DNA of 64,000 nt, taken from NCBI RefSeq assembly GCF_026341035.1, contig NZ_JAPEOQ010000001.1, positions 3,286,001-3,350,000 on the forward strand, read 5' to 3'. Shown in pieces: positions 1 through 64,000 of the stretch. Below the pieces are notes generated by a model that saw only the letters and a program-made list of their open reading frames with translations, was not told where the DNA came from and did no database searches. This stretch comes from Streptomyces sp. NBC_01016. GTDB lineage: Bacteria > Actinomycetota > Actinomycetes > Streptomycetales > Streptomycetaceae. Within the stretch, counting starts at the first letter, position 1; the number at the start of each line of letters is the position of its first letter. The translations under genes were made by a program, and so were the position numbers.

Positions 1-661
1 GGTTCACCGGTGGGGTGGTGGTGGCCGTGGTCGCTTCGGCCGCTTCAGCGGCTTCGGCTGCTTCATCAGGGTCCTGGTAGCCGATGACGCGGCGGGTCCA
101 GTGCAGGAGCAGCGCGCGGTCGGACTCCGGGACGCCCAGGAGGTCGGCGAGGTTCAGGAGGGCGTAGTCGTCGGTGACCGTGGCGACCAGGTCCACCGTG
201 TTCGGGTCCGTGTCCGTGTCCGTGTCCGCGTTCTCGTTTTTGTTGTCGTTGTCGTGAAGTGCCTTGTGCAGTAGGGATCTTGCTCGGTTCCGTACCGACT
301 CCTCGAACGCCGCCACTCGGCGCGGCGTGAACGCCCGGCTCACCAGGCGGCGCAGCCTGCCGTGGGCCGGCGGGTCCTGGTTGAGCATCATGCCGCGGAT
401 GAACGGGAGGTCTGCCGGGTCCGGATCGCGGATCTGGGTCGCGCCCAGGTGCGAGGAGTACGCCGACGCGTCCTTGAGGACCCGGACCACGTCCGCGTGC
501 CGGGTGACCGCCCAGAAGCCGGGGCCCTCCGGCCAGCCGAGGACCGCGGGCTCCGGCTGCCAGGCCACCGGGTGGTGGTCGCGCAGCGTCCGGTAGCGGT
601 CGTGCGGGACGCCACGCGCGTACAGGCGCGGGTCGAAGACGTCGGGGACGACAGGCGTCAC
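1..661 (-). CDS. Cytochrome P450, N-terminal part (cut by window edge)
   Basis: Reading from the GTG at 661 gives a bacterial class I P450 N-terminus. It begins VTPVVPDVFDPRLYARGVP, followed by DRYRTLRDHHPVAW and the C-helix region MMLNQDPPAHGRLRRLVSRAF, where the H-x-x-x-R residues contact the haem propionates. The heme-binding Cys loop lies outside the window. The start overlaps the stop of the upstream alpha/beta hydrolase (GTGA at 658-661), so the two genes are probably translationally coupled. Two low-complexity stretches are odd: an Asn/Asp/Thr-rich segment at about residues 133-150 (HDNDNKNENADTDTDTD) and an AAEAAEAAEA-TTATTTP run near the window edge. They sit where P450s tolerate loops (F/G region). 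The substrate cannot be told; the family resembles soluble hydroxylases of terpenes and sterols. Confidence 0.85.
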   Translation of the reverse strand, partial: MTPVVPDVFDPRLYARGVPHDRYRTLRDHHPVAWQPEPAVLGWPEGPGFWAVTRHADVVRVLKDASAYSSHLGATQIRDPDPADLPFIRGMMLNQDPPAHGRLRRLVSRAFTPRRVAAFEESVRNRARSLLHKALHDNDNKNENADTDTDTDPNTVDLVATVTDDYALLNLADLLGVPESDRALLLHWTRRVIGYQDPDEAAEAAEAAEATTATTTPPVN

Positions 662-1434
662 GAGCCGTCCGCCCGCAGGAAGTCCTCCATGACGCGGATC
701 AGCGCGAGCGGCGCCTCGTCCATCGCGTAGTGGCCGCACACGGGGAGGTCGACGAGCTCGCCGCGGGTGAACCAGGCCAGCCACGTCGAGCGCATCAGGG
801 GCGCGGCAAGGGCCGGGTCGAGCTGCCCGGTGATCGCGAGCGCGGGGACCGTACAGGGGCCCAGGTCCGCGTGGAAGTCGTCGCCGGTCCACGAGTCGAG
901 CCAGGCCCGGAACGCCTTGGTGTCGCTGCACGCGAACGAGCGCTCCACCATGCGGTCCAGCCACGCGGCGGGGCGTACGCCGCCCGTCGTGACGTCGATG
1001 ATCGCGCGGCGGTTCGCGGGGGAGGTGTCGGCCGTCACGAACAGCTCCCGCTGCTCGGGCGTCATGGGCAGACCGGACGCCGGGACCGGGGACACGCCCA
1101 CGATGCGGCGCACCCGGCGCTGCGCGGTCGCCACCACGCGCTGCGCCACGGTGCCGCCCATGGAGTGCCCGATCAGCGAGAACCGCTCCCAGCCGAGCCG
1201 GTCCGCGAGGTCGAGCACGTCCGCGGCGCCCTCGGCCGTCGTGTACGCGCCCGGCGTCTGCTTCGCCTCCCCGTAGCCGCGCAGGTCCACGAGCGCGTAC
1301 TGGAAGGAGGTGCGGTCGAGGTCGGCCACGATCGGCGCGTAGGCGGCGCGGTCGGCGAACCAGCCGTGCACCGCGATCACCTTGTGCGGGCCGTCACCGT
1401 GCAGTTCGTACGGCAGGACGAAGGAGGAGGCCAC
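658..1434 (-). CDS. Alpha/beta hydrolase
   Basis: A 258-residue alpha/beta hydrolase. The nucleophile elbow GHSMGG places the catalytic Ser at residue 91. The acid is probably Asp206 (GQLDP) and the base His235 (CGHYAMDE). HGW near residue 23 forms the oxyanion-hole turn. I place the start at the GTG at 1434 because GGGAG lies just upstream at normal spacing. A much longer in-frame extension to 1737 would run under the divergent pentapeptide gene and has no family support. It is the first gene of a two-gene unit with the P450 (4-bp overlap), which suggests both act on one small lipophilic substrate. The substrate is unknown. Confidence 0.85.
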   Translation of the reverse strand: MASSFVLPYELHGDGPHKVIAVHGWFADRAAYAPIVADLDRTSFQYALVDLRGYGEAKQTPGAYTTAEGAADVLDLADRLGWERFSLIGHSMGGTVAQRVVATAQRRVRRIVGVSPVPASGLPMTPEQRELFVTADTSPANRRAIIDVTTGGVRPAAWLDRMVERSFACSDTKAFRAWLDSWTGDDFHADLGPCTVPALAITGQLDPALAAPLMRSTWLAWFTRGELVDLPVCGHYAMDEAPLALIRVMEDFLRADGS

Positions 1435-1567
1435 GTCGACTCCCAAGGGTGTGGGACTTCGGGCGGTGCGGGACGCCTCCAAAGGTGGCGCGGGGCCGGG
1501 CCCGGCCACAAGGGGGCGCACGCGCGCGTGGCGGCGTGCGCCGTGGCCGATCGGCGACAATGTGGGG

Positions 1568-2401
1568 GTGACCTCCCCCGACGCCCCACCCGACCGCCCC
1601 GACCTGCGCGCCGATTGCGCCGACTGCTTCGGCCTGTGCTGCGTCGCCCTCCCCTTCGCCAAGTCGCACGACTTCGCGCACGACAAGAACGCGGGCACGC
1701 CCTGCCGCAACCTCCAGCAGGACTTCCGCTGCGGCATCCACGCGAGGCTGCGCGACGAGGGCTACCCCGGCTGCACCGTCTTCGACTGCTTCGGCGCGGG
1801 CCAGAAGGTCTCCCAGGTCACCTTCGAGGGCGTCGGCTGGCGTGAGCGGCCCGAGAGCGCCAGGGCCATGTACGAGGTCTTCCCGGTCATGCGCCAACTG
1901 CACGAGCTGCTCTGGTACTTGAGCGACGTACTGGAGCTGAGAGCGGCCGGTGCCGTGCACGACGACGCCCGGCGGGCCCGCGAGGACATCGAGCGGCTGA
2001 CCCGCGCGCGCAGCGACGAACTCGTCGCCGCCGACGTGCCGACCATCCGGGGCGACGTGAACGCCCTTCTACTGAAGGCAAGTGAACTGGTGCGCGCCGA
2101 CGTGCCCGGTGCGCTCGGCCGCAAGAAGAACCACCGGGGAGCCGACCTAGTAGGCGCGCGTTTCAAAAAGGCCGACCTACGGGGCGCCAATTTCCGCGGC
2201 GCCCTTCTTGTGGCCGCGGATCTGACGGGCGCCGACCTTCGATCGGCCGACCTGATCGGCGCGGACCTGCGCGACGCCCGGCTCGCGGGCGCCGACCTCA
2301 CCGGGGCGCTGTTCCTCACCCAGGCGCAGGTGAACGCGGCCCGCGGCGACGTGGCCACCCGCATCCCGGCGGGCCTGCGGCGTCCGGCGCACTGGGCGTA
2401 G
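1568..2401 (+). CDS. Pentapeptide-repeat protein with Cys-rich N-terminus
   Basis: A 277-residue protein in two parts. Residues 1-75 are Cys-rich (ADCADCFGLCC, then TPCRN, RCGI, GCTVFDCFG) and could bind a metal or an Fe-S cluster. Residues 190-249 are about twelve A(D/N)LxG-type pentapeptides (RGADL, KADLR, GANFR, TGADL, GADLR), which fold as a right-handed quadrilateral beta-helix. The middle (about 100-180) is charged and helical. The GTG start at 1568 has no Shine-Dalgarno sequence. GACAAT at 1556-1561 ends seven bases before it, so the message may be leaderless. The family is common in Streptomyces, but its function is unknown; pentapeptide proteins elsewhere mimic DNA or act as scaffolds. 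Confidence 0.85.
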   Translation: MTSPDAPPDRPDLRADCADCFGLCCVALPFAKSHDFAHDKNAGTPCRNLQQDFRCGIHARLRDEGYPGCTVFDCFGAGQKVSQVTFEGVGWRERPESARAMYEVFPVMRQLHELLWYLSDVLELRAAGAVHDDARRAREDIERLTRARSDELVAADVPTIRGDVNALLLKASELVRADVPGALGRKKNHRGADLVGARFKKADLRGANFRGALLVAADLTGADLRSADLIGADLRDARLAGADLTGALFLTQAQVNAARGDVATRIPAGLRRPAHWA

Positions 2402-2407
2402 GTCCCG

Positions 2408-2421
2408 GCCCCGAGCGGGGC
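2408..2421. terminator. Short GC hairpin between convergent genes
   Basis: GCCCC-GAGC-GGGGC lies between the stop of the pentapeptide gene (2401) and the stop of the convergent chorismate mutase gene (2422). The 5-bp stem is weak but correctly placed for a shared terminator. Confidence 0.4.
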
Positions 2422-5470
<3,049 letters not shown>

Positions 5471-5668
5471 GGTCGTGGATCGGGTGTCGTTGCGCCATCG
5501 ACCTTTCGGGCATAGCCCAGGCCGTTGGCCGGCCCCGGGGGCTGTGGGGCGGAGTCGGGAACGGGAGTTCGTGCGCCGAATGGGTGACCTGAGGGTGGGT
5601 GCGTCGTTGAACCACGCGATGGTCTTCGGCGTGGTGAAGGGCGGGCGAACGGGGTGGTCGGAGCGGTG
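5471..5668. other. Region between geosmin synthase and tnpB-like gene
   Basis: No gene is seen. If the TnpB gene is part of a mobile element, its left end should lie here or in the last codons of the geosmin synthase gene. No clear inverted repeats or target duplication can be read by eye. Confidence 0.3.
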
Positions 5669-7165
5669 ATGCGCAGCGCGTCGGGCTTGCGGGTGTTGTC
5701 CCCGCCCCGCCTGGCCCGGCATGCCGGGGCGATGGCGCTGAAAACGCGGCTGCGGCTGTCCGAGCGGGACGCGGAGGTTCTGGCCGGACTGGGGGAATTC
5801 CTGGATCGGCTGGCGGGGGCGGATCTGGCGGAGCGAGTGCGGCTGGGCACTGGGCATACGCTGGAGGATTTCGCGCGGCGCAAGCGGGAGTTGAGCGCGA
5901 TCACCTCGGCCCGTTGGGCGGGCACCATCGTGCGCGGCAGCAACGACCAGTGGGTGCTGGCCCGCCGTGCGCAGGCCGACGACCTGAAGCAGCTGACACG
6001 GGCGATCGAGGTTATCCGAGGGCGGCTGGCAGTACCGGTGGCCGCCTGCGACATCAAGACCCGGGTGGCGGGCTACCCGACCCAGGCCGTCCGCGCCGCC
6101 AAGCAGCGCCGTCTCGCGCACCTCACCGCGCGCGCCGCCAGGCTGCGAGAGCAGCGGCGGGCCGGGAGGGTGAAGATCGTGCGCGGCGGCAAGCGTCTAC
6201 TCAAGACCCGCCTGCGGTTGGAGCCGGCCGGGCTGGACGAAGCAAGTTGGCGGGAGCGGTGGAGGCAGGCGCGCACCCGGATCGAGGCGGACGGCGAGTC
6301 CGGCAAACGCCACGGCAACCAGACCATCAGCATCAGCCCGGACGGCGTCGTCACCATCAAGCTGCCGGGCGAACTTGCCGCCCAGCATGCCGATGTGGTG
6401 GACCGCTACGGGCGCTACACCCTGGATGCCCGCGCGGCCTTCGCGCATCGGGATGCCGAGTGGCAGGCGCAGGTGAAGGCGCACCGCGCGGTCGGCTACA
6501 CGGTCACGTTCGAGTGCGGGCGCTGCTATCTCACAGCCGCCTTCACCCCGCCCTCGAACGTGCTGCCCGAGGGGGCGGACGATGAGGCGTTCTTGGCCGC
6601 CGCGCGGGCCCGCGGGGTGATCGGTATCGATCACAACGCCGATCACCTCGCCGTGTGGCGTCTGGACGTGCACGGCAATCCCGTCGGCCGCCCGACCCGC
6701 ATCGAGGTCGACTACGCCGGTTCCACCTCCCGCCGCGATGCGCAGATCCGGCACGCCTGCTCCGCCCTGCTCCGTCAAGCGCGCCGGTCGGGGGCGGGGG
6801 CGTTGGTGATCGAGGACCTCGGGTTCGCCATCGGCCGGGAGGAGTGCGGCGGGTGTGGCAGGCGGGGCCGGGTGTTCCGGGCCACGGTGGCGGCGATGCC
6901 GACGGCGAAGTTCGCGGCCCGGCTCCTCGCGATGGCTCACCGGGCGGGACTGTCGGTGATCGTCGTCGACCCGGCGTACTCCAGCCGCTGGGGCGCCCAG
7001 CACTGGAAGAAGACCACCAGCACGGCAACTCATCAGACGTCCGGTCATGACGCTGCGGCGATCGTGATCGGCCGACGCGGCCAGGGACCGTGCACACGAT
7101 GCACGCCGCCGAAGAGAGAAGGCAACGGCCCAGCCTGCCGAAGACCGTCCGCGGCAGGCCACTGA
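5669..7165 (+). CDS. tnpB: TnpB-like RNA-guided nuclease (IS200/IS605 accessory type)
   Basis: A 498-residue TnpB-related protein. The three RuvC acids are present: Asp321 in IGIDHNADH, Glu382 in LVIEDLGF, and Asp461 in SGHDAAAIV. The usual CPxC zinc ribbon between the second and third acids is not there. Its place is taken by DPAYSSRWGAQHWKKT, where canonical TnpB has a Cys-x-x-Cys. A separate ECGGCG pair sits just after the Glu. The N-terminal 250 residues are basic and helical, as in the RNA-binding wedge. No tnpA transposase is nearby. The ATG at 5669 has GGAG five bases upstream. TnpB proteins use an RNA from the 3' end of their own transposon to cleave DNA; whether this divergent form is active or domesticated is unknown. 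Confidence 0.85.
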   Translation: MRSASGLRVLSPPRLARHAGAMALKTRLRLSERDAEVLAGLGEFLDRLAGADLAERVRLGTGHTLEDFARRKRELSAITSARWAGTIVRGSNDQWVLARRAQADDLKQLTRAIEVIRGRLAVPVAACDIKTRVAGYPTQAVRAAKQRRLAHLTARAARLREQRRAGRVKIVRGGKRLLKTRLRLEPAGLDEASWRERWRQARTRIEADGESGKRHGNQTISISPDGVVTIKLPGELAAQHADVVDRYGRYTLDARAAFAHRDAEWQAQVKAHRAVGYTVTFECGRCYLTAAFTPPSNVLPEGADDEAFLAAARARGVIGIDHNADHLAVWRLDVHGNPVGRPTRIEVDYAGSTSRRDAQIRHACSALLRQARRSGAGALVIEDLGFAIGREECGGCGRRGRVFRATVAAMPTAKFAARLLAMAHRAGLSVIVVDPAYSSRWGAQHWKKTTSTATHQTSGHDAAAIVIGRRGQGPCTRCTPPKREGNGPACRRPSAAGH

Positions 7166-7225
7166 CGTGCAGTCCTGGACGCAGGGCTCACTTTGACTCA
7201 GTGGATAGGAACGGTGTTCTTTACT

Positions 7226-7321
7226 GTGACCGAAATCTTCGAGCGCATCACGGACAAGCTGGCAAGAGACGAAATCGCGCTGCCGCACAACGAGAAAGAC
7301 CCCAGAGGTCACACGGGCTGA
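7226..7321 (+). CDS. Possible 31-residue ORF of unknown function
   Basis: A GTG-started frame encodes 31 residues (VTEIFERITDKLARDEIALP, then HNEKDPRGHTG). The composition is that of a real amphipathic helix rather than a GC-shadow frame. No good ribosome-binding site precedes it (AGGAAC is 14 bases away), and third-position GC is lower than in neighbouring genes. It lies just past the TnpB stop and overlaps the stop of the antisense gene fragment. It could be a small gene, the end of a lost gene, or part of the TnpB element's right end. Confidence 0.3.
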   Translation: MTEIFERITDKLARDEIALPHNEKDPRGHTG

Positions 7322-7452
7322 CCCACCCGACCTGCCGCGTGCGTGACGGCCGCCCGCGCCAGCGCCTGCACGATCGGGTGCGGGCGGCTGCCGTCACCGG
7401 ACAGCTCCGGCTGGAACAGCGTCGCGACGAAGAACGGGTGCTGCTGCGGCGG
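7309..7452 (-). pseudogene. C-terminal fragment of a CTP-synthase-like glutamine amidotransferase
   Basis: The minus strand encodes HPFFVATLFQPELSGDG followed by SRPHPIVQALARAAVTHA and a stop. This is the end of a class I glutamine amidotransferase domain of the kind annotated as CTP-synthase C-terminal-related protein, a common Streptomyces gene. Everything upstream of HPFF is gone: the frame runs into unrelated sequence at about 7440-7450, with no Cys nucleophile, start or ribosome-binding site. It is therefore a remnant, possibly created when the adjacent TnpB element and a deletion rearranged the locus. Confidence 0.65.
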
Positions 7453-7620
7453 AGTTCGTGACGGCGCTGACCGGATAAGCCGCTGATCGGCGGCCCCAGG
7501 GGGCGCCGGCGTTCGAGCCGGCCCCGGCACTCTCACTCGTTCGTGGATCGTCGTGGGCGTGCGCGGAGGGTAGGGCTCTGGCCGTGGCCGAGTGGGCCAG
7601 GGACCGGAGGCGGACGACCC

Positions 7621-8274
7621 ATGGAACAGACTGCGTTGCGTCCCAAGTCGATGCCGGGAACCGGGGGCAGGGCATCGACCACGACGTCGACGCCGGAGCC
7701 GTCGGCCGGCCCGCTGACGGGGCCCGGTCCTGCGCCGAAGCCCGGCAGGCCGGGCGCCGCCCAGCAGCGCGGCAGGCGCCTGTGCAGCGTGCTGTGCGGC
7801 CTGCTGTGCGCGGTCGTGCTCGTCCTCGCGGGCATCGGCCTCGGCACCGTGGGAGCCACCGTCATCGGCATGAGCAAGCTCGCCGAACTGAAGCGGCAGG
7901 CCCCGCCCGCGGCAGGACCCGCGACCCCGCCGCCGAGCAGCCCCGCCGCCACGCCGGGACCCACCACGGCGCCCGCACAGCCCGCGGCGCCCCTGCCGAG
8001 GGGCGGGCTCGGCGTGGAGGTCGTCGACGCCCCCAAGGCACCCGGCGCGCTCGTCGTGGCCGTGCACGTCCCGGGCCCCGGCTACACCGGCGGCCTGGTC
8101 CGCGGCGACGTCCTGGTGGGCCTCGGCGGCCGGCGCGTCGGCTCCGCGCTCGACCTGGCGGCGCACGTGGCCGACGTCGCGGACACCCGACCGGGACGGC
8201 AGGTCGTGGTCACGGTCCGGCACGCGAACGGGGCGCTGCAGAAGCTGGCGGTCACCCCCGGGGTGGTCACGTGA
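7621..8274 (+). CDS. Membrane-anchored PDZ-domain protein
   Basis: A 217-residue protein. A Pro/Thr-rich cytoplasmic tail (1-50) is followed by one membrane segment (about 57-85, LCSVLCGLLCAVVLVLAGIGLG), a Pro/Ala/Thr-rich linker, and a C-terminal PDZ domain (about 125-217). The PDZ domain includes GLGVEVVD, GGLVRGDVLVGLGGRRV and RPGRQVVVTVRH. PDZ domains of this HtrA type bind extended peptide ends. With no protease domain it is probably an extracellular-facing adaptor. The partner is unknown, and the flanking genes give no clue. The ATG at 7621 is chosen because upstream in-frame sequence is not protein-like. Confidence 0.8.
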   Translation: MEQTALRPKSMPGTGGRASTTTSTPEPSAGPLTGPGPAPKPGRPGAAQQRGRRLCSVLCGLLCAVVLVLAGIGLGTVGATVIGMSKLAELKRQAPPAAGPATPPPSSPAATPGPTTAPAQPAAPLPRGGLGVEVVDAPKAPGALVVAVHVPGPGYTGGLVRGDVLVGLGGRRVGSALDLAAHVADVADTRPGRQVVVTVRHANGALQKLAVTPGVVT

Positions 8275-8420
8275 CGGCCGTATTCGGCGCGCGCCCCGCC
8301 CACGGCGCCTGAAATCATGGGCAGAGGTCGGTCTCGCGCCGCCCCGCGCCGCCGGGCAGGATGGCTGCCCGTACGACGCCCGCACTCCCACAGGCGCTCA
8401 CCCGTACGAAAGGCCAGGAC

Positions 8421-9557
8421 ATGACGACCGGTACCCCCGCGCCCTTCACCGCCGCCGACTACAAGGCCCGCATGGACCGTGCCGCGCAGTCCGCCGCCGA
8501 CGCGGGGCTCGCAGGGGTGCTGGTCGCGCCGGGCCCCGACCTCGTATGGCTCACCGGCTACCACGTACCGGCCGACACCGAGCGGCTCACCCTCCTCGTG
8601 CTCGCGGCCGACCAGGAGCCCACGCTCGTCGTGCCGACCCTGGAGGCGCCCGACGCCGCCAAGGCCGCGGGCGCCGACGCGATGACGCTGCGCGACTGGA
8701 CCGACGGCAAGGACCCGTACGACGTCACCGCCCCGCTGCTCAGGTCGGTCGGGGGTCCGGGCCGCTTCGGGGTGAGCGACAACGCCTGGGCGATGCATCT
8801 GCTCGGCCTGCAGAAGACCCTGCCCGAGACCTCGTACGTCTCGCTCACCGAGGCCCTGCCGATGCTGCGCGGCGTGAAGGACGCCGCCGAACTGGAGCGC
8901 CTCGCCGCCGCCGGCGCCGCGGCGGACGCCACGTACGAGGAGATCAAGAAGGTCGCCTTCGCGGGCCGCCGCGAGAACGACATCGCCGGTGAACTGTCCG
9001 ATCTGCTGAAGCGGTTCGGGCACTCGCAGGTCGACTTCACCGTCGTCGGCTCGGGCCCGAACGGCGCCAACCCGCACCACGAGGCGAGCGACCGCGTCAT
9101 CGGACACGGCGACATGGTGGTGCTCGACTTCGGCGGCCTCAAGCACGGCTACGGCTCCGACACCACCCGTACCGTGCACGTCGGCGAGCCGACCGACGAG
9201 GAGCGCAAGGTCCACGACATCGTCCGGGAGGCGCAGACCGCGGCCTGTGACGCGGTACGGCCCGGGATCGCCTGCCAGGACGTCGACCGGGTCGCCCGCA
9301 AGGTCATCACGGACGCCGGGTACGGCGAGTACTTCATCCACCGCACCGGGCACGGCATCGGCGTCACCACCCACGAACCGCCCTACATGATCGAGGGCGA
9401 GGAGCAGGAGCTGGTGCCGGGCATGTGCTTCTCCGTCGAACCCGGCATCTACCTGCCGGGCCGGTTCGGCGTCCGCGTCGAGGACATCGTGACCGTCACC
9501 GAGGACGGCGGCCGGCGCCTCAACGCGACGGCGCGCGAGATGGCGATCGTGGGCTGA
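8421..9557 (+). CDS. Xaa-Pro peptidase (M24 family)
   Basis: A 378-residue M24 metallopeptidase that removes N-terminal residues before proline, or splits X-Pro dipeptides. The N-terminal creatinase domain covers residues 1-140. The pita-bread catalytic domain follows, with all five dinuclear metal ligands: Asp in VVLDFGG, Asp in GSDTTR, His in TGHGIGV, Glu in SVEPGIY and Glu in VRVEDIV. The ATG at 8421 follows AAAGGCCAGG at suitable distance. It probably acts in cytoplasmic peptide turnover. The stop is seven bases before the start of the downstream kinase-like gene, so the two are probably co-transcribed. Confidence 0.92.
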   Translation: MTTGTPAPFTAADYKARMDRAAQSAADAGLAGVLVAPGPDLVWLTGYHVPADTERLTLLVLAADQEPTLVVPTLEAPDAAKAAGADAMTLRDWTDGKDPYDVTAPLLRSVGGPGRFGVSDNAWAMHLLGLQKTLPETSYVSLTEALPMLRGVKDAAELERLAAAGAAADATYEEIKKVAFAGRRENDIAGELSDLLKRFGHSQVDFTVVGSGPNGANPHHEASDRVIGHGDMVVLDFGGLKHGYGSDTTRTVHVGEPTDEERKVHDIVREAQTAACDAVRPGIACQDVDRVARKVITDAGYGEYFIHRTGHGIGVTTHEPPYMIEGEEQELVPGMCFSVEPGIYLPGRFGVRVEDIVTVTEDGGRRLNATAREMAIVG

Positions 9558-9563
9558 GCGGCC

Positions 9564-10469
9564 ATGCCGTCGACGCCGCGGCAGCCCACTGCCGACGCCG
9601 TGCGCCGCGTCCTGGAGGCGATGCTTCCGGACGGCGGCACTCCGGAGGTGCGCCCCGTCACCGAGGGCGGCGAGCACTCCACGTGGTGGGTGGGGAAGGC
9701 GCACGTGCTGCGCCTCGCCACCGACGGAGCGATGTCCGCGCGGCTGCGGCGCGAGGTGCGCCTCCGTGACCTCGTACGTCCCCACGTGCCGGTCGCCGTG
9801 CCCGCCTCCGTCGCGACGGGGGAGTGGGCGCCCGGCCTCGCCTGCACGCTCGACAAGCGGCTGCCCGGGGAGTCCGCCGAGGTCAGGGACGTCACCGCGG
9901 CCGGCGAGGAGGATCTCGCCGGGCTGCTCGCGGGGCTGCGCGAGGTGCCGGTCGCGCGGACCGTTCCTGTCGGTGTGCCGAAGGTGCCGCCGCGCTCGCT
10001 GGAGAGCCTGCGCCGCGAGGCCGGCGCCGCGGCCCTGAAGCTCGATGCGGACGGCGAGTTCGAGGCCGAGCGGCTCGATCAGCTCGCCGCGCGGGCCGTC
10101 GCGCAGCTCGTCCCGCAGCCCGAGGCCGTGCTCGTCCACCACGACCTCAAGGGCGAGCATCTGACCGTGTCGACGGACGGCCGGGTGCGCGGCGTCCTCG
10201 ACTGGGCCGACGCGGTCGTCGGTGACGCCGCGGAGGACATCGCCGGGCTCACGATCGCGGTGGGCGCGCGTGCCGCGGTCCGCTCCGCGACGCTGGCGGG
10301 GTACGGACCGCGGTCGTGCCTGCGGGGGCTGTGGCTGGCGCGGTGCGATGTCCTGGTGCGGCTCGGGGACCGGCTGTACGGCGCCGACGACAGCCCCGAG
10401 GGTCTGCTGCGGGCGCAGATGGAGCGGGCGTGGGAGGCGATCCTGCTGGAGCTGGTGTCGGAGGGCTGA
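9564..10469 (+). CDS. Aminoglycoside-phosphotransferase-fold kinase
   Basis: A 301-residue protein of the APH/choline-kinase fold. The catalytic loop HHDLKGEHL gives Asp194, and VLDWADA gives the metal-binding Asp213. The N-terminal lobe has the WWVGKAHVLRLA beta strands with a Lys for ATP. Such proteins phosphorylate small hydroxylated compounds and sometimes confer aminoglycoside resistance, but nothing here identifies the substrate. It lies 7 bp downstream of the Xaa-Pro peptidase gene and ends before a strong hairpin. Confidence 0.8.
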   Translation: MPSTPRQPTADAVRRVLEAMLPDGGTPEVRPVTEGGEHSTWWVGKAHVLRLATDGAMSARLRREVRLRDLVRPHVPVAVPASVATGEWAPGLACTLDKRLPGESAEVRDVTAAGEEDLAGLLAGLREVPVARTVPVGVPKVPPRSLESLRREAGAAALKLDADGEFEAERLDQLAARAVAQLVPQPEAVLVHHDLKGEHLTVSTDGRVRGVLDWADAVVGDAAEDIAGLTIAVGARAAVRSATLAGYGPRSCLRGLWLARCDVLVRLGDRLYGADDSPEGLLRAQMERAWEAILLELVSEG

Positions 10470-10471
10470 GC

Positions 10472-10534
10472 CGGAGGGCGGCGGCGGGACGGAGGGCCGG
10501 GCCCGCCCGCTCTCCGGCCCGCCGCCGCCCTCCG
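10472..10534. terminator. Strong hairpin between convergent genes
   Basis: Two 17-base arms (10472-10488 and 10518-10534; GC-rich, ending GGCGGCGGG/CCCGCCGCC) are perfect inverted repeats around a 29-base loop. It lies between the kinase stop (10469) and the treZ stop (10562). It can serve both genes. Confidence 0.75.
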
Positions 10535-10561
10535 TCCCTGTGCGCTTCTACGGCTGCGCTT

Positions 10562-12328
10562 CTACGGCGCCACAGCGACCACGCAGGACTCCGCCGGGAC
10601 CGTCAGCACGCCGTCCCTGCCCGGCAGTTCCACCGGCTCCCACGTGGCGAGCAGCCGCGCCACAGGACGCCCCAGCGGAATCGACACCGGCACGTCCGAC
10701 AGGTTCACCGCCACCCGTAGATCGCCGCGCCGGTAGGCGATCCACCGCGCCCGCTCGTCGTACGCGACCTTGACCGCGGCCAGATCCGGGTCCCGGAGGT
10801 CGGGGCGGGCGCGGCGCAGGGCGATGAGTTCGCGGTACCAGGTGAGCACGCGCGCGTGGTGGCCCGTTTCCCGCTCCTCCCAGTTCAGACAGGAGCGCTC
10901 ACGGGTGGCCGGGTCCTGCGGATCAGGGATGTCCTCCTCGGCCCAGCCGTGCGCCGCGAACTCCCGCCGCCTGCCCTTGCGTACGGCTTCGGCGAGAGCG
11001 GTGTCGGTGTGGTCGGTGAAGTACTGCCAGGGCGTGCTCGCGGCCCACTCCTCGCCCATGAACAGCATCGGCGTGAACGGCCCGGTGAGCACGAGCGTCG
11101 CCGCGCACGCGAGCAGTCCGGGACTCACGAGCGCGGCGAGGCGGTCGCCCTGCGCCCGGTTGCCGATCTGGTCGTGGGTCTGCGTGTAGGCGAGCAGCCG
11201 GTGCGCGGGGACGGTGGTGCGGTCCAGCGGGCGACCGTGGCGGCGGCCGCGGAACGTCGAGTACGTGCCGTCGTGGAAGAAGCCGTGGGTGAGCGTCTTG
11301 GCGAGCGAGGCCATCGGCTGCCGCGCGAAGTCCCCGTAGTAGCCCCGCCGTTCACCGGTGACGGCCGCGTGCACGGCGTGGTGCACGTCGTCGTTCCACT
11401 GCGCGTGCAGTCCGAGCCCGCCCTCGGAGCGCGCGGTGATGACGCGCGGGTCGCCGAGGTCGGACTCGCCGACCAGGAACAGCGGCCGCCCGAGGTCCTC
11501 CGCGAGCGCGTCCACGGCCGCCGAGAGCTCCTCCAGGAACGGCAGGGCGCGCCGGTCGTGGAGCTCGTGGATCGCGTCGAGCCGCAGCCCGTCGATCCGG
11601 TAGTCGCGCAGCCAGGCGAGCGCGCTGCCGATCAGGTACGCGCGTACCTCGTCGGAGCCGGGCGCGTCCAGGTTCACCGCGCTGCCCCACGGCGTGTGGT
11701 GCGTGTCCGTGAAGTACGGGCCGAACGCGGGCAGATGGTTGCCGGAAGGGCCCAGGTGGTTGTGCACGACGTCGAGCACGACACCGAGGCCCTGTTCGTG
11801 CGCGCTGTCGACGAAACGCTTCAGCGCCTCGGGCCCGCCGTACGGCTCGTGCACGGCCCACGGGTCGACCCCGTCGTAGCCCCAGCCGTGCCGGCCCGGC
11901 ATGGGGCACAGCGGCATCAACTCCACGTGCGTGATGCCCAGGTCGGCGAGGTGGCCGAGCCGCCCCGCGGCGGCGTCGAGTGTGCCCTCCTTCGTGTACG
12001 TGCCCACATGGAGCTCGTACAGGACCGCTCCCGTCAGTCCGCGCCCGGGCCACTGGCCGCGCCACGCGTACCGCCTGTGGTCGACGACGGCGCTCAGCCC
12101 GTCCGGGCCCTCGGGCTGCCGCCGCGAGCGCGGGTCGGGCAGCACGGGTCCCTCGTCGACCGCGAAGCCGTACCGCGTGCCGTCCACGGCCTCGGCCCGG
12201 CCCGACCACCATCCGTCGCCGCGGTACGGGTCCCGCGCCAACGCGCGCGTGGTGCCCTGTTCGTCTTCGGCGCCCCGTATGTGGAGCGTTACCTGCTCGG
12301 CCTGTGGTGCCCACACCTCGAACTGCAC
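10562..12328 (-). CDS. treZ: Malto-oligosyltrehalose trehalohydrolase
   Basis: A 588-residue GH13 enzyme that cuts the alpha-1,4 bond next to the terminal trehalosyl unit of maltooligosyl-trehalose, releasing trehalose. An N-terminal CBM48-like domain (VQFEVWAPQAEQVTLHI) precedes the barrel. HVGTYTKEGTLDAA, LMPLCPMPGRHGWGYDG and VVLDVVHNHLGP are family marks. The catalytic Asp is in GLRLDAIHEL, the acid Glu in LVGESDL, and THDQIGN gives the transition-state Asp. The GTG at 12328 follows GAGGGGGAA at good spacing. It pairs functionally with TreY at 16753-19224; in many genomes the two genes are adjacent, but here four genes lie between them. Confidence 0.95.
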   Translation of the reverse strand: MQFEVWAPQAEQVTLHIRGAEDEQGTTRALARDPYRGDGWWSGRAEAVDGTRYGFAVDEGPVLPDPRSRRQPEGPDGLSAVVDHRRYAWRGQWPGRGLTGAVLYELHVGTYTKEGTLDAAAGRLGHLADLGITHVELMPLCPMPGRHGWGYDGVDPWAVHEPYGGPEALKRFVDSAHEQGLGVVLDVVHNHLGPSGNHLPAFGPYFTDTHHTPWGSAVNLDAPGSDEVRAYLIGSALAWLRDYRIDGLRLDAIHELHDRRALPFLEELSAAVDALAEDLGRPLFLVGESDLGDPRVITARSEGGLGLHAQWNDDVHHAVHAAVTGERRGYYGDFARQPMASLAKTLTHGFFHDGTYSTFRGRRHGRPLDRTTVPAHRLLAYTQTHDQIGNRAQGDRLAALVSPGLLACAATLVLTGPFTPMLFMGEEWAASTPWQYFTDHTDTALAEAVRKGRRREFAAHGWAEEDIPDPQDPATRERSCLNWEERETGHHARVLTWYRELIALRRARPDLRDPDLAAVKVAYDERARWIAYRRGDLRVAVNLSDVPVSIPLGRPVARLLATWEPVELPGRDGVLTVPAESCVVAVAP

Positions 12329-12413
12329 GGACCGTTCCCCCTCGTGACCGGATGCCTGCCGACAGTGACGGCTGAGTCCCATGGTGCGTCAGTTGTGATC
12401 GACGCGGGGCCGT

Positions 12414-12473
12414 TTTGCCTCGCTGGGGCACGCGTCACACGAATTTGCCTCGCTGGGGCACGCGTCACACGAA
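12414..12473. repeat. Perfect 30-bp tandem duplication
   Basis: Two identical 30-base units (12414-12443 and 12444-12473; each starts TTTGCCTCGC and ends CACACGAA) lie head to tail. Shorter echoes of the ending, (CG)TCACACGAAGT, follow at about 12507-12518, where they form the last codons and stop of the GNAT gene. The unit therefore carries a copy of that gene's FV-stop end. Confidence 0.95.
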
Positions 12474-12505
12474 GTCGAGGCTCTGCCGCACGAAGTCGGG
12501 GTCCG

Positions 12506-13426
12506 TCACACGAAGTTGATGCGCTTCTGTGCCACCGGGTACCCGGCCTTCGCGAAATTCGCCGCCATGGGGAAATTGCCCTCGTCCGTGGCGGCCGCGA
12601 TGAACTCGGCGCCCCGCTCGGCCAGGAAGTGCGTCGTCTCCACCAGGAGGTCGTACGCGTACCCGTGCCCGCGCTGTTCGGGCACCACGCCGATGAACCC
12701 GACACAGGGGCCCGCGGGATTGTGCGCGGGCACATGGAGGCCGACGAGCTCGCCCTCCTTCGTGTACGCCAACTGCAACCACTCGCGGCCCGCGGGGAAC
12801 CAGTGGAAGAAGTCCAGCTCCTGGCGCGCGGCCCGGTCGGAGCCGCTCTCCTCGATGGCCGCCCGCGAATGCGCGTCCAGCGTCCCCGAGTGCACGCGCC
12901 GCAGCACGTCCAGGACGGCCTCGTCGTCGGGCTCGGGGCGGAACTCCAGGCGGCCGGGCCGCTCGGGCAGACCGTCCCCCGGAGTCCACCGATACCGAAA
13001 ACGCTCCACCAGGAAGCGCATGCCCGCGTCCTCGACCGCCGCCCTGCGCGGCTCGACCGCGGCCACGACCTCCGGCCGCTCGCGCCAGTCGGGCGGCAGC
13101 AGCAGGTCGAACTCGGTGCGGAACGGCGCCCTCCGCAACAGCTCGGCGCCCGCCGCGGCCTCGCCCTCGGCGACGTCGAACCAGTCCAGGGCCACCGGCC
13201 GCTCGTCGTCGGGACCGCCCCACCACGCCGCACGGGCCACCACACGGTCGCCGCGCAGCGCCACCCAGGTCCATTCGGGCCGGTACTCGCCGCCCTCCCC
13301 GACGGTGCGGTACACGGATCCGACGAGGGCGCGGCCGACCAGGCCGGGATCGTCGAGGGAATGGAAGAGGCGGGCGTCGGCCTCGGTGAGAGCACGCACG
13401 ACAAGGGGCAGGACTGTCGAGGTCAA
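12506..13426 (-). CDS. GNAT-family acetyltransferase
   Basis: A 306-residue protein whose C-terminal third is a GNAT acetyl-CoA binding domain: ELVGLHVPAHNP, CVGFIGVVPEQRGHGYAYDLLVETTHFL (the V-x-P-x-x-R-G-x-G-x-A loop) and ATDEGNFPMAANFAKAGY. The N-terminal half is a diverged GNAT repeat. The TTG at 13426 is chosen because AAGGAG sits five bases upstream. The acceptor substrate is unknown. The gene is divergent from the FHA gene, and its 3' end is next to the 30-bp tandem repeats. Confidence 0.8.
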   Translation of the reverse strand: MTSTVLPLVVRALTEADARLFHSLDDPGLVGRALVGSVYRTVGEGGEYRPEWTWVALRGDRVVARAAWWGGPDDERPVALDWFDVAEGEAAAGAELLRRAPFRTEFDLLLPPDWRERPEVVAAVEPRRAAVEDAGMRFLVERFRYRWTPGDGLPERPGRLEFRPEPDDEAVLDVLRRVHSGTLDAHSRAAIEESGSDRAARQELDFFHWFPAGREWLQLAYTKEGELVGLHVPAHNPAGPCVGFIGVVPEQRGHGYAYDLLVETTHFLAERGAEFIAAATDEGNFPMAANFAKAGYPVAQKRINFV

Positions 13427-13508
13427 GAAGTCTCCTTGGGGAGCGGCCCGTTGGTGGCCGCGGCGCGCCGAACGTAACAGCGCGGGGTGGCCCACGCTCC
13501 CGGTTTTC

Positions 13509-13545
13509 TGGACACCTCGGCCTCCGCTGCCCGACAATTCCCTTT
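13509..13545 (+). promoter_or_regulatory. Probable promoter of a leaderless FHA-gene transcript
   Basis: TGGACA (13509-13514), an 18-bp spacer and GACAAT (13533-13538) fit a sigma-70-like promoter. The expected start point falls on or next to the GTG at 13546, which has no Shine-Dalgarno sequence. Confidence 0.5.
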
Positions 13546-14097
13546 GTGACGTCCTCTTTTGAACACCACACGTACCCGGCTCGGCTCTCCGACGCCGAGC
13601 GGGACCGTGCGCTGAAGGTGCTCAGGGACGGCGTCGCCCTCGGTCGGCTCTCGCACGACACGTTCGTGCGCCGCATGGAGCTGGTGTTCACCGCCCGGCG
13701 GACCGAGGACCTCGACCGGCTCACCGCGGATCTGCAGCAGGAGAGCCGCTGGTCGCGGGCGCTGTTCGGCACCGTGGGGGCGGTCTCCGGGTTCACCGTG
13801 CGGCTGCGCAGGGCGTGGACCGTGGAGCGGCTGCCGAAGCTGCTCCTGCCGCCGGTCGCGTCCCCGTACCCGCTGCGCATCGGCCGCGACCCGGCCAACG
13901 GGCTGCGGCTGAGCCACGACACGGTCTCGCGGGTGCACGCCGAGCTGAGCCGGCAGGCCGGCGTGTGGGTGCTGCGCGACCTCGGCTCGACCAACGGCAC
14001 GTCGGTGAACGGGCGCAGGGTGATCGGCGCGGCCGTCGTGAAGGACGGCGATCAGGTCGCCTTCGGCCGCATGGCGTTCCGGCTGTCCGCAGACTGA
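13546..14097 (+). CDS. DUF1707 plus FHA-domain protein
   Basis: A 183-residue protein. Residues 8-63 are a DUF1707 domain (RLSDAERDRALKVLRDGVA, GRLSHDTFVRRMELVFTARR), common in actinobacterial regulators and membrane proteins. Residues 100-183 are an FHA domain, with LRIGRDPANGLRLSHDTVSRVHAEL and LRDLGSTNGTSVNGRRV. The Arg, Ser-Arg-x-His and Asn-Gly positions for phosphothreonine binding are intact. It probably reads Ser/Thr-kinase phosphorylation; the partner is not visible here. A short central stretch (71-95) has no clear membrane helix. Confidence 0.85.
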   Translation: MTSSFEHHTYPARLSDAERDRALKVLRDGVALGRLSHDTFVRRMELVFTARRTEDLDRLTADLQQESRWSRALFGTVGAVSGFTVRLRRAWTVERLPKLLLPPVASPYPLRIGRDPANGLRLSHDTVSRVHAELSRQAGVWVLRDLGSTNGTSVNGRRVIGAAVVKDGDQVAFGRMAFRLSAD

Positions 14098-14112
14098 CCC
14101 GGGGGCGCCTGC

Positions 14113-15396
14113 TCATCCGCGCGCGTGCCGCACCGCCGCCACCGTCGTCCGCGCCTGATGCTCTATCTGGTGGGCCACCGGCACCCACCGCGCCCCGAAC
14201 CGCTCGGCGTACGCCTCGCACCACCGGGTGACGAGGGCGTCGAGACGGGGCGCCGCCTGGTCGTCGGCCTCCACCAGGACCCGCAGGAGCATCGCCGCGG
14301 CCCGCAACGGAAGCCGCCGGGCGAACGCGTCGATGCTGCCGACGTACGCCATCGTGGCGCCCGGCGGCGGCGGTTGGACCCAGTCGTCCGCGAGCCCCGG
14401 CACCAGGCCCAGGGCCCAGCAGGCCGCGCCGAGGAGCGGCCCGCCGGTGTCCGGGAGCCGCGGCATGGCCTCCGTGAGGATCTCCTCCACGAGCCGGGTG
14501 TCGCGGCTGAGCCGGGCCGACAGGCGCCGCAGCGCCCGCTCGGGCGCGGGGTGCGGGGCCGGGTCGTCCACCAGGTCGCTGGCCCACATCGGGACCTCCA
14601 CGATCGCCGTGGAGCCGCCGTAGCGGTGCGCGTGGTGCCACGTCGACAGGCGGGCGTCGTCGGGCAGGCTCGGGAACGCGGCCTGCGCGTCCAGGTCCGG
14701 CATCACATGGACGCCGCGCCCCGACGTCGGCCAGCCCGCCGCGTCCGACGCCCCGGTCTCCACCGGTATGTGCAGTTCGGCGGCCGACTTGGCGAAGGGC
14801 TCGGCGAGCCCCGGTATGTCCCGGGTCAACTGCACCCAGCTGCCGCCCAGTTCGGTGCCGTGCAGGGACACCTGGAGGTAGGGCCGCACCTCGTCGATCA
14901 CGCCGACCAGGGTCTTCGTCTCCGGAGGAAGCCGGTCCGGGGGCAGCACCGACGGCGACCACTCCGGCTGCTCGGCGCCCGTGGGCCTGAAGAAGCCCCG
15001 GTGGTAGTCGAGCAGCGAGTGCGGCTCCGGAGCGTTGTGCAGGGCCGCGCCGTCCGGGTCCGCGCACAGCAGGAAGTGCCAGGCCCGGTCGGTTCGCAAC
15101 TCCTGGTCGAAGAGCGCCTTTTCGGCCAGGTGCAGCGCCGTGGAGCCGCCCGTGGGCTCATTGGCGTGCGCCCCGGCCACGATGAGGACGGCGCGCTTGT
15201 CGTGCCCTATGGACAGCAGGTGCAGGGGGCGCCCCCCACGCGACGTCCCGACCTGGCGTAGGCGACACAGGTCAGGTCGGTGAGACGTCAGCTCCCGCGC
15301 TGACTGGACCAACTCGGCCGAGGTGGGGTACCGCTGCTCCGACAGGTGACTCACCCCCGTTGGTGCTCCCGGCGTCAGCAATCCGCAGTACCCCAT
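14113..15396 (-). CDS. M14-family zinc carboxypeptidase-like protein
   Basis: A 427-residue protein with the M14 metal site: His and Glu in GAHANEPTGG, and His in VSLHGTELGG. A catalytic Glu probably sits in AIVEVPMW. No signal peptide is visible, so it is cytoplasmic, like the succinylglutamate-desuccinylase/Mpa-type M14 branch. The substrate could be a peptide or an N-acyl amino acid. The ATG at 15396 follows GGAG at six bases. GTG at about 15345 (VSHLSEQ) is a second choice. It is convergent with the FHA gene (16 bp apart) and divergent from the P450. Confidence 0.75.
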   Translation of the reverse strand: MGYCGLLTPGAPTGVSHLSEQRYPTSAELVQSARELTSHRPDLCRLRQVGTSRGGRPLHLLSIGHDKRAVLIVAGAHANEPTGGSTALHLAEKALFDQELRTDRAWHFLLCADPDGAALHNAPEPHSLLDYHRGFFRPTGAEQPEWSPSVLPPDRLPPETKTLVGVIDEVRPYLQVSLHGTELGGSWVQLTRDIPGLAEPFAKSAAELHIPVETGASDAAGWPTSGRGVHVMPDLDAQAAFPSLPDDARLSTWHHAHRYGGSTAIVEVPMWASDLVDDPAPHPAPERALRRLSARLSRDTRLVEEILTEAMPRLPDTGGPLLGAACWALGLVPGLADDWVQPPPPGATMAYVGSIDAFARRLPLRAAAMLLRVLVEADDQAAPRLDALVTRWCEAYAERFGARWVPVAHQIEHQARTTVAAVRHARG

Positions 15397-15542
15397 GCTC
15401 CGCTCCATGTGTCAAGAAGGCCTATACAGCGGCCCCGGGCCGCTCGGCAGGGGAGAGTTCACGCCACCTCGGCCCCGTGCAGGTCAGACCCGTACGTCAC
15501 CCTGAGTCACCGCTGTCACTCGGACAGTGGAACGGAGGCTGC

Positions 15543-16793
15543 GTGACGAAGGCCTCGGTGGTGCGCTGGGAAGAGCGGCGCGCAGCGACCGGTGCGCGCC
15601 CCGGTACAGAGTGGAGTCCCGCGGTGCTGTGCCCTTCCGGACCGGTCTCGTATCCCGACGCATCGGGGTCCTACCCGCACGCGGGGTCCGTGACGCAGCC
15701 CCCGAGCCTCGCCGCGCCGCGGACCGCCCACGATCCGTTCCCGCTGTATCGCACCCTGCGGACCACGCACCCGCTGCACCTCGACGAGCCCTTCGGCGCG
15801 TTGCTCCTCAGCCGCTACGTGGACGTGCGCACGGCGCTCGCCGATCCCCGGCTGGTCGCCCCGCCGCCCGGCCGTACCTTCGCGCACCTGGAAGCGGACA
15901 CGCACGCCGCCCAGCGCGCGCTCCTCGCCCCGGCCCTCCAGGGGCGCGCGTTGGCCACCCTGAAGGCGAGCGTCGAACGCACCGCCTACGTGCTCGCGCG
16001 CCGCCTCACCCGACGCCACGAGGCCGACCTGGTCGAGGAGTTCTGCCACTGGCTGCCCGCCGTGGCCGTCGTCCGCGCGCTGGGCCTGCCCTACGAGGGC
16101 ACCGCCCACGTCGCCGCCCTGTGCCGCGCGGGGCTCACCCACCTGGGCGGCGCCCCGGACGCCCTGGACGCCTTCCTGCGCCCGCAGATCGCCCGCCGCC
16201 GCGCCCACCCCACGAACGACCTCCTGGGCGCCCTGTGCGCCGCACGGGCCGACGGACGGCCGCTGTCCGACGACACGGTCTGCGGGCTCGCCGCGACGCT
16301 CCTCGGCGCGGGCGGGGACGCCACCGGCAGGGCCCTGGCCGCGCTCCTCGCCAACCTCCTCGACCACCCCGAGCAGTTGGCGCTGGTGCGGGCCCGCCCC
16401 GAACTCGCCGATGCCGCCTGGGCCGAGTCGCTGCGCCGCGACCCCGCCACGCACGTCGTCCTGCGCCGGGCCCTCGCGCCTGTCCCGGTGAGCGGCGGCA
16501 CGATACCGGCGGGCGCCACGGTCGCGTGTCTGGTGGGAGCGGCGGGCAGGGACGCGGCCCGGTTCGCCGACCCCGACCGCTACGACCTGTTCCGCGCGGC
16601 TCCCGGGCAACTGGCCCACGGTACAGGGCGGCACCGCTGCCCGGGCGTCCAACTCGCCCGCCTCACCGCCGACGCGGGCCTGCGCGCCCTGCTGGCGGCG
16701 CTGCCGTCGATGGCGTGGGCGCCGGGCTTCAGGCCCGCCTACGAGGGGCTGCTCACCCGCTCTCCCGCAGCTCTCCACGTACGTCTGCGATGA
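15543..16793 (+). CDS. Cytochrome P450
   Basis: A 416-residue P450. The I-helix oxygen-activation motif is LLGAGGDATGRAL, the ExxR pair is in ESLRRDP, and the Cys ligand is in LAHGTGRHRCPGVQLARL. The heme loop starts AHG rather than the usual FG. The first 55 residues are variable and Pro/Ser-rich. GTG at 15543 has GGAGG only four bases upstream; another GTG or ATG farther in is possible. Its 3' end overlaps the convergent treY gene by 41 bp. The substrate is unknown and no ferredoxin gene is adjacent. Confidence 0.88.
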   Translation: MTKASVVRWEERRAATGARPGTEWSPAVLCPSGPVSYPDASGSYPHAGSVTQPPSLAAPRTAHDPFPLYRTLRTTHPLHLDEPFGALLLSRYVDVRTALADPRLVAPPPGRTFAHLEADTHAAQRALLAPALQGRALATLKASVERTAYVLARRLTRRHEADLVEEFCHWLPAVAVVRALGLPYEGTAHVAALCRAGLTHLGGAPDALDAFLRPQIARRRAHPTNDLLGALCAARADGRPLSDDTVCGLAATLLGAGGDATGRALAALLANLLDHPEQLALVRARPELADAAWAESLRRDPATHVVLRRALAPVPVSGGTIPAGATVACLVGAAGRDAARFADPDRYDLFRAAPGQLAHGTGRHRCPGVQLARLTADAGLRALLAALPSMAWAPGFRPAYEGLLTRSPAALHVRLR

Positions 16794-19224
16794 GGGCTCG
16801 CAGGCCCTCGCCCTCGCTCTTGCCCTCTGCCTCGTCGCTGCTCTGGTCGGCGCGGACGAGGAGCGCCACAGGGAGATGCTCGAAGAGTTCCGCCACGCGC
16901 GCGTGCCCGCTGAACCGCCTTCCTGGTCCGAGGAGTTCAACCCACTCGCCCTCGGGAAGCGCGAGTTGTGTCGAGCGCCATCCGCCGGCGTCGGCGAGCC
17001 GCAAGGAGAGTCGGGTCGCCGCCACGACCACTTGGCCCGAGCGCGCGTAGGCGACGCAGTGCGCCTCGCCGGGGCCCTCGGCGCGCAGCGGCTCGTAGGT
17101 GGCCGCGCCGCCGAACCACTCGGGGTGCGCGCGGCGCAGGCGCAGCGCGCACCCGGTGAGCTCGGCCTTGGCGCTGTGCTCCTTGGGGGCGAGCCGGGCG
17201 GGCGCACGGTTGTCCGGGTCGACCAGGGCGCGGTACTCGTGCTCCGTGCCCTGGTAGAGGTCGGGAACGCCCGGCATCGTGAGGTGCACGAGGGCCGCGC
17301 CCAGGATGTTCGCGCGCACATGGGGCTCCAGATCGTCCATGAAGCGCAGCACCTCGTTGCCCGGCGGGCCGCAAGGGCCTGACGCCACGAAGTCCTCCAC
17401 CGCGCGTTCGTAGTCCGCGTTCTGCTCCGTCCACGTCGTGAAAAGCCCCGCCTCGCGCGCGTGCTTGAGCATCGCGGTCCGCAGCCGCGCAGGTTCCGCG
17501 GGGCCGAGCCCGGCCACGGTCTGCCAGGCGGCCCATGCCAGCTGCGGGTCGGGCGCGCTCGCGCCGCCGCCCCGCGCGGTCCGCCCGGTGACCTCCGCGA
17601 GGAGGGCCTCCCACCGTTCGGGGCACTGCGTCAGGACCGAGACGCCGGCCCGCACGTCTGCGCTGCGCTTCGTGTCGTGCGTCGACAGGACCGTCGACGT
17701 ATAGGGCCAGTCGCGCTGCACGCGCGCGCAGTACGCGTGGAACGCCTCCACGGACACGGCGGGGTCCCCAGGCGAGCCGCCCACCTCCAGGGCCGACAGG
17801 AGCGGCGTGAACCGGTAGAACGCCGTGTCCTCCACCGACTTGGCCCGCAGCGCCGAAGCGGTCTGCGCGAACCGCGCGCGGAACGCCGTGTGCGCGGGTC
17901 CGGTGCCGCGCCGCCCCAGCGCCAACTCCCGTACGGCGTCGACCGCGCGGGCCTCCTCGGGCACCGTGAACGCGGCCTTCGCCTCGCGCGCCGCGGACGC
18001 CGTCAGAACGGTCTCAGGGGGCACGCCACCGGTCGCGTACGGCCGGTACACCGGAACCCGCACCAGAAGCTCGCACAGCGCCGTACGCAGCGCCCAGGGG
18101 GCGTGGTCGCGCAGCCCCGGCTCCTCGGCGCACAGCGCGGCGGCCTCCCGCGTCAGCCGGTCCACCTCGGTGGCCAGTTCGTGCGCGACGACGCGGTGCG
18201 CTGCGCGCCGCACGGTCGCGGGCCAGTGCCCGCCCCGGTCCGCCGCGGCCCCCGTGAACCGGCGGAACAGGCCCAGGAGTTCGTCGGACCCGGCCGGGTC
18301 GGTGAACAGCCCGTCGATGTGCCGCAGCGCGTCGTACCCGGTGGTGCCGGCCACGGGCCACGCGGCGGGCAGCCGTTCCTCGTCCTCCAGGATCTTCTCG
18401 ACGACGGTCCACCGGCCACCGGCCGCCTCGCTCAGGTGCTGCAAGTAGGCGCCAGGGTCCGCGAGTCCGTCGGGGTGGTCGATCCGCAGCCCGTCGACGA
18501 CGCCCTCGCGCAGCAGCGCGAGCAGCGTGCCGTGCGTCGCCTCGAAGACCTCCGGGTCCTCCACCCGCACGGCGATCAGATCCGAAATGGTGAAGAAGCG
18601 CCGGTAGTTGAGCTCGGTGCGGGCGAGGCGCCACCACGCCAGGCGGTACCACTGGGCGTCGAGCAACTGGAGGAGCGGCAGGGACGCCGTGCCCTCGCGC
18701 AGCGGAAACGCGTGCTCGTAGTAGCGCAGTACGTCGCTGTCCACCTTCAAGTGCGGTAACTCATCGCCTATATGGCGGCCCAGGACCGGCAGCAGCACCC
18801 GGCCGTCCTGCGCCTCCCAGTCGATGTCGAACCAGCGCGCATACGGAGACGAGGGGCCGTCGCGCAACACGTCGCGCAGTGGCCGGTTGTACGACACGGC
18901 CGCCGCCATGTGGTTGGGCACGAGGTCCACGACCAGGCCCAGACCGTGCCCGCGCGCCGTCCGGGCGAGGTCCCGCAGGCCGTCCTCGCCGCCCAACTCG
19001 GCGCGCACGCGCGCGTGGTCGACCACGTCGTAGCCGTGCGTCGAACCAGGGACCGCCTCCAGGATCGGTGACAGGTGCAGATGGGAGACCCCCAAGGAGG
19101 CCAGATACGGGACCGCTGCCGCCGCGGCGGCGAACCCGAAGTCCGGTTGCAGCTGGAGCCGGTACGTCGCCGTGGGTGGTGTCGCAGGGGGCGTCGCGGG
19201 CGGCATCGGTTGCTGAGGCGTCAT
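16753..19224 (-). CDS. treY: Malto-oligosyltrehalose synthase
   Basis: An 823-residue GH13 enzyme that turns the reducing-end alpha-1,4 linkage of a maltodextrin into alpha,alpha-1,1, giving maltooligosyl-trehalose for TreZ. Family marks include TYRLQLQPDFGFAAAA, HLHLSPILEAVPGSTHGYDV, LVVDLVPNHMA, VDGLRIDHPDGLADP (catalytic Asp), TVVEKILEDEE (Glu) and LSTHDTKRSADVRA (Asp). The usual length is 750-830. The N-terminus is Pro/Thr-rich before TYRLQL. The stop region overlaps the convergent P450 by 41 bp. Confidence 0.95.
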   Translation of the reverse strand: MTPQQPMPPATPPATPPTATYRLQLQPDFGFAAAAAAVPYLASLGVSHLHLSPILEAVPGSTHGYDVVDHARVRAELGGEDGLRDLARTARGHGLGLVVDLVPNHMAAAVSYNRPLRDVLRDGPSSPYARWFDIDWEAQDGRVLLPVLGRHIGDELPHLKVDSDVLRYYEHAFPLREGTASLPLLQLLDAQWYRLAWWRLARTELNYRRFFTISDLIAVRVEDPEVFEATHGTLLALLREGVVDGLRIDHPDGLADPGAYLQHLSEAAGGRWTVVEKILEDEERLPAAWPVAGTTGYDALRHIDGLFTDPAGSDELLGLFRRFTGAAADRGGHWPATVRRAAHRVVAHELATEVDRLTREAAALCAEEPGLRDHAPWALRTALCELLVRVPVYRPYATGGVPPETVLTASAAREAKAAFTVPEEARAVDAVRELALGRRGTGPAHTAFRARFAQTASALRAKSVEDTAFYRFTPLLSALEVGGSPGDPAVSVEAFHAYCARVQRDWPYTSTVLSTHDTKRSADVRAGVSVLTQCPERWEALLAEVTGRTARGGGASAPDPQLAWAAWQTVAGLGPAEPARLRTAMLKHAREAGLFTTWTEQNADYERAVEDFVASGPCGPPGNEVLRFMDDLEPHVRANILGAALVHLTMPGVPDLYQGTEHEYRALVDPDNRAPARLAPKEHSAKAELTGCALRLRRAHPEWFGGAATYEPLRAEGPGEAHCVAYARSGQVVVAATRLSLRLADAGGWRSTQLALPEGEWVELLGPGRRFSGHARVAELFEHLPVALLVRADQSSDEAEGKSEGEGLRALIADVRGELRESG

Positions 19225-19305
19225 GCGAAGGTACGTACCCGCACCGCCGTCTTTCGTGTCATCACCGCATGCGTCTACGCACGCGTGCCTCGTTAACGTC
19301 GGACG

Positions 19306-20542
19306 ATGCCTGGTACATCCAACAAGGCCGGTGGAACGCTCGACGCCTACCGCAGGGTGCTCGCGGCGACGGGGCGCCCGCTGCCCGTCGTGTCGTTCCT
19401 AGGGCGGCTGCCGGTCGCGGTGATCCAGTTCGGCAGCGTCCTCCTGGTGACCCGCACCAGTGGCTCCCTCGCCACCGGAGGCGTGGTCGCCTGCGCCCTC
19501 GCGCTCGGCCAGGTGGCCATGGGGCCCTTCGTCGGGAGGCTCGCGGACCGGCGCGGCCAGCGCCCCGTCGTCCTCGTCTTCGCGCTCCTCAACGGACTCG
19601 CGATCGCCGCCTACACGCTGGCTGCGCTCGCGGGCCTGCCGACGCCCGCCCTGATCGCGCTCGGCGTCCTCGCGGGCGCCACGGTCCCCGGCATCGGGCC
19701 GCTCGCGCGGGCCCGCGGTGTCGCGCTCGTGCGCCGTGAGGGCGGCGACGAGCGGGTGGTGAACGCCGTACTGTCCCTGGAGTCCACCATGGACGAGCTC
19801 AGCTTCGTCCTCGGCCCCGCGCTCATCGGGATCGCCTCCGTAGTGGCGCACCCCGCCTACGCGTTCGGCGCGGCCGCGCTCCTCGTCGCGGTCTGCGGCA
19901 CCGCGTTCGCCCTGCATCCGACCGCCACGGCGGTGCCGGCCGCCCCGGCGGGGACGCGGCCACGCGCGCATGCGGAGCGGCAACGACTGCCGCGCCAGGT
20001 CCATGTGGTGCGCGGCGGGCTCGTCCTTCTCGGCATCCTGCTCGGCGGCTGCGGCGCCGGAATCACCGCGCTCACCGAGGAGTTGGGGCACGGCGACCAG
20101 GCGGGGCTCGTCTACGCCGCCATGGGTGTCATGAGCGCCGTCGTCGGCCTGTCCATGGCGGCGGTGCCCGCCCGGTTCACGCTGCGGGCCCGCTGGCGCG
20201 TCGCCACCGCGGCCGCCGCCGTCCTGTCGCTCCCGCTCCTCGTCACGCACTCCATGGCGCTCCTGTACGTCGCGGTGACCGTCTTCGGCGCGCTGTTCGC
20301 CCCGAACCTGATCACCGGGTTCGGGCTCACCGAGCAGGCCGTGCCACGCGAACGGCTCGGCGAGGGCATGACGGCCGCCGTGAGCGCGTTCGTCGGCGGA
20401 CAGGCCGTCACGCTCGCCGTGGCGGGCCGCCTCGCGCAGGCCCACGGGGCCGCTGCCGCCTTCGCGGTGGGCAGCCTGGCCGCCGGGCTCGCCTTCCTCG
20501 TCGCACTGCGCGTACGGCCCCTCCAGGCGGTCGGCGAGACGG

Positions 20543-20568
<26 letters not shown>
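19306..20568 (+). CDS. MFS transporter
   Basis: A 420-residue integral membrane protein with about twelve hydrophobic helices. The MFS loop 2-3 signature is seen in GPFVGRLADRRGQRP (D-R-x-G-R-R/Q pattern). The two halves are joined by a basic loop near residues 205-225 (RPRAHAERQRLPRQ). It resembles drug or sugar exporters; the substrate is unknown. The start at 19306 lies 81 bp from the divergent treY start. The 3' end overlaps the convergent glgX gene by 26 bp. Confidence 0.85.
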
Positions 20569-22660
<2,092 letters not shown>

Positions 22661-22856
22661 GCTGACGACTCTTCCTTCCCGAGCTCCCGACTACCTAAGA
22701 GCAGGGAATACCCCATTGGCCCGGCGGTCCGGGCGGCATCGGACACTCTCTGCCCCAAAGTGAAGCAACCACACAGGAGTTGGCGCCCTCTTACACGGCG
22801 ACCATGTCGGTCCGGCATGCCCTCGACCGGGGCTGCCGGGGAAGTTGGGGGAAGAT

Positions 22857-23642
22857 GTGCGCACAGCTGTAAGACGCCATCTGGGGAAGCTGATGGCGGT
22901 GGTGGCGCTCGCGGTAGCGGGCGGCGCCGTCGCGGTCGGCGTGACACTGCCTGATGACGACGGGAGCGACCTGGCCAGGGCGGGGACCGCGCAGCAGGAC
23001 GCGGTGGCCCCCGAGGGCACCGTGGAGCCCGCACCCGCACAGGGCGCGAAGGGGGTGGGGCGCGATCCGCTCACGGACGCCGAGACGGAGCGCGCAGAGA
23101 AGTTGGCGACGGCGGGCAACGCCCTGCGGATGGACGCGCGGGACGTGGAGGGCGACCGAGGTCCCCAGCACCTGTCGACGAACCTGACGGAGGTCGACCC
23201 CGGCCTCAGTGACGCCGCCGCCGGCGAACGCCGTGCCGACGTCGTGTACTACGACTACAAGAGCGACTCCGTCGTCACGAAGACGGTGAACCTCGACACG
23301 GGGAAGGTCGAGGACAGCAGGACCGACCAGGGCGTGCAGCCGCCGCCCAGCCAGGGCGAACTGGCAGAGGCGGCCCAGCTGTTGATCGCGGACCCGTCGG
23401 GCGCCGACCTGAAGGGCGACTACAAGGACGCCACCGGCAAGCAGCTCACCAAGCCGGACCAACTGCAGCTGAGCGGCATGGTGTTCCGCAAGAAGACCGT
23501 CGCCGACGTCCCCGCAGAACTCAAGGAATGCGGCGAGCACCGCTGCCTGCGCGTCATCACCAAGGTCGTCAACGGGCCGTGGATCGACACCCGCGACCTC
23601 ATCGTCGACCTGAGCGCCCGCAACGTCTCCCGCCTCGGCTGA
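22857..23642 (+). CDS. Secreted or membrane-anchored protein of unknown function
   Basis: About 261 residues. A basic start (VRTAVRRHLGKL) and one hydrophobic segment (MAVVALAVAGGAVAVGVTL) form a signal or anchor. The rest is extracellular, polar and soluble, with YYDYKSDSVVTKTVNLDTGKV and a Cys pair in KECGEHRCLRVI. The start could be TTG 22845, GTG 22857 or ATG 22893. I favour 22857 because it keeps the basic n-region. It lies 40 bp upstream of the copper-amine-oxidase-like gene on the same strand, so they probably form one unit: a small partner exported with the larger protein. No known domain is recognised with confidence; the fold may resemble the N-terminal domains missing from the partner. 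Confidence 0.7.
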   Translation: MRTAVRRHLGKLMAVVALAVAGGAVAVGVTLPDDDGSDLARAGTAQQDAVAPEGTVEPAPAQGAKGVGRDPLTDAETERAEKLATAGNALRMDARDVEGDRGPQHLSTNLTEVDPGLSDAAAGERRADVVYYDYKSDSVVTKTVNLDTGKVEDSRTDQGVQPPPSQGELAEAAQLLIADPSGADLKGDYKDATGKQLTKPDQLQLSGMVFRKKTVADVPAELKECGEHRCLRVITKVVNGPWIDTRDLIVDLSARNVSRLG

Positions 23643-23682
23643 GGACCTCGCCGACCTCTCCTCCATGAAGGAGCGCTTCCGT

Positions 23683-25002
23683 ATGCACCTCACAAGACTC
23701 TTGCGCGCCCGCATCCGGCCCGCAGCAGTTGCCACGGGCCTCGCGGTCACCGCGCTGCTCGCCGGCACCCTCGCCACCGCACCCGCCGCCACGGCCGCAC
23801 CGCCACAGGCGCCCGCTGCCGCCGCGCCCGCCTGCTCGGACGCGTACCGCATCGAGCAGACCCTCGACGGCGGCACCACCTGGCGCATGTGCTGGCACTA
23901 CAACACGCTGGCAGGGCTCGTCCTGGACGACGTCAGCTACCAGCCCAAGGGTGAGGCCCAGCCGATCCGCGTCCTCACCAGCGCCCGGCTCGCACAGGTC
24001 CATGTCCCGTACGACGACGGGGAGGCCGAGTACGACGACGTCACCGGCACCGACTTCGGGCAGGCCCTGCAGAACCTGAAGCCCGGCGAGTGCCCGGGCG
24101 GCACCATCAAGACCGTCAAGGTCCCCGACATGGGCAACGTGAAGGGGCTGTGCACGACCACGCGTGCGCGCGGACACGCGTACCGGCTCAGCGACGACTA
24201 CTCGACCGGCGGCAGCGGCAAGGTCTACAGCGCCCAGGGCAAGGACCTGCTCGTCTACACGGTCAACAAGGCGTCCTGGTACGAGTACATCACCGAGTGG
24301 CGCTTCGCCTCCGACGGCACCATCACGTCCAATATCGGCGCCACCGGCAGCCTCTCCCCGTACGACTACGACGGCACCGACGGCAAGGGCTGGCCCATCG
24401 GCAAGGGCGCGAGCGCCTACGCCGAGAGCCACAGTCACAACGTCTTCTGGCGGCTCAACTTCGGCCTGGACGGCTCGCCCAAGGCCAAGGTCGAGCAGTA
24501 CGACTCCAAGGTGACCCCGCCGAACGGAGACGGATCGCCCACGACGAAGACGACCCGCACCCCCGTCACCAAGGAACTCGCCGGTGACGTAAAGGACATG
24601 CGGTGGTGGCGCGTGGTCTCCACCGCGGGCAAGAACAAGGACAACCACCCCAGGTCGTACGAGTTCGTGCCCGGCCGCTCCAACCGGTTCCCGGGACGCG
24701 CCTTCACCAAGCACGACGTCTACTTCACCGAGTACAAGAAGTGCGAGCAGTACGCGAGCGACAATCCCGCGGCGAACTGCGGGGGCACCAGCGTCAACAA
24801 GTGGGTGAACGGCCAGACGCTGAAGCACCCGATCACCTGGGTCAACATCGGGTTCCACCACATCGCCCGTGACGAGGACCAGCAGCCCATGCCGGTGCAC
24901 TGGCAGGGCTTTTCGCTGGCCCCCAGGGACGTGACCGCTATGAATCCGCTCACTCCGGCCGACCTCGCGGGGCAGAACGGGGTTCCCCGAAACGGCAGTT
25001 GA
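23683..25002 (+). CDS. Secreted copper-amine-oxidase-like protein (compact)
   Basis: A 439-residue exported protein: an Arg-rich start, hydrophobic TGLAVTALLAGTLATAPAATAAP, and cleavage near AAPPQA. The mature part resembles the catalytic domain of copper amine oxidases. CWHYNTLAGLVLDDVSY lies at the domain start. WYEYITEWRFASDGTI aligns with the topaquinone region, and HSHNVFWRLNFGLDG supplies the HxH copper ligands. The end (HHIARDEDQQPMPVHW, GFSLAPRDV) matches the family C-terminus. Normal enzymes are about 640 residues and have Asn before the cofactor Tyr; here it is Trp, so activity is uncertain. The ATG at 23683 has AAGGAG nine bases upstream. Confidence 0.75.
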   Translation: MHLTRLLRARIRPAAVATGLAVTALLAGTLATAPAATAAPPQAPAAAAPACSDAYRIEQTLDGGTTWRMCWHYNTLAGLVLDDVSYQPKGEAQPIRVLTSARLAQVHVPYDDGEAEYDDVTGTDFGQALQNLKPGECPGGTIKTVKVPDMGNVKGLCTTTRARGHAYRLSDDYSTGGSGKVYSAQGKDLLVYTVNKASWYEYITEWRFASDGTITSNIGATGSLSPYDYDGTDGKGWPIGKGASAYAESHSHNVFWRLNFGLDGSPKAKVEQYDSKVTPPNGDGSPTTKTTRTPVTKELAGDVKDMRWWRVVSTAGKNKDNHPRSYEFVPGRSNRFPGRAFTKHDVYFTEYKKCEQYASDNPAANCGGTSVNKWVNGQTLKHPITWVNIGFHHIARDEDQQPMPVHWQGFSLAPRDVTAMNPLTPADLAGQNGVPRNGS

Positions 25003-25132
25003 GAAACCGGCGGCCGCATCCGGCTGCATCGCCACCCGCTCCCGGAGTACCCTTCCTTGATCGTTGCTGGGGGATGGGGTCTACAAGTTCGGGTTCGACA
25101 AGCTCGGGGGAGCGGAAGGCGGTGCGGAGCGG

Positions 25133-26401
25133 GTGAGCTCGGGAGGGCTGGAGCTGCCCCCTGGTGACGACGGTCACGAGGGCCAGGACAGCCAGGAGGC
25201 AGCCTCCACGGAGATCCCGCCCGGAGCGGTGTCGCTGGCCAGGCCCATGGACGTCGCGTCCCAGATCGGTCCGGAACTGGACTGGGGCGCCGACGCCTGG
25301 AGCGAGGTCCGTACGCGCGCGCAACGCGCGGGGCGGGCCTACATCTGGCTGAACCTGGTGGAGCAGCGGCTGCGCGCCGTCGTCGCCGCCGTGCTCCGCC
25401 CCGTCTACGCGCCCGTGCACGGCGAGGACTGGGTGGTCGCGGCAGCGGGGCCCGCCGGGCAGGAGTGGGTGCAGCGGGCCGTCGCCGTGCGCGAGGTCAG
25501 CCGCCGCAAGGGCTATCTCCTCGACCCGGCCGACGACAACGTGCTGTCGTTCCTGACCCTGCCGCAGCTGCGCGAGCTGATGGTGCAGCACTGGCCGTGC
25601 TTCGAGCCGTACTTCGACGACCGCCGCGACGTCGAGCTCGCCCTGGACGAGCTGGAGGTCACGCGCAACGTGGTCTCCCGCAACCGCGCCCTCTCGGAGA
25701 CGGTCCTCGCCCAGGCCGAGCGCGCCTCCTCCCGCCTCCTGGACATACTCGGCGCCGGCTCCGACGTGCCCTCGGCCCGCCGACTGCCCGTCGACGCCGT
25801 CGAGGAACTGGTCGGCGACCGGTACGCGGACGTGGTGGGGGTGCACTCCGACCGGGTCAGGCTGCTGCGCCAGTTCCCTGCCGAGGACCTCTTCGGCGGG
25901 GCGCGGCGCCTGGACGCCATCGGGATAGGCCTCAACCTGCTCGCGCAGAACTTCTCGGGACGCCGCCTGGTCCGCCTCGCCGAGTCGGGCTGCCGCATAC
26001 GGCTCCTCTTCCTCAACCCGGCGTCCAGCGCGGTCAAACGGCGCGAACGGGAACTGGGCATCAAGCGGGGCGAGTTGAGCCGCTCCGTCGAGATGAACAT
26101 CCTGCACATGCGCCGGGTGCGGGCCCGCCTCAAGGACCCCGATGCCTTCGAGATCCGCGTCTTCGACGAGACGCCGCGCTTCAACGCCTACCTCGTCGAC
26201 GGCGACGGATCGGACGGCATCGCGGTCGTCCAGTCCTATCTGCGCAGGACGCGGGGGATGGAGGCGCCGGTCCTCGTGCTGCGCGGCGGGGGACGCATCG
26301 TCAAGGCGAGCGCGTCGACGGACACAGGGGAGAACGGCCTTTTCGTGACGTACCGCGACGAATTCGAGCAGGCCTGGGCGGACGCGCGGCCGGTCTCGTA
26401 G
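25133..26401 (+). CDS. SAV2148-family HEPN-domain protein
   Basis: About 422 residues, strongly like a conserved Streptomyces family annotated as SAV2148-type HEPN protein. The signature is SSGGLELPPGDDGHEG near the start, then LARPMD and the block AGRAYIWLNLVEQRLRAVV. A long helical region follows (LPQLRELMVQHWPCFEPYFDDRRDVELALDELEVTRNVVSRNRALSE). The motif RNRALS is a possible R-x4-6-H-like HEPN variant without the His. The C-terminal half (230-400) is alpha/beta with LVRLAESGCRIRLLFLNP and VFDETPRFNAYLVD, like a phospholipase-D-type or DUF sensor domain. GTG at 25133 matches the usual family start. HEPN proteins are often RNases or toxin partners, but the role of this family is unknown. 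Confidence 0.8.
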   Translation: MSSGGLELPPGDDGHEGQDSQEAASTEIPPGAVSLARPMDVASQIGPELDWGADAWSEVRTRAQRAGRAYIWLNLVEQRLRAVVAAVLRPVYAPVHGEDWVVAAAGPAGQEWVQRAVAVREVSRRKGYLLDPADDNVLSFLTLPQLRELMVQHWPCFEPYFDDRRDVELALDELEVTRNVVSRNRALSETVLAQAERASSRLLDILGAGSDVPSARRLPVDAVEELVGDRYADVVGVHSDRVRLLRQFPAEDLFGGARRLDAIGIGLNLLAQNFSGRRLVRLAESGCRIRLLFLNPASSAVKRRERELGIKRGELSRSVEMNILHMRRVRARLKDPDAFEIRVFDETPRFNAYLVDGDGSDGIAVVQSYLRRTRGMEAPVLVLRGGGRIVKASASTDTGENGLFVTYRDEFEQAWADARPVS

Positions 26402-26415
26402 GGCCTGTCGTTCGG

Positions 26416-26449
26416 ATCAGGCCGGGCTCCGACGGGTGCCCGGCCTGAT
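26416..26449 (+). terminator. Hairpin terminator after the HEPN gene
   Basis: Two perfect 12-base arms, ATCAGGCCGGGC (26416-26427) and GCCCGGCCTGAT (26438-26449), flank a 10-base loop, followed by TT. It lies 15 bp after the HEPN stop. Confidence 0.8.
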
Positions 26450-26512
26450 TGTCAGTGGGGCGTGCGATGGTGTTGGTCATCGGGGGAACGCACCACGAAG
26501 AAGGGGGCTGCC

Positions 26513-27244
26513 ATGGGCTGGCACCGCGAGCTGATGATCGGCTTCGACCTGGAGACGACCGGTACCGATCCGCGCGAGGCGCGCATCGTCACCGCCGCCG
26601 TCATAGAGGTGAAGGACGGCGCGGTCCTCGGGCACCGGCAATGGCTGGCCGACCCCGGAGTGCGGATCCCGGACGAGGCGATCGCGGTGCACGGTGTCAC
26701 CAACGAGCGGGCGGCAGCCGAGGGCGAGCCGGCCGACCGGGTCGCCGACGCCCTCGCCGAGATCCTGGTGGGCTACTGGCGCACGGGCGTCCCCGTGGTC
26801 GCGTACAACGCGACGTTCGACCTCACCCTGCTCTCCGCCGAGCTCGCCAGGCACGGGCTGCCGTCCCTGCGCGAGCGCCTCGCGGGGGTGGAGCCGGGAC
26901 CGGTCGTCGACCCGTACACGATCGACCGGACCGTCGACCGCTACCGGCGGGGCAAGCGCAACCTCGAAGCGGTCTGCACCGAGTACGGGGTCCCGCTCGA
27001 TGCCGCACACGACGCCTCGGCGGACGCCCTGGCCGCGGCGCTGCTCGCCCGCGCGATAGGCGAGCGGCACGCGAAGGTCGCGCAGCTCGGGGTGGCCGAG
27101 CTGCATCGCAGACAGGTGGAGTGGTTCGCGGAGTCGGCGGCCGACTTCCAGAACTTCCTTCGCAGGAAGGGCAATCCGGACGCGGTGATCGACACGGTGT
27201 GGCCGATGCGTCAGATCCCCATATCGAGCCCCTCCGGCGATTGA
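26513..27244 (+). CDS. DnaQ-like 3'-5' exonuclease
   Basis: A 243-residue DEDDh exonuclease. ExoI is GFDLETTGTDPREARIV (Asp, Glu), ExoII is VAYNATFDLTLL (Asp), and ExoIII is HDASADALAAALL (His, Asp). The family includes the DNA polymerase III epsilon subunit and RNase T. A free-standing protein of this size in Streptomyces may act in repair or RNA trimming. The C-terminal 60 residues (KVAQLGVAELHRRQVEWF) are helical. AAGGGGG lies five bases before the ATG at 26513. Confidence 0.88.
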   Translation: MGWHRELMIGFDLETTGTDPREARIVTAAVIEVKDGAVLGHRQWLADPGVRIPDEAIAVHGVTNERAAAEGEPADRVADALAEILVGYWRTGVPVVAYNATFDLTLLSAELARHGLPSLRERLAGVEPGPVVDPYTIDRTVDRYRRGKRNLEAVCTEYGVPLDAAHDASADALAAALLARAIGERHAKVAQLGVAELHRRQVEWFAESAADFQNFLRRKGNPDAVIDTVWPMRQIPISSPSGD

Positions 27245-27256
27245 GGAGTGGGGGTC

Positions 27257-27273
27257 CGGGGGCGAAGCCCCCG
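27257..27273. terminator. Hairpin between convergent genes
   Basis: CGGGGGC-GAA-GCCCCCG lies between the exonuclease stop and the convergent kinase-like gene's stop. This hairpin type recurs after many Streptomyces genes. Confidence 0.75.
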
Positions 27274-27296
27274 AGCCTGCTGCAGGCACGACGACC

Positions 27297-28178
27297 TCAG
27301 AACGGATACCACCGCACCGCAGGATCCCCGTCCCGCAGCGAAGCGACCCGCCGCCGAAACTCCGCCAACGCCTTCGGGTTGGACGGCGCGTGCTGCGAAA
27401 CCCACGCACAGGACGCCGTCTCCCGCGCCCCGCGCAGCACCGCGCACCCCTCCCACTCCCGCACATCCCACCCATACGCGGACACGAACCCGTCGTACGC
27501 GTCGGCCGGCAGCCCGTACCGGTCGCGCGACAGGGCCATGACGACGAGATCGTGCTCCCGCAGATCGGAGGAGAACGTCTCGAGATCGACGAGGACGGGT
27601 CCCTCGGGCCCGATGTGCACATTGCGGGGCAGGGCGTCACCGTGGATCGGCCCGGGCGGCAGCTGCGGGGTCAGCGCCGCGGCGGCCGCCGCGAACCCGT
27701 CCCGCCGCTCGCGCAGATAGTCCGCGTCGGCCGGGTCGATCGCGTCGCCCGCGAGCCGCAGCCAGCGCTCGACCCCGCCGAGCAGCTCCCGCCGCGGCAG
27801 CTCGAAACCGGTCGGCGTCGGCAACGCGTGCACCAGCTTGAGCAGCTCCGCCAGATCACGCGGCTCGGCCGGGCGGACGGCCGCCGGGATCCGGTGCCAC
27901 ACGGTCACCGGGTGCCCGTCCACGACGAGCGCCTCGTCCTTCGCGGCGCGCACCGCGGGGACGTCGTGTCCGGCGAGGTAGGAGGCGATGGCCAGTTCGC
28001 GGCGGGCCCGGTCGAGGAGTTCGGCGCCGCCGTGCTCGATGCTGCGCCCGACCTTGACGACGAGGTCGCCGACGCCGAACACCGCGTTCTCGCCGAGCGC
28101 GAGCAGCTCCGCCGTGGCGGCGGTGCCGTCCACGACATCCGCCTGCGCCAGCACTTCCCGTGCCCGTGCCTCGTCCAT
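27297..28178 (-). CDS. Aminoglycoside-phosphotransferase-fold kinase
   Basis: A 293-residue APH-fold protein. GENAVFGVGDLVVKVGR is the nucleotide loop and Lys. The catalytic loop is GPIHGDALPRNVHIG (Asp) and LVDLETFSSDLREHDL is the metal site. The second Asp region differs from the kinase at 9564-10469, so the two are paralogues of the fold, not recent copies. The substrate is unknown. It stands divergent from the erm fragment region. Confidence 0.8.
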   Translation of the reverse strand: MDEARAREVLAQADVVDGTAATAELLALGENAVFGVGDLVVKVGRSIEHGGAELLDRARRELAIASYLAGHDVPAVRAAKDEALVVDGHPVTVWHRIPAAVRPAEPRDLAELLKLVHALPTPTGFELPRRELLGGVERWLRLAGDAIDPADADYLRERRDGFAAAAAALTPQLPPGPIHGDALPRNVHIGPEGPVLVDLETFSSDLREHDLVVMALSRDRYGLPADAYDGFVSAYGWDVREWEGCAVLRGARETASCAWVSQHAPSNPKALAEFRRRVASLRDGDPAVRWYPF

Positions 28179-28325
28179 GCCCTGCCTCCTGCATCCCCGC
28201 GTCTCACCTGGTACGAGGCCAGTCTCGCACCGGAAATTCGGTGGACGGGCCGGGGGCGCTCCACCTGCATGTGGGGCATGTGCAGCGCAGCCATGATGGC
28301 CGTTTCGGCGACCCGCCAGATTCAG
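28179..28325. other. Sequence between kinase start and erm fragment
   Basis: No gene is recognised. It should hold the promoter of the leftward kinase gene and the breakpoint of the erm deletion. Confidence 0.3.
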
Positions 28326-28551
28326 GGCTGCGCGCCGACGCGCTGACCCGCGCCGTGCTGCTCACCCAGCTCGAGTACGCCCGCAAACGCACGGGTGACT
28401 ACGGGAGTTGGACCCGCCGCACCGTCCTCACCTGGCCGCACTTCGAGTGGCGGCTGCTCGGCCGGGTGCCGCGCACCGCGTTCCGCCCGGCCCCACGGGT
28501 CGACGCGGGCGTGCTCCGTATCGAGCGCAGGGCGACGCCGATGCTGACCTC
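28326..28551 (+). pseudogene. Fragment of an rRNA adenine methyltransferase (erm type)
   Basis: One frame reads ALTRAVLLTQLEYARKRTGDYG, then SWTRRTVLTWPHFEWRLLGRV and PRTAFRPAPRVDAGVLRIERR. This matches the middle to C-terminal part of actinobacterial Erm enzymes that dimethylate or monomethylate A2058 of 23S rRNA, closest in my memory to the lrm/ermO type. The SAM-binding N-terminus and the last C-terminal residues are missing, and no start precedes it. The gene is dead. It sits directly upstream of the macrolide glycosyltransferase gene on the same strand, the order known from S. lividans lrm-mgt. Confidence 0.75.
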
Positions 28552-28589
28552 GGACGATTGCCGGCCGACAGGAAACACCCGCAAACCAG

Positions 28590-28625
28590 TTGCACGAGAC
28601 GTCTCGTCTCGCTTACAGTCGGATC
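28590..28625 (+). promoter_or_regulatory. Promoter with palindromic operator upstream of mgt
   Basis: TTGCAC (28590-28595), an 18-bp spacer and TACAGT (28614-28619) place the transcript start at or next to the ATG at 28626. The message is then leaderless, in agreement with the absence of a Shine-Dalgarno sequence. A perfect 14-bp palindrome ACGAGACGTCTCGT (28594-28607) overlaps the -35 end and the spacer, where a TetR-type repressor would block polymerase. Confidence 0.65.
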
Positions 28626-29855
28626 ATGACGAACCCGAGCCACGGCAAACGTGCCCACATCGCCATGTTCTCCATCGCCGCCCACGGGCACGTGAACCCG
28701 AGTCTCGAAGTGATCCGGGAGCTCGTCGCCCGTGGGCACCGCGTCACGTACGCGATCCCGCACCTGTTCGAGGAGAAGATCGCCGAGACCGGCGCCGAGC
28801 CGGTCCTCTACCGCACCACGCTCCCCGGCCCCGACGACGACCCGGCGGCGTGGGGGACCACGCTGCTCGACAACGTGGAGCCGTTCCTGAACGACGCGAT
28901 CCAGACGCTGCCCCAGCTCATCGAGGCCTATGAAGGGAACGGTGAGGTCGAGGGCGTAGGCGTCCCCGACCTCGTCATCCACGACATCACCTCCTACCCG
29001 GCAGGCGTCCTCGCCCACCGCTGGGGCGTGCCCGCCGTGACGCTCTCGCCGAACCTCGTCGCCTGGGAGGGATACGAGGACGAGGTCGCGAAGCCGATGT
29101 GGGAGGAGCCCCGCAAGACTCCGCGCGGCAAGGCCTACTACGAGAAGTTCGACGCGTGGCTCAAGGAGTCCGGCGTACCGAAGACCGCCGACGAATTCTG
29201 GGGCCGCTACGACCGCACCCTCGTCCTCATTCCGAAGGCGCTCCAGCCGAATGCCGACCGGGTCGACGAGAAGAAGAACACCTTCGTCGGTGCCTGTCAG
29301 GGCGACCGGTCCGCGCAGGGCGAGTGGGAACGCCCCGCCGACGCCGAGCGCGTACTGCTCTTGTCGCTCGGCTCGTCGTTCACCAAGCAGCCCGAGTTCT
29401 ACCGGGAGTGCGTGAAGGCGTTCGGCGATCTGCCGGGCTGGCATGTCGTGCTCCAGGTCGGCAAGCATGTCACCGCCGAGGACCTCGGGGCGGTCCCCGG
29501 CAACGTAGAGGTGCGGCAGTGGGTGCCGCAGCTGGCGATCCTCAAGAAGGCCGACGCCTTCATCACGCACGCCGGCGCGGGTGGCAGCCAGGAAGGCCTG
29601 GCCACGGCGACGCCGATGGTCGCCGTGCCGCAGGCCGTCGACCAGTTCGGCAACGCCGACATGCTCCAGGGCTTGGGCGTCGCCCGACACGTACCCATGG
29701 AGGAGGCGAACGCGGAGACGCTCCGCGAGGCAGTCCTCGCGCTGGTCGACGACCCGGAAGTGGCGCGCCGTCTTGCCGTCATTCAGCAGGACATGGCGGG
29801 CGAGGGCGGAACGCGGCAGGCGGCCGACCTCATCGAGGCCGAACTGCGCCCCTGA
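28626..29855 (+). CDS. mgt: Macrolide glycosyltransferase (MgtA/OleD type)
   Basis: A 409-residue GT1 (GT-B fold) enzyme. It inactivates macrolides by transferring glucose from UDP-glucose to the 2'-hydroxyl of the desosamine sugar. The N-terminal acceptor domain starts [20 protein letters not shown], with the catalytic His (AAHGHVNP). The C-terminal donor domain has [46 protein letters not shown] (nucleotide-sugar signature) and [10 protein letters not shown]. The length matches OleD/MgtA (about 400-415). It gives intracellular resistance and would have complemented the now-broken erm. Confidence 0.93.
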
Positions 29856-29903
29856 TGTCAGCTCCTGATGCCAGCTCCTGATATCAGTCCCTGATGGCAG
29901 CCC
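29852..29903. repeat. Four tandem 13-bp repeats at the mgt stop
   Basis: CTGATGTCAGCTC, CTGATGCCAGCTC, CTGATATCAGTCC and CTGATGGCAGCCC follow without gaps (29852-29903). The first copy contains the TGA stop of mgt. Several copies hold a small CTGATxTCAG inverted repeat. Confidence 0.9.
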
Positions 29904-29930
29904 TTGGCATCGGGGTGGGGTAGACGCGAT

Positions 29931-29963
29931 TTCGCACGGAACGGTTCCACTGTTCCGTGCGAA
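29931..29963 (+). terminator. Hairpin after mgt
   Basis: TTCGCACGGAAC (29931-29942) and GTTCCGTGCGAA (29952-29963) are perfect 12-base arms around a 9-base loop. It is a likely terminator for mgt, although no T-run follows. Confidence 0.75.
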
Positions 29964-30115
29964 GCGTGTGCCAAACGGATAACGAAATTGACTCGCTGTG
30001 ACGTACGACCAATAACCTCAAGAAAAGGTTGCGTACTTACGTTCTTGAACTTGTCGAGAACGGATTCTTACCGTGAGGTGAACCTACTTTTGAACAAAGG
30101 AAGCTGGCGCGCCTC
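29964..30115. other. Low-GC leader before the phosphatidyltransferase gene
   Basis: This stretch is clearly less GC-rich than its surroundings (for example TAACCTCAAGAAAAGG, TTCTTGAACTTGTCG). It probably contains the promoter of the gene at 30116. No operator is obvious. Confidence 0.4.
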
Positions 30116-31201
30116 ATGCCCCGAGACATACCGTCGTTGCCCGAAGTGCGGCGCATCACCCAGAAAAAGCGCGACGCGTGGTGGACCGTGCTGCTCGTCG
30201 ACCCGATCGCCACACCTCTCGTACGGGTCACGGCGCGCTGGACGCGCATCACCCCGAACCAGATCACTTGGGGCGCCCTGATCCTGGGGCTCGGCGCGGC
30301 CGGCTGTTTCGCGATGGGGGACTGGCGCTGGCTGATCGCCGGAGCGCTGATCTACCACCTGAGCTTTGTGCTCGACTGCATGGACGGCAAGGTCGCCCGG
30401 CTGACCGGGCAGGGCTCCGTGTTCGGCGCCTGGCTCGACTACATCTTCGACCGCGTCCGCGTGATGGCCTGTGCCGTGGCGCTGATGGGCGGCCAGTTCC
30501 AGCGCACCGGCGACCTGATCTACGTATGGCTCGCCGTGGTCGTCGTCTTCCTCGACGGGCTGCGCTACATCAACTCGCTGGAGATCTTCAAGACCCGGCA
30601 CACGATGCGCAAGCAGATCAAGTCCCGCATGCGTGCGGCCCGTCGCGCGCAGAACGCGGACGACGTCGCCTTCATGGAGGACCTGCTGCGGGCCAACCCG
30701 TCCGCGGACATCGAGCAGGACCTGCACGGCGCGGCCAACGCCGAGCACGCCGAGAACGTAGAGCACGACGAGCACGTCGAGGGCGATACGCAGGCGGAGG
30801 CCGTGGAGCCGGCGCCGCGCCCCAAGGTCGTCGACCTGCACCAGGAGTTCCGCAGCCGTTTCCCGGGCTATCTGCGTTTCCGGTCCTTCATGCTGCGCCA
30901 CCGCATCCGTACGCACCTGATCAGCGGCATCGAGTTCCAGATGGCCGTCTTCATCGTCGGCCCGCTGCTCGACCAGGTGATCGGCGCGACCGTCGTGGCC
31001 GGCGCGCTGCTGCTCGTCTTCGAACTCGCCATCGTCTACAAGCTGTTGCTGTCCACGCGCGACTTCGGCCGCACGCTGGCGGCCTTCGAGCAGGATGCCG
31101 CCGAGAAGGACGCCGCGCAGATCGACGCCGAGGAAAAGAACGTCGCCGAAAAGGACGCCTTCGACGAAGAGCACGAAAAGGGCCTGTCCACCGTCGCGTG
31201 A
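30116..31201 (+). CDS. CDP-alcohol phosphatidyltransferase with charged C-terminal tail
   Basis: A 361-residue membrane enzyme. The CDP-alcohol phosphotransferase motif is complete: DCMDGKVARLTGQGSVFGAWLDYIFD (D-x2-DG-x2-AR-x8-G-x3-D-x3-D). Membrane helices cover about residues 45-140 and 255-305. The enzyme swaps CMP on CDP-diacylglycerol or another CDP-alcohol for a second alcohol. It is much longer than a minimal enzyme (about 200 aa). A polar insert rich in Glu and His (residues 200-245; AEHAENVEHDEHVEGDTQ) and an acidic/basic tail (AAEKDAAQIDAEEKNVAEKD) have no counterpart I know. The alcohol acceptor cannot be told. Confidence 0.85.
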   Translation: MPRDIPSLPEVRRITQKKRDAWWTVLLVDPIATPLVRVTARWTRITPNQITWGALILGLGAAGCFAMGDWRWLIAGALIYHLSFVLDCMDGKVARLTGQGSVFGAWLDYIFDRVRVMACAVALMGGQFQRTGDLIYVWLAVVVVFLDGLRYINSLEIFKTRHTMRKQIKSRMRAARRAQNADDVAFMEDLLRANPSADIEQDLHGAANAEHAENVEHDEHVEGDTQAEAVEPAPRPKVVDLHQEFRSRFPGYLRFRSFMLRHRIRTHLISGIEFQMAVFIVGPLLDQVIGATVVAGALLLVFELAIVYKLLLSTRDFGRTLAAFEQDAAEKDAAQIDAEEKNVAEKDAFDEEHEKGLSTVA

Positions 31202-31236
31202 CGCGAGCGGTGAACAGGCCGTGGGTTCGAGGATCC

Positions 31237-31260
31237 GGTGCGCGCCGTCAGACGCGCACC
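31237..31260. terminator. Hairpin between convergent genes
   Basis: GGTGCGCG (31237-31244) and CGCGCACC (31253-31260) are paired around an 8-base loop. It overlaps the last codons of the leftward MMPL gene and follows the phosphatidyltransferase stop. Confidence 0.6.
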
Positions 31261-33527
31261 TCCTCGCCGCCCTCGTGCGGGACCGGGGCGGGCTCCATGC
31301 CCGCCTCGTCGTGCGTCAGGTCCGGCATCCGGTGCAGCCACTTCGGCAGATACCAGTTGCGTTCCCCGAGCAGCGCCATCACGGCCGGGAGCAGCACACC
31401 GCGGATGACGGTCGCGTCGATCAGGATCGCGGCCGCGAGGCCCACGCCCATCTGCTTCATCGACTGCATGGACAGCGTCCCGAAGATGCTGAACACGGCG
31501 ACCATGATGACGGCCGCGCTGGTGACCACGCCCGCGGTGGTGACGACGCCGTGCCGGATCGCGTCGAGGTTCGTACGCCCCTGAAGGCGCGCCTCCTTGA
31601 TCCGGGACACCACGAACACGTGGTAGTCCATCGACAGGCCGAACAGGATCACGAACAGGAACAGCGGCAGCCACGCGATGATGGCGCCCACTCCCTCCGC
31701 GCCGACCAGTGAGGCGCCCCAGCCGTGCTGGAAGATGGCGACGAGGACCCCGTAAGCGGCGCCCACCGACAGCAGGTTGAGCACGATCGATGTGATCGCG
31801 ACCGTCAGTGAGCGGAACGAGAGCAGCATCAGCAGGAACGCGAACGTGACGACGAACGCGAAGACGGGGACGACGGAACCGACGATCTGGTCGTTGAAGT
31901 CCTTCGACCCCGCGACCTGTCCGGTGATCGGCGCCTCTGCGCCGTCGACCTCGCCGAACGTGGCGGGCCGCACCTCGTCGCGCAGCAGCGCCAGGCTCTT
32001 CTCTGCCTTGTCCTGATCGGACCCGCCCACGAGCGGTACGTCGATGATCGCCACGTTCTGGTCCCGGTGCACGGTGACCTCGACAGGGCCGCGCGAGGCG
32101 CCCGAGCTCACGGCCTGCGCGCGGAAGTCGGCGAGTGCGGCGCGCGCATCGGCGGAGTTGATGTCGTCGGCCTTCACGACCACCTCGGCCGGATCCGAGC
32201 CGCCGGGGAACGCCGCGTTGACCCGGTCGTACGTCGCCACGATCGGCAGCGAGTCGCCGAACTCCTGGTCCACGGTGAGGTTCTGGGTCTTCATGCCGAG
32301 CGCGGGCGCGGCGATCGCGAGCAGCGCGACGACCGCGACGGCGACGGAGACGGCGGGCCGCGCCAGTACGACGGTCAGCACCCGGCTCCAGAAGCGGCTG
32401 CCACCCTCCCCATTGGCCTTGCTCCCGTTGCGCCGCTTCGTCGGGTGCAGGAACGGGATCCGCCCCTTCTCCACCCGCTCCCCGAGCAGCGAGAGCAGCG
32501 CCGGAAGCACGGTCACGGATCCCACCATCGCGACCGCCACCACCATCAGCGAGGCGAGGCCCATCGCCTGGAACTCGGCGAGCCCGGTGAACAGCATGCC
32601 CGCCATCGCCACGCACACCGTGACCCCGGAGACGATGATCGCCCGGCCGCTGGTGGCCGCCGCGACGCGCAGTGCCGTCTGCGGGTCGTGCCCCTTCATC
32701 CGTTCCTCGCGCTCGCGCCGCACATAGAACAGGCAGTAGTCGACGCCGACCGCCAGGCCGACGAGCAGCATCACCGAGTTGGCGGTCTCGCTCATCGGCT
32801 GCAGATGGCTGACGATGCCCATCAGGCCCATCGTCGCCATGATCGCCGTGACGGCGAGCGCCACCGGGAGCAGCGCCGCGACGAGCGCGCCGAACGCGAT
32901 CAGCAGGATGCCGAGCGCGACCGGCACGGCCGAGTACTCGGCGCGCTGGAAGTCCTCGCCGAACGCGTCGTCGAAGGTCTTGTTCATGCTCGCGGCGCCG
33001 ATCTCCTCGATCCGCAGCGCGTCATGGTCGCCGGCGACGCCCGCGACGGCCTTCTGGACCGGCTCGACCCGGTCGGCCGCGGTGTCGGGGTCGCCCCGCA
33101 TGTCGAACTGGACGAGCGCGGTGCGGCCGTCCTTGGAGATCGTCCGGGCGTCGGCGGCGTACGGCGAACGCACGGCGGTCACCTTGCCCGTGCCCTCGAC
33201 GGCCCGCACCACGTCGGCGACCGCCGCCTTGAACTCGGGTGCGGTCGCCCGCAGTTGACCGTCCTTGCTCTGCACGAGCACGGTCTCGCCCGCCGGTTCG
33301 TCGACGCCCGCGTCGTCGATGATGCGCGCGGCCTGGCTGGTCTCCCCCTTGAGCTGGTCGTCCTCCGAGACGTCCACGCGTCCCGCGACGGACCCCAGGC
33401 CCATCGCCACCACGACGAACAGCACCCAGATCCCCACCGCCGCCCACCGGTGCCGGGCGCTCCAGCCGCCGGCCCGCGCCGCGACCCCGCGCACCCGGCG
33501 GTCCCGCTGTTCCCCGTTCCTGGCCAT
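31248..33527 (-). CDS. MMPL-family RND transporter
   Basis: A 759-residue membrane protein with two MMPL repeats. An N-terminal helix (WAAVGIWVLFVVVAMGLGS) precedes a large extracytoplasmic loop (60-190). A helix bundle follows, with VALGILLIAFGALVAALLPV and the GLAVGVDYCLFYVRREREER motif. The second half repeats the plan with FLFVILFGLSMDYHVFVVSRIKEA. The Asp-Tyr pairs in these helices are the proton-relay residues of MMPL transporters. They export lipids, siderophores or drugs; the substrate is unknown. The ATG at 33527 has GGAGGTGA four bases upstream. The open frame continues to 34031, but that part overlaps the subtilisin gene and is not protein-like. Confidence 0.9.
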   Translation of the reverse strand: MARNGEQRDRRVRGVAARAGGWSARHRWAAVGIWVLFVVVAMGLGSVAGRVDVSEDDQLKGETSQAARIIDDAGVDEPAGETVLVQSKDGQLRATAPEFKAAVADVVRAVEGTGKVTAVRSPYAADARTISKDGRTALVQFDMRGDPDTAADRVEPVQKAVAGVAGDHDALRIEEIGAASMNKTFDDAFGEDFQRAEYSAVPVALGILLIAFGALVAALLPVALAVTAIMATMGLMGIVSHLQPMSETANSVMLLVGLAVGVDYCLFYVRREREERMKGHDPQTALRVAAATSGRAIIVSGVTVCVAMAGMLFTGLAEFQAMGLASLMVVAVAMVGSVTVLPALLSLLGERVEKGRIPFLHPTKRRNGSKANGEGGSRFWSRVLTVVLARPAVSVAVAVVALLAIAAPALGMKTQNLTVDQEFGDSLPIVATYDRVNAAFPGGSDPAEVVVKADDINSADARAALADFRAQAVSSGASRGPVEVTVHRDQNVAIIDVPLVGGSDQDKAEKSLALLRDEVRPATFGEVDGAEAPITGQVAGSKDFNDQIVGSVVPVFAFVVTFAFLLMLLSFRSLTVAITSIVLNLLSVGAAYGVLVAIFQHGWGASLVGAEGVGAIIAWLPLFLFVILFGLSMDYHVFVVSRIKEARLQGRTNLDAIRHGVVTTAGVVTSAAVIMVAVFSIFGTLSMQSMKQMGVGLAAAILIDATVIRGVLLPAVMALLGERNWYLPKWLHRMPDLTHDEAGMEPAPVPHEGGEEVRV

Positions 33528-33909
33528 CAGGTCACCTCCGAATTCGAAGGTATGGGCGGGATAAGCCCCGTTCGTCGTGCTGTTCGGTGAGGTCCGGGAG
33601 GTGGGGGTCCCCGCGGAGGATGACCCGAGTCCCCTACATCTATTGGGGGTTGAGCCGTCGGGGGATGAACCGGCGAACCCTGGACCGGTCTTGGTCCGAC
33701 CTTGATCCGAATCTCCGCAACCGTCCGATTTGTTATTACGAAACCTTGTTGAGCACGTCACAGGTTCATGTAGGTCTTGATCTGATCGCGTCAATCGGTC
33801 AGGGTTTCGTCTCAACCCCCGGACATCTTCCGGAGTTTGACAACCTTCGCGATGGTTCGTCCTGGGGCGCTGGCATTCCCCCCACACACCACTGAGGAGA
33901 TCCCTCTTC
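33528..33909. other. Divergent promoter region, relatively low GC
   Basis: This 380-bp gap lies between the divergent MMPL and subtilisin starts. It is AT-richer than the genes (for example TTTGTTATTACGAAACC). GGACC-ggtctt-GGTCC near 33684 is a small inverted repeat. TTGACA at 33837-33842 could be a -35 box for the subtilisin gene, but no matching -10 is clear. No gene is seen. Confidence 0.45.
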
Positions 33910-35115
33910 ATGGCAACAAACCAGCATGCGCGCACGATGAAGCTCACCGCGGCCATAGCCACGGCGGCGACAGCAGTGGGCGTCACCATGTTCGGCGGCT
34001 TCTCCGCCACCGCGGCCCCCGTCGAGGGCAAGGTCTACGGGCAGGACGCCAAGGGCGCCGTGTCCGGCAGCTACATCGTGCTGCTCGACCAGAAGGCGGG
34101 CGCCTCCGCCAAGAAGGACCTGGCCAAGGAGTACGGAGGCACGCTGAAGCGCAACTACAGCTCCTCCGTCAACGGCTTCTCGGCGAGCGGCCTCTCGGAC
34201 ACCGAGGCCAAGCGCCTCGCGGCCGACGGCTCCGTGTCGAAGGTCGTCCAGAACAAGAAGTTCCACATCGACGCCACCCAGGACAGCCCGCCGTCGTGGG
34301 GCCTGGACCGCATCGACCAGGCCGAGACCGCGGGCGACAGCAAGTACACGTACCCGGACAGCGCAGGCGAGGGCGCGACCGCGTACGTCATCGACACCGG
34401 GGTCCGGGTCAGCCACAAGGACTTCGGTGGCCGCGCCTCCTCCGGCTTCGACGCGATCGACAACGACGACAACGCCGACGACGGCAACGGGCACGGCACG
34501 CACGTCGCCGGCACCATCGCCGGTGAGGCGCACGGTGTCGCCAAGAAGGCGAAGATCGTCGCCGTCCGTGTCCTCGACGACCAGGGCTCCGGCACCACCG
34601 AGCAGGTCGTGGCGGGCATCGACTGGGTGACCGAGAACCACCAGGGCCCCTCCGTCGCCAACATGTCGCTCGGCGGCGGCGTGGACGAGGCGCTCGACGC
34701 GGCGGTCAAGAAGTCCATCGACTCCGGTGTCACCTACGCGGTGGCGGCGGGCAACGAGTCGGCGGACGCCGCGCAGTCCAGCCCCGCCCGGGTCCCGGAG
34801 GCCATCACGGTCGCCTCCTCCACGAAGGACGACGAGCAGTCGGACTTCTCCAACTACGGCTCCGTCGTCGACATCTACGCGCCTGGATCGGACATCACGT
34901 CCGACTGGAACACGGGTGACGACGCCACCAACACCATCTCCGGTACGTCGATGGCGACCCCGCACGTCGTCGGCGCGGCAGCCGTCTACCTGGCCGGACA
35001 CAAGGACGCCGCCCCGGCCGACGTCGCCAAGGCGCTCACCGACGGGGCCACCCCGGACGCCATCAAGAACGCGTCCGACGGCACCGCGAACAAGCTCCTG
35101 AAGGTCGTCGAGTAA
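33910..35115 (+). CDS. Secreted subtilisin-like serine protease (S8)
   Basis: A 401-residue preproprotease. The Sec signal runs from MKLTAAIATAATAVGVTMFGG to SATAAP. The inhibitor-I9 prodomain follows (about 48-120: GSYIVLLDQKAG, VNGFSASGLSD). The catalytic domain has Asp in AYVIDTGVRVSHKDF, His in GNGHGTHVAGTIAG, the oxyanion Asn in VAAGNESAD and Ser in SGTSMATPHVVG. The closest type is proteinase-K-like Streptomyces extracellular proteases. GAGGAG is ten bases before the ATG. It would be exported and self-processed, serving peptide scavenging. Confidence 0.95.
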   Translation: MATNQHARTMKLTAAIATAATAVGVTMFGGFSATAAPVEGKVYGQDAKGAVSGSYIVLLDQKAGASAKKDLAKEYGGTLKRNYSSSVNGFSASGLSDTEAKRLAADGSVSKVVQNKKFHIDATQDSPPSWGLDRIDQAETAGDSKYTYPDSAGEGATAYVIDTGVRVSHKDFGGRASSGFDAIDNDDNADDGNGHGTHVAGTIAGEAHGVAKKAKIVAVRVLDDQGSGTTEQVVAGIDWVTENHQGPSVANMSLGGGVDEALDAAVKKSIDSGVTYAVAAGNESADAAQSSPARVPEAITVASSTKDDEQSDFSNYGSVVDIYAPGSDITSDWNTGDDATNTISGTSMATPHVVGAAAVYLAGHKDAAPADVAKALTDGATPDAIKNASDGTANKLLKVVE

Positions 35116-35134
35116 ACGTTTCGGCTCGATGACC

Positions 35135-35175
35135 GGCGGCCGCCGTGCCCACCCCCACGGGGAACGGCGGCCGCC
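35135..35175 (+). terminator. Hairpin after the subtilisin gene
   Basis: GGCGGCCGCCGT (35135-35146) and ACGGCGGCCGCC (35164-35175) are perfect 12-base arms around a 17-base loop, followed by TTAT. It ends 14 bp before the next start. Confidence 0.8.
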
Positions 35176-35188
35176 TTATCGTGTGCGC

Positions 35189-35761
35189 ATGACTCAGGGG
35201 ACGACGAAGGCCGAGGGCTGCGCCGCGCTGCTGCGCGGCATCAATGTGGGCGGCAACAAGAAGGTGCCGATGGCCGGGCTGCGGCCGCTGATCGAGGGCC
35301 TCGGCCTCACCGACGTACGCACCTACCTCCAGAGCGGCAACGTCGCCTTCACCGCGCCCGACGGCGGCGACGAGGAGGCGCTCGCGGCTGCGATCGGCAC
35401 GGCGATCGAGGGCGAGTTCGGCTTCACCGTCGACGTCCTCGTGCGCCGCCACACCTATCTGAAGGCGGTCATGGCGGACTGCCCGTTCCCGGCCGCCGAA
35501 CTGGAGGCCAAGCAGCTGCACGTCACGTACTTCTCGCAGGTCGTGACCGCCGAACGGTTCGCCGCCGTGGACCCGGCCGCGTACGCCCCCGAGGACTTCC
35601 GCATCGGCGACCGCGCCCTCTACCTCTACGCGCCCCAGGGCCTCGGCGTCTCGAAGCTGGGGGCCCAGCTGTCCCGTCCTGCGCTCAACAAGGGTCTGAT
35701 CGCGACCAGCCGCAACTGGAACACGGTGACGAAGCTCGTGGAGCTCACGGCCCCACGGTGA
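35189..35761 (+). CDS. DUF1697-family protein
   Basis: A 190-residue cytoplasmic protein of the DUF1697 family. It has ALLRGINVGGNKKVPMAGLR at the start, TYLQSGNVAFTAPDG in the middle and TSRNWNTVTKL at the end, all family hallmarks. The biochemical role is unknown. The ATG at 35189 gives the expected N-terminus. Confidence 0.88.
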   Translation: MTQGTTKAEGCAALLRGINVGGNKKVPMAGLRPLIEGLGLTDVRTYLQSGNVAFTAPDGGDEEALAAAIGTAIEGEFGFTVDVLVRRHTYLKAVMADCPFPAAELEAKQLHVTYFSQVVTAERFAAVDPAAYAPEDFRIGDRALYLYAPQGLGVSKLGAQLSRPALNKGLIATSRNWNTVTKLVELTAPR

Positions 35762-35785
35762 GCGCGTCCGTGAAAAGGTCGGTGT

Positions 35786-36799
35786 ATGCGCTACATAATC
35801 ATCGGAGCAGGAGCGGTCGGCGGCGTCATCGGTGGGCGGCTCGCGCAGGCGGGGCACGGTGACGTCGTGCTCGTCGCACGCGGCAGGCAGTACGAGGCGC
35901 TGCGCGACAAGGGCCTGCGCGTCGAGACGCCCGACGGGCCGCACACCCATCAACTCCCGGTCGTGGACGGCCCGGAGGCGCTCGGGGCGCTGCGCGCCGA
36001 CGACGTGCTGATCCTCGCCGTGAAGACGCAGGACAGCGCGGCGGCGCTCGCCGCGTGGGGACCGCGCCCCGTCGAGGGCGGCGGCACGGCGGCCGGGCGG
36101 CTGCCCCTCGTCTGCGCGCAGAACGGGGTGGAGAGCGAGCGGCTCGCCCTGCGCACCTTCCAGCGCGTGTACGGGATGTGCGTGTGGCTGCCCGCCACGT
36201 TCGTCGAGCCGGGCGTCGTCCGCGCCCCGGGCGCCCCGATCTCCGGCATGCTGCACCTCGGCCGCTACCCGTCGGGAAGCGACGGGACAGTGCGGGCGAT
36301 CTCCGCCGACCTGGAGAAGGGGCTCCTCGAAGCGCCCGTCGTCGACGACGTCATGCGCTGGAAGTACGCCAAGCTCCTCGCCAACCTCGCCAATGCGATC
36401 GAGGCGGTGTCCGGCGTGCTCACCAGCGACGAGGCCCTCGCCCTGTTCCGCCGCGCCCGTGCCGAGGGCGAGGCGGTGCTCGACGCCGCCGGTGTCGCGT
36501 ACGCGAGCCAGGACGAGGAGAAGGCCGCCCGCGCCGACAAGATCCGCTTCGAGCCCTTCGACGGCGCCCCGCGCGGCGGCGGCTCCTCCTGGCAGTCCCT
36601 CCAGCGCGGCGCGGGCAGCATCGAGGCCGACTACCTCAACGGCGAGATCGCCCTGCTCGGCCGCCTGCACGGCGTACCGACACCGGTCAACGACGTCCTC
36701 CAGGAACTCGCCAACGAGGCGGCGCGGGAAGGGCGTTCGGCCGGGGAGACGAGCGTGGCGGACCTCGTCGCGGCGGTGGACGCGCACCGCGAGTCCTAG
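35786..36799 (+). CDS. Ketopantoate reductase family protein
   Basis: A 337-residue NADP-dependent dehydrogenase. The Rossmann start MRYIIIGAGAVGGVIGGRLAQAG binds the cofactor. ADDVLILAVKTQDS is the second nucleotide strand. AQNGVESERLA and the C-terminal helical domain with MRWKYAKLLANLANAIEA carry the catalytic Lys/Asn residues of PanE-like enzymes. It may reduce 2-dehydropantoate to pantoate for CoA synthesis, or act on another 2-oxo acid, since Streptomyces have several such paralogues and no pan genes are adjacent. Confidence 0.82.
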   Translation: MRYIIIGAGAVGGVIGGRLAQAGHGDVVLVARGRQYEALRDKGLRVETPDGPHTHQLPVVDGPEALGALRADDVLILAVKTQDSAAALAAWGPRPVEGGGTAAGRLPLVCAQNGVESERLALRTFQRVYGMCVWLPATFVEPGVVRAPGAPISGMLHLGRYPSGSDGTVRAISADLEKGLLEAPVVDDVMRWKYAKLLANLANAIEAVSGVLTSDEALALFRRARAEGEAVLDAAGVAYASQDEEKAARADKIRFEPFDGAPRGGGSSWQSLQRGAGSIEADYLNGEIALLGRLHGVPTPVNDVLQELANEAAREGRSAGETSVADLVAAVDAHRES

Positions 36800-36853
36800 G
36801 TCTGTCGCGTTTGTTCAAGAGGAGCGGGTACCGGTCGCCGTAGCGTCAGCGGC

Positions 36854-37438
36854 ATGAACGAACTCCGCATGGACACCGTGTACCCGTACCTCACCGAGAG
36901 CGCCGCCGAAGCCGTGCGCGTCGCGGCCGGCGTCAAGCCCGACCGGCTCGACGCGGCCTCGGGCTGCGGCGACTGGGACGTGCGGACGCTCGTGAACCAC
37001 TGGACCGTGTACACCTCGCACGGCATGGAACACCGGGCGCTGCGCACCCAGTTGCCCGAGGAGCTGACCTCGCGCGACCTCACGGCCGACGAGGGCTGGG
37101 CGGCGACCTACGCCGCCGACCTCGACCGGGCGGTCGCCGCCTGGGCCGAACCGGCCGTCTGGGAGGGCGAGGTCGACCTCGGCTTTGCCAAGCAGCCCGC
37201 ACCCGAGGTCGCCGCCCTGCTGTGGGCCGAACTCGTCCTGCACGGCTGGGACGTGGCCACCGCCACCGGGCAGGAGTTCCGCGTCTCGGACGGCGCGGCG
37301 GCCCTGCTCCTCCAGGTGGTGGAGGCGAACGCCGAGCTGTACCGCCAGTACGAGGGCTTCGCCGCGCCCGTCGACGTGGCGGACGACGCATCGGTGTACG
37401 CGAAGGCCCTCGCCCTCAGCGGCCGCGACCCGCGCTGA
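36854..37438 (+). CDS. Mycothiol-dependent-type maleylpyruvate isomerase fold protein (TIGR03086-like)
   Basis: A 194-residue DinB/maleylpyruvate-isomerase-N-fold protein. The helix bundle metal site is suggested by GDWDVRTLVNHWTVYTSHGMEH and the later WAELVLHGWDVATATGQEF, with His residues in the typical TIGR03086 positions. Such proteins bind a divalent metal and often use mycothiol. The substrate is unknown. It stands alone between the reductase and the convergent MFS gene. Confidence 0.75.
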   Translation: MNELRMDTVYPYLTESAAEAVRVAAGVKPDRLDAASGCGDWDVRTLVNHWTVYTSHGMEHRALRTQLPEELTSRDLTADEGWAATYAADLDRAVAAWAEPAVWEGEVDLGFAKQPAPEVAALLWAELVLHGWDVATATGQEFRVSDGAAALLLQVVEANAELYRQYEGFAAPVDVADDASVYAKALALSGRDPR

Positions 37439-37450
37439 CGGGGGCCGGGC

Positions 37451-38710
37451 TCACTCGCCGCGCCACTGGGAGTCCCGCCGTGCCCACCGCACGGCGGGCC
37501 CCACCCCGAGCCCCGCCACCACGAACAGCACCCCGAGCACGGCCCAGCCCGCCGTCCCGTGCCGGATCGCGGTGACCGTCACGAGGGCGGGCGCGGCCAT
37601 CGTCGCCGCGGCCTGACCGGAGTTGAACACGCCCTGGTAGACGCCCTGCGCCCGGGCGTCCGCCAGGCCGTAGCCGACGGTCCAGCCGCCCGCCGCCTGC
37701 AACACCTCGGCGAGCACCTGCACCACCGCGCCGACCACCAGAATGCCCAGCGCCCAAAGCGGCGAGGCCCCCGCCGAGAACGCGAAGAACGCGCAGGACA
37801 GCGCGAGCAGCAGCCCCGAGCGCCGCATCGCCTTCACCGCACCGGGCAGGTCCTCCACGCCACGCGTCGCCCGCACCTGAAGCAGCGCCACCAGCACGCA
37901 GTTGAGGACCATGACGAGCGCCGCCGTCCACGTCGGCGCCTCGGTGTGCTGCGCGATCCACAGCGGCAGGCCCACCTCCAACAGGGTGTATTGCAGGGCC
38001 AGTACGGCGTTGAGGAAGGTCACCGCCAGGAACGGCAGATCGCGCACCGCCCGCCACCGGCTCTCCGCCGGGGTGTCGGTCAGCGGCCGTCGCCCCGCAC
38101 CACCCGGGAGCCGGTGCACCATCAGCGCGGATCCGACGAAGGCCGCCGCGTCGACGATGATCAGGGCCGTGTAGCCGGATCGGCTGTCGAGCTGAAGCGC
38201 GAGCGCGCCGAACGCGCCGCCCACGCCCATGCCCGCATTGGTGACCATCCGCAGATGCGCCCGGCCCTCGACACGCTCCCCGGCGGGCAGCACATCCGCG
38301 TACAGCGCGTTGCGCACGCCCATGCTGCCCTGGCTCAGCGTGGCGTAACAGATCGCCGTCACCAGGAACGAGGCGTACGAGTCGATCAGCGTGTACGCCA
38401 CGAGGCCCACTCCGCACCCGACCCACAGCCCGGTCAGCACCGGCCGCCGCCCCCACCGGTCCGACGCCCGCCCGGCCGGCACCCCCGCCGCGAGCCCGAA
38501 CACCCCGGCCACCGAGAGCCCCACGCCCACCGAGGTCGCGCTCAGGCCCACGAACCGTGTGAAGTACAGGACGCTGACCGGGAAGAAGAGCCCGCGCCCG
38601 AACGCGTTGAGGAGCGTGAGCAGCGACAGCCGGCGCAGCACCGGCACGGTCGGCAGCATTCCGGCGAAACGCGTGGTGGGACCGGTGGAGCGGGGTGGTG
38701 AAGTGGTCAT
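37451..38710 (-). CDS. MFS transporter
   Basis: A 419-residue MFS protein with twelve predicted helices. The loop 2-3 motif is GVPAGRASDRWGRRPVLTGL (G-x3-D-R-x-G-R-R). The first helix is LRRLSLLTLLNAFGRGLFFPVSVL. It is probably an exporter. It is divergent from the ArsR-type regulator at 38832, with an inverted-repeat operator between them, so the regulator probably controls it. The ATG at 38710 is chosen; the in-frame ATG at 38746 would cover the operator. Confidence 0.87.
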   Translation of the reverse strand: MTTSPPRSTGPTTRFAGMLPTVPVLRRLSLLTLLNAFGRGLFFPVSVLYFTRFVGLSATSVGVGLSVAGVFGLAAGVPAGRASDRWGRRPVLTGLWVGCGVGLVAYTLIDSYASFLVTAICYATLSQGSMGVRNALYADVLPAGERVEGRAHLRMVTNAGMGVGGAFGALALQLDSRSGYTALIIVDAAAFVGSALMVHRLPGGAGRRPLTDTPAESRWRAVRDLPFLAVTFLNAVLALQYTLLEVGLPLWIAQHTEAPTWTAALVMVLNCVLVALLQVRATRGVEDLPGAVKAMRRSGLLLALSCAFFAFSAGASPLWALGILVVGAVVQVLAEVLQAAGGWTVGYGLADARAQGVYQGVFNSGQAAATMAAPALVTVTAIRHGTAGWAVLGVLFVVAGLGVGPAVRWARRDSQWRGE

Positions 38711-38748
38711 GCCCACAGGGAAGCGGGGTTCCGGGCGCCGCGACATTT

Positions 38749-38767
38749 CTTTAGCGTGGCGCTAAAG
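38749..38767. promoter_or_regulatory. Inverted-repeat operator CTTTAGCG-n3-CGCTAAAG
   Basis: A perfect 8-base inverted repeat with a 3-base centre lies between the divergent MFS and ArsR-type genes. Its AT content and position suit the binding site of the ArsR-type regulator, and ArsR operators are imperfect repeats of this size. Confidence 0.65.
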
Positions 38768-38787
38768 GGTGGTGGGAGGGCGACGCC

Positions 38788-38835
38788 GTGATCGAGTTCC
38801 GGCTCGTCGTCAAGGTGGGAGGGGGCGCGTCGTGA
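38788..38835 (+). CDS. Upstream 15-codon ORF from a duplicated start region
   Basis: GTG at 38788 opens VIEFRLVVKVGGGAS and a TGA (38833-38835) that overlaps the GTG of the regulator gene (GTGA). The segment GGTGGGAGGG to GTGATCGAGTTCCGG is repeated 43-44 bp downstream at the real start. The peptide is therefore a frameshifted copy of the regulator's own N-terminus. If translated it would couple to the regulator. Confidence 0.4.
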   Translation: MIEFRLVVKVGGGAS

Positions 38836-39818
38836 TCGAGTTCCGGTTCGTCGTCGGCGATCTCGCCCGTACGTCCTTCGCGTACTCGCCCCTCCAAGAG
38901 GCCGTGTACTCGCTGCGCTGCTGGCGCGACCCCGCCCGCTATCCGCACCAGCGGCCCTGGCTGCGCCGCCTGGCCCCGGCCTTCCGGCGCCTCGACACCG
39001 AGCTGCTCGGCGCCCTCGTCGCACCGCACCTGTGGCTACCGGACTACCTCACCCCGCGCCCGGAGCGCCCGCGCCCCGCGTTCGACGGGCAGCTCGCCCG
39101 GATCCGTGGCGTGCCGCCCGAGTCCCTGGAGTCCGAATTCACCGCCGCCTACGACACGGTGACGGACCGTCTGCCGCAGGTGCTGCGCGAGGGGCTCGCC
39201 GACCCGGCCGCGTTCCGCCACCGCATCGCCGACGCGCTGGAGGCCTACTGGCACGAGTGCCTCGCCCCGGACTGGTGGCCCCGCGTGCAGTCCGTCCTGG
39301 AGGCCGACCTCACCTACCGCGGCAAGGTGCTCGCGGACGCGGGCGTGGGCGGCCTGTTCACCAGTCTCGACCGGCGGCTTTCCTGGGACGGCGACGTGCT
39401 CACCCTCGTACAGACCGACAGCCTGCACACCTGGCCCGGGGCCGACATCCCCATCGAGGGCCGCGGGCTCGTCCTCGTCCCCACACTCTTCTGCCACGGC
39501 GCCCACACCATGATCGACCCCGGTCTTCCGCCGCTGCTCAGCTACCCGGCCCGCGGCCGCGCCACCATCTCCGAGGCCCCGCCCCCTGCGACCAGCGAGG
39601 CCCTGACCCGCCTGCTCGGCGCGGCCCGCGCCCGCATCCTGCGGCTGCTCGCGGAACCCGCGTCGACGACGGAACTCGCCCACCGCCTCGACGTCACCCC
39701 GGGCGCGGTCAGCCAGCACCTGTCGATCCTGTACGACGCCGGTCTTCTGCTGCGTACGCGCAGTGGGCGGAGCGTGCGGTATGCGCGCAGCGAGTTGGGG
39801 GAGCAGCTGTGCGGGTGA
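38832..39818 (+). CDS. ArsR-type regulator with DUF5937-like N-terminal domain
   Basis: A 328-residue protein. The C-terminal 75 residues are a winged helix (ARILRLLAEPASTTELAHRLDVTPGAVSQHLSILYDAGLLLRTRSGRSVRY). The recognition helix TPGAVSQHLSIL is typical of ArsR. The N-terminal 240 residues match the DUF5937 type seen in many Streptomyces ArsR proteins (VIEFRFVVGDLARTSFAYSPLQEAVYSLR, VPTLFCHGAH) and presumably sense a ligand. No metal-Cys motif is seen. It is divergent from the MFS gene and probably its repressor. Confidence 0.87.
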   Translation: MIEFRFVVGDLARTSFAYSPLQEAVYSLRCWRDPARYPHQRPWLRRLAPAFRRLDTELLGALVAPHLWLPDYLTPRPERPRPAFDGQLARIRGVPPESLESEFTAAYDTVTDRLPQVLREGLADPAAFRHRIADALEAYWHECLAPDWWPRVQSVLEADLTYRGKVLADAGVGGLFTSLDRRLSWDGDVLTLVQTDSLHTWPGADIPIEGRGLVLVPTLFCHGAHTMIDPGLPPLLSYPARGRATISEAPPPATSEALTRLLGAARARILRLLAEPASTTELAHRLDVTPGAVSQHLSILYDAGLLLRTRSGRSVRYARSELGEQLCG

Positions 39819-39825
39819 GCCCGGC

Positions 39826-40566
39826 TCAGGCGCTCACTGCCACCAATTCGCCTACGAGGGACGCCTCGTAACGGTCCATCAGCACCCGCGCCACCTCCGG
39901 CGCGGGCCCCAGCACATCGGCCAGGACATCGGCGTCCGCGGCGCCCGCCGCGATCCGGTCCGGGAGGCGGCCCGGCGCGAGGACGTAGGGGGCGACGGCC
40001 ACCCGCTCGCAGCCCAGGGCCCGAAGTTCGCGCACGGCGTCCTCAGTGCGCGGCAGAGATGCGGAGGCGAACGCAGGCCGCACGGCGCACCAACCGGTGT
40101 GCCGCCACTCCCGCGCGATTTCAGCGATCACTGCGATCGCCTCCGGGTCGGAGGAGCCCGCCGAGGCCAGGACGACCCCGGTCGTGGGCTTGTCGGCGGG
40201 GGTCAACCCCGCCTCGTACAGGCGTCGTTCGAGGGCCGACACCAGGAGCGGGTCGGGGCCCAGGACCTCGGCCTGGTGGATGCGCATCCCGCGGGGCGCC
40301 TCGCGCAGCACCGCGGGGATGTCCGTCTTCGCGTGGAAGGCGCGGGTCAGCAGGAGGGGCAGCGCGACCACGTCGCGTACGCCGTCCGCCGCGAGCGACT
40401 CCAACACCCCATGCACGGAAGGGACGTTGAACTCCAGGAACGCCGTCTCCACCCGCACGCCGGGGTTCTGCGCCCGGACCTCGCCCACGAGGGCGTGCAC
40501 GGTCGCGGCATGGCGCGGGTCGCGGCTGCCGTGGGCTATGACGAGAAGGGCGGGGGAGTGGCTCAT
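39826..40566 (-). CDS. Sirohydrochlorin chelatase (CbiX-like)
   Basis: A 246-residue CbiX/SirB-type chelatase that inserts Fe (or Co) into sirohydrochlorin. The first domain has LLVIAHGSRDPRHAATV (metal-binding His) and VVALPLLLTRAFHAKTDIP (second His). The second half repeats the fold with VVLASAGSSDPEAI and VAPYVLAPGRLPDRI. Siroheme is the cofactor of CysI at the far end of this run, so it is the last functional gene of the sulfate operon. Its start is eight bases from the degenerate permease stop. Confidence 0.87.
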   Translation of the reverse strand: MSHSPALLVIAHGSRDPRHAATVHALVGEVRAQNPGVRVETAFLEFNVPSVHGVLESLAADGVRDVVALPLLLTRAFHAKTDIPAVLREAPRGMRIHQAEVLGPDPLLVSALERRLYEAGLTPADKPTTGVVLASAGSSDPEAIAVIAEIAREWRHTGWCAVRPAFASASLPRTEDAVRELRALGCERVAVAPYVLAPGRLPDRIAAGAADADVLADVLGPAPEVARVLMDRYEASLVGELVAVSA

Positions 40567-40573
40567 CGTTCGC

Positions 40574-41122
40574 TCAGTTCTTGACGAGGAGTCCGCGGCC
40601 GCGCAGTGCGCGCCGCTCCAACGGGCTGAAGATCAACAGGTCGACGGCGATGCCGACGGTCGGGATGAGGAGGACGGCGAGGAGGATCATCGGCACGGAC
40701 GAGGCGGCGTGGCCGCTTCCCTGGAACCGGTCGAGGCCCGACACCGAGGCGATCAGTTGTGCCGCCAGCAGCGCGCGCCACGTGAACGCCCAGCCCTGCT
40801 TGAGCCCCGCCAGGTAGGCGGGCGGCGAGGACCCGACACCGGCCGCGATCGCGGGGGCCGCGCCCAGCAGGATCACCCCGTACATCACCGGGGCGCTCAG
40901 GCCGAGCCACAGCACCACGGCCGGTACCCACAGCACCGACGGCAGCGACCGCAGGCCCGAGAGGACCGGGCCGACCGTCTCCCGCACGAACCGCATGCGG
41001 GAGACGGCGAGCCCGAGCAGCGTGCCGATCACCAGGGCGAGCAGGAAACCGGGCAGCCCGCGCGAGACGCTCGTCCAGACGAAGCCGGGGAGCGTGCTCG
41101 GCAGCCAGGCGCTCGGATTCAT
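40574..41122 (-). pseudogene. ssuC: Degenerate ABC permease (SsuC-type, sulfate/sulfonate locus)
   Basis: An open frame of 182 residues resembles SsuC/TauC permeases (normally about 270-290) but lacks key parts. The first roughly 75 residues, including the first membrane helices, are absent. The frame begins MNPSAWLPSTLPGFVWTSVSRG, which matches the middle of the family. Between ILLGAAPAIAAG and AYLAGLKQG about 38 residues are missing, removing the EAA loop that contacts the ATPase. A stretch IASVSGLDRFQGSGHAASS is also abnormal. No ATPase or binding-protein gene remains next to it, so it cannot form a working importer. It is probably passively maintained in the operon. Confidence 0.75.
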
Positions 41123-41135
41123 GCCGACTCGGGAC

Positions 41136-42485
41136 TCAGAAGTCCCAACCCTCCTCGTCCACCAGTGCCTTGGGGTCCTCGGCCGAGGCGAAGGACTCGC
41201 CGGCCATGCCCGCCGCGAGCGTCGTGCCGTCCGACGGATCGACCAGCAGGAACGAGCCCGTCCGGCGCGAGTCCGCGTACGAGTCGATGGCGAGCGCCTC
41301 GGCGATCCGCACCTTCACCCGGCCGATGTCGTTGGCGACGAGCTGCCCGGGCTCCGGGTGCTGGGAGAGGTCGTCGAGCGTGAGCCGCGACGGGATCTCC
41401 TTGACGATCGCCTTGACCGTACGGGTGGTGTGCTTGAGCAGCACCCGCTGGCCGACGACGAGCGGGGTGTCGGCCACGTGGCACACCGTCGCCTCGATGT
41501 CCTGCGAGGTGGCGGGCGCGTCGTGGCTCGGCACGATCAGGTCGCCGCGCGAGATGTCGATGTCGTCCTCCAGGAGGAGGGTGATCGACTGCGGCGTCCA
41601 TGCGACGTCAACTGCCGTTCCCAGCAGGTCGATTCCGGTGACCTTCGACGTGCGGCCCGAGGGCAGCACGGTGACGGACTCGCCGACGCGGAAGGTGCCG
41701 GCCGCGATCTGCCCCGCGTAGCCCCGGTAGTCCGGGTGCTCGGCGGTCTGCGGGCGGATCACGTACTGGACGGGCAGGCGCGCGTGGCAGCTGGTGAGGT
41801 CGTGGCTGACCGGCACCGTCTCCAGGTGCTCCAGGACCGTCGGGCCGCCGTACCAGTCCATGTTGGCGGACGGCTCCACGACGTTGTCGCCCGCGAGCGC
41901 CGAGATCGGGATGGCGGTGATCTCCGGGACGCCCAACTGCCCGGCGTACGCGGTGAATTCCTCGGCGATCTTCGCGAAGACCTGCTCCTGGTAGTCGACG
42001 AGGTCCATCTTGTTCACGGCGAGGACGACGTGCGGGACACGGAGCAGCGCGGCGACGGCGGCGTGCCGGCGGGTCTGCTCGATGACGCCGTTGCGCGCGT
42101 CGACGAGAACCACGGCGAGATCGGCGGTCGAGGCGCCGGTCACCATGTTCCGCGTGTACTGCACGTGGCCCGGCGTGTCCGCGAGGATGAAGCGGCGGCG
42201 CGGGGTCGCGAAGTAGCGGTACGCGACATCGATCGTGATGCCCTGCTCGCGCTCGGCGCGCAGGCCGTCCGTGAGGAGCGCCAGGTCGGGCTCGGCGGCG
42301 CCGCGCGAACGCGACGCGAGCTCGACGGCCTCCAGCTGGTCGGTCAGGACCGACTTGGAGTCGTGCAGCAGGCGGCCGACGAGCGTGGACTTGCCGTCGT
42401 CGACCGAGCCGGCCGTGGCGAACCGCAGCAGGGTCGTCGCCGAAAGCCCGGCCAGCTCTTCGGCGGCGGAGGTGGTGGTGCTCAT
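41136..42485 (-). CDS. cysN: Sulfate adenylyltransferase subunit 1 (GTPase)
   Basis: A 449-residue GTPase subunit of ATP sulfurylase; it couples GTP hydrolysis to APS formation by CysD. The G motifs are present: GSVDDGKSTL (G1), GITIDVAYRYF (G2), DTPGHVQYTRNM (G3), NKMDLVD (G4) and SALAGDNV (G5). The EF-Tu-like domains 2 and 3 follow. No APS kinase domain is fused, in agreement with the separate cysC. It starts three bases after the cysD stop region, in the same operon. Confidence 0.96.
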   Translation of the reverse strand: MSTTTSAAEELAGLSATTLLRFATAGSVDDGKSTLVGRLLHDSKSVLTDQLEAVELASRSRGAAEPDLALLTDGLRAEREQGITIDVAYRYFATPRRRFILADTPGHVQYTRNMVTGASTADLAVVLVDARNGVIEQTRRHAAVAALLRVPHVVLAVNKMDLVDYQEQVFAKIAEEFTAYAGQLGVPEITAIPISALAGDNVVEPSANMDWYGGPTVLEHLETVPVSHDLTSCHARLPVQYVIRPQTAEHPDYRGYAGQIAAGTFRVGESVTVLPSGRTSKVTGIDLLGTAVDVAWTPQSITLLLEDDIDISRGDLIVPSHDAPATSQDIEATVCHVADTPLVVGQRVLLKHTTRTVKAIVKEIPSRLTLDDLSQHPEPGQLVANDIGRVKVRIAEALAIDSYADSRRTGSFLLVDPSDGTTLAAGMAGESFASAEDPKALVDEEGWDF

Positions 42486-42487
42486 GT

Positions 42488-43435
42488 CTAGAAGTACCCT
42501 TCGCGCTTGCGGTCTTCCATCGCGGCCTCGGACATCTTGTCGTCGGCGCGGGTGGCGCCCCGCTCGGTGAGCCGGGACACGGCGATCTCGGCGATGACCT
42601 TGTCGATGGTCGTGGCGTCGGAGTCGACGGCGCCGGTGCAGGACATGTCGCCGACGGTGCGGTAGCGGACCTGCCGCGTCTCGACCGTCTCGTCGTCCTT
42701 CGGGCCGCCCCAGTCGCCGGCGGTCAGCCACATGCCGCTGCGCTTGAAGACCGGGCGCTCGTGCGCGTAGTAGATCTGCGGCAGTTCGATGTTCTCGCGG
42801 GCGATGTACTGCCACACGTCCAGCTCGGTCCAGTTGGACAGCGGGAACACGCGGACGTGCTCGCCGGGCGCGTGCCGGCCGTTGTAGAGCTGCCACAGCT
42901 CGGGGCGCTGGCGGCGCGGGTCCCACTGGGAGAACTCGTCGCGCAGGGAGAACACGCGCTCCTTGGCGCGGGCCTTCTCCTCGTCGCGGCGGCCGCCGCC
43001 GAAGACGGCGTCGAACTTCTCCTGCTGGATCTTCTCGGTCAGCGGCACCGTCTGGAGCGGGTTACGGGTCCCGTCCGGACGCTCGCGCAGCTTGCCGGCG
43101 TCGATGTACTCCTGCACGGACGCGACGTGCAGCCGCAGCCCGTGCTTCTCGACGGCGCGGTCGCGGTACTCGATGACCTCGGGGAAGTTGTGCCCGGTGT
43201 CCACGTGAAGGAGCGAGAAGGGGATCGCGGCCGGGGCGAACGCCTTCAGCGCCAGGTGCAGCATGACGATGGAGTCCTTGCCGCCGGAGAAGAGAATCAC
43301 CGGCCGCTCGAACTCGCCCGCCACCTCGCGGAAGATGTGCACCGCCTCGGACTCAAGAGCGTCCAAGTGGCTCAGCGCGTAAGGGCTGTCGGTCTCCTCG
43401 GAGCCCTCGGAGACGGAAGAAGCTACGGTCGTCAT
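42488..43435 (-). CDS. cysD: Sulfate adenylyltransferase subunit 2
   Basis: A 315-residue catalytic subunit of ATP sulfurylase, making APS and PPi from ATP and sulfate. It is a PP-loop enzyme: PVILFSGGKDSIVMLHLALKAF is the ATP loop, and LLHVDTGHNFPEVIEYRD and FPLSNWTELDVWQYI are family marks. RVFPL and the C-terminus CTGAVDSDATTIDKVIAEI are typical. The start overlaps the cysC stop (ATGA, 43432-43435). Confidence 0.96.
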   Translation of the reverse strand: MTTVASSVSEGSEETDSPYALSHLDALESEAVHIFREVAGEFERPVILFSGGKDSIVMLHLALKAFAPAAIPFSLLHVDTGHNFPEVIEYRDRAVEKHGLRLHVASVQEYIDAGKLRERPDGTRNPLQTVPLTEKIQQEKFDAVFGGGRRDEEKARAKERVFSLRDEFSQWDPRRQRPELWQLYNGRHAPGEHVRVFPLSNWTELDVWQYIARENIELPQIYYAHERPVFKRSGMWLTAGDWGGPKDDETVETRQVRYRTVGDMSCTGAVDSDATTIDKVIAEIAVSRLTERGATRADDKMSEAAMEDRKREGYF

Positions 43436-43998
43436 GCGGCGAGACCCCTCTCGGTGAGCAGCGCACGGAGCGCTGCCGCGGACTCCTGCACGGTCTGGTT
43501 CTGCGACTCGATGCGCAGGTCGGGCGATTCGGGTGCCTCGTACGGGTCGTCGACGCCGGTAAGGCCTGACAGCTCACCTGCCGCCTGCTTGGCGTACAGG
43601 CCCTTCACATCGCGTACGGAGCACACGTCCACGGGCGTGGCCACGTGCACCTCCAGGTACCCGGTGCCGCCGGTCTGGTGGCGCTTGCGGACGGCCTCGC
43701 GGCTGTCCGCGTAGGGCGCGATGACCGGGACGAGCGCCAACACGCCGTTACGGGCGAGGAGTTCGGCGAGGTAGCCGATGCGCTGGACGTTCGTGTGCCG
43801 GTCCTCCCGGCTGAAGCCGAGGCCCGCCGAGAGGTACTCGCGGATCTCGTCGCCGTCCAGCACCTCGACCTTGCGGCCCTCGGCGCGCAGCGTGTTCGCC
43901 AGCTCGTACGCGATGGTGGTCTTGCCGGCGGACGGCAGACCCGTGAGCCAGATGGTGGCTCCGGTCACTTGGTTCTCCAAAGTCCGTGTTTCGTTCAT
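43432..43998 (-). CDS. cysC: Adenylylsulfate kinase
   Basis: A 188-residue APS kinase that phosphorylates APS to PAPS. The P-loop is GLPSAGKTT, DGDEIREYLSAGLGFSREDRHTNV is the APS-binding motif, and YLEVHVATPVDVCSVRDVKGLYAKQAAG the lid region. The ATG at 43998 is chosen; a second candidate is the GTG at VTGATIW. It lies 15 bp after cysH. Confidence 0.94.
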   Translation of the reverse strand: MNETRTLENQVTGATIWLTGLPSAGKTTIAYELANTLRAEGRKVEVLDGDEIREYLSAGLGFSREDRHTNVQRIGYLAELLARNGVLALVPVIAPYADSREAVRKRHQTGGTGYLEVHVATPVDVCSVRDVKGLYAKQAAGELSGLTGVDDPYEAPESPDLRIESQNQTVQESAAALRALLTERGLAA

Positions 43999-44012
43999 GA
44001 GTTCAGGCCCGG

Positions 44013-44738
44013 TCAGCCGTGCAGTCCGCACTCGGTCTTGGCCTGGCCCGCCCACCGTCCGGCGCGTGCGTCCTCGCCCTCCAGGAGGCGGCGGGTGCAC
44101 GGGGCGCAGCCCACGGAGCCGTAGCCGTCCATCAGGAGCGGGTTGGTGAGCACGCCGTGCTCGGCGACGTAGGTGTCGACGTCGTCCTGCGTCCAGCGGG
44201 CGATCGGCGAGACCTTGACCTTCCGGCGCTTCTCGTCCCAGCCGACGACCGGGGTGTTGGCGCGGGTCGGGGACTCGTCGCGGCGCAGGCCCGTGGCCCA
44301 CGCGGAGTACCCGGCAAGTCCCTCTTCCAGGGGCTTGACCTTGCGCATCGCGCAGCACAGGTCGGGGTCGCGGTCGTGCAGCTTCGGGCCGAACTCGGCG
44401 TCCTGCTCGGCGACCGTCTGCCGCGGGGTGAGGGTGATGACGTTGACGTCCATCACGGCCTCGACGGCGTCCCGCGTGCCGATCGTCTCCTCGAAGTGGT
44501 AGCCGGTGTCGAGGAAGACGACGTCGACGCCGGGCATCGCGCGGGAGGCGAGGTGGGCGACGACCGCGTCCTCCATGGACGAGGTCACGCAGAACTTCTT
44601 GCCGAAGGTCTTCACCGCCCACTGGAGGATCTCCAGCGGGGTGGCGTCCTCCAGGTCGCGCCCGGCCTGTTCGGCGAGCGCCTTCACGTCTTCGTTGTTC
44701 AACTCTTCGGTATCCGAGGCGACCTGAGTCGTCGTCAT
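44013..44738 (-). CDS. cysH: Phosphoadenylyl/adenylyl-sulfate reductase
   Basis: A 241-residue reductase giving sulfite. The PP-loop-like site includes CVTSSMEDAVVAHL and DVVFLDTGYHFEET. It has two Cys pairs, DLCCAMRKVKPL and CAPCTRRLLEG, which bind a [4Fe-4S] cluster in APS reductases; E. coli PAPS reductase lacks these. ECGLHG at the end carries the catalytic Cys. It is therefore predicted to be able to reduce APS directly. The ATG at 44738 overlaps the stop of the small zinc-ribbon ORF and follows GGAGGGGAA. Confidence 0.94.
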   Translation of the reverse strand: MTTTQVASDTEELNNEDVKALAEQAGRDLEDATPLEILQWAVKTFGKKFCVTSSMEDAVVAHLASRAMPGVDVVFLDTGYHFEETIGTRDAVEAVMDVNVITLTPRQTVAEQDAEFGPKLHDRDPDLCCAMRKVKPLEEGLAGYSAWATGLRRDESPTRANTPVVGWDEKRRKVKVSPIARWTQDDVDTYVAEHGVLTNPLLMDGYGSVGCAPCTRRLLEGEDARAGRWAGQAKTECGLHG

Positions 44739-44914
44739 ATCTGTTCCCCTCCACCGTCGTTGCGCTGAACCCCGCGGGCGAGAAGCCCGCGGAACTTCAA
44801 CGTGAAGGCTCGGTTGCAGGCCGCGCATTCCCAGGCGCCGTGACCTTCTTCGCTCGGACGAAGGTCCTCGTCGCCGCAGTAGGGGCAGAAGAACGGGGCC
44901 GCGCGCTCGCTCAC
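44735..44914 (-). CDS. Small zinc-ribbon protein in the cys operon
   Basis: A 59-residue ORF between cysI and cysH. GTG at 44914 overlaps the cysI stop (GTGA) and its TGA overlaps the cysH ATG (ATGA). It encodes one zinc ribbon: FFCPYCGDEDLRPS ... WECAACNRAFTLKF, with four Cys. A stem-loop (CCGCGGGC-n5-GCCCGCGG at 44772-44792) is embedded in its end. The tight coupling on both sides says it is real and expressed with the reductases. A homologue sits at this place in other Streptomyces as I recall. The role is unknown; binding of the Fe-S or siroheme enzyme, or metal sensing, are guesses. Confidence 0.85.
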   Translation of the reverse strand: MSERAAPFFCPYCGDEDLRPSEEGHGAWECAACNRAFTLKFRGLLARGVQRNDGGGEQI

Positions 44915-46608
44915 GACAGGGCCTCCGCACTCGCACGGGCGGCCCAGGTCGCGAAGCGCTCGCCGTCCTCGCGCTCCGCCTCGAAGTTCCTGACCACGCG
45001 CTCGATGTAGTCGGGCAGTTCGGCCGACGTGACCTTCAGGCCGCGCACCTTGCGGCCGAACCCGGCCTCCAGGCCGAGCGCGCCGCCGAGGTGCACCTGG
45101 TAGCCCTCGACCTGCTCGCCGTCCTTGTTGAGCATCAGCTGGCCCTTGAGACCGATGTCCGCGACCTGGATGCGGGCGCAGGCGTTCGGGCAGCCGTTGA
45201 GGTTGATGGTGAGCGGCTCGTCGAAGTCCGGGAGGCGCTTCTCCAGCTCGTCGATCAGCTGCGAGCCGCGGGCCTTGGTCTCGACGATGGCGAGCTTGCA
45301 GAACTCGATGCCGGTGCAGGCCATCGTGCCGCGCCGGAACGGCGAGGGCTTGACCTGGAAGTCAAGGGCCTCGAGCCCGGCGACGAGTGAGTCGATCTGG
45401 TCCTCGGTGACATCGAGGATGATCATCTTCTGCTCGACGGTGGTCCGCAGCCGGTCCGAGCCGTGCGCACCGGCCAGTTCGGCGATCTTGGTGAGCGTGG
45501 TGCCGTCCACCCGGCCGACGCGCGGCGCGAACCCGACGTAGAAGCGGCCGTCCTGCTGGCGGTGGACGCCGATGTGGTCGCGCCACCGGTGCGAGGGCTC
45601 CTCGGGCGCGGGACCGTCGACCAGCTTCCGCTTCAGGTACTCGTCCTCAAGGACCTGGCGGAACTTCTCCGGGCCCCAGTCGGCCATCAGGAACTTCAGG
45701 CGGGCGCGGGTGCGCAGGCGGCGGTAGCCGTAGTCACGGAAGATGCCGACGACGCCGGCCCACACGTCGGAGACCTCGTCCAGCGGCACCCACGCGCCGA
45801 GGCGCTGCGCGAGCTTGGGGTTGGTGGACAGGCCGCCGCCGACCCACAGGTCGAAGCCGGGCCCGTGCTCGGGGTGGTTCACGCCCACGAAGGCCACGTC
45901 ATTGATCTCGTGGACCACATCCTGGACAGGAGAGCCGGAGATCGCGGTCTTGAACTTGCGCGGCAGGTTGGAGAATTCCTTGTTGCCGATGTACCGCTCG
46001 TGGATCTCGTCCACGGCGGGGGTGCCGTCGATGATCTCGTCGGCGGCGATCCCGGCCACAGGGGAGCCGATGATCACGCGCGGGCAGTCGCCGCAGGCCT
46101 CGGTCGTGGACAGGCCCACGGCCTCCAGCTTGTCCCAGATCGCCGGGACGTCCTCGATGCGGATCCAGTGCAGCTGGATGTTCTGCCGGTCGGTGATGTC
46201 GGCGGTGCCGCGCGCGTACTGCTCGGAGACCTCGCCGATCGCGCGCAGCTGCGGCACGGTCAGCCGGCCGCCGTCCACGCGCACCCGCAGCATGAAGTAC
46301 TCGTCGTCCAGCTCCTCCGGCTCCAGGACGGCCGTCTTGCCGCCGTCGATGCCGGGCTTGCGCTGGGTGTACAGACCCCACCAGCGCATGCGTCCGCGCA
46401 GGTCCTGGGGGTCGATGGAGTCGAAACCGCGCTTGGAGTAGATCGTCTCAATACGTGTCCGTACATTGAGACCGTCGTCGTCCTTCTTGAACTGCTCGTT
46501 GCCGTTGAGCGGAGTGAAGTGACCCACGGCCCACTGGCCCTCGCCACGGTGACGGCTCACCTTGCGGCGGGGCGTGACGGGGGTAGGCGTATCCGGGGTG
46601 GCAGCCAT
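44911..46608 (-). CDS. cysI: Ferredoxin-type sulfite reductase
   Basis: A 565-residue siroheme/[4Fe-4S] enzyme reducing sulfite to sulfide with six electrons. The cluster ligands are in CTGIEFCKLAIVE and NGCPNACARIQ (C-x5-C ... C-x3-C). The two ferredoxin-like repeats and the substrate Arg/Lys residues (RQNIQLHWIRIED region) are present. An actinobacterial subset of this family is annotated as nitrite/sulfite reductase; the cys context makes sulfite the substrate. It is the first enzyme gene of the operon, 112 bp after the leader peptide. Confidence 0.94.
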   Translation of the reverse strand: MAATPDTPTPVTPRRKVSRHRGEGQWAVGHFTPLNGNEQFKKDDDGLNVRTRIETIYSKRGFDSIDPQDLRGRMRWWGLYTQRKPGIDGGKTAVLEPEELDDEYFMLRVRVDGGRLTVPQLRAIGEVSEQYARGTADITDRQNIQLHWIRIEDVPAIWDKLEAVGLSTTEACGDCPRVIIGSPVAGIAADEIIDGTPAVDEIHERYIGNKEFSNLPRKFKTAISGSPVQDVVHEINDVAFVGVNHPEHGPGFDLWVGGGLSTNPKLAQRLGAWVPLDEVSDVWAGVVGIFRDYGYRRLRTRARLKFLMADWGPEKFRQVLEDEYLKRKLVDGPAPEEPSHRWRDHIGVHRQQDGRFYVGFAPRVGRVDGTTLTKIAELAGAHGSDRLRTTVEQKMIILDVTEDQIDSLVAGLEALDFQVKPSPFRRGTMACTGIEFCKLAIVETKARGSQLIDELEKRLPDFDEPLTINLNGCPNACARIQVADIGLKGQLMLNKDGEQVEGYQVHLGGALGLEAGFGRKVRGLKVTSAELPDYIERVVRNFEAEREDGERFATWAARASAEALS

Positions 46609-46720
46609 GGAGATTTTCCTTCAGGCAGGCTTAGGGCGGCTCTGACCAGCACACTTCGCGCTGAGGCGCGGCGGTGCGCAGTGGATCAGGTGTAACGAGG
46701 AATCGGCGGTGCTGGAGAGA
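46609..46720 (-). promoter_or_regulatory. Leader between Cys-containing peptide and cysI
   Basis: This is the 112-bp RNA leader between the leader-peptide stop and the cysI ATG. It holds the cysI ribosome-binding site (AAGGAAAA just upstream). A regulatory RNA structure that responds to ribosome position on the peptide would lie here. No classic terminator with a T-run is visible by eye. Confidence 0.4.
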
Positions 46721-46804
46721 TCAGCGCGCCGGACAGATGGCGCTGGACATGCGGCCGAAGTCGACGTGACGTCGACTCACCAAGGCGGTTCCAGCTGTAG
46801 ACAT
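46721..46804 (-). CDS. Cys-containing leader peptide of the sulfate operon
   Basis: A 27-codon ORF starting at ATG 46804. It begins MSTAGTALVSRRHVDFG and ends MSSAICPAR before TGA at 46721. Streptomyces genomes carry a recurring short peptide of this form (SRRHVDLxRxxSAxC), annotated as putative leader peptide, upstream of sulfur-assimilation and related genes. The single Cys codon near the end is the likely sensor: low Cys-tRNA would stall the ribosome and change downstream folding or coupling. No Shine-Dalgarno sequence is seen before it, so it may be leaderless. Confidence 0.8.
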   Translation of the reverse strand: MSTAGTALVSRRHVDFGRMSSAICPAR

Positions 46805-46842
46805 GACGAAAGCGTGTCACGGGACTTTGGGCCCGGTCCACC

Positions 46843-46876
46843 ATCGTCCGTAATCTGGACGAGATCGTCTCGAATC
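46843..46876. promoter_or_regulatory. Inverted repeats upstream of the cys leader
   Basis: TCGTCC-gtaatct-GGACGA (46845-46863) and CGAGA-TCG-TCTCG nearby lie upstream of the leader peptide of the cys operon. They are candidate regulator sites; no regulator gene is adjacent. Confidence 0.4.
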
Positions 46877-46938
46877 GTGGACGACAGTGGCGCCGGTCAC
46901 AGTGCTGAGGGCTTGCTCGACGGGCAGGCGGGACGCGC

Positions 46939-47526
46939 TCAGGCGGCGGGAAAGGCCCCCGGCCACGGCCCCGCGGTCGGAAGGTCCGGCTCCTCTTCGG
47001 TCGCCGTGTGGAACAGCTTGAACCCGCGCCGCTCGTAGTTCGCCATCGCGTGCTCGCCGTCCTTGCTGCAGGTGTGCAGCCACACCCGCTTCGTGGGCGT
47101 CAGCTCGGGCCACCGCTCGGCGAGATCCCACGCGCGCGCGACCGCGTACGACAAGAGGTGGCCGCCGATCCGCCGCCCGCGGAACGCCGGGATCAGGCCG
47201 AAGTAGACGACCTCCACCACGCCGTCGTCCTGCGCGTCCAGCTCCACGTACCCGGCGGGCGTCCCCTTCTCGTACGCGACCCATGTCTCGGCACCCGGAC
47301 GCGACAGCTGCTCCTGCCACTGCGCGTAGGTCCAGCCGAGCCGGTCGAGCCAGCGGATGTCGCTGCCCACGGACGCGTACAGGAACCGGCTGAACTCCGG
47401 GGAGGGGACCTCGGCGCGGGCGACGCGCACGTCGTCGCCCTCCGGCGGGGACGCGGGGCGCAGGTCGGAGGGCGCGGTCTGCTCCAGCGACCACGTGGTG
47501 ACGGTGAGGGTGTTGCTGCTGCTCAT
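46939..47526 (-). CDS. GNAT-family acetyltransferase
   Basis: A 195-residue GNAT protein. VEVVYFGLIPAFRGRRIGGHLLSYAVARAWDL is the acetyl-CoA loop (R-G-x-x-x-G/A). TKRVWLHTCSKDGEHAMANYERRGFKLF completes the C-terminal strand and helix. The ATG at 47526 is preferred over 47535. The substrate is unknown. It lies downstream of the MMPL gene beyond the 46-bp palindrome. Confidence 0.85.
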   Translation of the reverse strand: MSSSNTLTVTTWSLEQTAPSDLRPASPPEGDDVRVARAEVPSPEFSRFLYASVGSDIRWLDRLGWTYAQWQEQLSRPGAETWVAYEKGTPAGYVELDAQDDGVVEVVYFGLIPAFRGRRIGGHLLSYAVARAWDLAERWPELTPTKRVWLHTCSKDGEHAMANYERRGFKLFHTATEEEPDLPTAGPWPGAFPAA

Positions 47527-47571
47527 GCGGCACATCGGATCACGGCCGACGCGCTATGGCCAGGGCTGCTC

Positions 47572-47617
47572 AGGATGCGGGAGGATCCGGCAGCGCGCTG
47601 CCGGATCCTCCCGCATC
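47572..47617. terminator. Perfect 46-bp palindrome, probable terminator
   Basis: Bases 47572-47617 are an uninterrupted palindrome: 23-base arms from GGATGCGGGAGG to CCTCCCGCATCC, centre CGCG. It lies 9 bp after the stop of the leftward MMPL gene (47626) and upstream of the GNAT gene. An RNA hairpin of 20 or more pairs would terminate strongly. Confidence 0.85.
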
Positions 47618-47625
47618 CCGGGCTC

Positions 47626-49716
47626 TCAGTCGGTGTCGTGGGTGCGGCCGAGGCGGCCGGGCCACCAGGACTTCGGGCCGATGTCCCGGACCAGTGCGGG
47701 GACCAGCAGCGACCGTACGACCAGGGTGTCGAGCAGGACGCCGAAGGCCACGATGAACGCGATCTGCACCAGGAAGGCGAGCGGGATCACGCCGAGTGCG
47801 GCGAAGGTGGCGGCCAGCACGACGCCGGCCGACGTGATCACGCCGCCCGTCGCGACGAGCGCCCGCAGGATCCCGTCCCGCACCCCGTGCTCCAGGGACT
47901 CCTCGCGGGCCCTCGACATCAGGAAGATGTTGTAGTCCACGCCGAGCGCGACCAGGAACACGAACCCGTACAGCGGCACGGACGCGTCGGTGCCGCTGAA
48001 GCCGAAGACGTGCTTGAAGACGAGCGCGGAAATGCCCAGCGTCGCCACGAAGTTGAGCGCCACCGTCGCCACCAGGAGCAACGGCATCACCAGGGACCGC
48101 AGCAGCCCGATGAGGATCACCAGGATGATGGCGAGGACCACGGGAACGATCAGCGTCCGGTCGCGTTCTGCGGTGTGCTGGGTGTCGTACTGCTGCGCGG
48201 TGTAGCCGCCGACGAGGGCGTCGGCGCCGTCGACGGAGTGCAGCGCCGTACGGAGTTCGACGACCGTCTCCTTGGCCGCGTCGCTGTCGGCCGGGTCCTT
48301 CAGTGTGACGTCGACGCGCACCTTGCCGTCCACGACGCGGGGGGAACCGCCGCCCGGCCGTCCCTGCTCGGTGAGGACGGCCGCGCTCGCGACGCCGTCG
48401 ACCTTCTCGGCACGCGAGACGACCGCGTCCCGGTGTCCGGCGTCCGCGATCACCACGGCCGGGTTCCCGGAGCCGCCGGGGAAGTGCTCGGCCAGCGTGG
48501 CCTGCGCGGCGACCGAGGGTGCGTCGTTGACGAAGATCTCGTCGAGCGGCACGCCCTTCGAGTCGAGGGCGGGAGCGAAGGCCGCGCACGCCAACAGGCC
48601 GGCGAGGGCGATCGCCCAGATCTTGCGCGGCGCCCGCTCCACCGCCCGCGCGACGCGCCGCCACAGACCGTGCCCCGCGCCCGAGCCGTTGTCGGTGCGC
48701 ACCTTCGCGGGCCAGTACGCGGCGCCGCCCAGCAGGACAAGCGCGGCCGGCAGGAACGTGAGGGTGCTCAGGACGGCGCAGCCGATGCCGATGGCGCCGA
48801 CCGGGCCGAGCGCCCGGTTGTTGGTGAGATCGCTCAGCAGCAGGGCGAGCAGGCCGAGGGCGACGGTGGCGGCGCTGGCCACGATCGCCCCGGAGGAGCG
48901 GCGCAGCGCGGCCCGCATCGCGGCGAACCGGTCGGTGCCCGAGGCGAGTTCCTCGCGGTAGCGGGCGGTGAGCAGCAGCGCGTAGTCCGTCGCGGCGCCG
49001 ATGACCAGGATCGACAGGATGCCCTGCACCTGCCCGTCGACGCGTACGACGTCGTGGTCGGCCAGGGCGTAGACGACGGCGCAGGCGGCGCCGAGGGCGA
49101 GGACCGCCCCGATGATGATCACGAAGGGGAGCAGAACGCTGCGGTAGACCAGGATCAGGATCACCAGGACCGCCACGAGCGCGACCGACAGGAGCAGCCC
49201 GTCGATCCCGGCGAAGGCGTCGGACAGGTCGGCCTGGCTCGCCGCGGGGCCCGCGACGGCGACCGTCGTGCCCGGCACCTTCGACGCCGCGGACTCGACC
49301 GCGTCGAGCGTCGGCGCGAGTCGGTCCCCCAGATCGGGGCGGAGCTGCACGACCCCTTGCAGGGCCTCGCGGTCGTCCGACGGCAGGGCGGGCGACACCT
49401 GTCCCACGACGCCGGGCTCGCCCTTCAGCGTGGCCAACGCGCGCGTGGCGGCGGCCTGTTGGTCGTCGGTTATCCGGCCCCCGCCGTCGGCGGTCCACAC
49501 GACCACCGCGGGGAGCGTCTCGTCCTCGCTGAAGGCGCGCTGCGCGTCGATCACGCGCGTGGACTCCGCGTTGCGCGGCAGGAAGGCCGCCTGGTCGTTG
49601 GTGGCTACCTCGCCGAGTTTCCCGGCGTACGGACCGAGCGTGCCGCCGATGGCGAGCCAGCCGAACAGCAGGACGATCGGCACGAGCCAGCGGGCGCGTC
49701 GGTGGGTGCGGGGCAT
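47626..49716 (-). CDS. MMPL-family RND transporter
   Basis: A 696-residue MMPL transporter. It has an N-terminal helix (WLVPIVLLFGWLAIGGTLG) and a loop domain. The first bundle contains VVRVDGQVQGILSILVIGAATDYALLLTARYREEL (Asp-Tyr of the proton relay). The second bundle has GFVFLVALGVDYNIFLMSRAREE. It is divergent in sequence from the MMPL protein at 31248-33527. The MarR-type gene lies upstream on the same strand, with a CTCAAT/ATTGAG operator between. Drug or lipid export under MarR control is likely. Confidence 0.9.
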   Translation of the reverse strand: MPRTHRRARWLVPIVLLFGWLAIGGTLGPYAGKLGEVATNDQAAFLPRNAESTRVIDAQRAFSEDETLPAVVVWTADGGGRITDDQQAAATRALATLKGEPGVVGQVSPALPSDDREALQGVVQLRPDLGDRLAPTLDAVESAASKVPGTTVAVAGPAASQADLSDAFAGIDGLLLSVALVAVLVILILVYRSVLLPFVIIIGAVLALGAACAVVYALADHDVVRVDGQVQGILSILVIGAATDYALLLTARYREELASGTDRFAAMRAALRRSSGAIVASAATVALGLLALLLSDLTNNRALGPVGAIGIGCAVLSTLTFLPAALVLLGGAAYWPAKVRTDNGSGAGHGLWRRVARAVERAPRKIWAIALAGLLACAAFAPALDSKGVPLDEIFVNDAPSVAAQATLAEHFPGGSGNPAVVIADAGHRDAVVSRAEKVDGVASAAVLTEQGRPGGGSPRVVDGKVRVDVTLKDPADSDAAKETVVELRTALHSVDGADALVGGYTAQQYDTQHTAERDRTLIVPVVLAIILVILIGLLRSLVMPLLLVATVALNFVATLGISALVFKHVFGFSGTDASVPLYGFVFLVALGVDYNIFLMSRAREESLEHGVRDGILRALVATGGVITSAGVVLAATFAALGVIPLAFLVQIAFIVAFGVLLDTLVVRSLLVPALVRDIGPKSWWPGRLGRTHDTD

Positions 49717-49745
49717 GGGTCTCCCAAGGAAGGCGGCCGGACAAT

Positions 49746-49774
49746 CTCAATTGGAAAGTATCTCAATGATTGAG
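49746..49774 (-). promoter_or_regulatory. MarR-type operator upstream of the MMPL gene
   Basis: CTCAAT-g-ATTGAG (49762-49774) is a perfect inverted repeat, with another CTCAATTG copy 16 bp away (49746-49753). The sequence is AT-rich in an otherwise GC-rich region. MarR proteins bind such 13-20 bp repeats. It lies just upstream of the MMPL start. Confidence 0.65.
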
Positions 49775-49886
49775 TTAACCCGGATGGTGGCATACGCCGT
49801 TCCTTCTGCCGAAGCCGGGCCCGTGGATGCGGGGGATACGGTCGAAAAGGATCTGGACCCGAGGGCTGCCCAGGTGAGAGGGCTGC

Positions 49887-50384
49887 CTAGGTTCGAGGGC
49901 TCTCGACCGCGGCGAGCTCCTCGTTGAGCGAGCCCAGGAACCGCACCACGACGTCCAGTTCCGCCGCGCTGAAGTCGCCGCGCACCCGGTCGGCCGCCTC
50001 GGCGAGCGGCCCGAAGTACTTGCGCGCCCGCGCCTGCGCCCCCGGCACGTACTGAAGATGAACCACCCGCCGGTCCTGGCTCTCCCGCACCCGCCGCAGA
50101 TGGCCGGCGCGTTCGAGCCGGTCCACGCAGGCGCTCACCGCGCCGGACGTCAGGCCGAGGCGGCGGCGCAGCACACTCGGGGTGACGGGCTCCGCGGAGT
50201 CCAGGACGACGGCGAGCGCCTGCACGTCCGTGGGGTGCAGGCTCTGGCCGGTGGCGAAGCCGTGCACCACCCGCGTGAGTTCTCCGTTGAGGCGGCGCAG
50301 CTCCACCGCGAGATGCCGCAGGTCCGCCTGCGCGGACGCGGCCCCTTCGGCGGCTTTCTCGGCCCGTCCACCCACGCCCACCAC
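49887..50384 (-). CDS. MarR-family regulator
   Basis: A 165-residue winged-helix regulator. The DNA-binding core is SVLRRRLGLTSGAVSACVDRLERAGHLRRVRESQDRRVVHLQYV, with wing residues ESQDRR typical of MarR. The helical dimer domains flank it. It probably represses the MMPL exporter gene 170 bp downstream in the same direction. Confidence 0.9.
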   Translation of the reverse strand: MVGVGGRAEKAAEGAASAQADLRHLAVELRRLNGELTRVVHGFATGQSLHPTDVQALAVVLDSAEPVTPSVLRRRLGLTSGAVSACVDRLERAGHLRRVRESQDRRVVHLQYVPGAQARARKYFGPLAEAADRVRGDFSAAELDVVVRFLGSLNEELAAVESPRT

Positions 50385-50454
50385 TGCGTTCCCTTCGCGT
50401 GGGACGGTGCCCGTTCGGCACCGTCCGCTCGATCCTGTACGAGGGTGCGCCAGC

Positions 50455-51117
50455 TTACTCGGGCCGCCCGGGCGCGCCTGACGTGCGGCTTCGGTCGGCG
50501 GGCCGGTCGGGGCGGCGGATGACGTCCAGCGGCGCCCGGTGCCACGGGCTCTTGCGGTTCGCCGGGTCGAGCAGGGACTTCATGTGCGCGTCGGCGACGT
50601 CCCGCGGGGCGATCAGCGACTCGGAGGGCGTCCCCTGCGCGCCTTCGTGCCAGACCGAGAGGCCGAGGAGGTAGTGGTCGGCGTACTCCTGCCACGTGTT
50701 GTACGTGCCCGCCACCTGCGGCACCACGTTCTTGAGCAGGTTCCACGCGTCCGCCTCGGAGAGCAGCCCCGCGGCGAAGCCGCAGCGCGCGATGTCCGCG
50801 TACAGGGCGATGTCCCAGGCCAGCGGTGCCACGCCGACCCGGGCGCGGGCCTGCTCGCGGAACCCCGACCGCGCCAGCGCGCCGAGCCGCCCCAGCAGCT
50901 CGTCCCGCGTGCCGCTCTCCCACTGCCCGGCCAGCCGGCGCCGCGCCTTGTCGTCGTCGATGCGGGTGAACGGATAGAGCGTGGTGCGCGACGCGTCCTT
51001 GTCCGGGCGTACGGGTGCGCTCAGGGACACCATCCAGAGCTGGTGCAGGGTGAGCGGTGTGCGGTAGCGCCGCTCCGCCTTGGGTCTGATGCGCGGGATA
51101 CGTTCGAACATGGACAT
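50455..51117 (-). CDS. DUF1266-domain protein
   Basis: A 220-residue protein matching DUF1266: WDIALYADIARCGFAAGLLSEADAWNLLKNVVPQV and TYNTWQEYADHYLLGLSVW. The basic N-terminus (RIRPKAERRYR) and Arg-rich C-terminus surround it. The function is unknown. It stands alone. Confidence 0.75.
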   Translation of the reverse strand: MSMFERIPRIRPKAERRYRTPLTLHQLWMVSLSAPVRPDKDASRTTLYPFTRIDDDKARRRLAGQWESGTRDELLGRLGALARSGFREQARARVGVAPLAWDIALYADIARCGFAAGLLSEADAWNLLKNVVPQVAGTYNTWQEYADHYLLGLSVWHEGAQGTPSESLIAPRDVADAHMKSLLDPANRKSPWHRAPLDVIRRPDRPADRSRTSGAPGRPE

Positions 51118-51174
51118 GCGGCCGGAGCGTACCGAACCAATCTGAGCCTCTGTGGCGGGCCTCTCAAGCCCCGC

Positions 51175-52149
51175 TCAGCGCCGCGCCAACCGCACCGCCA
51201 ACTCGAACGCGTTCCGGATCGACCCGGTGTTGGCCGCCCCCCGTCCGACCAGGTCGAACGCAGTGCCATGCGCCGGCGTACAGATCGGAATCGGCAACCC
51301 ACCCGCGATGGTCACACCCCCGTCGAAGCCCATCAGCTTCATCGCGATCTGCCCCTGGTCGTGGTACATCGTCAGCACCCCGTCGAACTCCCCGGCCCGC
51401 GCCTTCAGAAAGATCGTGTCGGAGGGGAACGGCCCGCTCAGGTCGAGCCCACCCTCGCGCAGGTCGCGAATCGCGGGCGCGATGATGTCCAGCTCATGAC
51501 GGCCGAAGCGCCCGTTCTCACCCGCGTGCGGATTCAGCGCACACACCCCGATACGTGGCACCCCGACCCCCGCGCCCCGCAGCACCCGGTCCAGGAGCCG
51601 CCCCGCCTCCGTGACCCGTTCGTATGTGATCCCGGCGTCGACCTCGGCGATGGAGACGTGCGAGGTGACGCGCGCGGTCCACAGACCGGGCACCACGTTG
51701 AGCTCGGAGGTGAAGGAGTCGACGCCCAACTCCTCCTCGAACCACCGCAGTTCATCGCTCTGCGTCATCCCGGCCAGATGCAACGACGACTTGTTGAGCG
51801 GAGCGAAAAGCATCGCGCCGACCTCACCCGTCCGCGCCAGATCGAGCCCGGTCTTCAGACGGTCGAGCGCCCAGCGCCCGCCCTCCGCCGTCGCCGCCTT
51901 GCGCTGGAAGCCGCCACTCGGACGCTCGGGCGCGGGTCCCGGATGCAGCAACTCCCGTGCCCAGCCCAGGTCCACGCCCGCGTCCTCGCCCGCCGAGCGC
52001 AGCTCCTCTTCGTCGGCGAGGAGCACGAGATCGGCGGCCGCACGGGTCTTCGGGGCGTCGAGCAATCGGGCCACCAGCTCGGGCCCGATTCCGGCCGGGT
52101 CGCCGAACGTCACAGCCACACGCGGAAGTTCAGAAGTCTGCGTACTCAT
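51175..52149 (-). CDS. PdxA-type 4-phosphate dehydrogenase (PdxA2-like)
   Basis: A 324-residue PdxA-fold NAD-dependent enzyme. VAVTFGDPAGIGPEL, APLNKSSLHLAGMTQSDEL and CALNPHAGENGRFGRHE are the conserved blocks, and MYHDQGQIAMKLMGFD and TPAHGTAFDLVGRGAAN give the metal His/Asp and product region. Canonical PdxA makes part of vitamin B6. PdxA2 versions oxidise and decarboxylate 4-phospho-threonate or -erythronate to dihydroxyacetone phosphate. Here the partners (tripartite importer, sugar isomerases, GntR) point to the catabolic PdxA2 role. The 4-bp ATGA overlap with tctA shows it is in the transporter operon. Confidence 0.85.
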   Translation of the reverse strand: MSTQTSELPRVAVTFGDPAGIGPELVARLLDAPKTRAAADLVLLADEEELRSAGEDAGVDLGWARELLHPGPAPERPSGGFQRKAATAEGGRWALDRLKTGLDLARTGEVGAMLFAPLNKSSLHLAGMTQSDELRWFEEELGVDSFTSELNVVPGLWTARVTSHVSIAEVDAGITYERVTEAGRLLDRVLRGAGVGVPRIGVCALNPHAGENGRFGRHELDIIAPAIRDLREGGLDLSGPFPSDTIFLKARAGEFDGVLTMYHDQGQIAMKLMGFDGGVTIAGGLPIPICTPAHGTAFDLVGRGAANTGSIRNAFELAVRLARR

Positions 52150-53675
52150 GAGGTCTTCTCCGGAGTCTTGGGTTCGGGGGCCTCTGCGGCCTCGGGGACG
52201 GTACGTGCGCGGCGCAGCCTGCGGGTCACCGGCGGGCCGGCCACCAGCACCACGGCGAGCGCCAGGATCGTCACCGCGGCCGGGCTGTGCAGGATGAGCA
52301 GGGAGTCCTCGCCCGACAGTGCCGACGTCTGAACCAGCGCCTTCTCGAACAGCGGGCCGATGACCAGGCCGAGGACGAGCGGCGCCACGGGGAAGTTGAG
52401 CCGCTTCATCGCGTAGCCGACGAGCCCGAAGAACAGCACGATCCAGATGCTGAACATGCTGTTCTTCACCGAGTACGCGCCGATCAGCGAGGTCACGATG
52501 ATCAGCGGGTACAGGAACGCGTAGCGCACGCGCAGGAGTTGGGCGAAGACCGGCGCCAGCGGCAGGTTGAGGATCAGCAGCAGAAGGTTGCCGATGAAGA
52601 AGGAGACCAGCAGGCCCCACACCAGCTCCGGCTGGTTCTCGAAGAGCAGCGGGCCCGGCTGGATCCCGTAGACGAGGAACGCGCCGAGCAGTACCGCCGT
52701 CGTCGCGCCGCCGGGGACGCCGAGGACGAGGGTCGGCACGAAGTTGGCGTTGGAGGCGGAGTTCGTGGCCGCGTCCGGGGCGACGACGCCCTCGATGGCG
52801 CCGGTGCCGAGCTGCTTGCGGTTGCGGGAGAACCGCTTCTCCGCCCCGTACGCCATGAACGACGCGAGCGTCGTGCCCGCGCCCGGCAGACAGCCGAGGA
52901 GGAAGCCGAGGACGGTGCCGCGCGCGGTCGGGGCGGCCGCCCGCTTCAGGTCCTCCTTCGTCAGGAGCAGATCGCGGAACCGGGCCCGGATCGGCTCGGC
53001 CATGCCGATGTGCAGCTGGTTGAGCAGCTCGCCGATCGCGAACAGGCCGATCATGACCTCGACGAACGGGATGCCGCCGAACAGGTCGATCTGGCCGAAC
53101 GTGTAGCGGGGCGTGCCGCTGCCGCCGTCCACGCCGACGCAGCCGATGAGCACGCCGGTGAGGCCGAGCGCCATGCCGAGCAGCAGATTGCGGCCCGAGA
53201 AGACGACGATCGTGCACAGGCCGAGGATCATCACGGCGAGCATTTCGGGCGGCCCGAAGTCGAGCGCGAGATGCGCGAAGAACGGGGCCACCGCCATCAG
53301 CGCGATCAGCGACACCATCGCCGAGACGAACGCGCCGAGCGCCGAGATCGCGAGCGCGGGACCGGCTCTCCCGGCCCGTGCCATGCGATAGCCGTCGAGG
53401 GTGCTGACCACCGATGACGCCTCGCCGGGCGTCGCGATGAGGATCGCGGTGATCGTCGCCCCGAACTGGGCGCCGTGGTAGATCCCGGCCAGCATGATCA
53501 GCGCGGTGAGCGGCGAGAAGGTGAGCGTGACCGGGATCAGGATGGCGACACCGGTCGCCGAACCGAGCCCCGGCAGAATGCCGATCACGGTGCCGAGGAG
53601 CACGCCGACGAAGCACCACAGGACGTTCTCGGGGCTGAGCGCCGCACCGAATCCGGTGACGAGATGGTCGATCAC
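52146..53675 (-). CDS. tctA: Tripartite tricarboxylate transporter, large membrane subunit (TctA)
   Basis: A 509-residue TctA protein with about 12 helices. The family signatures are GILPGLGSATGVAILIPVTL, YHGAQFGATITAILIATPGE and LLGCLPGAGTTLASFMAYGAEK. GVVAPDAATNSASNANFVPTLVLGVPGGATTA is the duplicate motif. It forms the sodium-driven channel with TctB and receives the solute from the lipoprotein TctC. The GTG start at 53675 overlaps the tctB stop (GTGA). Confidence 0.93.
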   Translation of the reverse strand: MIDHLVTGFGAALSPENVLWCFVGVLLGTVIGILPGLGSATGVAILIPVTLTFSPLTALIMLAGIYHGAQFGATITAILIATPGEASSVVSTLDGYRMARAGRAGPALAISALGAFVSAMVSLIALMAVAPFFAHLALDFGPPEMLAVMILGLCTIVVFSGRNLLLGMALGLTGVLIGCVGVDGGSGTPRYTFGQIDLFGGIPFVEVMIGLFAIGELLNQLHIGMAEPIRARFRDLLLTKEDLKRAAAPTARGTVLGFLLGCLPGAGTTLASFMAYGAEKRFSRNRKQLGTGAIEGVVAPDAATNSASNANFVPTLVLGVPGGATTAVLLGAFLVYGIQPGPLLFENQPELVWGLLVSFFIGNLLLLILNLPLAPVFAQLLRVRYAFLYPLIIVTSLIGAYSVKNSMFSIWIVLFFGLVGYAMKRLNFPVAPLVLGLVIGPLFEKALVQTSALSGEDSLLILHSPAAVTILALAVVLVAGPPVTRRLRRARTVPEAAEAPEPKTPEKTS

Positions 53676-54205
53676 AGCTGGCTCCAGACGGCGGGGTCGA
53701 AGAGACCGAACGGCAGCGGGATGCCGAGGATCGTGATGAACAGCAGATAGGACACGGCGAACACGAGCACCGCCACGAGCACACTGCGCGCGAGCGGCTG
53801 ACGCTCCACAACCGCCGTGAGGAACAAGGTCATCAGGGTCAGCGCGGGCAGCAGCCCGAGGAACGGCACGAGCAGCGCGGTGACCACCATCGTCACCACG
53901 ACCACGATCAGCTTCGTGCGAACCCGCTGCGCCTCCTCGGCGCCGACCTCGGCCGCCTCCTCGACGTGCCCGTCGCCCTCCAACACCGAGCCCGTACGCA
54001 GTTCCTGACGCACCAGCAGCAGGCCGAGGACGGCGAGCAGCAGGCCGGCCGTGCGAGGCATCACGCCGGCGCCGATGGTGCCGTCCTCCGGCTGGGTCCA
54101 CGGATAGGCGAAGGAGCCCGCGAAGAACAGCGTGCCGAGCGCGGTCAGTACGCCGTACGCGATGAGGACCGGGCGGCGCGCCCGCGCCGGGATGGGGGTC
54201 GTCAC
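53672..54205 (-). CDS. tctB: Tripartite tricarboxylate transporter, small membrane subunit (TctB)
   Basis: A 177-residue protein with four hydrophobic segments (LIAYGVLTALGTLFFAGS, GLLLAVLGLLLVR, LIVVVVTMVVTALLVPF, LVAVLVFAVSYLLFITIL), separated by an acidic loop (EEAAEVGAEEAQR). Size and topology match TctB. GTG at 54205 overlaps the tctC stop. Confidence 0.85.
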   Translation of the reverse strand: MTTPIPARARRPVLIAYGVLTALGTLFFAGSFAYPWTQPEDGTIGAGVMPRTAGLLLAVLGLLLVRQELRTGSVLEGDGHVEEAAEVGAEEAQRVRTKLIVVVVTMVVTALLVPFLGLLPALTLMTLFLTAVVERQPLARSVLVAVLVFAVSYLLFITILGIPLPFGLFDPAVWSQL

Positions 54206-55176
54206 TTGAGGTCCTCCTTCACCTGGGCGTCGTACGTCTTGAGATACGCGGCGAACTCCGGGCCGCTGCGGTGGGCGGGCGTGAGCATGTCGGCCTTCAG
54301 GTACGCGTGGTACGCCTTCGACTTCATGGCCCGCTCCAGCGACCTGATCCAGTACCTGCGCTGTACGTCGTCGATCCCGGCGGGCGCGAACACCCCCCGC
54401 CACAAGGTGACTTCGGCATCCAATCCCTGCTCCTTGGCCGTCGGAACCTTGCCGAGGACCGGGTCGTCATAGCGCTTCGCGGTCATGGTGCACAGCGCCT
54501 TCATGTCACCGCTCTGCAGATACGGCTTCGCCGACGAGGCGCTGGAGGGCGCGATGTCGATCTGCTTGCCGAGCAGCCCGGTCAGCACCTCGCCGGTCGA
54601 GCCGTAGGGCACGACGCCGAACTTCCCGCCCTGCTTCTTGAACTTGCCGATCACCAGCGCGTCCGCGCCCGTCTTGCCGCTCGACCCGGTGACGACACGC
54701 TTCTCGCGCGCGGCCCGCACCACGTCCGGGCAGGTCTTGTACGGGGAGTCCTTGCGGGCCACGACGATGCGGGAGTCCTCCGCGAACATCATCAACGGCG
54801 TGAACGACTTGTACGTGAACGGCACGTCGTACACGAGCGGGAGCGTGTTGAGGGCGCCCTCCGCGACGAGCAGCGCGTTGCCGTTGCCCTCCTCGGCGAG
54901 GAAGCCGGCCCAGCCGACGGCGCCCGAACCACCCTCCTTGTTCTCGACGTTGACGTGATAGCCGCCGTCGAGCTCATTGAGCCCCTGAGCCATCACACGC
55001 GCCGAGCGGTCGCTGCCGCCACCCGGCGCGAACGCGACGAGCGCGGAGACCGAGCCGCGCGGATGCCAGTCCTTCGGCACCTCGGGGGTGGCGTTGAGCA
55101 AGGTGCACGAGGTGAGTGCGGTGACCAATGCCGTGGCTCCGGCGAGACGGCACGCCGCACGCAGTGGTGACGTCAT
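54202..55176 (-). CDS. tctC: Tripartite tricarboxylate transporter, solute-binding lipoprotein (TctC)
   Basis: A 324-residue TctC/Bug-type binding protein. The lipoprotein signal ends ALVTALTSC, with the lipidated Cys at about residue 24. VSALVAFAPGGGSDRSARVMAQ, VENKEGGSGAVGW and VPYGSTGEVLTGLLGKQIDIAPSS are Bug-family features for a carboxylated ligand. It is the first gene of the operon tctC-tctB-tctA-pdxA. AGGAAGG precedes the ATG at six bases. The promoter carries a GATCCTATGGGAT element shared with the isomerase operon. Confidence 0.9.
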   Translation of the reverse strand: MTSPLRAACRLAGATALVTALTSCTLLNATPEVPKDWHPRGSVSALVAFAPGGGSDRSARVMAQGLNELDGGYHVNVENKEGGSGAVGWAGFLAEEGNGNALLVAEGALNTLPLVYDVPFTYKSFTPLMMFAEDSRIVVARKDSPYKTCPDVVRAAREKRVVTGSSGKTGADALVIGKFKKQGGKFGVVPYGSTGEVLTGLLGKQIDIAPSSASSAKPYLQSGDMKALCTMTAKRYDDPVLGKVPTAKEQGLDAEVTLWRGVFAPAGIDDVQRRYWIRSLERAMKSKAYHAYLKADMLTPAHRSGPEFAAYLKTYDAQVKEDLK

Positions 55177-55199
55177 CGTCGACCTTCCTGCGGATCCGA

Positions 55200-55212
55200 G
55201 ATCCTATGGGAT
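55200..55212. promoter_or_regulatory. Putative GntR operator upstream of tctC
   Basis: GATCCTATGGGAT (55200-55212) is a near-palindrome 24 bp upstream of the tctC start. It is almost identical to GATCCTATAGGGTC at 56111. Both flank the GntR gene at 55324-56055. Confidence 0.65.
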
Positions 55213-55323
55213 ATGGCCGTGACCGTAGGTGTGCCGAAGGAGCCATGACAAGAGGCGTGCGTGAATTGCCGCCGTGCAAGCGGAAGTTGACCTTGGAGTG
55301 CGTCTCGCCGCTACGCGCCGTTG

Positions 55324-56055
55324 TTACGCGTCATCGAGCGAGCGCCGCTCGACACCCTCCAGGTGCGTGCGCATCGCGCGGGCCGGCGCCTCGGGGTCGC
55401 CGGACTCGAACGCGGCGAGGATCGCGGTGTGCTCGGCGATGGCCTGGTCGATGTCGAACGTGCCGTGGTCGACGGTCTGCCGCATCCGGTGCACGTGCGC
55501 GCTCAGCGACTCGGCCATCGCCGCCATGAACCGGTTCTGCGCCGCCTGGATGATCAACAGGTGGAACGCCCAGTCGGCGGCGAAGTACTCGCGCAGATCG
55601 GAGTTGTCGGTGGTGGTGCTGTGCGCTTGGTCGCCGCCGCGCAGCTTGCGCACGCGGTGCGCCGCGAGCACATGACGGGCGTGCGCGGCCTGCAGCTCCG
55701 GCACCAGGTCCTCGGTGTGCGCGAGGGCCCGCTCCACCGCGCCGAGTTCCAACATGATGCGGGCGTCGAAGAGTTCGGTGACCTGCTCGGGGGAGAGTGG
55801 CGGCGCCACCTTGTACCCCTTGAGCGCGACCCGGTTGACCAGACCCGTGTGCTCCATTTGAACGAGCGCCTCGCGCACGGGAGTTGGTGACACCCCCAGC
55901 TCGCGGGCGAGCGAGTCGATGCCGAGCGAGGAGCCGGGCGGCGTCGAGCCGTCGAGCAGCTTCTCCAGGATCGCGTCGTACACCCCGTCGCGCAGCGCGC
56001 GGCGTTCCACGAGCGGGGAGTTGGGGCTCTGTGGGTGCGTGCTCTTCGGGGTCAT
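55324..56055 (-). CDS. GntR/FadR-family regulator
   Basis: A 243-residue FCD-type GntR regulator. The winged helix is AILEKLLDGSTPPGSSLGIDSLARELGVSPTPVREALVQMEHTGLV. The FCD domain (90-235) has LFDARIMLELGAVERALAH, DWAFHLLIIQAAQNRFM and HTAILAAFESGDPEAPARAMRTHLEGVERR. The metal- or ligand-binding His/Asp residues are present. It lies between the divergent transporter operon and the isomerase operon and is presumably their common repressor, released by a pathway intermediate. Confidence 0.9.
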   Translation of the reverse strand: MTPKSTHPQSPNSPLVERRALRDGVYDAILEKLLDGSTPPGSSLGIDSLARELGVSPTPVREALVQMEHTGLVNRVALKGYKVAPPLSPEQVTELFDARIMLELGAVERALAHTEDLVPELQAAHARHVLAAHRVRKLRGGDQAHSTTTDNSDLREYFAADWAFHLLIIQAAQNRFMAAMAESLSAHVHRMRQTVDHGTFDIDQAIAEHTAILAAFESGDPEAPARAMRTHLEGVERRSLDDA

Positions 56056-56110
56056 CTCGCCGTCCAGGTTATCCGAGGGGGAGTGCGGACAGTCTGTCGG
56101 GGACAGAATA

Positions 56111-56124
56111 GATCCTATAGGGTC
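56111..56124. promoter_or_regulatory. Putative GntR operator upstream of the isomerase operon
   Basis: GATCCTATAGGGTC (56111-56124) is a near-perfect palindrome between the GntR start and the isomerase start. It overlaps the probable promoter of both. Confidence 0.7.
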
Positions 56125-56167
56125 TACGATTCAGTGAGGACCGTTCAGGCCGACGAGGGAGTCGCCC

Positions 56168-57112
56168 ATGCCGCCCACCGTCCACCGCGCTTCGCCCCGC
56201 ACTTCCCGTGACTGGCCCATCGGCGCCGCCCTCCTCCAGTTCCCCGACGCCCACAACGCGCCCACGACGCAGTGGAGTTCGGTACTCGGCGAGGTGGCGG
56301 GCGAGGGCTTCGACCACGTCGACCTCACCGACAGCTGGGTGCGCCCCGGCGACCTCGACGCCGACCGCAGGGCCGAACTCGCCCGCGCGCTCAAGGAGTC
56401 GGGCCTCGGCGTCACCGCGATCTCCGCGATCCGCCGCAGCGTCATCGACCCCGACGAGGACGCGGCCCGCGCCCACCTCGCGTACCTCCTGCGCACGATC
56501 GACGCGGCCGCCGACCTCGGAACCGGCGTCGTATCGGTGGGCCTGCACCGAGAGTTGACGCAAGCGCAACAGGAAGCACTCTGGTTCTGGCACGAACAGG
56601 GCGCCACCGACCCGATCGGCGACTTCCGCACCTGGGAACGCGCGGTCACCCGCCTGCGCGAACTCGGCGAACGCGCCGCCCAGCACGGCATACGCCTGTC
56701 CCTGGAGATGTACGAGGACACCTACCTCGGCACGGCCGACAGCGCGGTCTCCCTCGTCACCGACATCGATCTCCCGAACGTCGGCCTCAACCCCGACATC
56801 GGCAACCTCGTCCGCCTGCACCGCCCGGTCGAGGACTGGCAGTCCATGCTGCGGAAGACCCTCCCGCACACCAACTACTGGCACATCAAGAACTATTACC
56901 GCGACCACGACCTGGCCACCGGCGCCTACTTCACCCACCCCGCGCCCTGCGAAGGCGGTGTCATCGACTACCGGCGCGCCCTCGCCATGGCCCTGGAGTG
57001 CGGCTTCGACGGCCCGATCTGCGTCGAGCACTACGGCGGCGACGGCCTGGGCGTCTCGGCCGCCAACCGCGACTACCTGCGACGTGTGCTGCGCGCCCGC
57101 ATCGGGGAGTGA
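56168..57112 (+). CDS. Sugar phosphate isomerase/epimerase (xylose-isomerase-like barrel)
   Basis: A 314-residue TIM barrel. The metal ligands are Glu in LSLEMYEDTYLG, Asp in LNPDIGNLVRL, His in YWHIKNYY and Glu in CVEHYGGDG. It probably isomerises or epimerises a hydroxylated 3-6 carbon compound. In acid-sugar pathways a related barrel enzyme (OtnI/YgbM type) isomerises 2-oxo-tetronates. Its operon partner is the TPI-like gene 51 bp downstream. Confidence 0.8.
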   Translation: MPPTVHRASPRTSRDWPIGAALLQFPDAHNAPTTQWSSVLGEVAGEGFDHVDLTDSWVRPGDLDADRRAELARALKESGLGVTAISAIRRSVIDPDEDAARAHLAYLLRTIDAAADLGTGVVSVGLHRELTQAQQEALWFWHEQGATDPIGDFRTWERAVTRLRELGERAAQHGIRLSLEMYEDTYLGTADSAVSLVTDIDLPNVGLNPDIGNLVRLHRPVEDWQSMLRKTLPHTNYWHIKNYYRDHDLATGAYFTHPAPCEGGVIDYRRALAMALECGFDGPICVEHYGGDGLGVSAANRDYLRRVLRARIGE

Positions 57113-57162
57113 TCCGGGTGGAAGACCGCCCCCATCACCACGTACGAGCAGGAGGACAGCAC

Positions 57163-57888
57163 GTGAGCCGCTGGATCGGGACCAGTTTCAAGATGACCAA
57201 GACCCGTTCCGAGGCCGCGAGTTACGCGGCACGTGTGCGGGCCGCGGTCGGCGACGGCATCGACGGCGTGCAACCCTTCCTGATCCCCTCGGCGACCGCC
57301 GTCTCCGCCGTCGCCGACACCCTCGGCCCCGGCTCGCCCGTCCTGACCGGCGTACAGAACGCCCACTGGGAAGACGCGGGCGCCTGGACCGGCGAGATCT
57401 CGGTGCCGCAGGCCGCCGACGCGGGCGCCCGGCTCGTCGAGATCGGGCACTCGGAGCGGCGCGCCCACTTCGCCGAGACCGATGAGACGGTCCGCCTCAA
57501 GACGGCCGCGGCCCTGCGCCACGGCCTCACCCCGCTGGTCTGCGTCGGCGAGGACGCGGCGGCCAGGGACGCGGGGCGCGGCGCCGACGTCGTACGCGCG
57601 CAGGCCGAGGCGGCGCTCGAAGGCCAGTCGGACCCGGGAGCGGTGCTGCTCGCCTACGAACCGGTCTGGGCGATCGGCGAACACGGCCGGCCGCCCCGCC
57701 CCGAGGAGATCGCCCCCGCCCTCGCGACCCTCGCCGAACTCCCGGCGCGCGCCGTGCTGTACGGGGGATCGGTCGACCTGGCGAACGCGCCGTGGCTGCT
57801 TGAGCTGCCAGGTGTGCAGGGGCTGTTCGTGGGGCGGGCGGCTTGGGATGTGGATGCGTTTTTGAAGTTGCTCGCTCTGGGACTGTGA
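57163..57888 (+). CDS. Triosephosphate-isomerase-like enzyme (tetrulose-phosphate type)
   Basis: A 241-residue TPI-fold protein. The catalytic Lys is in SFKMTKT, His in EIGHSERR and Glu in LAYEPVWAIG; LYGGSVDLAN is the phosphate loop. True TPI begins with NWKMN, whereas this one begins WIGTSFKMTKTRSEA. That is the form I associate with EryH/LerI-like isomerases of erythrulose 4-phosphate. The gene context also argues against glycolysis. GTG at 57163 has GGAGG seven bases upstream. Confidence 0.8.
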   Translation: MSRWIGTSFKMTKTRSEAASYAARVRAAVGDGIDGVQPFLIPSATAVSAVADTLGPGSPVLTGVQNAHWEDAGAWTGEISVPQAADAGARLVEIGHSERRAHFAETDETVRLKTAAALRHGLTPLVCVGEDAAARDAGRGADVVRAQAEAALEGQSDPGAVLLAYEPVWAIGEHGRPPRPEEIAPALATLAELPARAVLYGGSVDLANAPWLLELPGVQGLFVGRAAWDVDAFLKLLALGL

Positions 57889-57943
57889 CGGCTACCTACG
57901 AAGGAGTCGTAGTTCGGCGTCACAGTCCCAAGGCGACCAACTT
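57865..57943. terminator. Long imperfect inverted repeat between convergent genes
   Basis: The sequence AAGTTG-TCGC-TGGGACTGTGACG (57865-57890) and its reverse complement (57918-57943) pair over 26 bases with three mismatches; the inner 13 are perfect. A second small stem (CTACGA/TCGTAG) lies in the loop. It covers the 3' ends of the TPI-like and GAF genes and can terminate both. Confidence 0.8.
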
Positions 57944-59232
57944 CAGGCCCCGGCCGCCTCCCGCGCCGCCACCACCGCCGGCGCGACCGAATGCGGAAGC
58001 AGGTCCCGCAGGTCCTCCGGCAGCAGCACGTCCACCTCCGCGTCGTCCGCGAAGCGGTACGGGCGGTGCGCGAGGAGGGCGCCGAGGTAGCGGCGTACGC
58101 GGGACATCTCGGCGCGCACCGTCACCGTACGGGTCCGGTCGCCGAACAGGTCGTCGGCCAGCGCGGAGGCGCTGCGGCCGGCCGGGTGCAGCGCCAGGAC
58201 GTACAGCAACTCGGCGTGCCGCGGGCTCAGTTCATGGGTCCAGGTGGCCGCGGCCCCGGACACCTCGAGGGACCAGCGGCGCGGGCGGCCCACGTCGAGC
58301 GCGATACGGGTCGCGCCGAGCGGCAGCGGCGTCTCGTCCACCATCAGGAGCCAGCCCCCGGGCAGCGGCGTCACGCTGCATGCACCGAGCGAAGGGACCC
58401 AGCAGCAGCCCTCCGCGAGGGACTTGGGCAGCGCCACCCGGTCCACCGGCGCCATTCCGGTGACCGCCGCCGTCCAGCCGAACGGGTCGACCGCGAGCGC
58501 CCGCCCGCTCATCCGGGCGAGGACCGGCGCGGCGACCGAACGCAGCCGCTCAAGGCCGCCCTGCAACTGTTCGCGCAGCCGGGCCTCGGCGAGCTGCGCC
58601 ACCGAGTGCACCCACGACAGCGTCGCCGGATGCATCGTGTCCATCGGCCCGCTGATGTCCACGACCCCGAGAACCCGCCCGTCGCGCGGGTCCGTGATCG
58701 GGGCGCCCGTGCATATCCATGGGTGCTGCGACTGCACGAAGTGCTCGGCGGAGAAGACCTGTACGGGACGGCGGGCAACCAGCGGCGTACCTATCCCGTT
58801 CGTGCCGACGACGTCCTCCGCCCAGTGCGCGCCCAGCTCGAAGCCGAGTTTGTCGGCCATGCGCAGGACGCCGGGATGTCCCTCGCGCCACATGATCCGG
58901 CCGTCGGCGTCGCTGATCACCATGATGTGCTGCGCCGCGTCGGCCACCGTCACCAGTGCCTCGCGCAGCATCGGGATGAGCGGGAGGAGCGGTGAGGCCT
59001 GCCGCTTCTCCTCCAGCTCCTCCGCGGTGAGCAGCCCCGCCCGGACGTCGCGGTCCGGGTCGACGCCGTCCCGCAGCATCCGCTGCCAGGAGTCGCCGAT
59101 CACCGGTCGGGGGCGTACCCGTGGCCGCTGTCCCGAGAGCGTGGCGTCGCGCACGCCCTTGAGCAGGCGGGACGAGTGCGCCACGTCCATGGCGGACAAC
59201 CGTGCGAGGTCGATCGTCGAATCCTTGTTCAT
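57943..59232 (-). CDS. GAF-domain transcriptional regulator
   Basis: A 429-residue regulator. Residues about 80-210 are a GAF sensor domain (VVISDADGRIMWREGHPGVLRMADKLGFELGAHWAEDVVGTNGIGT, HPWICTGAPITDPRDGRVLGVVDISGPM), resembling the AcoR-type N-terminus. There is no AAA+ sigma-54 domain. The C-terminal 90 residues form a winged helix (ELSPRHAELLYVLALHPAGRSASALADDLFGDRTRTVTVRAEMSRVRRYLGALL). Such actinobacterial GAF regulators often lie near aldehyde or alcohol dehydrogenases. Here the neighbour is an acyl-CoA dehydrogenase. Confidence 0.82.
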   Translation of the reverse strand: MNKDSTIDLARLSAMDVAHSSRLLKGVRDATLSGQRPRVRPRPVIGDSWQRMLRDGVDPDRDVRAGLLTAEELEEKRQASPLLPLIPMLREALVTVADAAQHIMVISDADGRIMWREGHPGVLRMADKLGFELGAHWAEDVVGTNGIGTPLVARRPVQVFSAEHFVQSQHPWICTGAPITDPRDGRVLGVVDISGPMDTMHPATLSWVHSVAQLAEARLREQLQGGLERLRSVAAPVLARMSGRALAVDPFGWTAAVTGMAPVDRVALPKSLAEGCCWVPSLGACSVTPLPGGWLLMVDETPLPLGATRIALDVGRPRRWSLEVSGAAATWTHELSPRHAELLYVLALHPAGRSASALADDLFGDRTRTVTVRAEMSRVRRYLGALLAHRPYRFADDAEVDVLLPEDLRDLLPHSVAPAVVAAREAAGA

Positions 59233-59499
59233 GCGGGGAACCTCGGTTGTGGGGAGTTGCGTCCATCCTGCCCTGAGAACCCGCGCAGGCGTGCGCCTTC
59301 CCGAGAACGTTGCAACCCCCTGCAACCCTGGTGAACAACCGTGCGGGGTTTGAAGATGGGGGCGACGTCGCTGATGCGGCGTCCGAGCTCCTCTAGGGGC
59401 CCTGATGAGTGGGGATGGTGCCGTGTCGGCGCAGCACCATCCCCGCGTCGGTTTCCGGACCTCGTATCAGCGTCCGGACCCGTGCAAGTCTCCAGGTGC
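59233..59499. other. Intergenic region with terminator hairpin
   Basis: No gene is seen. GGGGATGGTGC (59411-59421) and GCACCATCCCC (59434-59444) form an 11-bp hairpin that probably ends the leftward acyl-CoA dehydrogenase transcript. TGCAACC-like repeats lie near 59310-59325, upstream of the GAF gene. Confidence 0.6.
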
Positions 59500-61134
59500 T
59501 CAGATCTGTGGGCGGGCCCGTTCCGCCAGTGCCGTCAGGTCCAGCGTGTGCGGCAGTGTTCCGAAGCCCGCGCCCCTGTCGCCCCCGAACCGCGCCGCGC
59601 AGAACGCGTCCGACACGTCGTCGGGTCCGTACCGCGCGAGCAGCGAACCCTGGAGTACCAACGCGATCCGCTCCGCGATCCGGCGCGCCCGCGCCTCGAT
59701 GCCGTCCAGGTCGCCGAGTTCGGTCAGCAGATCCTTCACCGCCGCGTCGAGCCGGTGATCGGCGCCGCGCGCCTTGCCGATCTCGATCAGGAACGCGTTG
59801 AGCGCCTGCGGCTCCCGCTGCAACGCCCGCAGGACGTCCAGGGCCTGTACGTTCCCCGCGCCCTCCCAGATCGAGTTCAGCGGTGACTCGCGCAGCAGCC
59901 TCGGCATGCCGGACTCCTCCACGTACCCGTTGCCGCCGAGGCATTCGAGGGCCTCCGTCACCAGCGGCGTACAGCGCTTCGTCACCCAGTACTTGGCCGC
60001 GGGCACCGCGATCCGCAGGAAGGCACGCTCCTGCTCGCCCCCGTCGTCGTACGCCGCCGCGAGCCGCAGCGCGAGTGTCGTCGCGGCCTCCGACTCCAGG
60101 GCCAGATCCGCCAATACGTTGCTCATCAGCGGCTGGTCGGCCAGCTTCGCGCCGAACGCCTCGCGGTACGCGCAGTGGTGGGTCGCCTGCGCCACCGCCT
60201 GCCGCATCAGGGCCGCGGAGCCGAGCACGCAGTCGAGCCGGGTCGCCGACACCATCTCGATGATGGTGCGCACCCCGCGCCCCTCCTCGCCGACCCGGCG
60301 CGCCCACGTCCCGTCGAACTCGACCTCGGCCGACGCGTTGGACCGGTTGCCCAGCTTGTCCTTCAGGCGCTGGAGGGCGAACGGGTTGCGGGTCCCGTCC
60401 TCCAGGACGCGCGGCACGAGGAAACAGGTGAGGCCCGCGCCGGTCTGCGCGAGCACCAGGAAACCGTCCGACATCGGCGCGCTGCAGAACCATTTGTGGC
60501 CGGTGAGCGTGTACGTCCCGTCCTCGGACAGGGGCACGGCCCGCGTCGTATTGGCCCGTACGTCGCTGCCGCCCTGCTTCTCCGTCATCGCCATGCCGAA
60601 GAGCGCACCGGCCTTCTGTCCCGCGGGGCGCAGCCCGGAGTCGTAGACCGGGGACGTCAGCAGGGGCTCCCACACGGCGGCGAGGTCCGGCTCCGCGCGC
60701 AGCGCGGGCACCGCCGCGTGCGTCATCGACAGCGGGCACAGGTGTCCCGCCTCCACCTGCGACCACACCAGGAACGCGGCGGCGCGCCGCAGATGACCTC
60801 CCGGCCGCGTCCACGCCGACGTGAGCCCCGCCGACACCCCCTTGCCCAGGAGCCGGTGCCAGGCGGGATGGAACTCCACCTCGTCGATCCGGTGGCCGTA
60901 GCGGTCGTGGGTGCGAAGGCGCGGCGGGTTCTCGTTCGCGAGCCGGCCCCACTCCTGGGCCTGCGTCGACCCGGCGGTGCGGCCGAGCAGTTCGAGCTCG
61001 GCCCCGACCTCGGCCAGCAGGTCGGGGGCCAGATGCCGCCGCACACCCCCGACGAGGGCCGCGTCGGCGCTGTAGACGTCGTACCCGGTCAGCGGCGGGG
61101 GCTGATTGGTGACCGTGTGTGTGCTGCCTGCCAT
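59500..61134 (-). CDS. AidB-like acyl-CoA dehydrogenase
   Basis: A 544-residue flavoprotein of the acyl-CoA dehydrogenase superfamily; the length and layout match AidB (about 540). FGMAMTEKQGGSDVRANTT is the FAD-binding loop, TGHKWFCSAPMSDGFLVLAQT the middle strand, and ECLGGNGYVEESGMPRLLRESPLNSIWEGAGNVQALDVLRAL the C-terminal FAD site. AidB itself is a DNA-alkylation-response protein; other members are isovaleryl-CoA-like dehydrogenases. No ada or alk genes are next to it, so the function is open. Confidence 0.85.
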   Translation of the reverse strand: MAGSTHTVTNQPPPLTGYDVYSADAALVGGVRRHLAPDLLAEVGAELELLGRTAGSTQAQEWGRLANENPPRLRTHDRYGHRIDEVEFHPAWHRLLGKGVSAGLTSAWTRPGGHLRRAAAFLVWSQVEAGHLCPLSMTHAAVPALRAEPDLAAVWEPLLTSPVYDSGLRPAGQKAGALFGMAMTEKQGGSDVRANTTRAVPLSEDGTYTLTGHKWFCSAPMSDGFLVLAQTGAGLTCFLVPRVLEDGTRNPFALQRLKDKLGNRSNASAEVEFDGTWARRVGEEGRGVRTIIEMVSATRLDCVLGSAALMRQAVAQATHHCAYREAFGAKLADQPLMSNVLADLALESEAATTLALRLAAAYDDGGEQERAFLRIAVPAAKYWVTKRCTPLVTEALECLGGNGYVEESGMPRLLRESPLNSIWEGAGNVQALDVLRALQREPQALNAFLIEIGKARGADHRLDAAVKDLLTELGDLDGIEARARRIAERIALVLQGSLLARYGPDDVSDAFCAARFGGDRGAGFGTLPHTLDLTALAERARPQI

Positions 61135-61170
61135 GTACGGGAACTTACCCGCGACAGGGCAGGCACCACG

Positions 61171-62151
61171 TCACCCGCTGTGCGTCAGTGCGGTCTCACG
61201 CTCCCGTTCCGGCCACGCGAGGTCGTCGTGCGGCCAGCCGGGGCGGTAGACGGTGTCGAGGTAGCGCTCGCCGAAGTCAGGGGCGATCGCCACCGAGGTG
61301 AGTCCGCGCCGCCCGTGCCGGGCCAGCCACTGCTCGGCGCCGCACACCACGGTGCCGGTCGACCCGCCGAACAGGAAACCCCGGCCGGCGAGCGTGCGGC
61401 ACGCGTGCAGCGCGTCCGCCTCGTCGACGTGCACCACGTCGTCGATGTACGAGGTGTCGAGCAGCGGCGGCCGCACACTGGCGCCGAGGCCCGGGATGAG
61501 CCGGCGCCCGGCGGGCCGGCCGAAGCTCACCGAGCCGACACTGTCGACGGCGACGATGCGCACCGGGCGCCGCCACTGCCAGAACCAGCGGGCACACCCC
61601 ATCAGGGTGCCCGTCGTCCCCGCCCCGACGAACAGCACGTCCAGGCGCGGGAAGCGGTGGGCGATGGCCGGAGCCGTGGTGCGGAAGTGCGCCCGCCAGT
61701 TGTGCTCGTTGCTGTGCTGGTCGAGCCACACGTACCGGTCGTCGGTCGCGCACAGCGCCCGCACGTACGCGAGCCGGGCCGCCAGCAGACCGCCGTGCGC
61801 CGCCGGTTCGCGCACCACGTGCACATGACTGCCGAGCGCCTCCATCAGCCGGATCGTCGGCTGGTTGCAGCGGTCGTCGGTCACGCACAGGAACCGATAT
61901 CCGCGGTGCGCCGCGATGATGCTGAGCGCGAGGCCCAGATTCCCCGACGACGACTCGATGAGGACCCGGCCGGGCCGCAGCCGACCGTCGCGCTCGGCCG
62001 CGTCGACCATCTCGGTGGCGGCCTTCAGCTTGATGGATCCGGCGAAGTTGAACCCTTCGCACTTGAGGAAGAGCGGCAGGCCGAGGGCCCCCCGCAGATC
62101 GACGTACAGCTCTTCCTCGTTGAACTGTGCGGGATCGTCAATGACTGGCAT
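61171..62151 (-). CDS. sbnA: 2,3-Diaminopropionate synthesis enzyme SbnA (PLP)
   Basis: A 326-residue PLP-dependent enzyme of the cysteine-synthase fold. SbnA condenses O-phospho-L-serine with L-glutamate to N-(2-amino-2-carboxyethyl)-glutamate. The PLP lysine is in FNFAGSIKLKAATEM, with the phosphate-binding ESSSGNLGLALS and the Gly-rich loop FVGAGTTGTLMG. LKCEGFNFAGSIKLKAA fits the SbnA subfamily rather than CysK. It is 57 bp after sbnB, with the same orientation. Together with SbnB it supplies 2,3-diaminopropionate for a peptide natural product or siderophore. Confidence 0.9.
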   Translation of the reverse strand: MPVIDDPAQFNEEELYVDLRGALGLPLFLKCEGFNFAGSIKLKAATEMVDAAERDGRLRPGRVLIESSSGNLGLALSIIAAHRGYRFLCVTDDRCNQPTIRLMEALGSHVHVVREPAAHGGLLAARLAYVRALCATDDRYVWLDQHSNEHNWRAHFRTTAPAIAHRFPRLDVLFVGAGTTGTLMGCARWFWQWRRPVRIVAVDSVGSVSFGRPAGRRLIPGLGASVRPPLLDTSYIDDVVHVDEADALHACRTLAGRGFLFGGSTGTVVCGAEQWLARHGRRGLTSVAIAPDFGERYLDTVYRPGWPHDDLAWPERERETALTHSG

Positions 62152-62208
62152 GACGTGCGCCGCCCCCCTCCTGCATGTGTCCCCCGTGTTCCATGTCCTT
62201 CCCGCCCT

Positions 62209-63237
62209 TCAGCCGTGCCGTCGCAGTTCGTGGAAGAAGCCGTCCACGACGTGCAGGTGGCCGCGCCGGGCCACTTCGTCGTGGACGTACCGCCCGACGG
62301 CCAGGTCGAGTACCCCGAGCCCGAACGGCGAGAACACCACCGTCCTGTCGCCCGGGACATCGACACGACCCGTCAGTACGTCGTCGAGCGTGCCGTCGAT
62401 GAAGTCCCTTCCTCCGGTGAGTTGTTCGGCCAGGTGCGGTGAGGTGTCCGCCTTGAGGCAGTGCTCGATGTCGTCCACGAAGTTCGCGCTCTCGAGCAGG
62501 ATCTCGGGTGCGAGATCGCGCAGCGACACATGCAGCACCAGTGGATGGTGTGCGAACCAGGCCGGGTCGTGGATGTGCGGTTTCGCCGTGACCGTGGCGA
62601 AGACCACCAGGTCGCTGGTGCGGATGAGGGATTCGGCGGTCTCGTGCACCGTGATCCGTCCCTTGGTGCCCGCCCGCTCCAGATAGCCGCGGAACCCGGC
62701 CGCGCTCTCCGCCGACACGTCGTGCACACCCGTGTCCTCGAACTCCTGGCCGGTCGCCGCGAGATGGGTGTGGATGTGCCGGGCGATCAGTCCGGTGCCG
62801 ACGAAGCCGACGCGCCGCGGGCGCGCCCGGCCCCGGCCGAGCCGGTCGGCCGCGAGTGCCGCGGACGACGCCGTGCGTGTCGCGCTGATCACCGAACTCT
62901 CCAGGCACGCGTACGGATAGCCGGTGTCCGGGTCGTTGAGGATGAGCACGGCGGAGGCGCGCGGCAGCCCCGAGCGGGTGTTCTCCGGGAAACTGGAGAT
63001 CCACTTGATGCCGTCCGTGCGCAGCGGCCCGCCGAGCGAGGCGGGCAGCGCGATGATCCGTGCGCTCGGTCGGTCAGGGAACCGCAGGAAGTACGAGGGC
63101 GGGTTCACGGTGTCGCCCGTCCCGTGCAGCCGGTACACCGCCTCGATCAGCTCGGCGATCTCCAACTCGTGGCCGGTTACGATCCGTTGGACCTGTTCGC
63201 CGGATATCACGGCGAACCGCGGTGCGGCGGCGGTCAT
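62209..63237 (-). CDS. sbnB: 2,3-Diaminopropionate synthesis enzyme SbnB (dehydrogenase)
   Basis: A 342-residue ornithine-cyclodeaminase/mu-crystallin-fold NAD enzyme. It oxidatively cleaves the SbnA product to L-2,3-diaminopropionate and 2-oxoglutarate. VGFVGTGLIARHIHTHLAATG is the Rossmann motif, and NPPSYFLRFPDRPSARIIALPASLGG and GIKWISSFPENT are SbnB-like. The start at ATG 63237 overlaps the stop of the oxygenase gene (ATGA). The true substrate-binding Arg/Lys pattern is that of SbnB rather than of ornithine cyclodeaminase, as far as can be read. Confidence 0.9.
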   Translation of the reverse strand: MTAAAPRFAVISGEQVQRIVTGHELEIAELIEAVYRLHGTGDTVNPPSYFLRFPDRPSARIIALPASLGGPLRTDGIKWISSFPENTRSGLPRASAVLILNDPDTGYPYACLESSVISATRTASSAALAADRLGRGRARPRRVGFVGTGLIARHIHTHLAATGQEFEDTGVHDVSAESAAGFRGYLERAGTKGRITVHETAESLIRTSDLVVFATVTAKPHIHDPAWFAHHPLVLHVSLRDLAPEILLESANFVDDIEHCLKADTSPHLAEQLTGGRDFIDGTLDDVLTGRVDVPGDRTVVFSPFGLGVLDLAVGRYVHDEVARRGHLHVVDGFFHELRRHG

Positions 63238-64000
63238 CCGGTGACCGCCTCGACGGTCGGCTTGCAGTCCGCGAGCCGGACCGGGTCGGCGAGCGCGACG
63301 AGCACCTCGCGCGGCCCGTCGAACGGCTCCCGGCTGTGCGCGGTGCGGATGTTGTCGACGAGCAGCAGGTCGCCCCGCTGCCACCGGGTGCGCAGGGTGT
63401 GCGCCTCGTACACCTCGTTGAGGGTGCGCACGACGTCCTCGTCGAGCGGATCGCCGTTGCCGTACAGGGTGTTGAAGGGCAGCCCGTCGGCCCCGTACTC
63501 GTCGACGAGGTACTCGCGGACCTCCGGCTCCATCGTCCACTGGCTCAGGAACGCGATCTGGTTGAACCAGACCGGGGCGCCGTCGCGCGGATGACGGAGT
63601 ACGGCGCTGCGCCGCTGCCGGGTGCGCAGCGAGCCGTCGTCCTGCCAGGCGAACTCGATGGCGTGGGCGCGGCAGTAGGCCGCGACGGCATCGCGGTCGT
63701 CGGTGCCGAACGCCTCGGCCACCGACGCGCCGAGCTCCTCGTGGTACGTCCGCGTGAGGATCCAGCCCTCCCGCTCGAACCGCTCGGCGAGCGGGGCGGG
63801 CAGTGCGCGCAGGACGGCCCGCGCGTCGGCGAGACCGGTCTCGCCACCGCTCGCGGACGCCTCCAGGCAGGCGAACTGCAGCAGCCCGGGGAACTCCAGG
63901 CAGTAGCTCAACTCATGGTGCATGCACATCGGTTGATTGGGTGGCCACTTGGTGGCGGAGTACACGCCGTCCGGGTACGTGCGGCGCGGCGCGAACGGCT
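63234..64000 (-). CDS. TauD/SyrP-like Fe(II)/2-oxoglutarate oxygenase (partial, cut by window edge)
   Basis: The C-terminal 255 residues of a TauD/TfdA-superfamily protein, the SyrP-like branch that hydroxylates beta carbons of amino acids in nonribosomal peptide pathways. QPMCMHHELSYCLEFP supplies the first Fe His and acid (HHE), and DNIRTAHSREPF the distal His. The N-terminus lies beyond the window. It is translationally coupled to sbnB. With SbnAB it forms the edge of a diaminopropionate-containing natural-product cluster; hydroxylation of aspartate, asparagine or a diamino acid is possible. Confidence 0.82.
   Translation of the reverse strand, partial: PFAPRRTYPDGVYSATKWPPNQPMCMHHELSYCLEFPGLLQFACLEASASGGETGLADARAVLRALPAPLAERFEREGWILTRTYHEELGASVAEAFGTDDRDAVAAYCRAHAIEFAWQDDGSLRTRQRRSAVLRHPRDGAPVWFNQIAFLSQWTMEPEVREYLVDEYGADGLPFNTLYGNGDPLDEDVVRTLNEVYEAHTLRTRWQRGDLLLVDNIRTAHSREPFDGPREVLVALADPVRLADCKPTVEAVTG

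Follow-up and report, generated by a model that had tools for sequence, protein, structure and literature searches.

What does a Streptomyces locus make in which homologues of SbnA and SbnB stand beside an oxygenase, the last of them cut by the end of the sequenced piece at hand? The window, by which we mean the whole stretch of 64,000 nucleotides that was analysed (C2:3286001-3350000 of a 10.0 Mb host genome in two contigs), ends within a compact five-gene biosynthetic cluster. A preliminary description had placed the edge of a cluster with L-2,3-diaminopropionate (L-Dap) genes here, which is upheld by two families scoring over their cut-offs and by NRPS-type genes beyond the window. Here, we report that this cluster (Table 1) most likely encodes a relative of the poly(amino acid) synthetases that is split and loaded in trans, and that would use L-Dap made by SbnA and SbnB and include an oxidation step.

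Table 1. The five genes of the cluster and their neighbours, in window numbering (position in L004, the window's own 20-kb locus, plus 54000).
Feature	Positions	Strand	Remarks
AidB-like acyl-CoA dehydrogenase	59500-61134	-	PF18158 AidB_N, E 3.2e-54; border
SbnA homologue (PALP, 2,3-diaminopropionate biosynthesis)	61171-62151	-	326 aa; last gene of the operon
SbnB homologue (ornithine cyclodeaminase/mu-crystallin family)	62209-63237	-	342 aa counted from ATG
TauD/TfdA Fe(II)/2-oxoglutarate oxygenase	63234-64232	-	332 aa; PF02668
C-remnant/A/T protein	64279-66315	-	678 aa; beyond the right edge
T + Pls/PosA terminal-domain protein	66312-68741	-	809 aa; beyond the right edge
BrkB-like gene	69197-70357		Divergent to the operon

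The tight linkage of SbnA, SbnB and the oxygenase that had been described is that of a minus-strand operon, in which the oxygenase gene shares 4 bases (ATGA) with that of SbnB and 57 bases separate SbnB from SbnA. The right edge cuts the oxygenase gene, leaving 63234-64000 inside and the 5' end outside. The cluster does run off this end, with two more biosynthetic genes beyond the oxygenase that share a further ATGA overlap; the finding that the description had named as telling against it, a lack of biosynthetic genes beyond the window, therefore does not apply. Since the next gene, which is BrkB-like, is divergent, the operon consists of five genes in about 7.6 kb, and the repeat search reported no tandem repeats in it. 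The extension to the right had been proposed as a search for NRPS or NIS synthetase genes: NRPS-type genes were found, but a NIS synthetase is not among the five.

The borders were examined through the best matches of the AidB-like and BrkB-like genes in 61 genomes of the genus, 60 of which gave data. The two genes are 17-262 bases apart in 46 of the 60 and 8.1-9.5 kb apart in three (the window's genome, G452 and G406), and in these three the adenylation protein lies between them. One further genome has a distance of 1.8 kb; in five the genes are far apart on the same contig, and the best AidB match there, with no more than 63-65% identity, may be a paralogue; in five they are on different contigs or one gene is missing. 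The adjacency of the flanking genes in 46 genomes indicates that the cluster is a discrete unit and that the AidB neighbour is not a member. For the same adjacency to the BrkB-like gene, the AidB-like acyl-CoA dehydrogenase was rejected as a desaturase of the cluster, for which VioJ was the case for comparison. No additional family that might supply a dedicated regulator or exporter occurs at more than eight loci in the flanks of 38 of 80 relatives; the two families at eight loci are frames opposite cluster genes, and the next two occur at six.

The preliminary description had read SbnA and SbnB as a mark of siderophores or peptide antibiotics, and had named the viomycin, zwittermicin and staphyloferrin B clusters for comparison. 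Two-enzyme synthesis of L-Dap occurs in such pathways (PMC4668381, in part), but the unit is bounded by AidB and BrkB, and Pfam found no NIS synthetase, complete C domain, PKS or transporter among the five genes. The nearest NIS synthetase genes (PF04183; C2:3045178-3048896) are about 298 kb away, and an iron-box pattern, allowed up to three mismatches, had no match in the 20 kb around the operon. Since NIS synthetase, complete C domain and iron-box match are all lacking, a siderophore or multimodular-peptide origin is unsupported and we regard it as very improbable; the viomycin and zwittermicin types are disfavoured by the domain content of the five genes.

Conservation was followed from the Pls-type protein, scanned in one genome per species. 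Of 89 relatives the best 80 were kept, which with the window gives 81 rows. All five genes occur together at 70 of these 81 loci, in genera that include Streptomyces, Pseudonocardia, Actinoplanes, Geodermatophilus, Blastococcus, Arthrobacter and Actinomycetospora. Among relatives that bear a name, those closest to the cluster are Streptomyces. The order polymerase, A-T protein, TauD, SbnB, SbnA is exact at 60 of the 70 (32 with a thioesterase, TE, domain and 28 without), and L048 has the same order apart from a stray match on the opposite strand. The 11 incomplete rows comprise three fused Pls proteins without a cluster (L076, L077 and L082), five short contigs or contig ends (L032, L035, L069, L070 and L079) and three loci with parts absent or broken (L063, L084 and L085). 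As the rows were picked by likeness to one protein, they demonstrate co-occurrence and not frequency.

For the supply of Dap, SbnA reaches 365.0 bits against NCBIfam TIGR03945 (cut-off 349.95) and SbnB 404.8 bits against TIGR03944 (cut-off 326.9); with both above equivalog cut-offs, a chance resemblance is excluded. In a control search the SbnA family gave weak matches in 14 of 14 control genomes and none above cut-off, and among the 11 SbnA-family matches of the host genome this copy alone exceeds it. The nearest solved chain is S. aureus SbnA (5d87, E 2.6e-58), while the solved relatives of SbnB include CmnK and alanine dehydrogenase. From their family membership, we infer that the two enzymes make L-2,3-diaminopropionate. 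In alignments, the window's SbnA has H and G where one S. aureus SbnA chain has Y and S, at positions that have a functional role; the solved S. aureus SbnA chains themselves differ there. The substrates of NjxA and NjxB are reported to differ from those of their S. aureus counterparts (PMC4668381, in part) and, together with the lack of Y and S in SbnA, this means that the Dap reaction may differ here.

The polymerase has one carrier and the complete Pls/PosA terminal domain, which matches TIGR02353 over positions 1-695 of 695 with 765.2 bits (cut-off 423.1); the control search for this family gave weak matches in 13 of 14 control genomes, one of them above cut-off. It has no adenylation domain. 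We file it as a variant and not as a Pls/PosA (CHPA) member because, although the terminal domain is present, an adenylation domain in the same chain and the pocket Glu were looked for and are absent. Across cluster-bearing rows, with stray flank matches in L048, L054 and L078 left out, an adenylation-domain match upstream of the Pls carriers occurs only in Pseudonocardia humida (L066) and Actinomycetospora (L078), in both of which the A3 motif is degraded as judged by eye; the domain of L066 has also lost its C-terminal part, which is followed by a proline-rich stretch. The A3 motif is likewise degraded in the polymerase on a P. autotrophica plasmid (L116). In Geodermatophilus, Blastococcus and Arthrobacter, two or three tandem carriers precede the terminal domain with no upstream adenylation match, and each Streptomyces row has one carrier, except for a MAG (L069) with two. 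Carrier serines are in place: of 96 matches to the Pls-carrier model, 92 contain the serine motif, and in two of the remaining four the serine stands in a variant of it. This has the look of a polymerase grown dependent on a loading protein of its own gene, and the order 'fused first, split later' is unproven since long branches leave the root of the tree unsure. One carrier-Pls gene stands alone in a 22-kb stretch (L118).

The A-T protein contains a condensation-domain remnant, an adenylation domain and a carrier. Its adenylation code, DIWQSTADDK, is found in 69 of 77 rows with an A-T protein; of the other eight, four are incomplete and four deviate at one or two positions. The ten pocket residues were read against a GrsA fragment. 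At pocket position 3 (GrsA 239), the window and all rows that cover the position have Trp and never the Glu that is conserved in CHPA synthetases (PMC10522769, in part). The fused Pls relatives L076, L077 and L119 have the code DFECLSVVTK, in agreement with the Phe reported at code position 2 of PDAP and PDAB synthetases (PMC10522769, in part). The code of the window shares six of ten letters with DVWQMIGDDK, the code for beta-hydroxylated Dab, and its third-position Trp also occurs in the serine code DVWHLSLVDK (both PMC12283262, in part). The two acidic residues that end the code would suit a small cationic residue. Since the code is not of the CHPA type, with W for Glu, Dap as the substrate is inferred partly from gene company; code and company together suggest that the A-T protein would activate L-Dap. 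None of the papers searched contains DIWQSTADDK.

The condensation remnant probably has no catalytic role. In a longer A-T relative (L033), the first 235 residues are predicted with a pLDDT of 88.1 and match a condensation-domain fold. The Pfam condensation match, 19 bits against a cut-off of 30.6, spans only positions 190-277 of 456. In the window's protein, roughly one quarter of this half-condensation stretch is left (64 residues matched). The catalytic histidines of a condensation domain sit in the other lobe, which seems to be absent, and bond formation by the half-domain is unlikely.

The oxygenase belongs to the TauD/TfdA family (PF02668, E 3.3e-44). The metal ligands H105-x-E107 and H299, as well as R308, are invariant across 23 aligned relatives, and the H-H/N-E pattern is found in 71 of 74 rows; a model of the L008 orthologue (mean pLDDT 86.9) has At3g21360 as its best structural match. 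The earlier label 'SyrP-like' is fair in the sense of a TauD family member in an NRPS setting. On the plasmid of Kitasatospora sp. NBC_00039 (L117), an A-T relative (58.5%) with the code DIWQATCDDK adjoins a TauD relative (52%), as here; unlike here, its stretch has no Pls or SbnB match, and an ArgH-family lyase, a GHMP kinase and a PALP/ATP-grasp fusion stand in their place. Two Streptomyces plasmids (L120 and L121) carry TauD relatives of 51-52% beside other NRPS genes, and in L116 TauD directly follows Pls in a 19.8-kb stretch without A-T, SbnA or SbnB. This context fits work on a carrier-bound residue, and the presence of TauD relatives beside other NRPS genes indicates that the oxygenase is not tied to Pls, nor clearly to Dap. 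The 'beta-hydroxylated residue' predicted earlier is a guess, and beta-hydroxy-Dap would be an unstable hemiaminal unless its beta-nitrogen were acylated.

In our judgement, the five genes probably form an operon that makes a cationic polymer or oligomer from Dap, whose residues would be loaded in trans, oxidised on a carrier and joined by a membrane polymerase. SbnA and SbnB would provide L-Dap, which the free A-T protein would activate and hold on its own carrier for modification by the TauD-type oxygenase. The membrane-bound Pls/PosA-type protein would then receive the residue on its own carrier and, as in Pls, the PDAP synthetase and PosA, may join residues stepwise into a short isopeptide chain. 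An obstacle to this carrier-to-carrier transfer is the absence of a TE from 28 of 81 rows, which have the window's arrangement, and from most rows with several carriers.

Two alternatives were weighed. The first is a plain poly-Dap, for which the A-T protein would replace the missing adenylation domain and load unmodified L-Dap, with the oxygenase tailoring an end residue or acting after polymerisation. S. albulus PD-1 is known to have PDAP and a synthetase for it (PMC4668381, in part), and oxidation of Dap on a carrier is chemically awkward; nevertheless, TauD lies beside A-T without Pls and beside Pls without a nearby A-T, and thus looks more than optional, which leaves this alternative rather unlikely. 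In the second, the A-T/TauD pair would make one special residue, either starting or ending the chain or released by the TE, and the Pls carrier would be loaded otherwise. A TE domain is indeed fused to the A-T protein in 35 of 81 rows, with the GxSxG serine motif in 34 of the 35 (the exception is a broken piece), and the A-T relative of L117 belongs to another NRPS cluster. The window's A-T protein, however, has no TE, and the only adenylation domains matched upstream of Pls carriers in cluster-bearing rows are the two degraded ones, making this second alternative improbable. SyrC is a cysteine shuttle, and a SyrC-like role for the TE was rejected because of the serine in its motif; no SyrC-like shuttle was identified for this cluster.

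Tentatively, the preferred scheme of trans-loading and on-carrier oxidation could be extended to poly(amino acid) synthetases that form a class of their own, in which the loading domain has been lost, one to three carriers remain and the A-T protein and oxygenase feed the polymerase in trans to give an oxidised poly-Dap. If so, the repeat units would be N-acyl hemiaminals or dehydro-Dap, and the class would be present in roughly one third of Streptomyces species. We know of no report of an oxidised poly-Dap polymer.

Several known systems share parts of this arrangement. The PDAP synthetase of S. albulus PD-1 likewise has a Pls-type terminal domain with a carrier, and cysteine-synthase-like and ornithine-cyclodeaminase-like proteins (NjxA/NjxB) likewise make its Dap; there, however, a single gene of 4,338 bp encodes adenylation, carrier and terminal domains, the Dap genes do not lie near it, and the description, by which we compared the two, mentions no oxygenase (PMC4668381, in part). 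Pls (epsilon-poly-L-lysine) and PosA (delta-poly-L-ornithine) have a terminal domain of the same kind (TIGR02353), but with their own adenylation domain in the chain and a pocket Glu instead of a separate protein with Trp (PMC10522769, in part). SyrB1/SyrC/SyrE and other in-trans A-T modules likewise use a free A-T protein to provide a residue for a synthetase that lacks a working adenylation domain, and in SyrB1 tailoring takes place while the residue is on the free carrier, as proposed here; these modules feed multimodular peptide lines, whereas the present one would feed a Pls-type polymerase (PMC8949500, in part). No description of this cluster or its product was found among the titles and abstract starts listed, a scope outside which subscription journals and preprints fall. 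The natural homopoly(amino acid)s known so far are few (PMC10522769, in part), and the mechanism by which their membrane synthetases link residues is only partly understood. A split synthetase with an intermediate oxidation would allow loading, tailoring and polymerisation to be studied separately, the unit is small enough for transfer into a laboratory host, and the known polymers could gain a modified cationic one that many Streptomyces make.

Relatives of the cluster are frequent in Streptomyces. The Pls-type protein has a match (E 1e-150) in 50 of 150 genomes of a genus sample, three of which, with open frames of more than 1,390 aa, may be fused. The adenylation protein occurs in 22 of 61 genus genomes (E 1e-170) and in 11 of 396 genomes of the phylum (E 1e-100), eight of these, the window's own included, with at least 60% identity. 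Part of the 46 genomes with adjacent AidB-like and BrkB-like genes have the cluster at another site.

The genome of Streptomyces sp. NBC_01016 carries a second Pls gene, which is of the fused type (821.5 bits) and has the adenylation code DAESIGTVVK. The frame that follows it resembles an M1 aminopeptidase, as judged by eye, and the locus is possibly that of epsilon-poly-lysine. Plasmid-borne Pls relatives, in Streptomyces sp. CdTB01 and on pTC1 of Paenarthrobacter aurescens, have metal or redox genes nearby: cation diffusion facilitators and CopC in the former, CcdA in the latter and DUF305 in both. Neither SbnA nor SbnB had a match within these plasmid stretches.

Relatives of the A-T protein and TauD also occur in an NRPS cluster on a Kitasatospora plasmid, together with AsnB, a racemase, an ArgH-family lyase, a GHMP kinase and a PALP/ATP-grasp fusion; this cluster may represent an alternative route to a diamino acid. 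In the Actinoplanes cluster, a threonine-synthase-like PALP gene, scoring under the families' cut-offs, lies between SbnB and SbnA.

In one surveyed genome (G418), the AidB and BrkB matches are separated by 1.8 kb, which is insufficient room for the cluster; this stretch would be a remnant or a different insert. Elsewhere in the window, ORF translations alone, read by eye, suggest a sugar-acid catabolic locus: a set of genes resembling a tricarboxylate transporter is accompanied by a GntR-like regulator, one gene looks like a TIM-barrel isomerase, and one frame like a triosephosphate isomerase.

Coordinates of the loci described
Feature	Source	Position
Second Pls (L088)	Window's genome (G000)	C1:2996870-2998924
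AidB-BrkB gap	G418	C11:37922-39759
Putative catabolic locus	Window	52146-57888
NRPS cluster	Kitasatospora sp. NBC_00039 plasmid (L117)	811-19240
PALP gene	Actinoplanes sp. TBRC 11911 (L057)	17066-18229
Pls relative	Streptomyces sp. CdTB01 plasmid (L118)	
Pls relative	P. aurescens pTC1 (L119)
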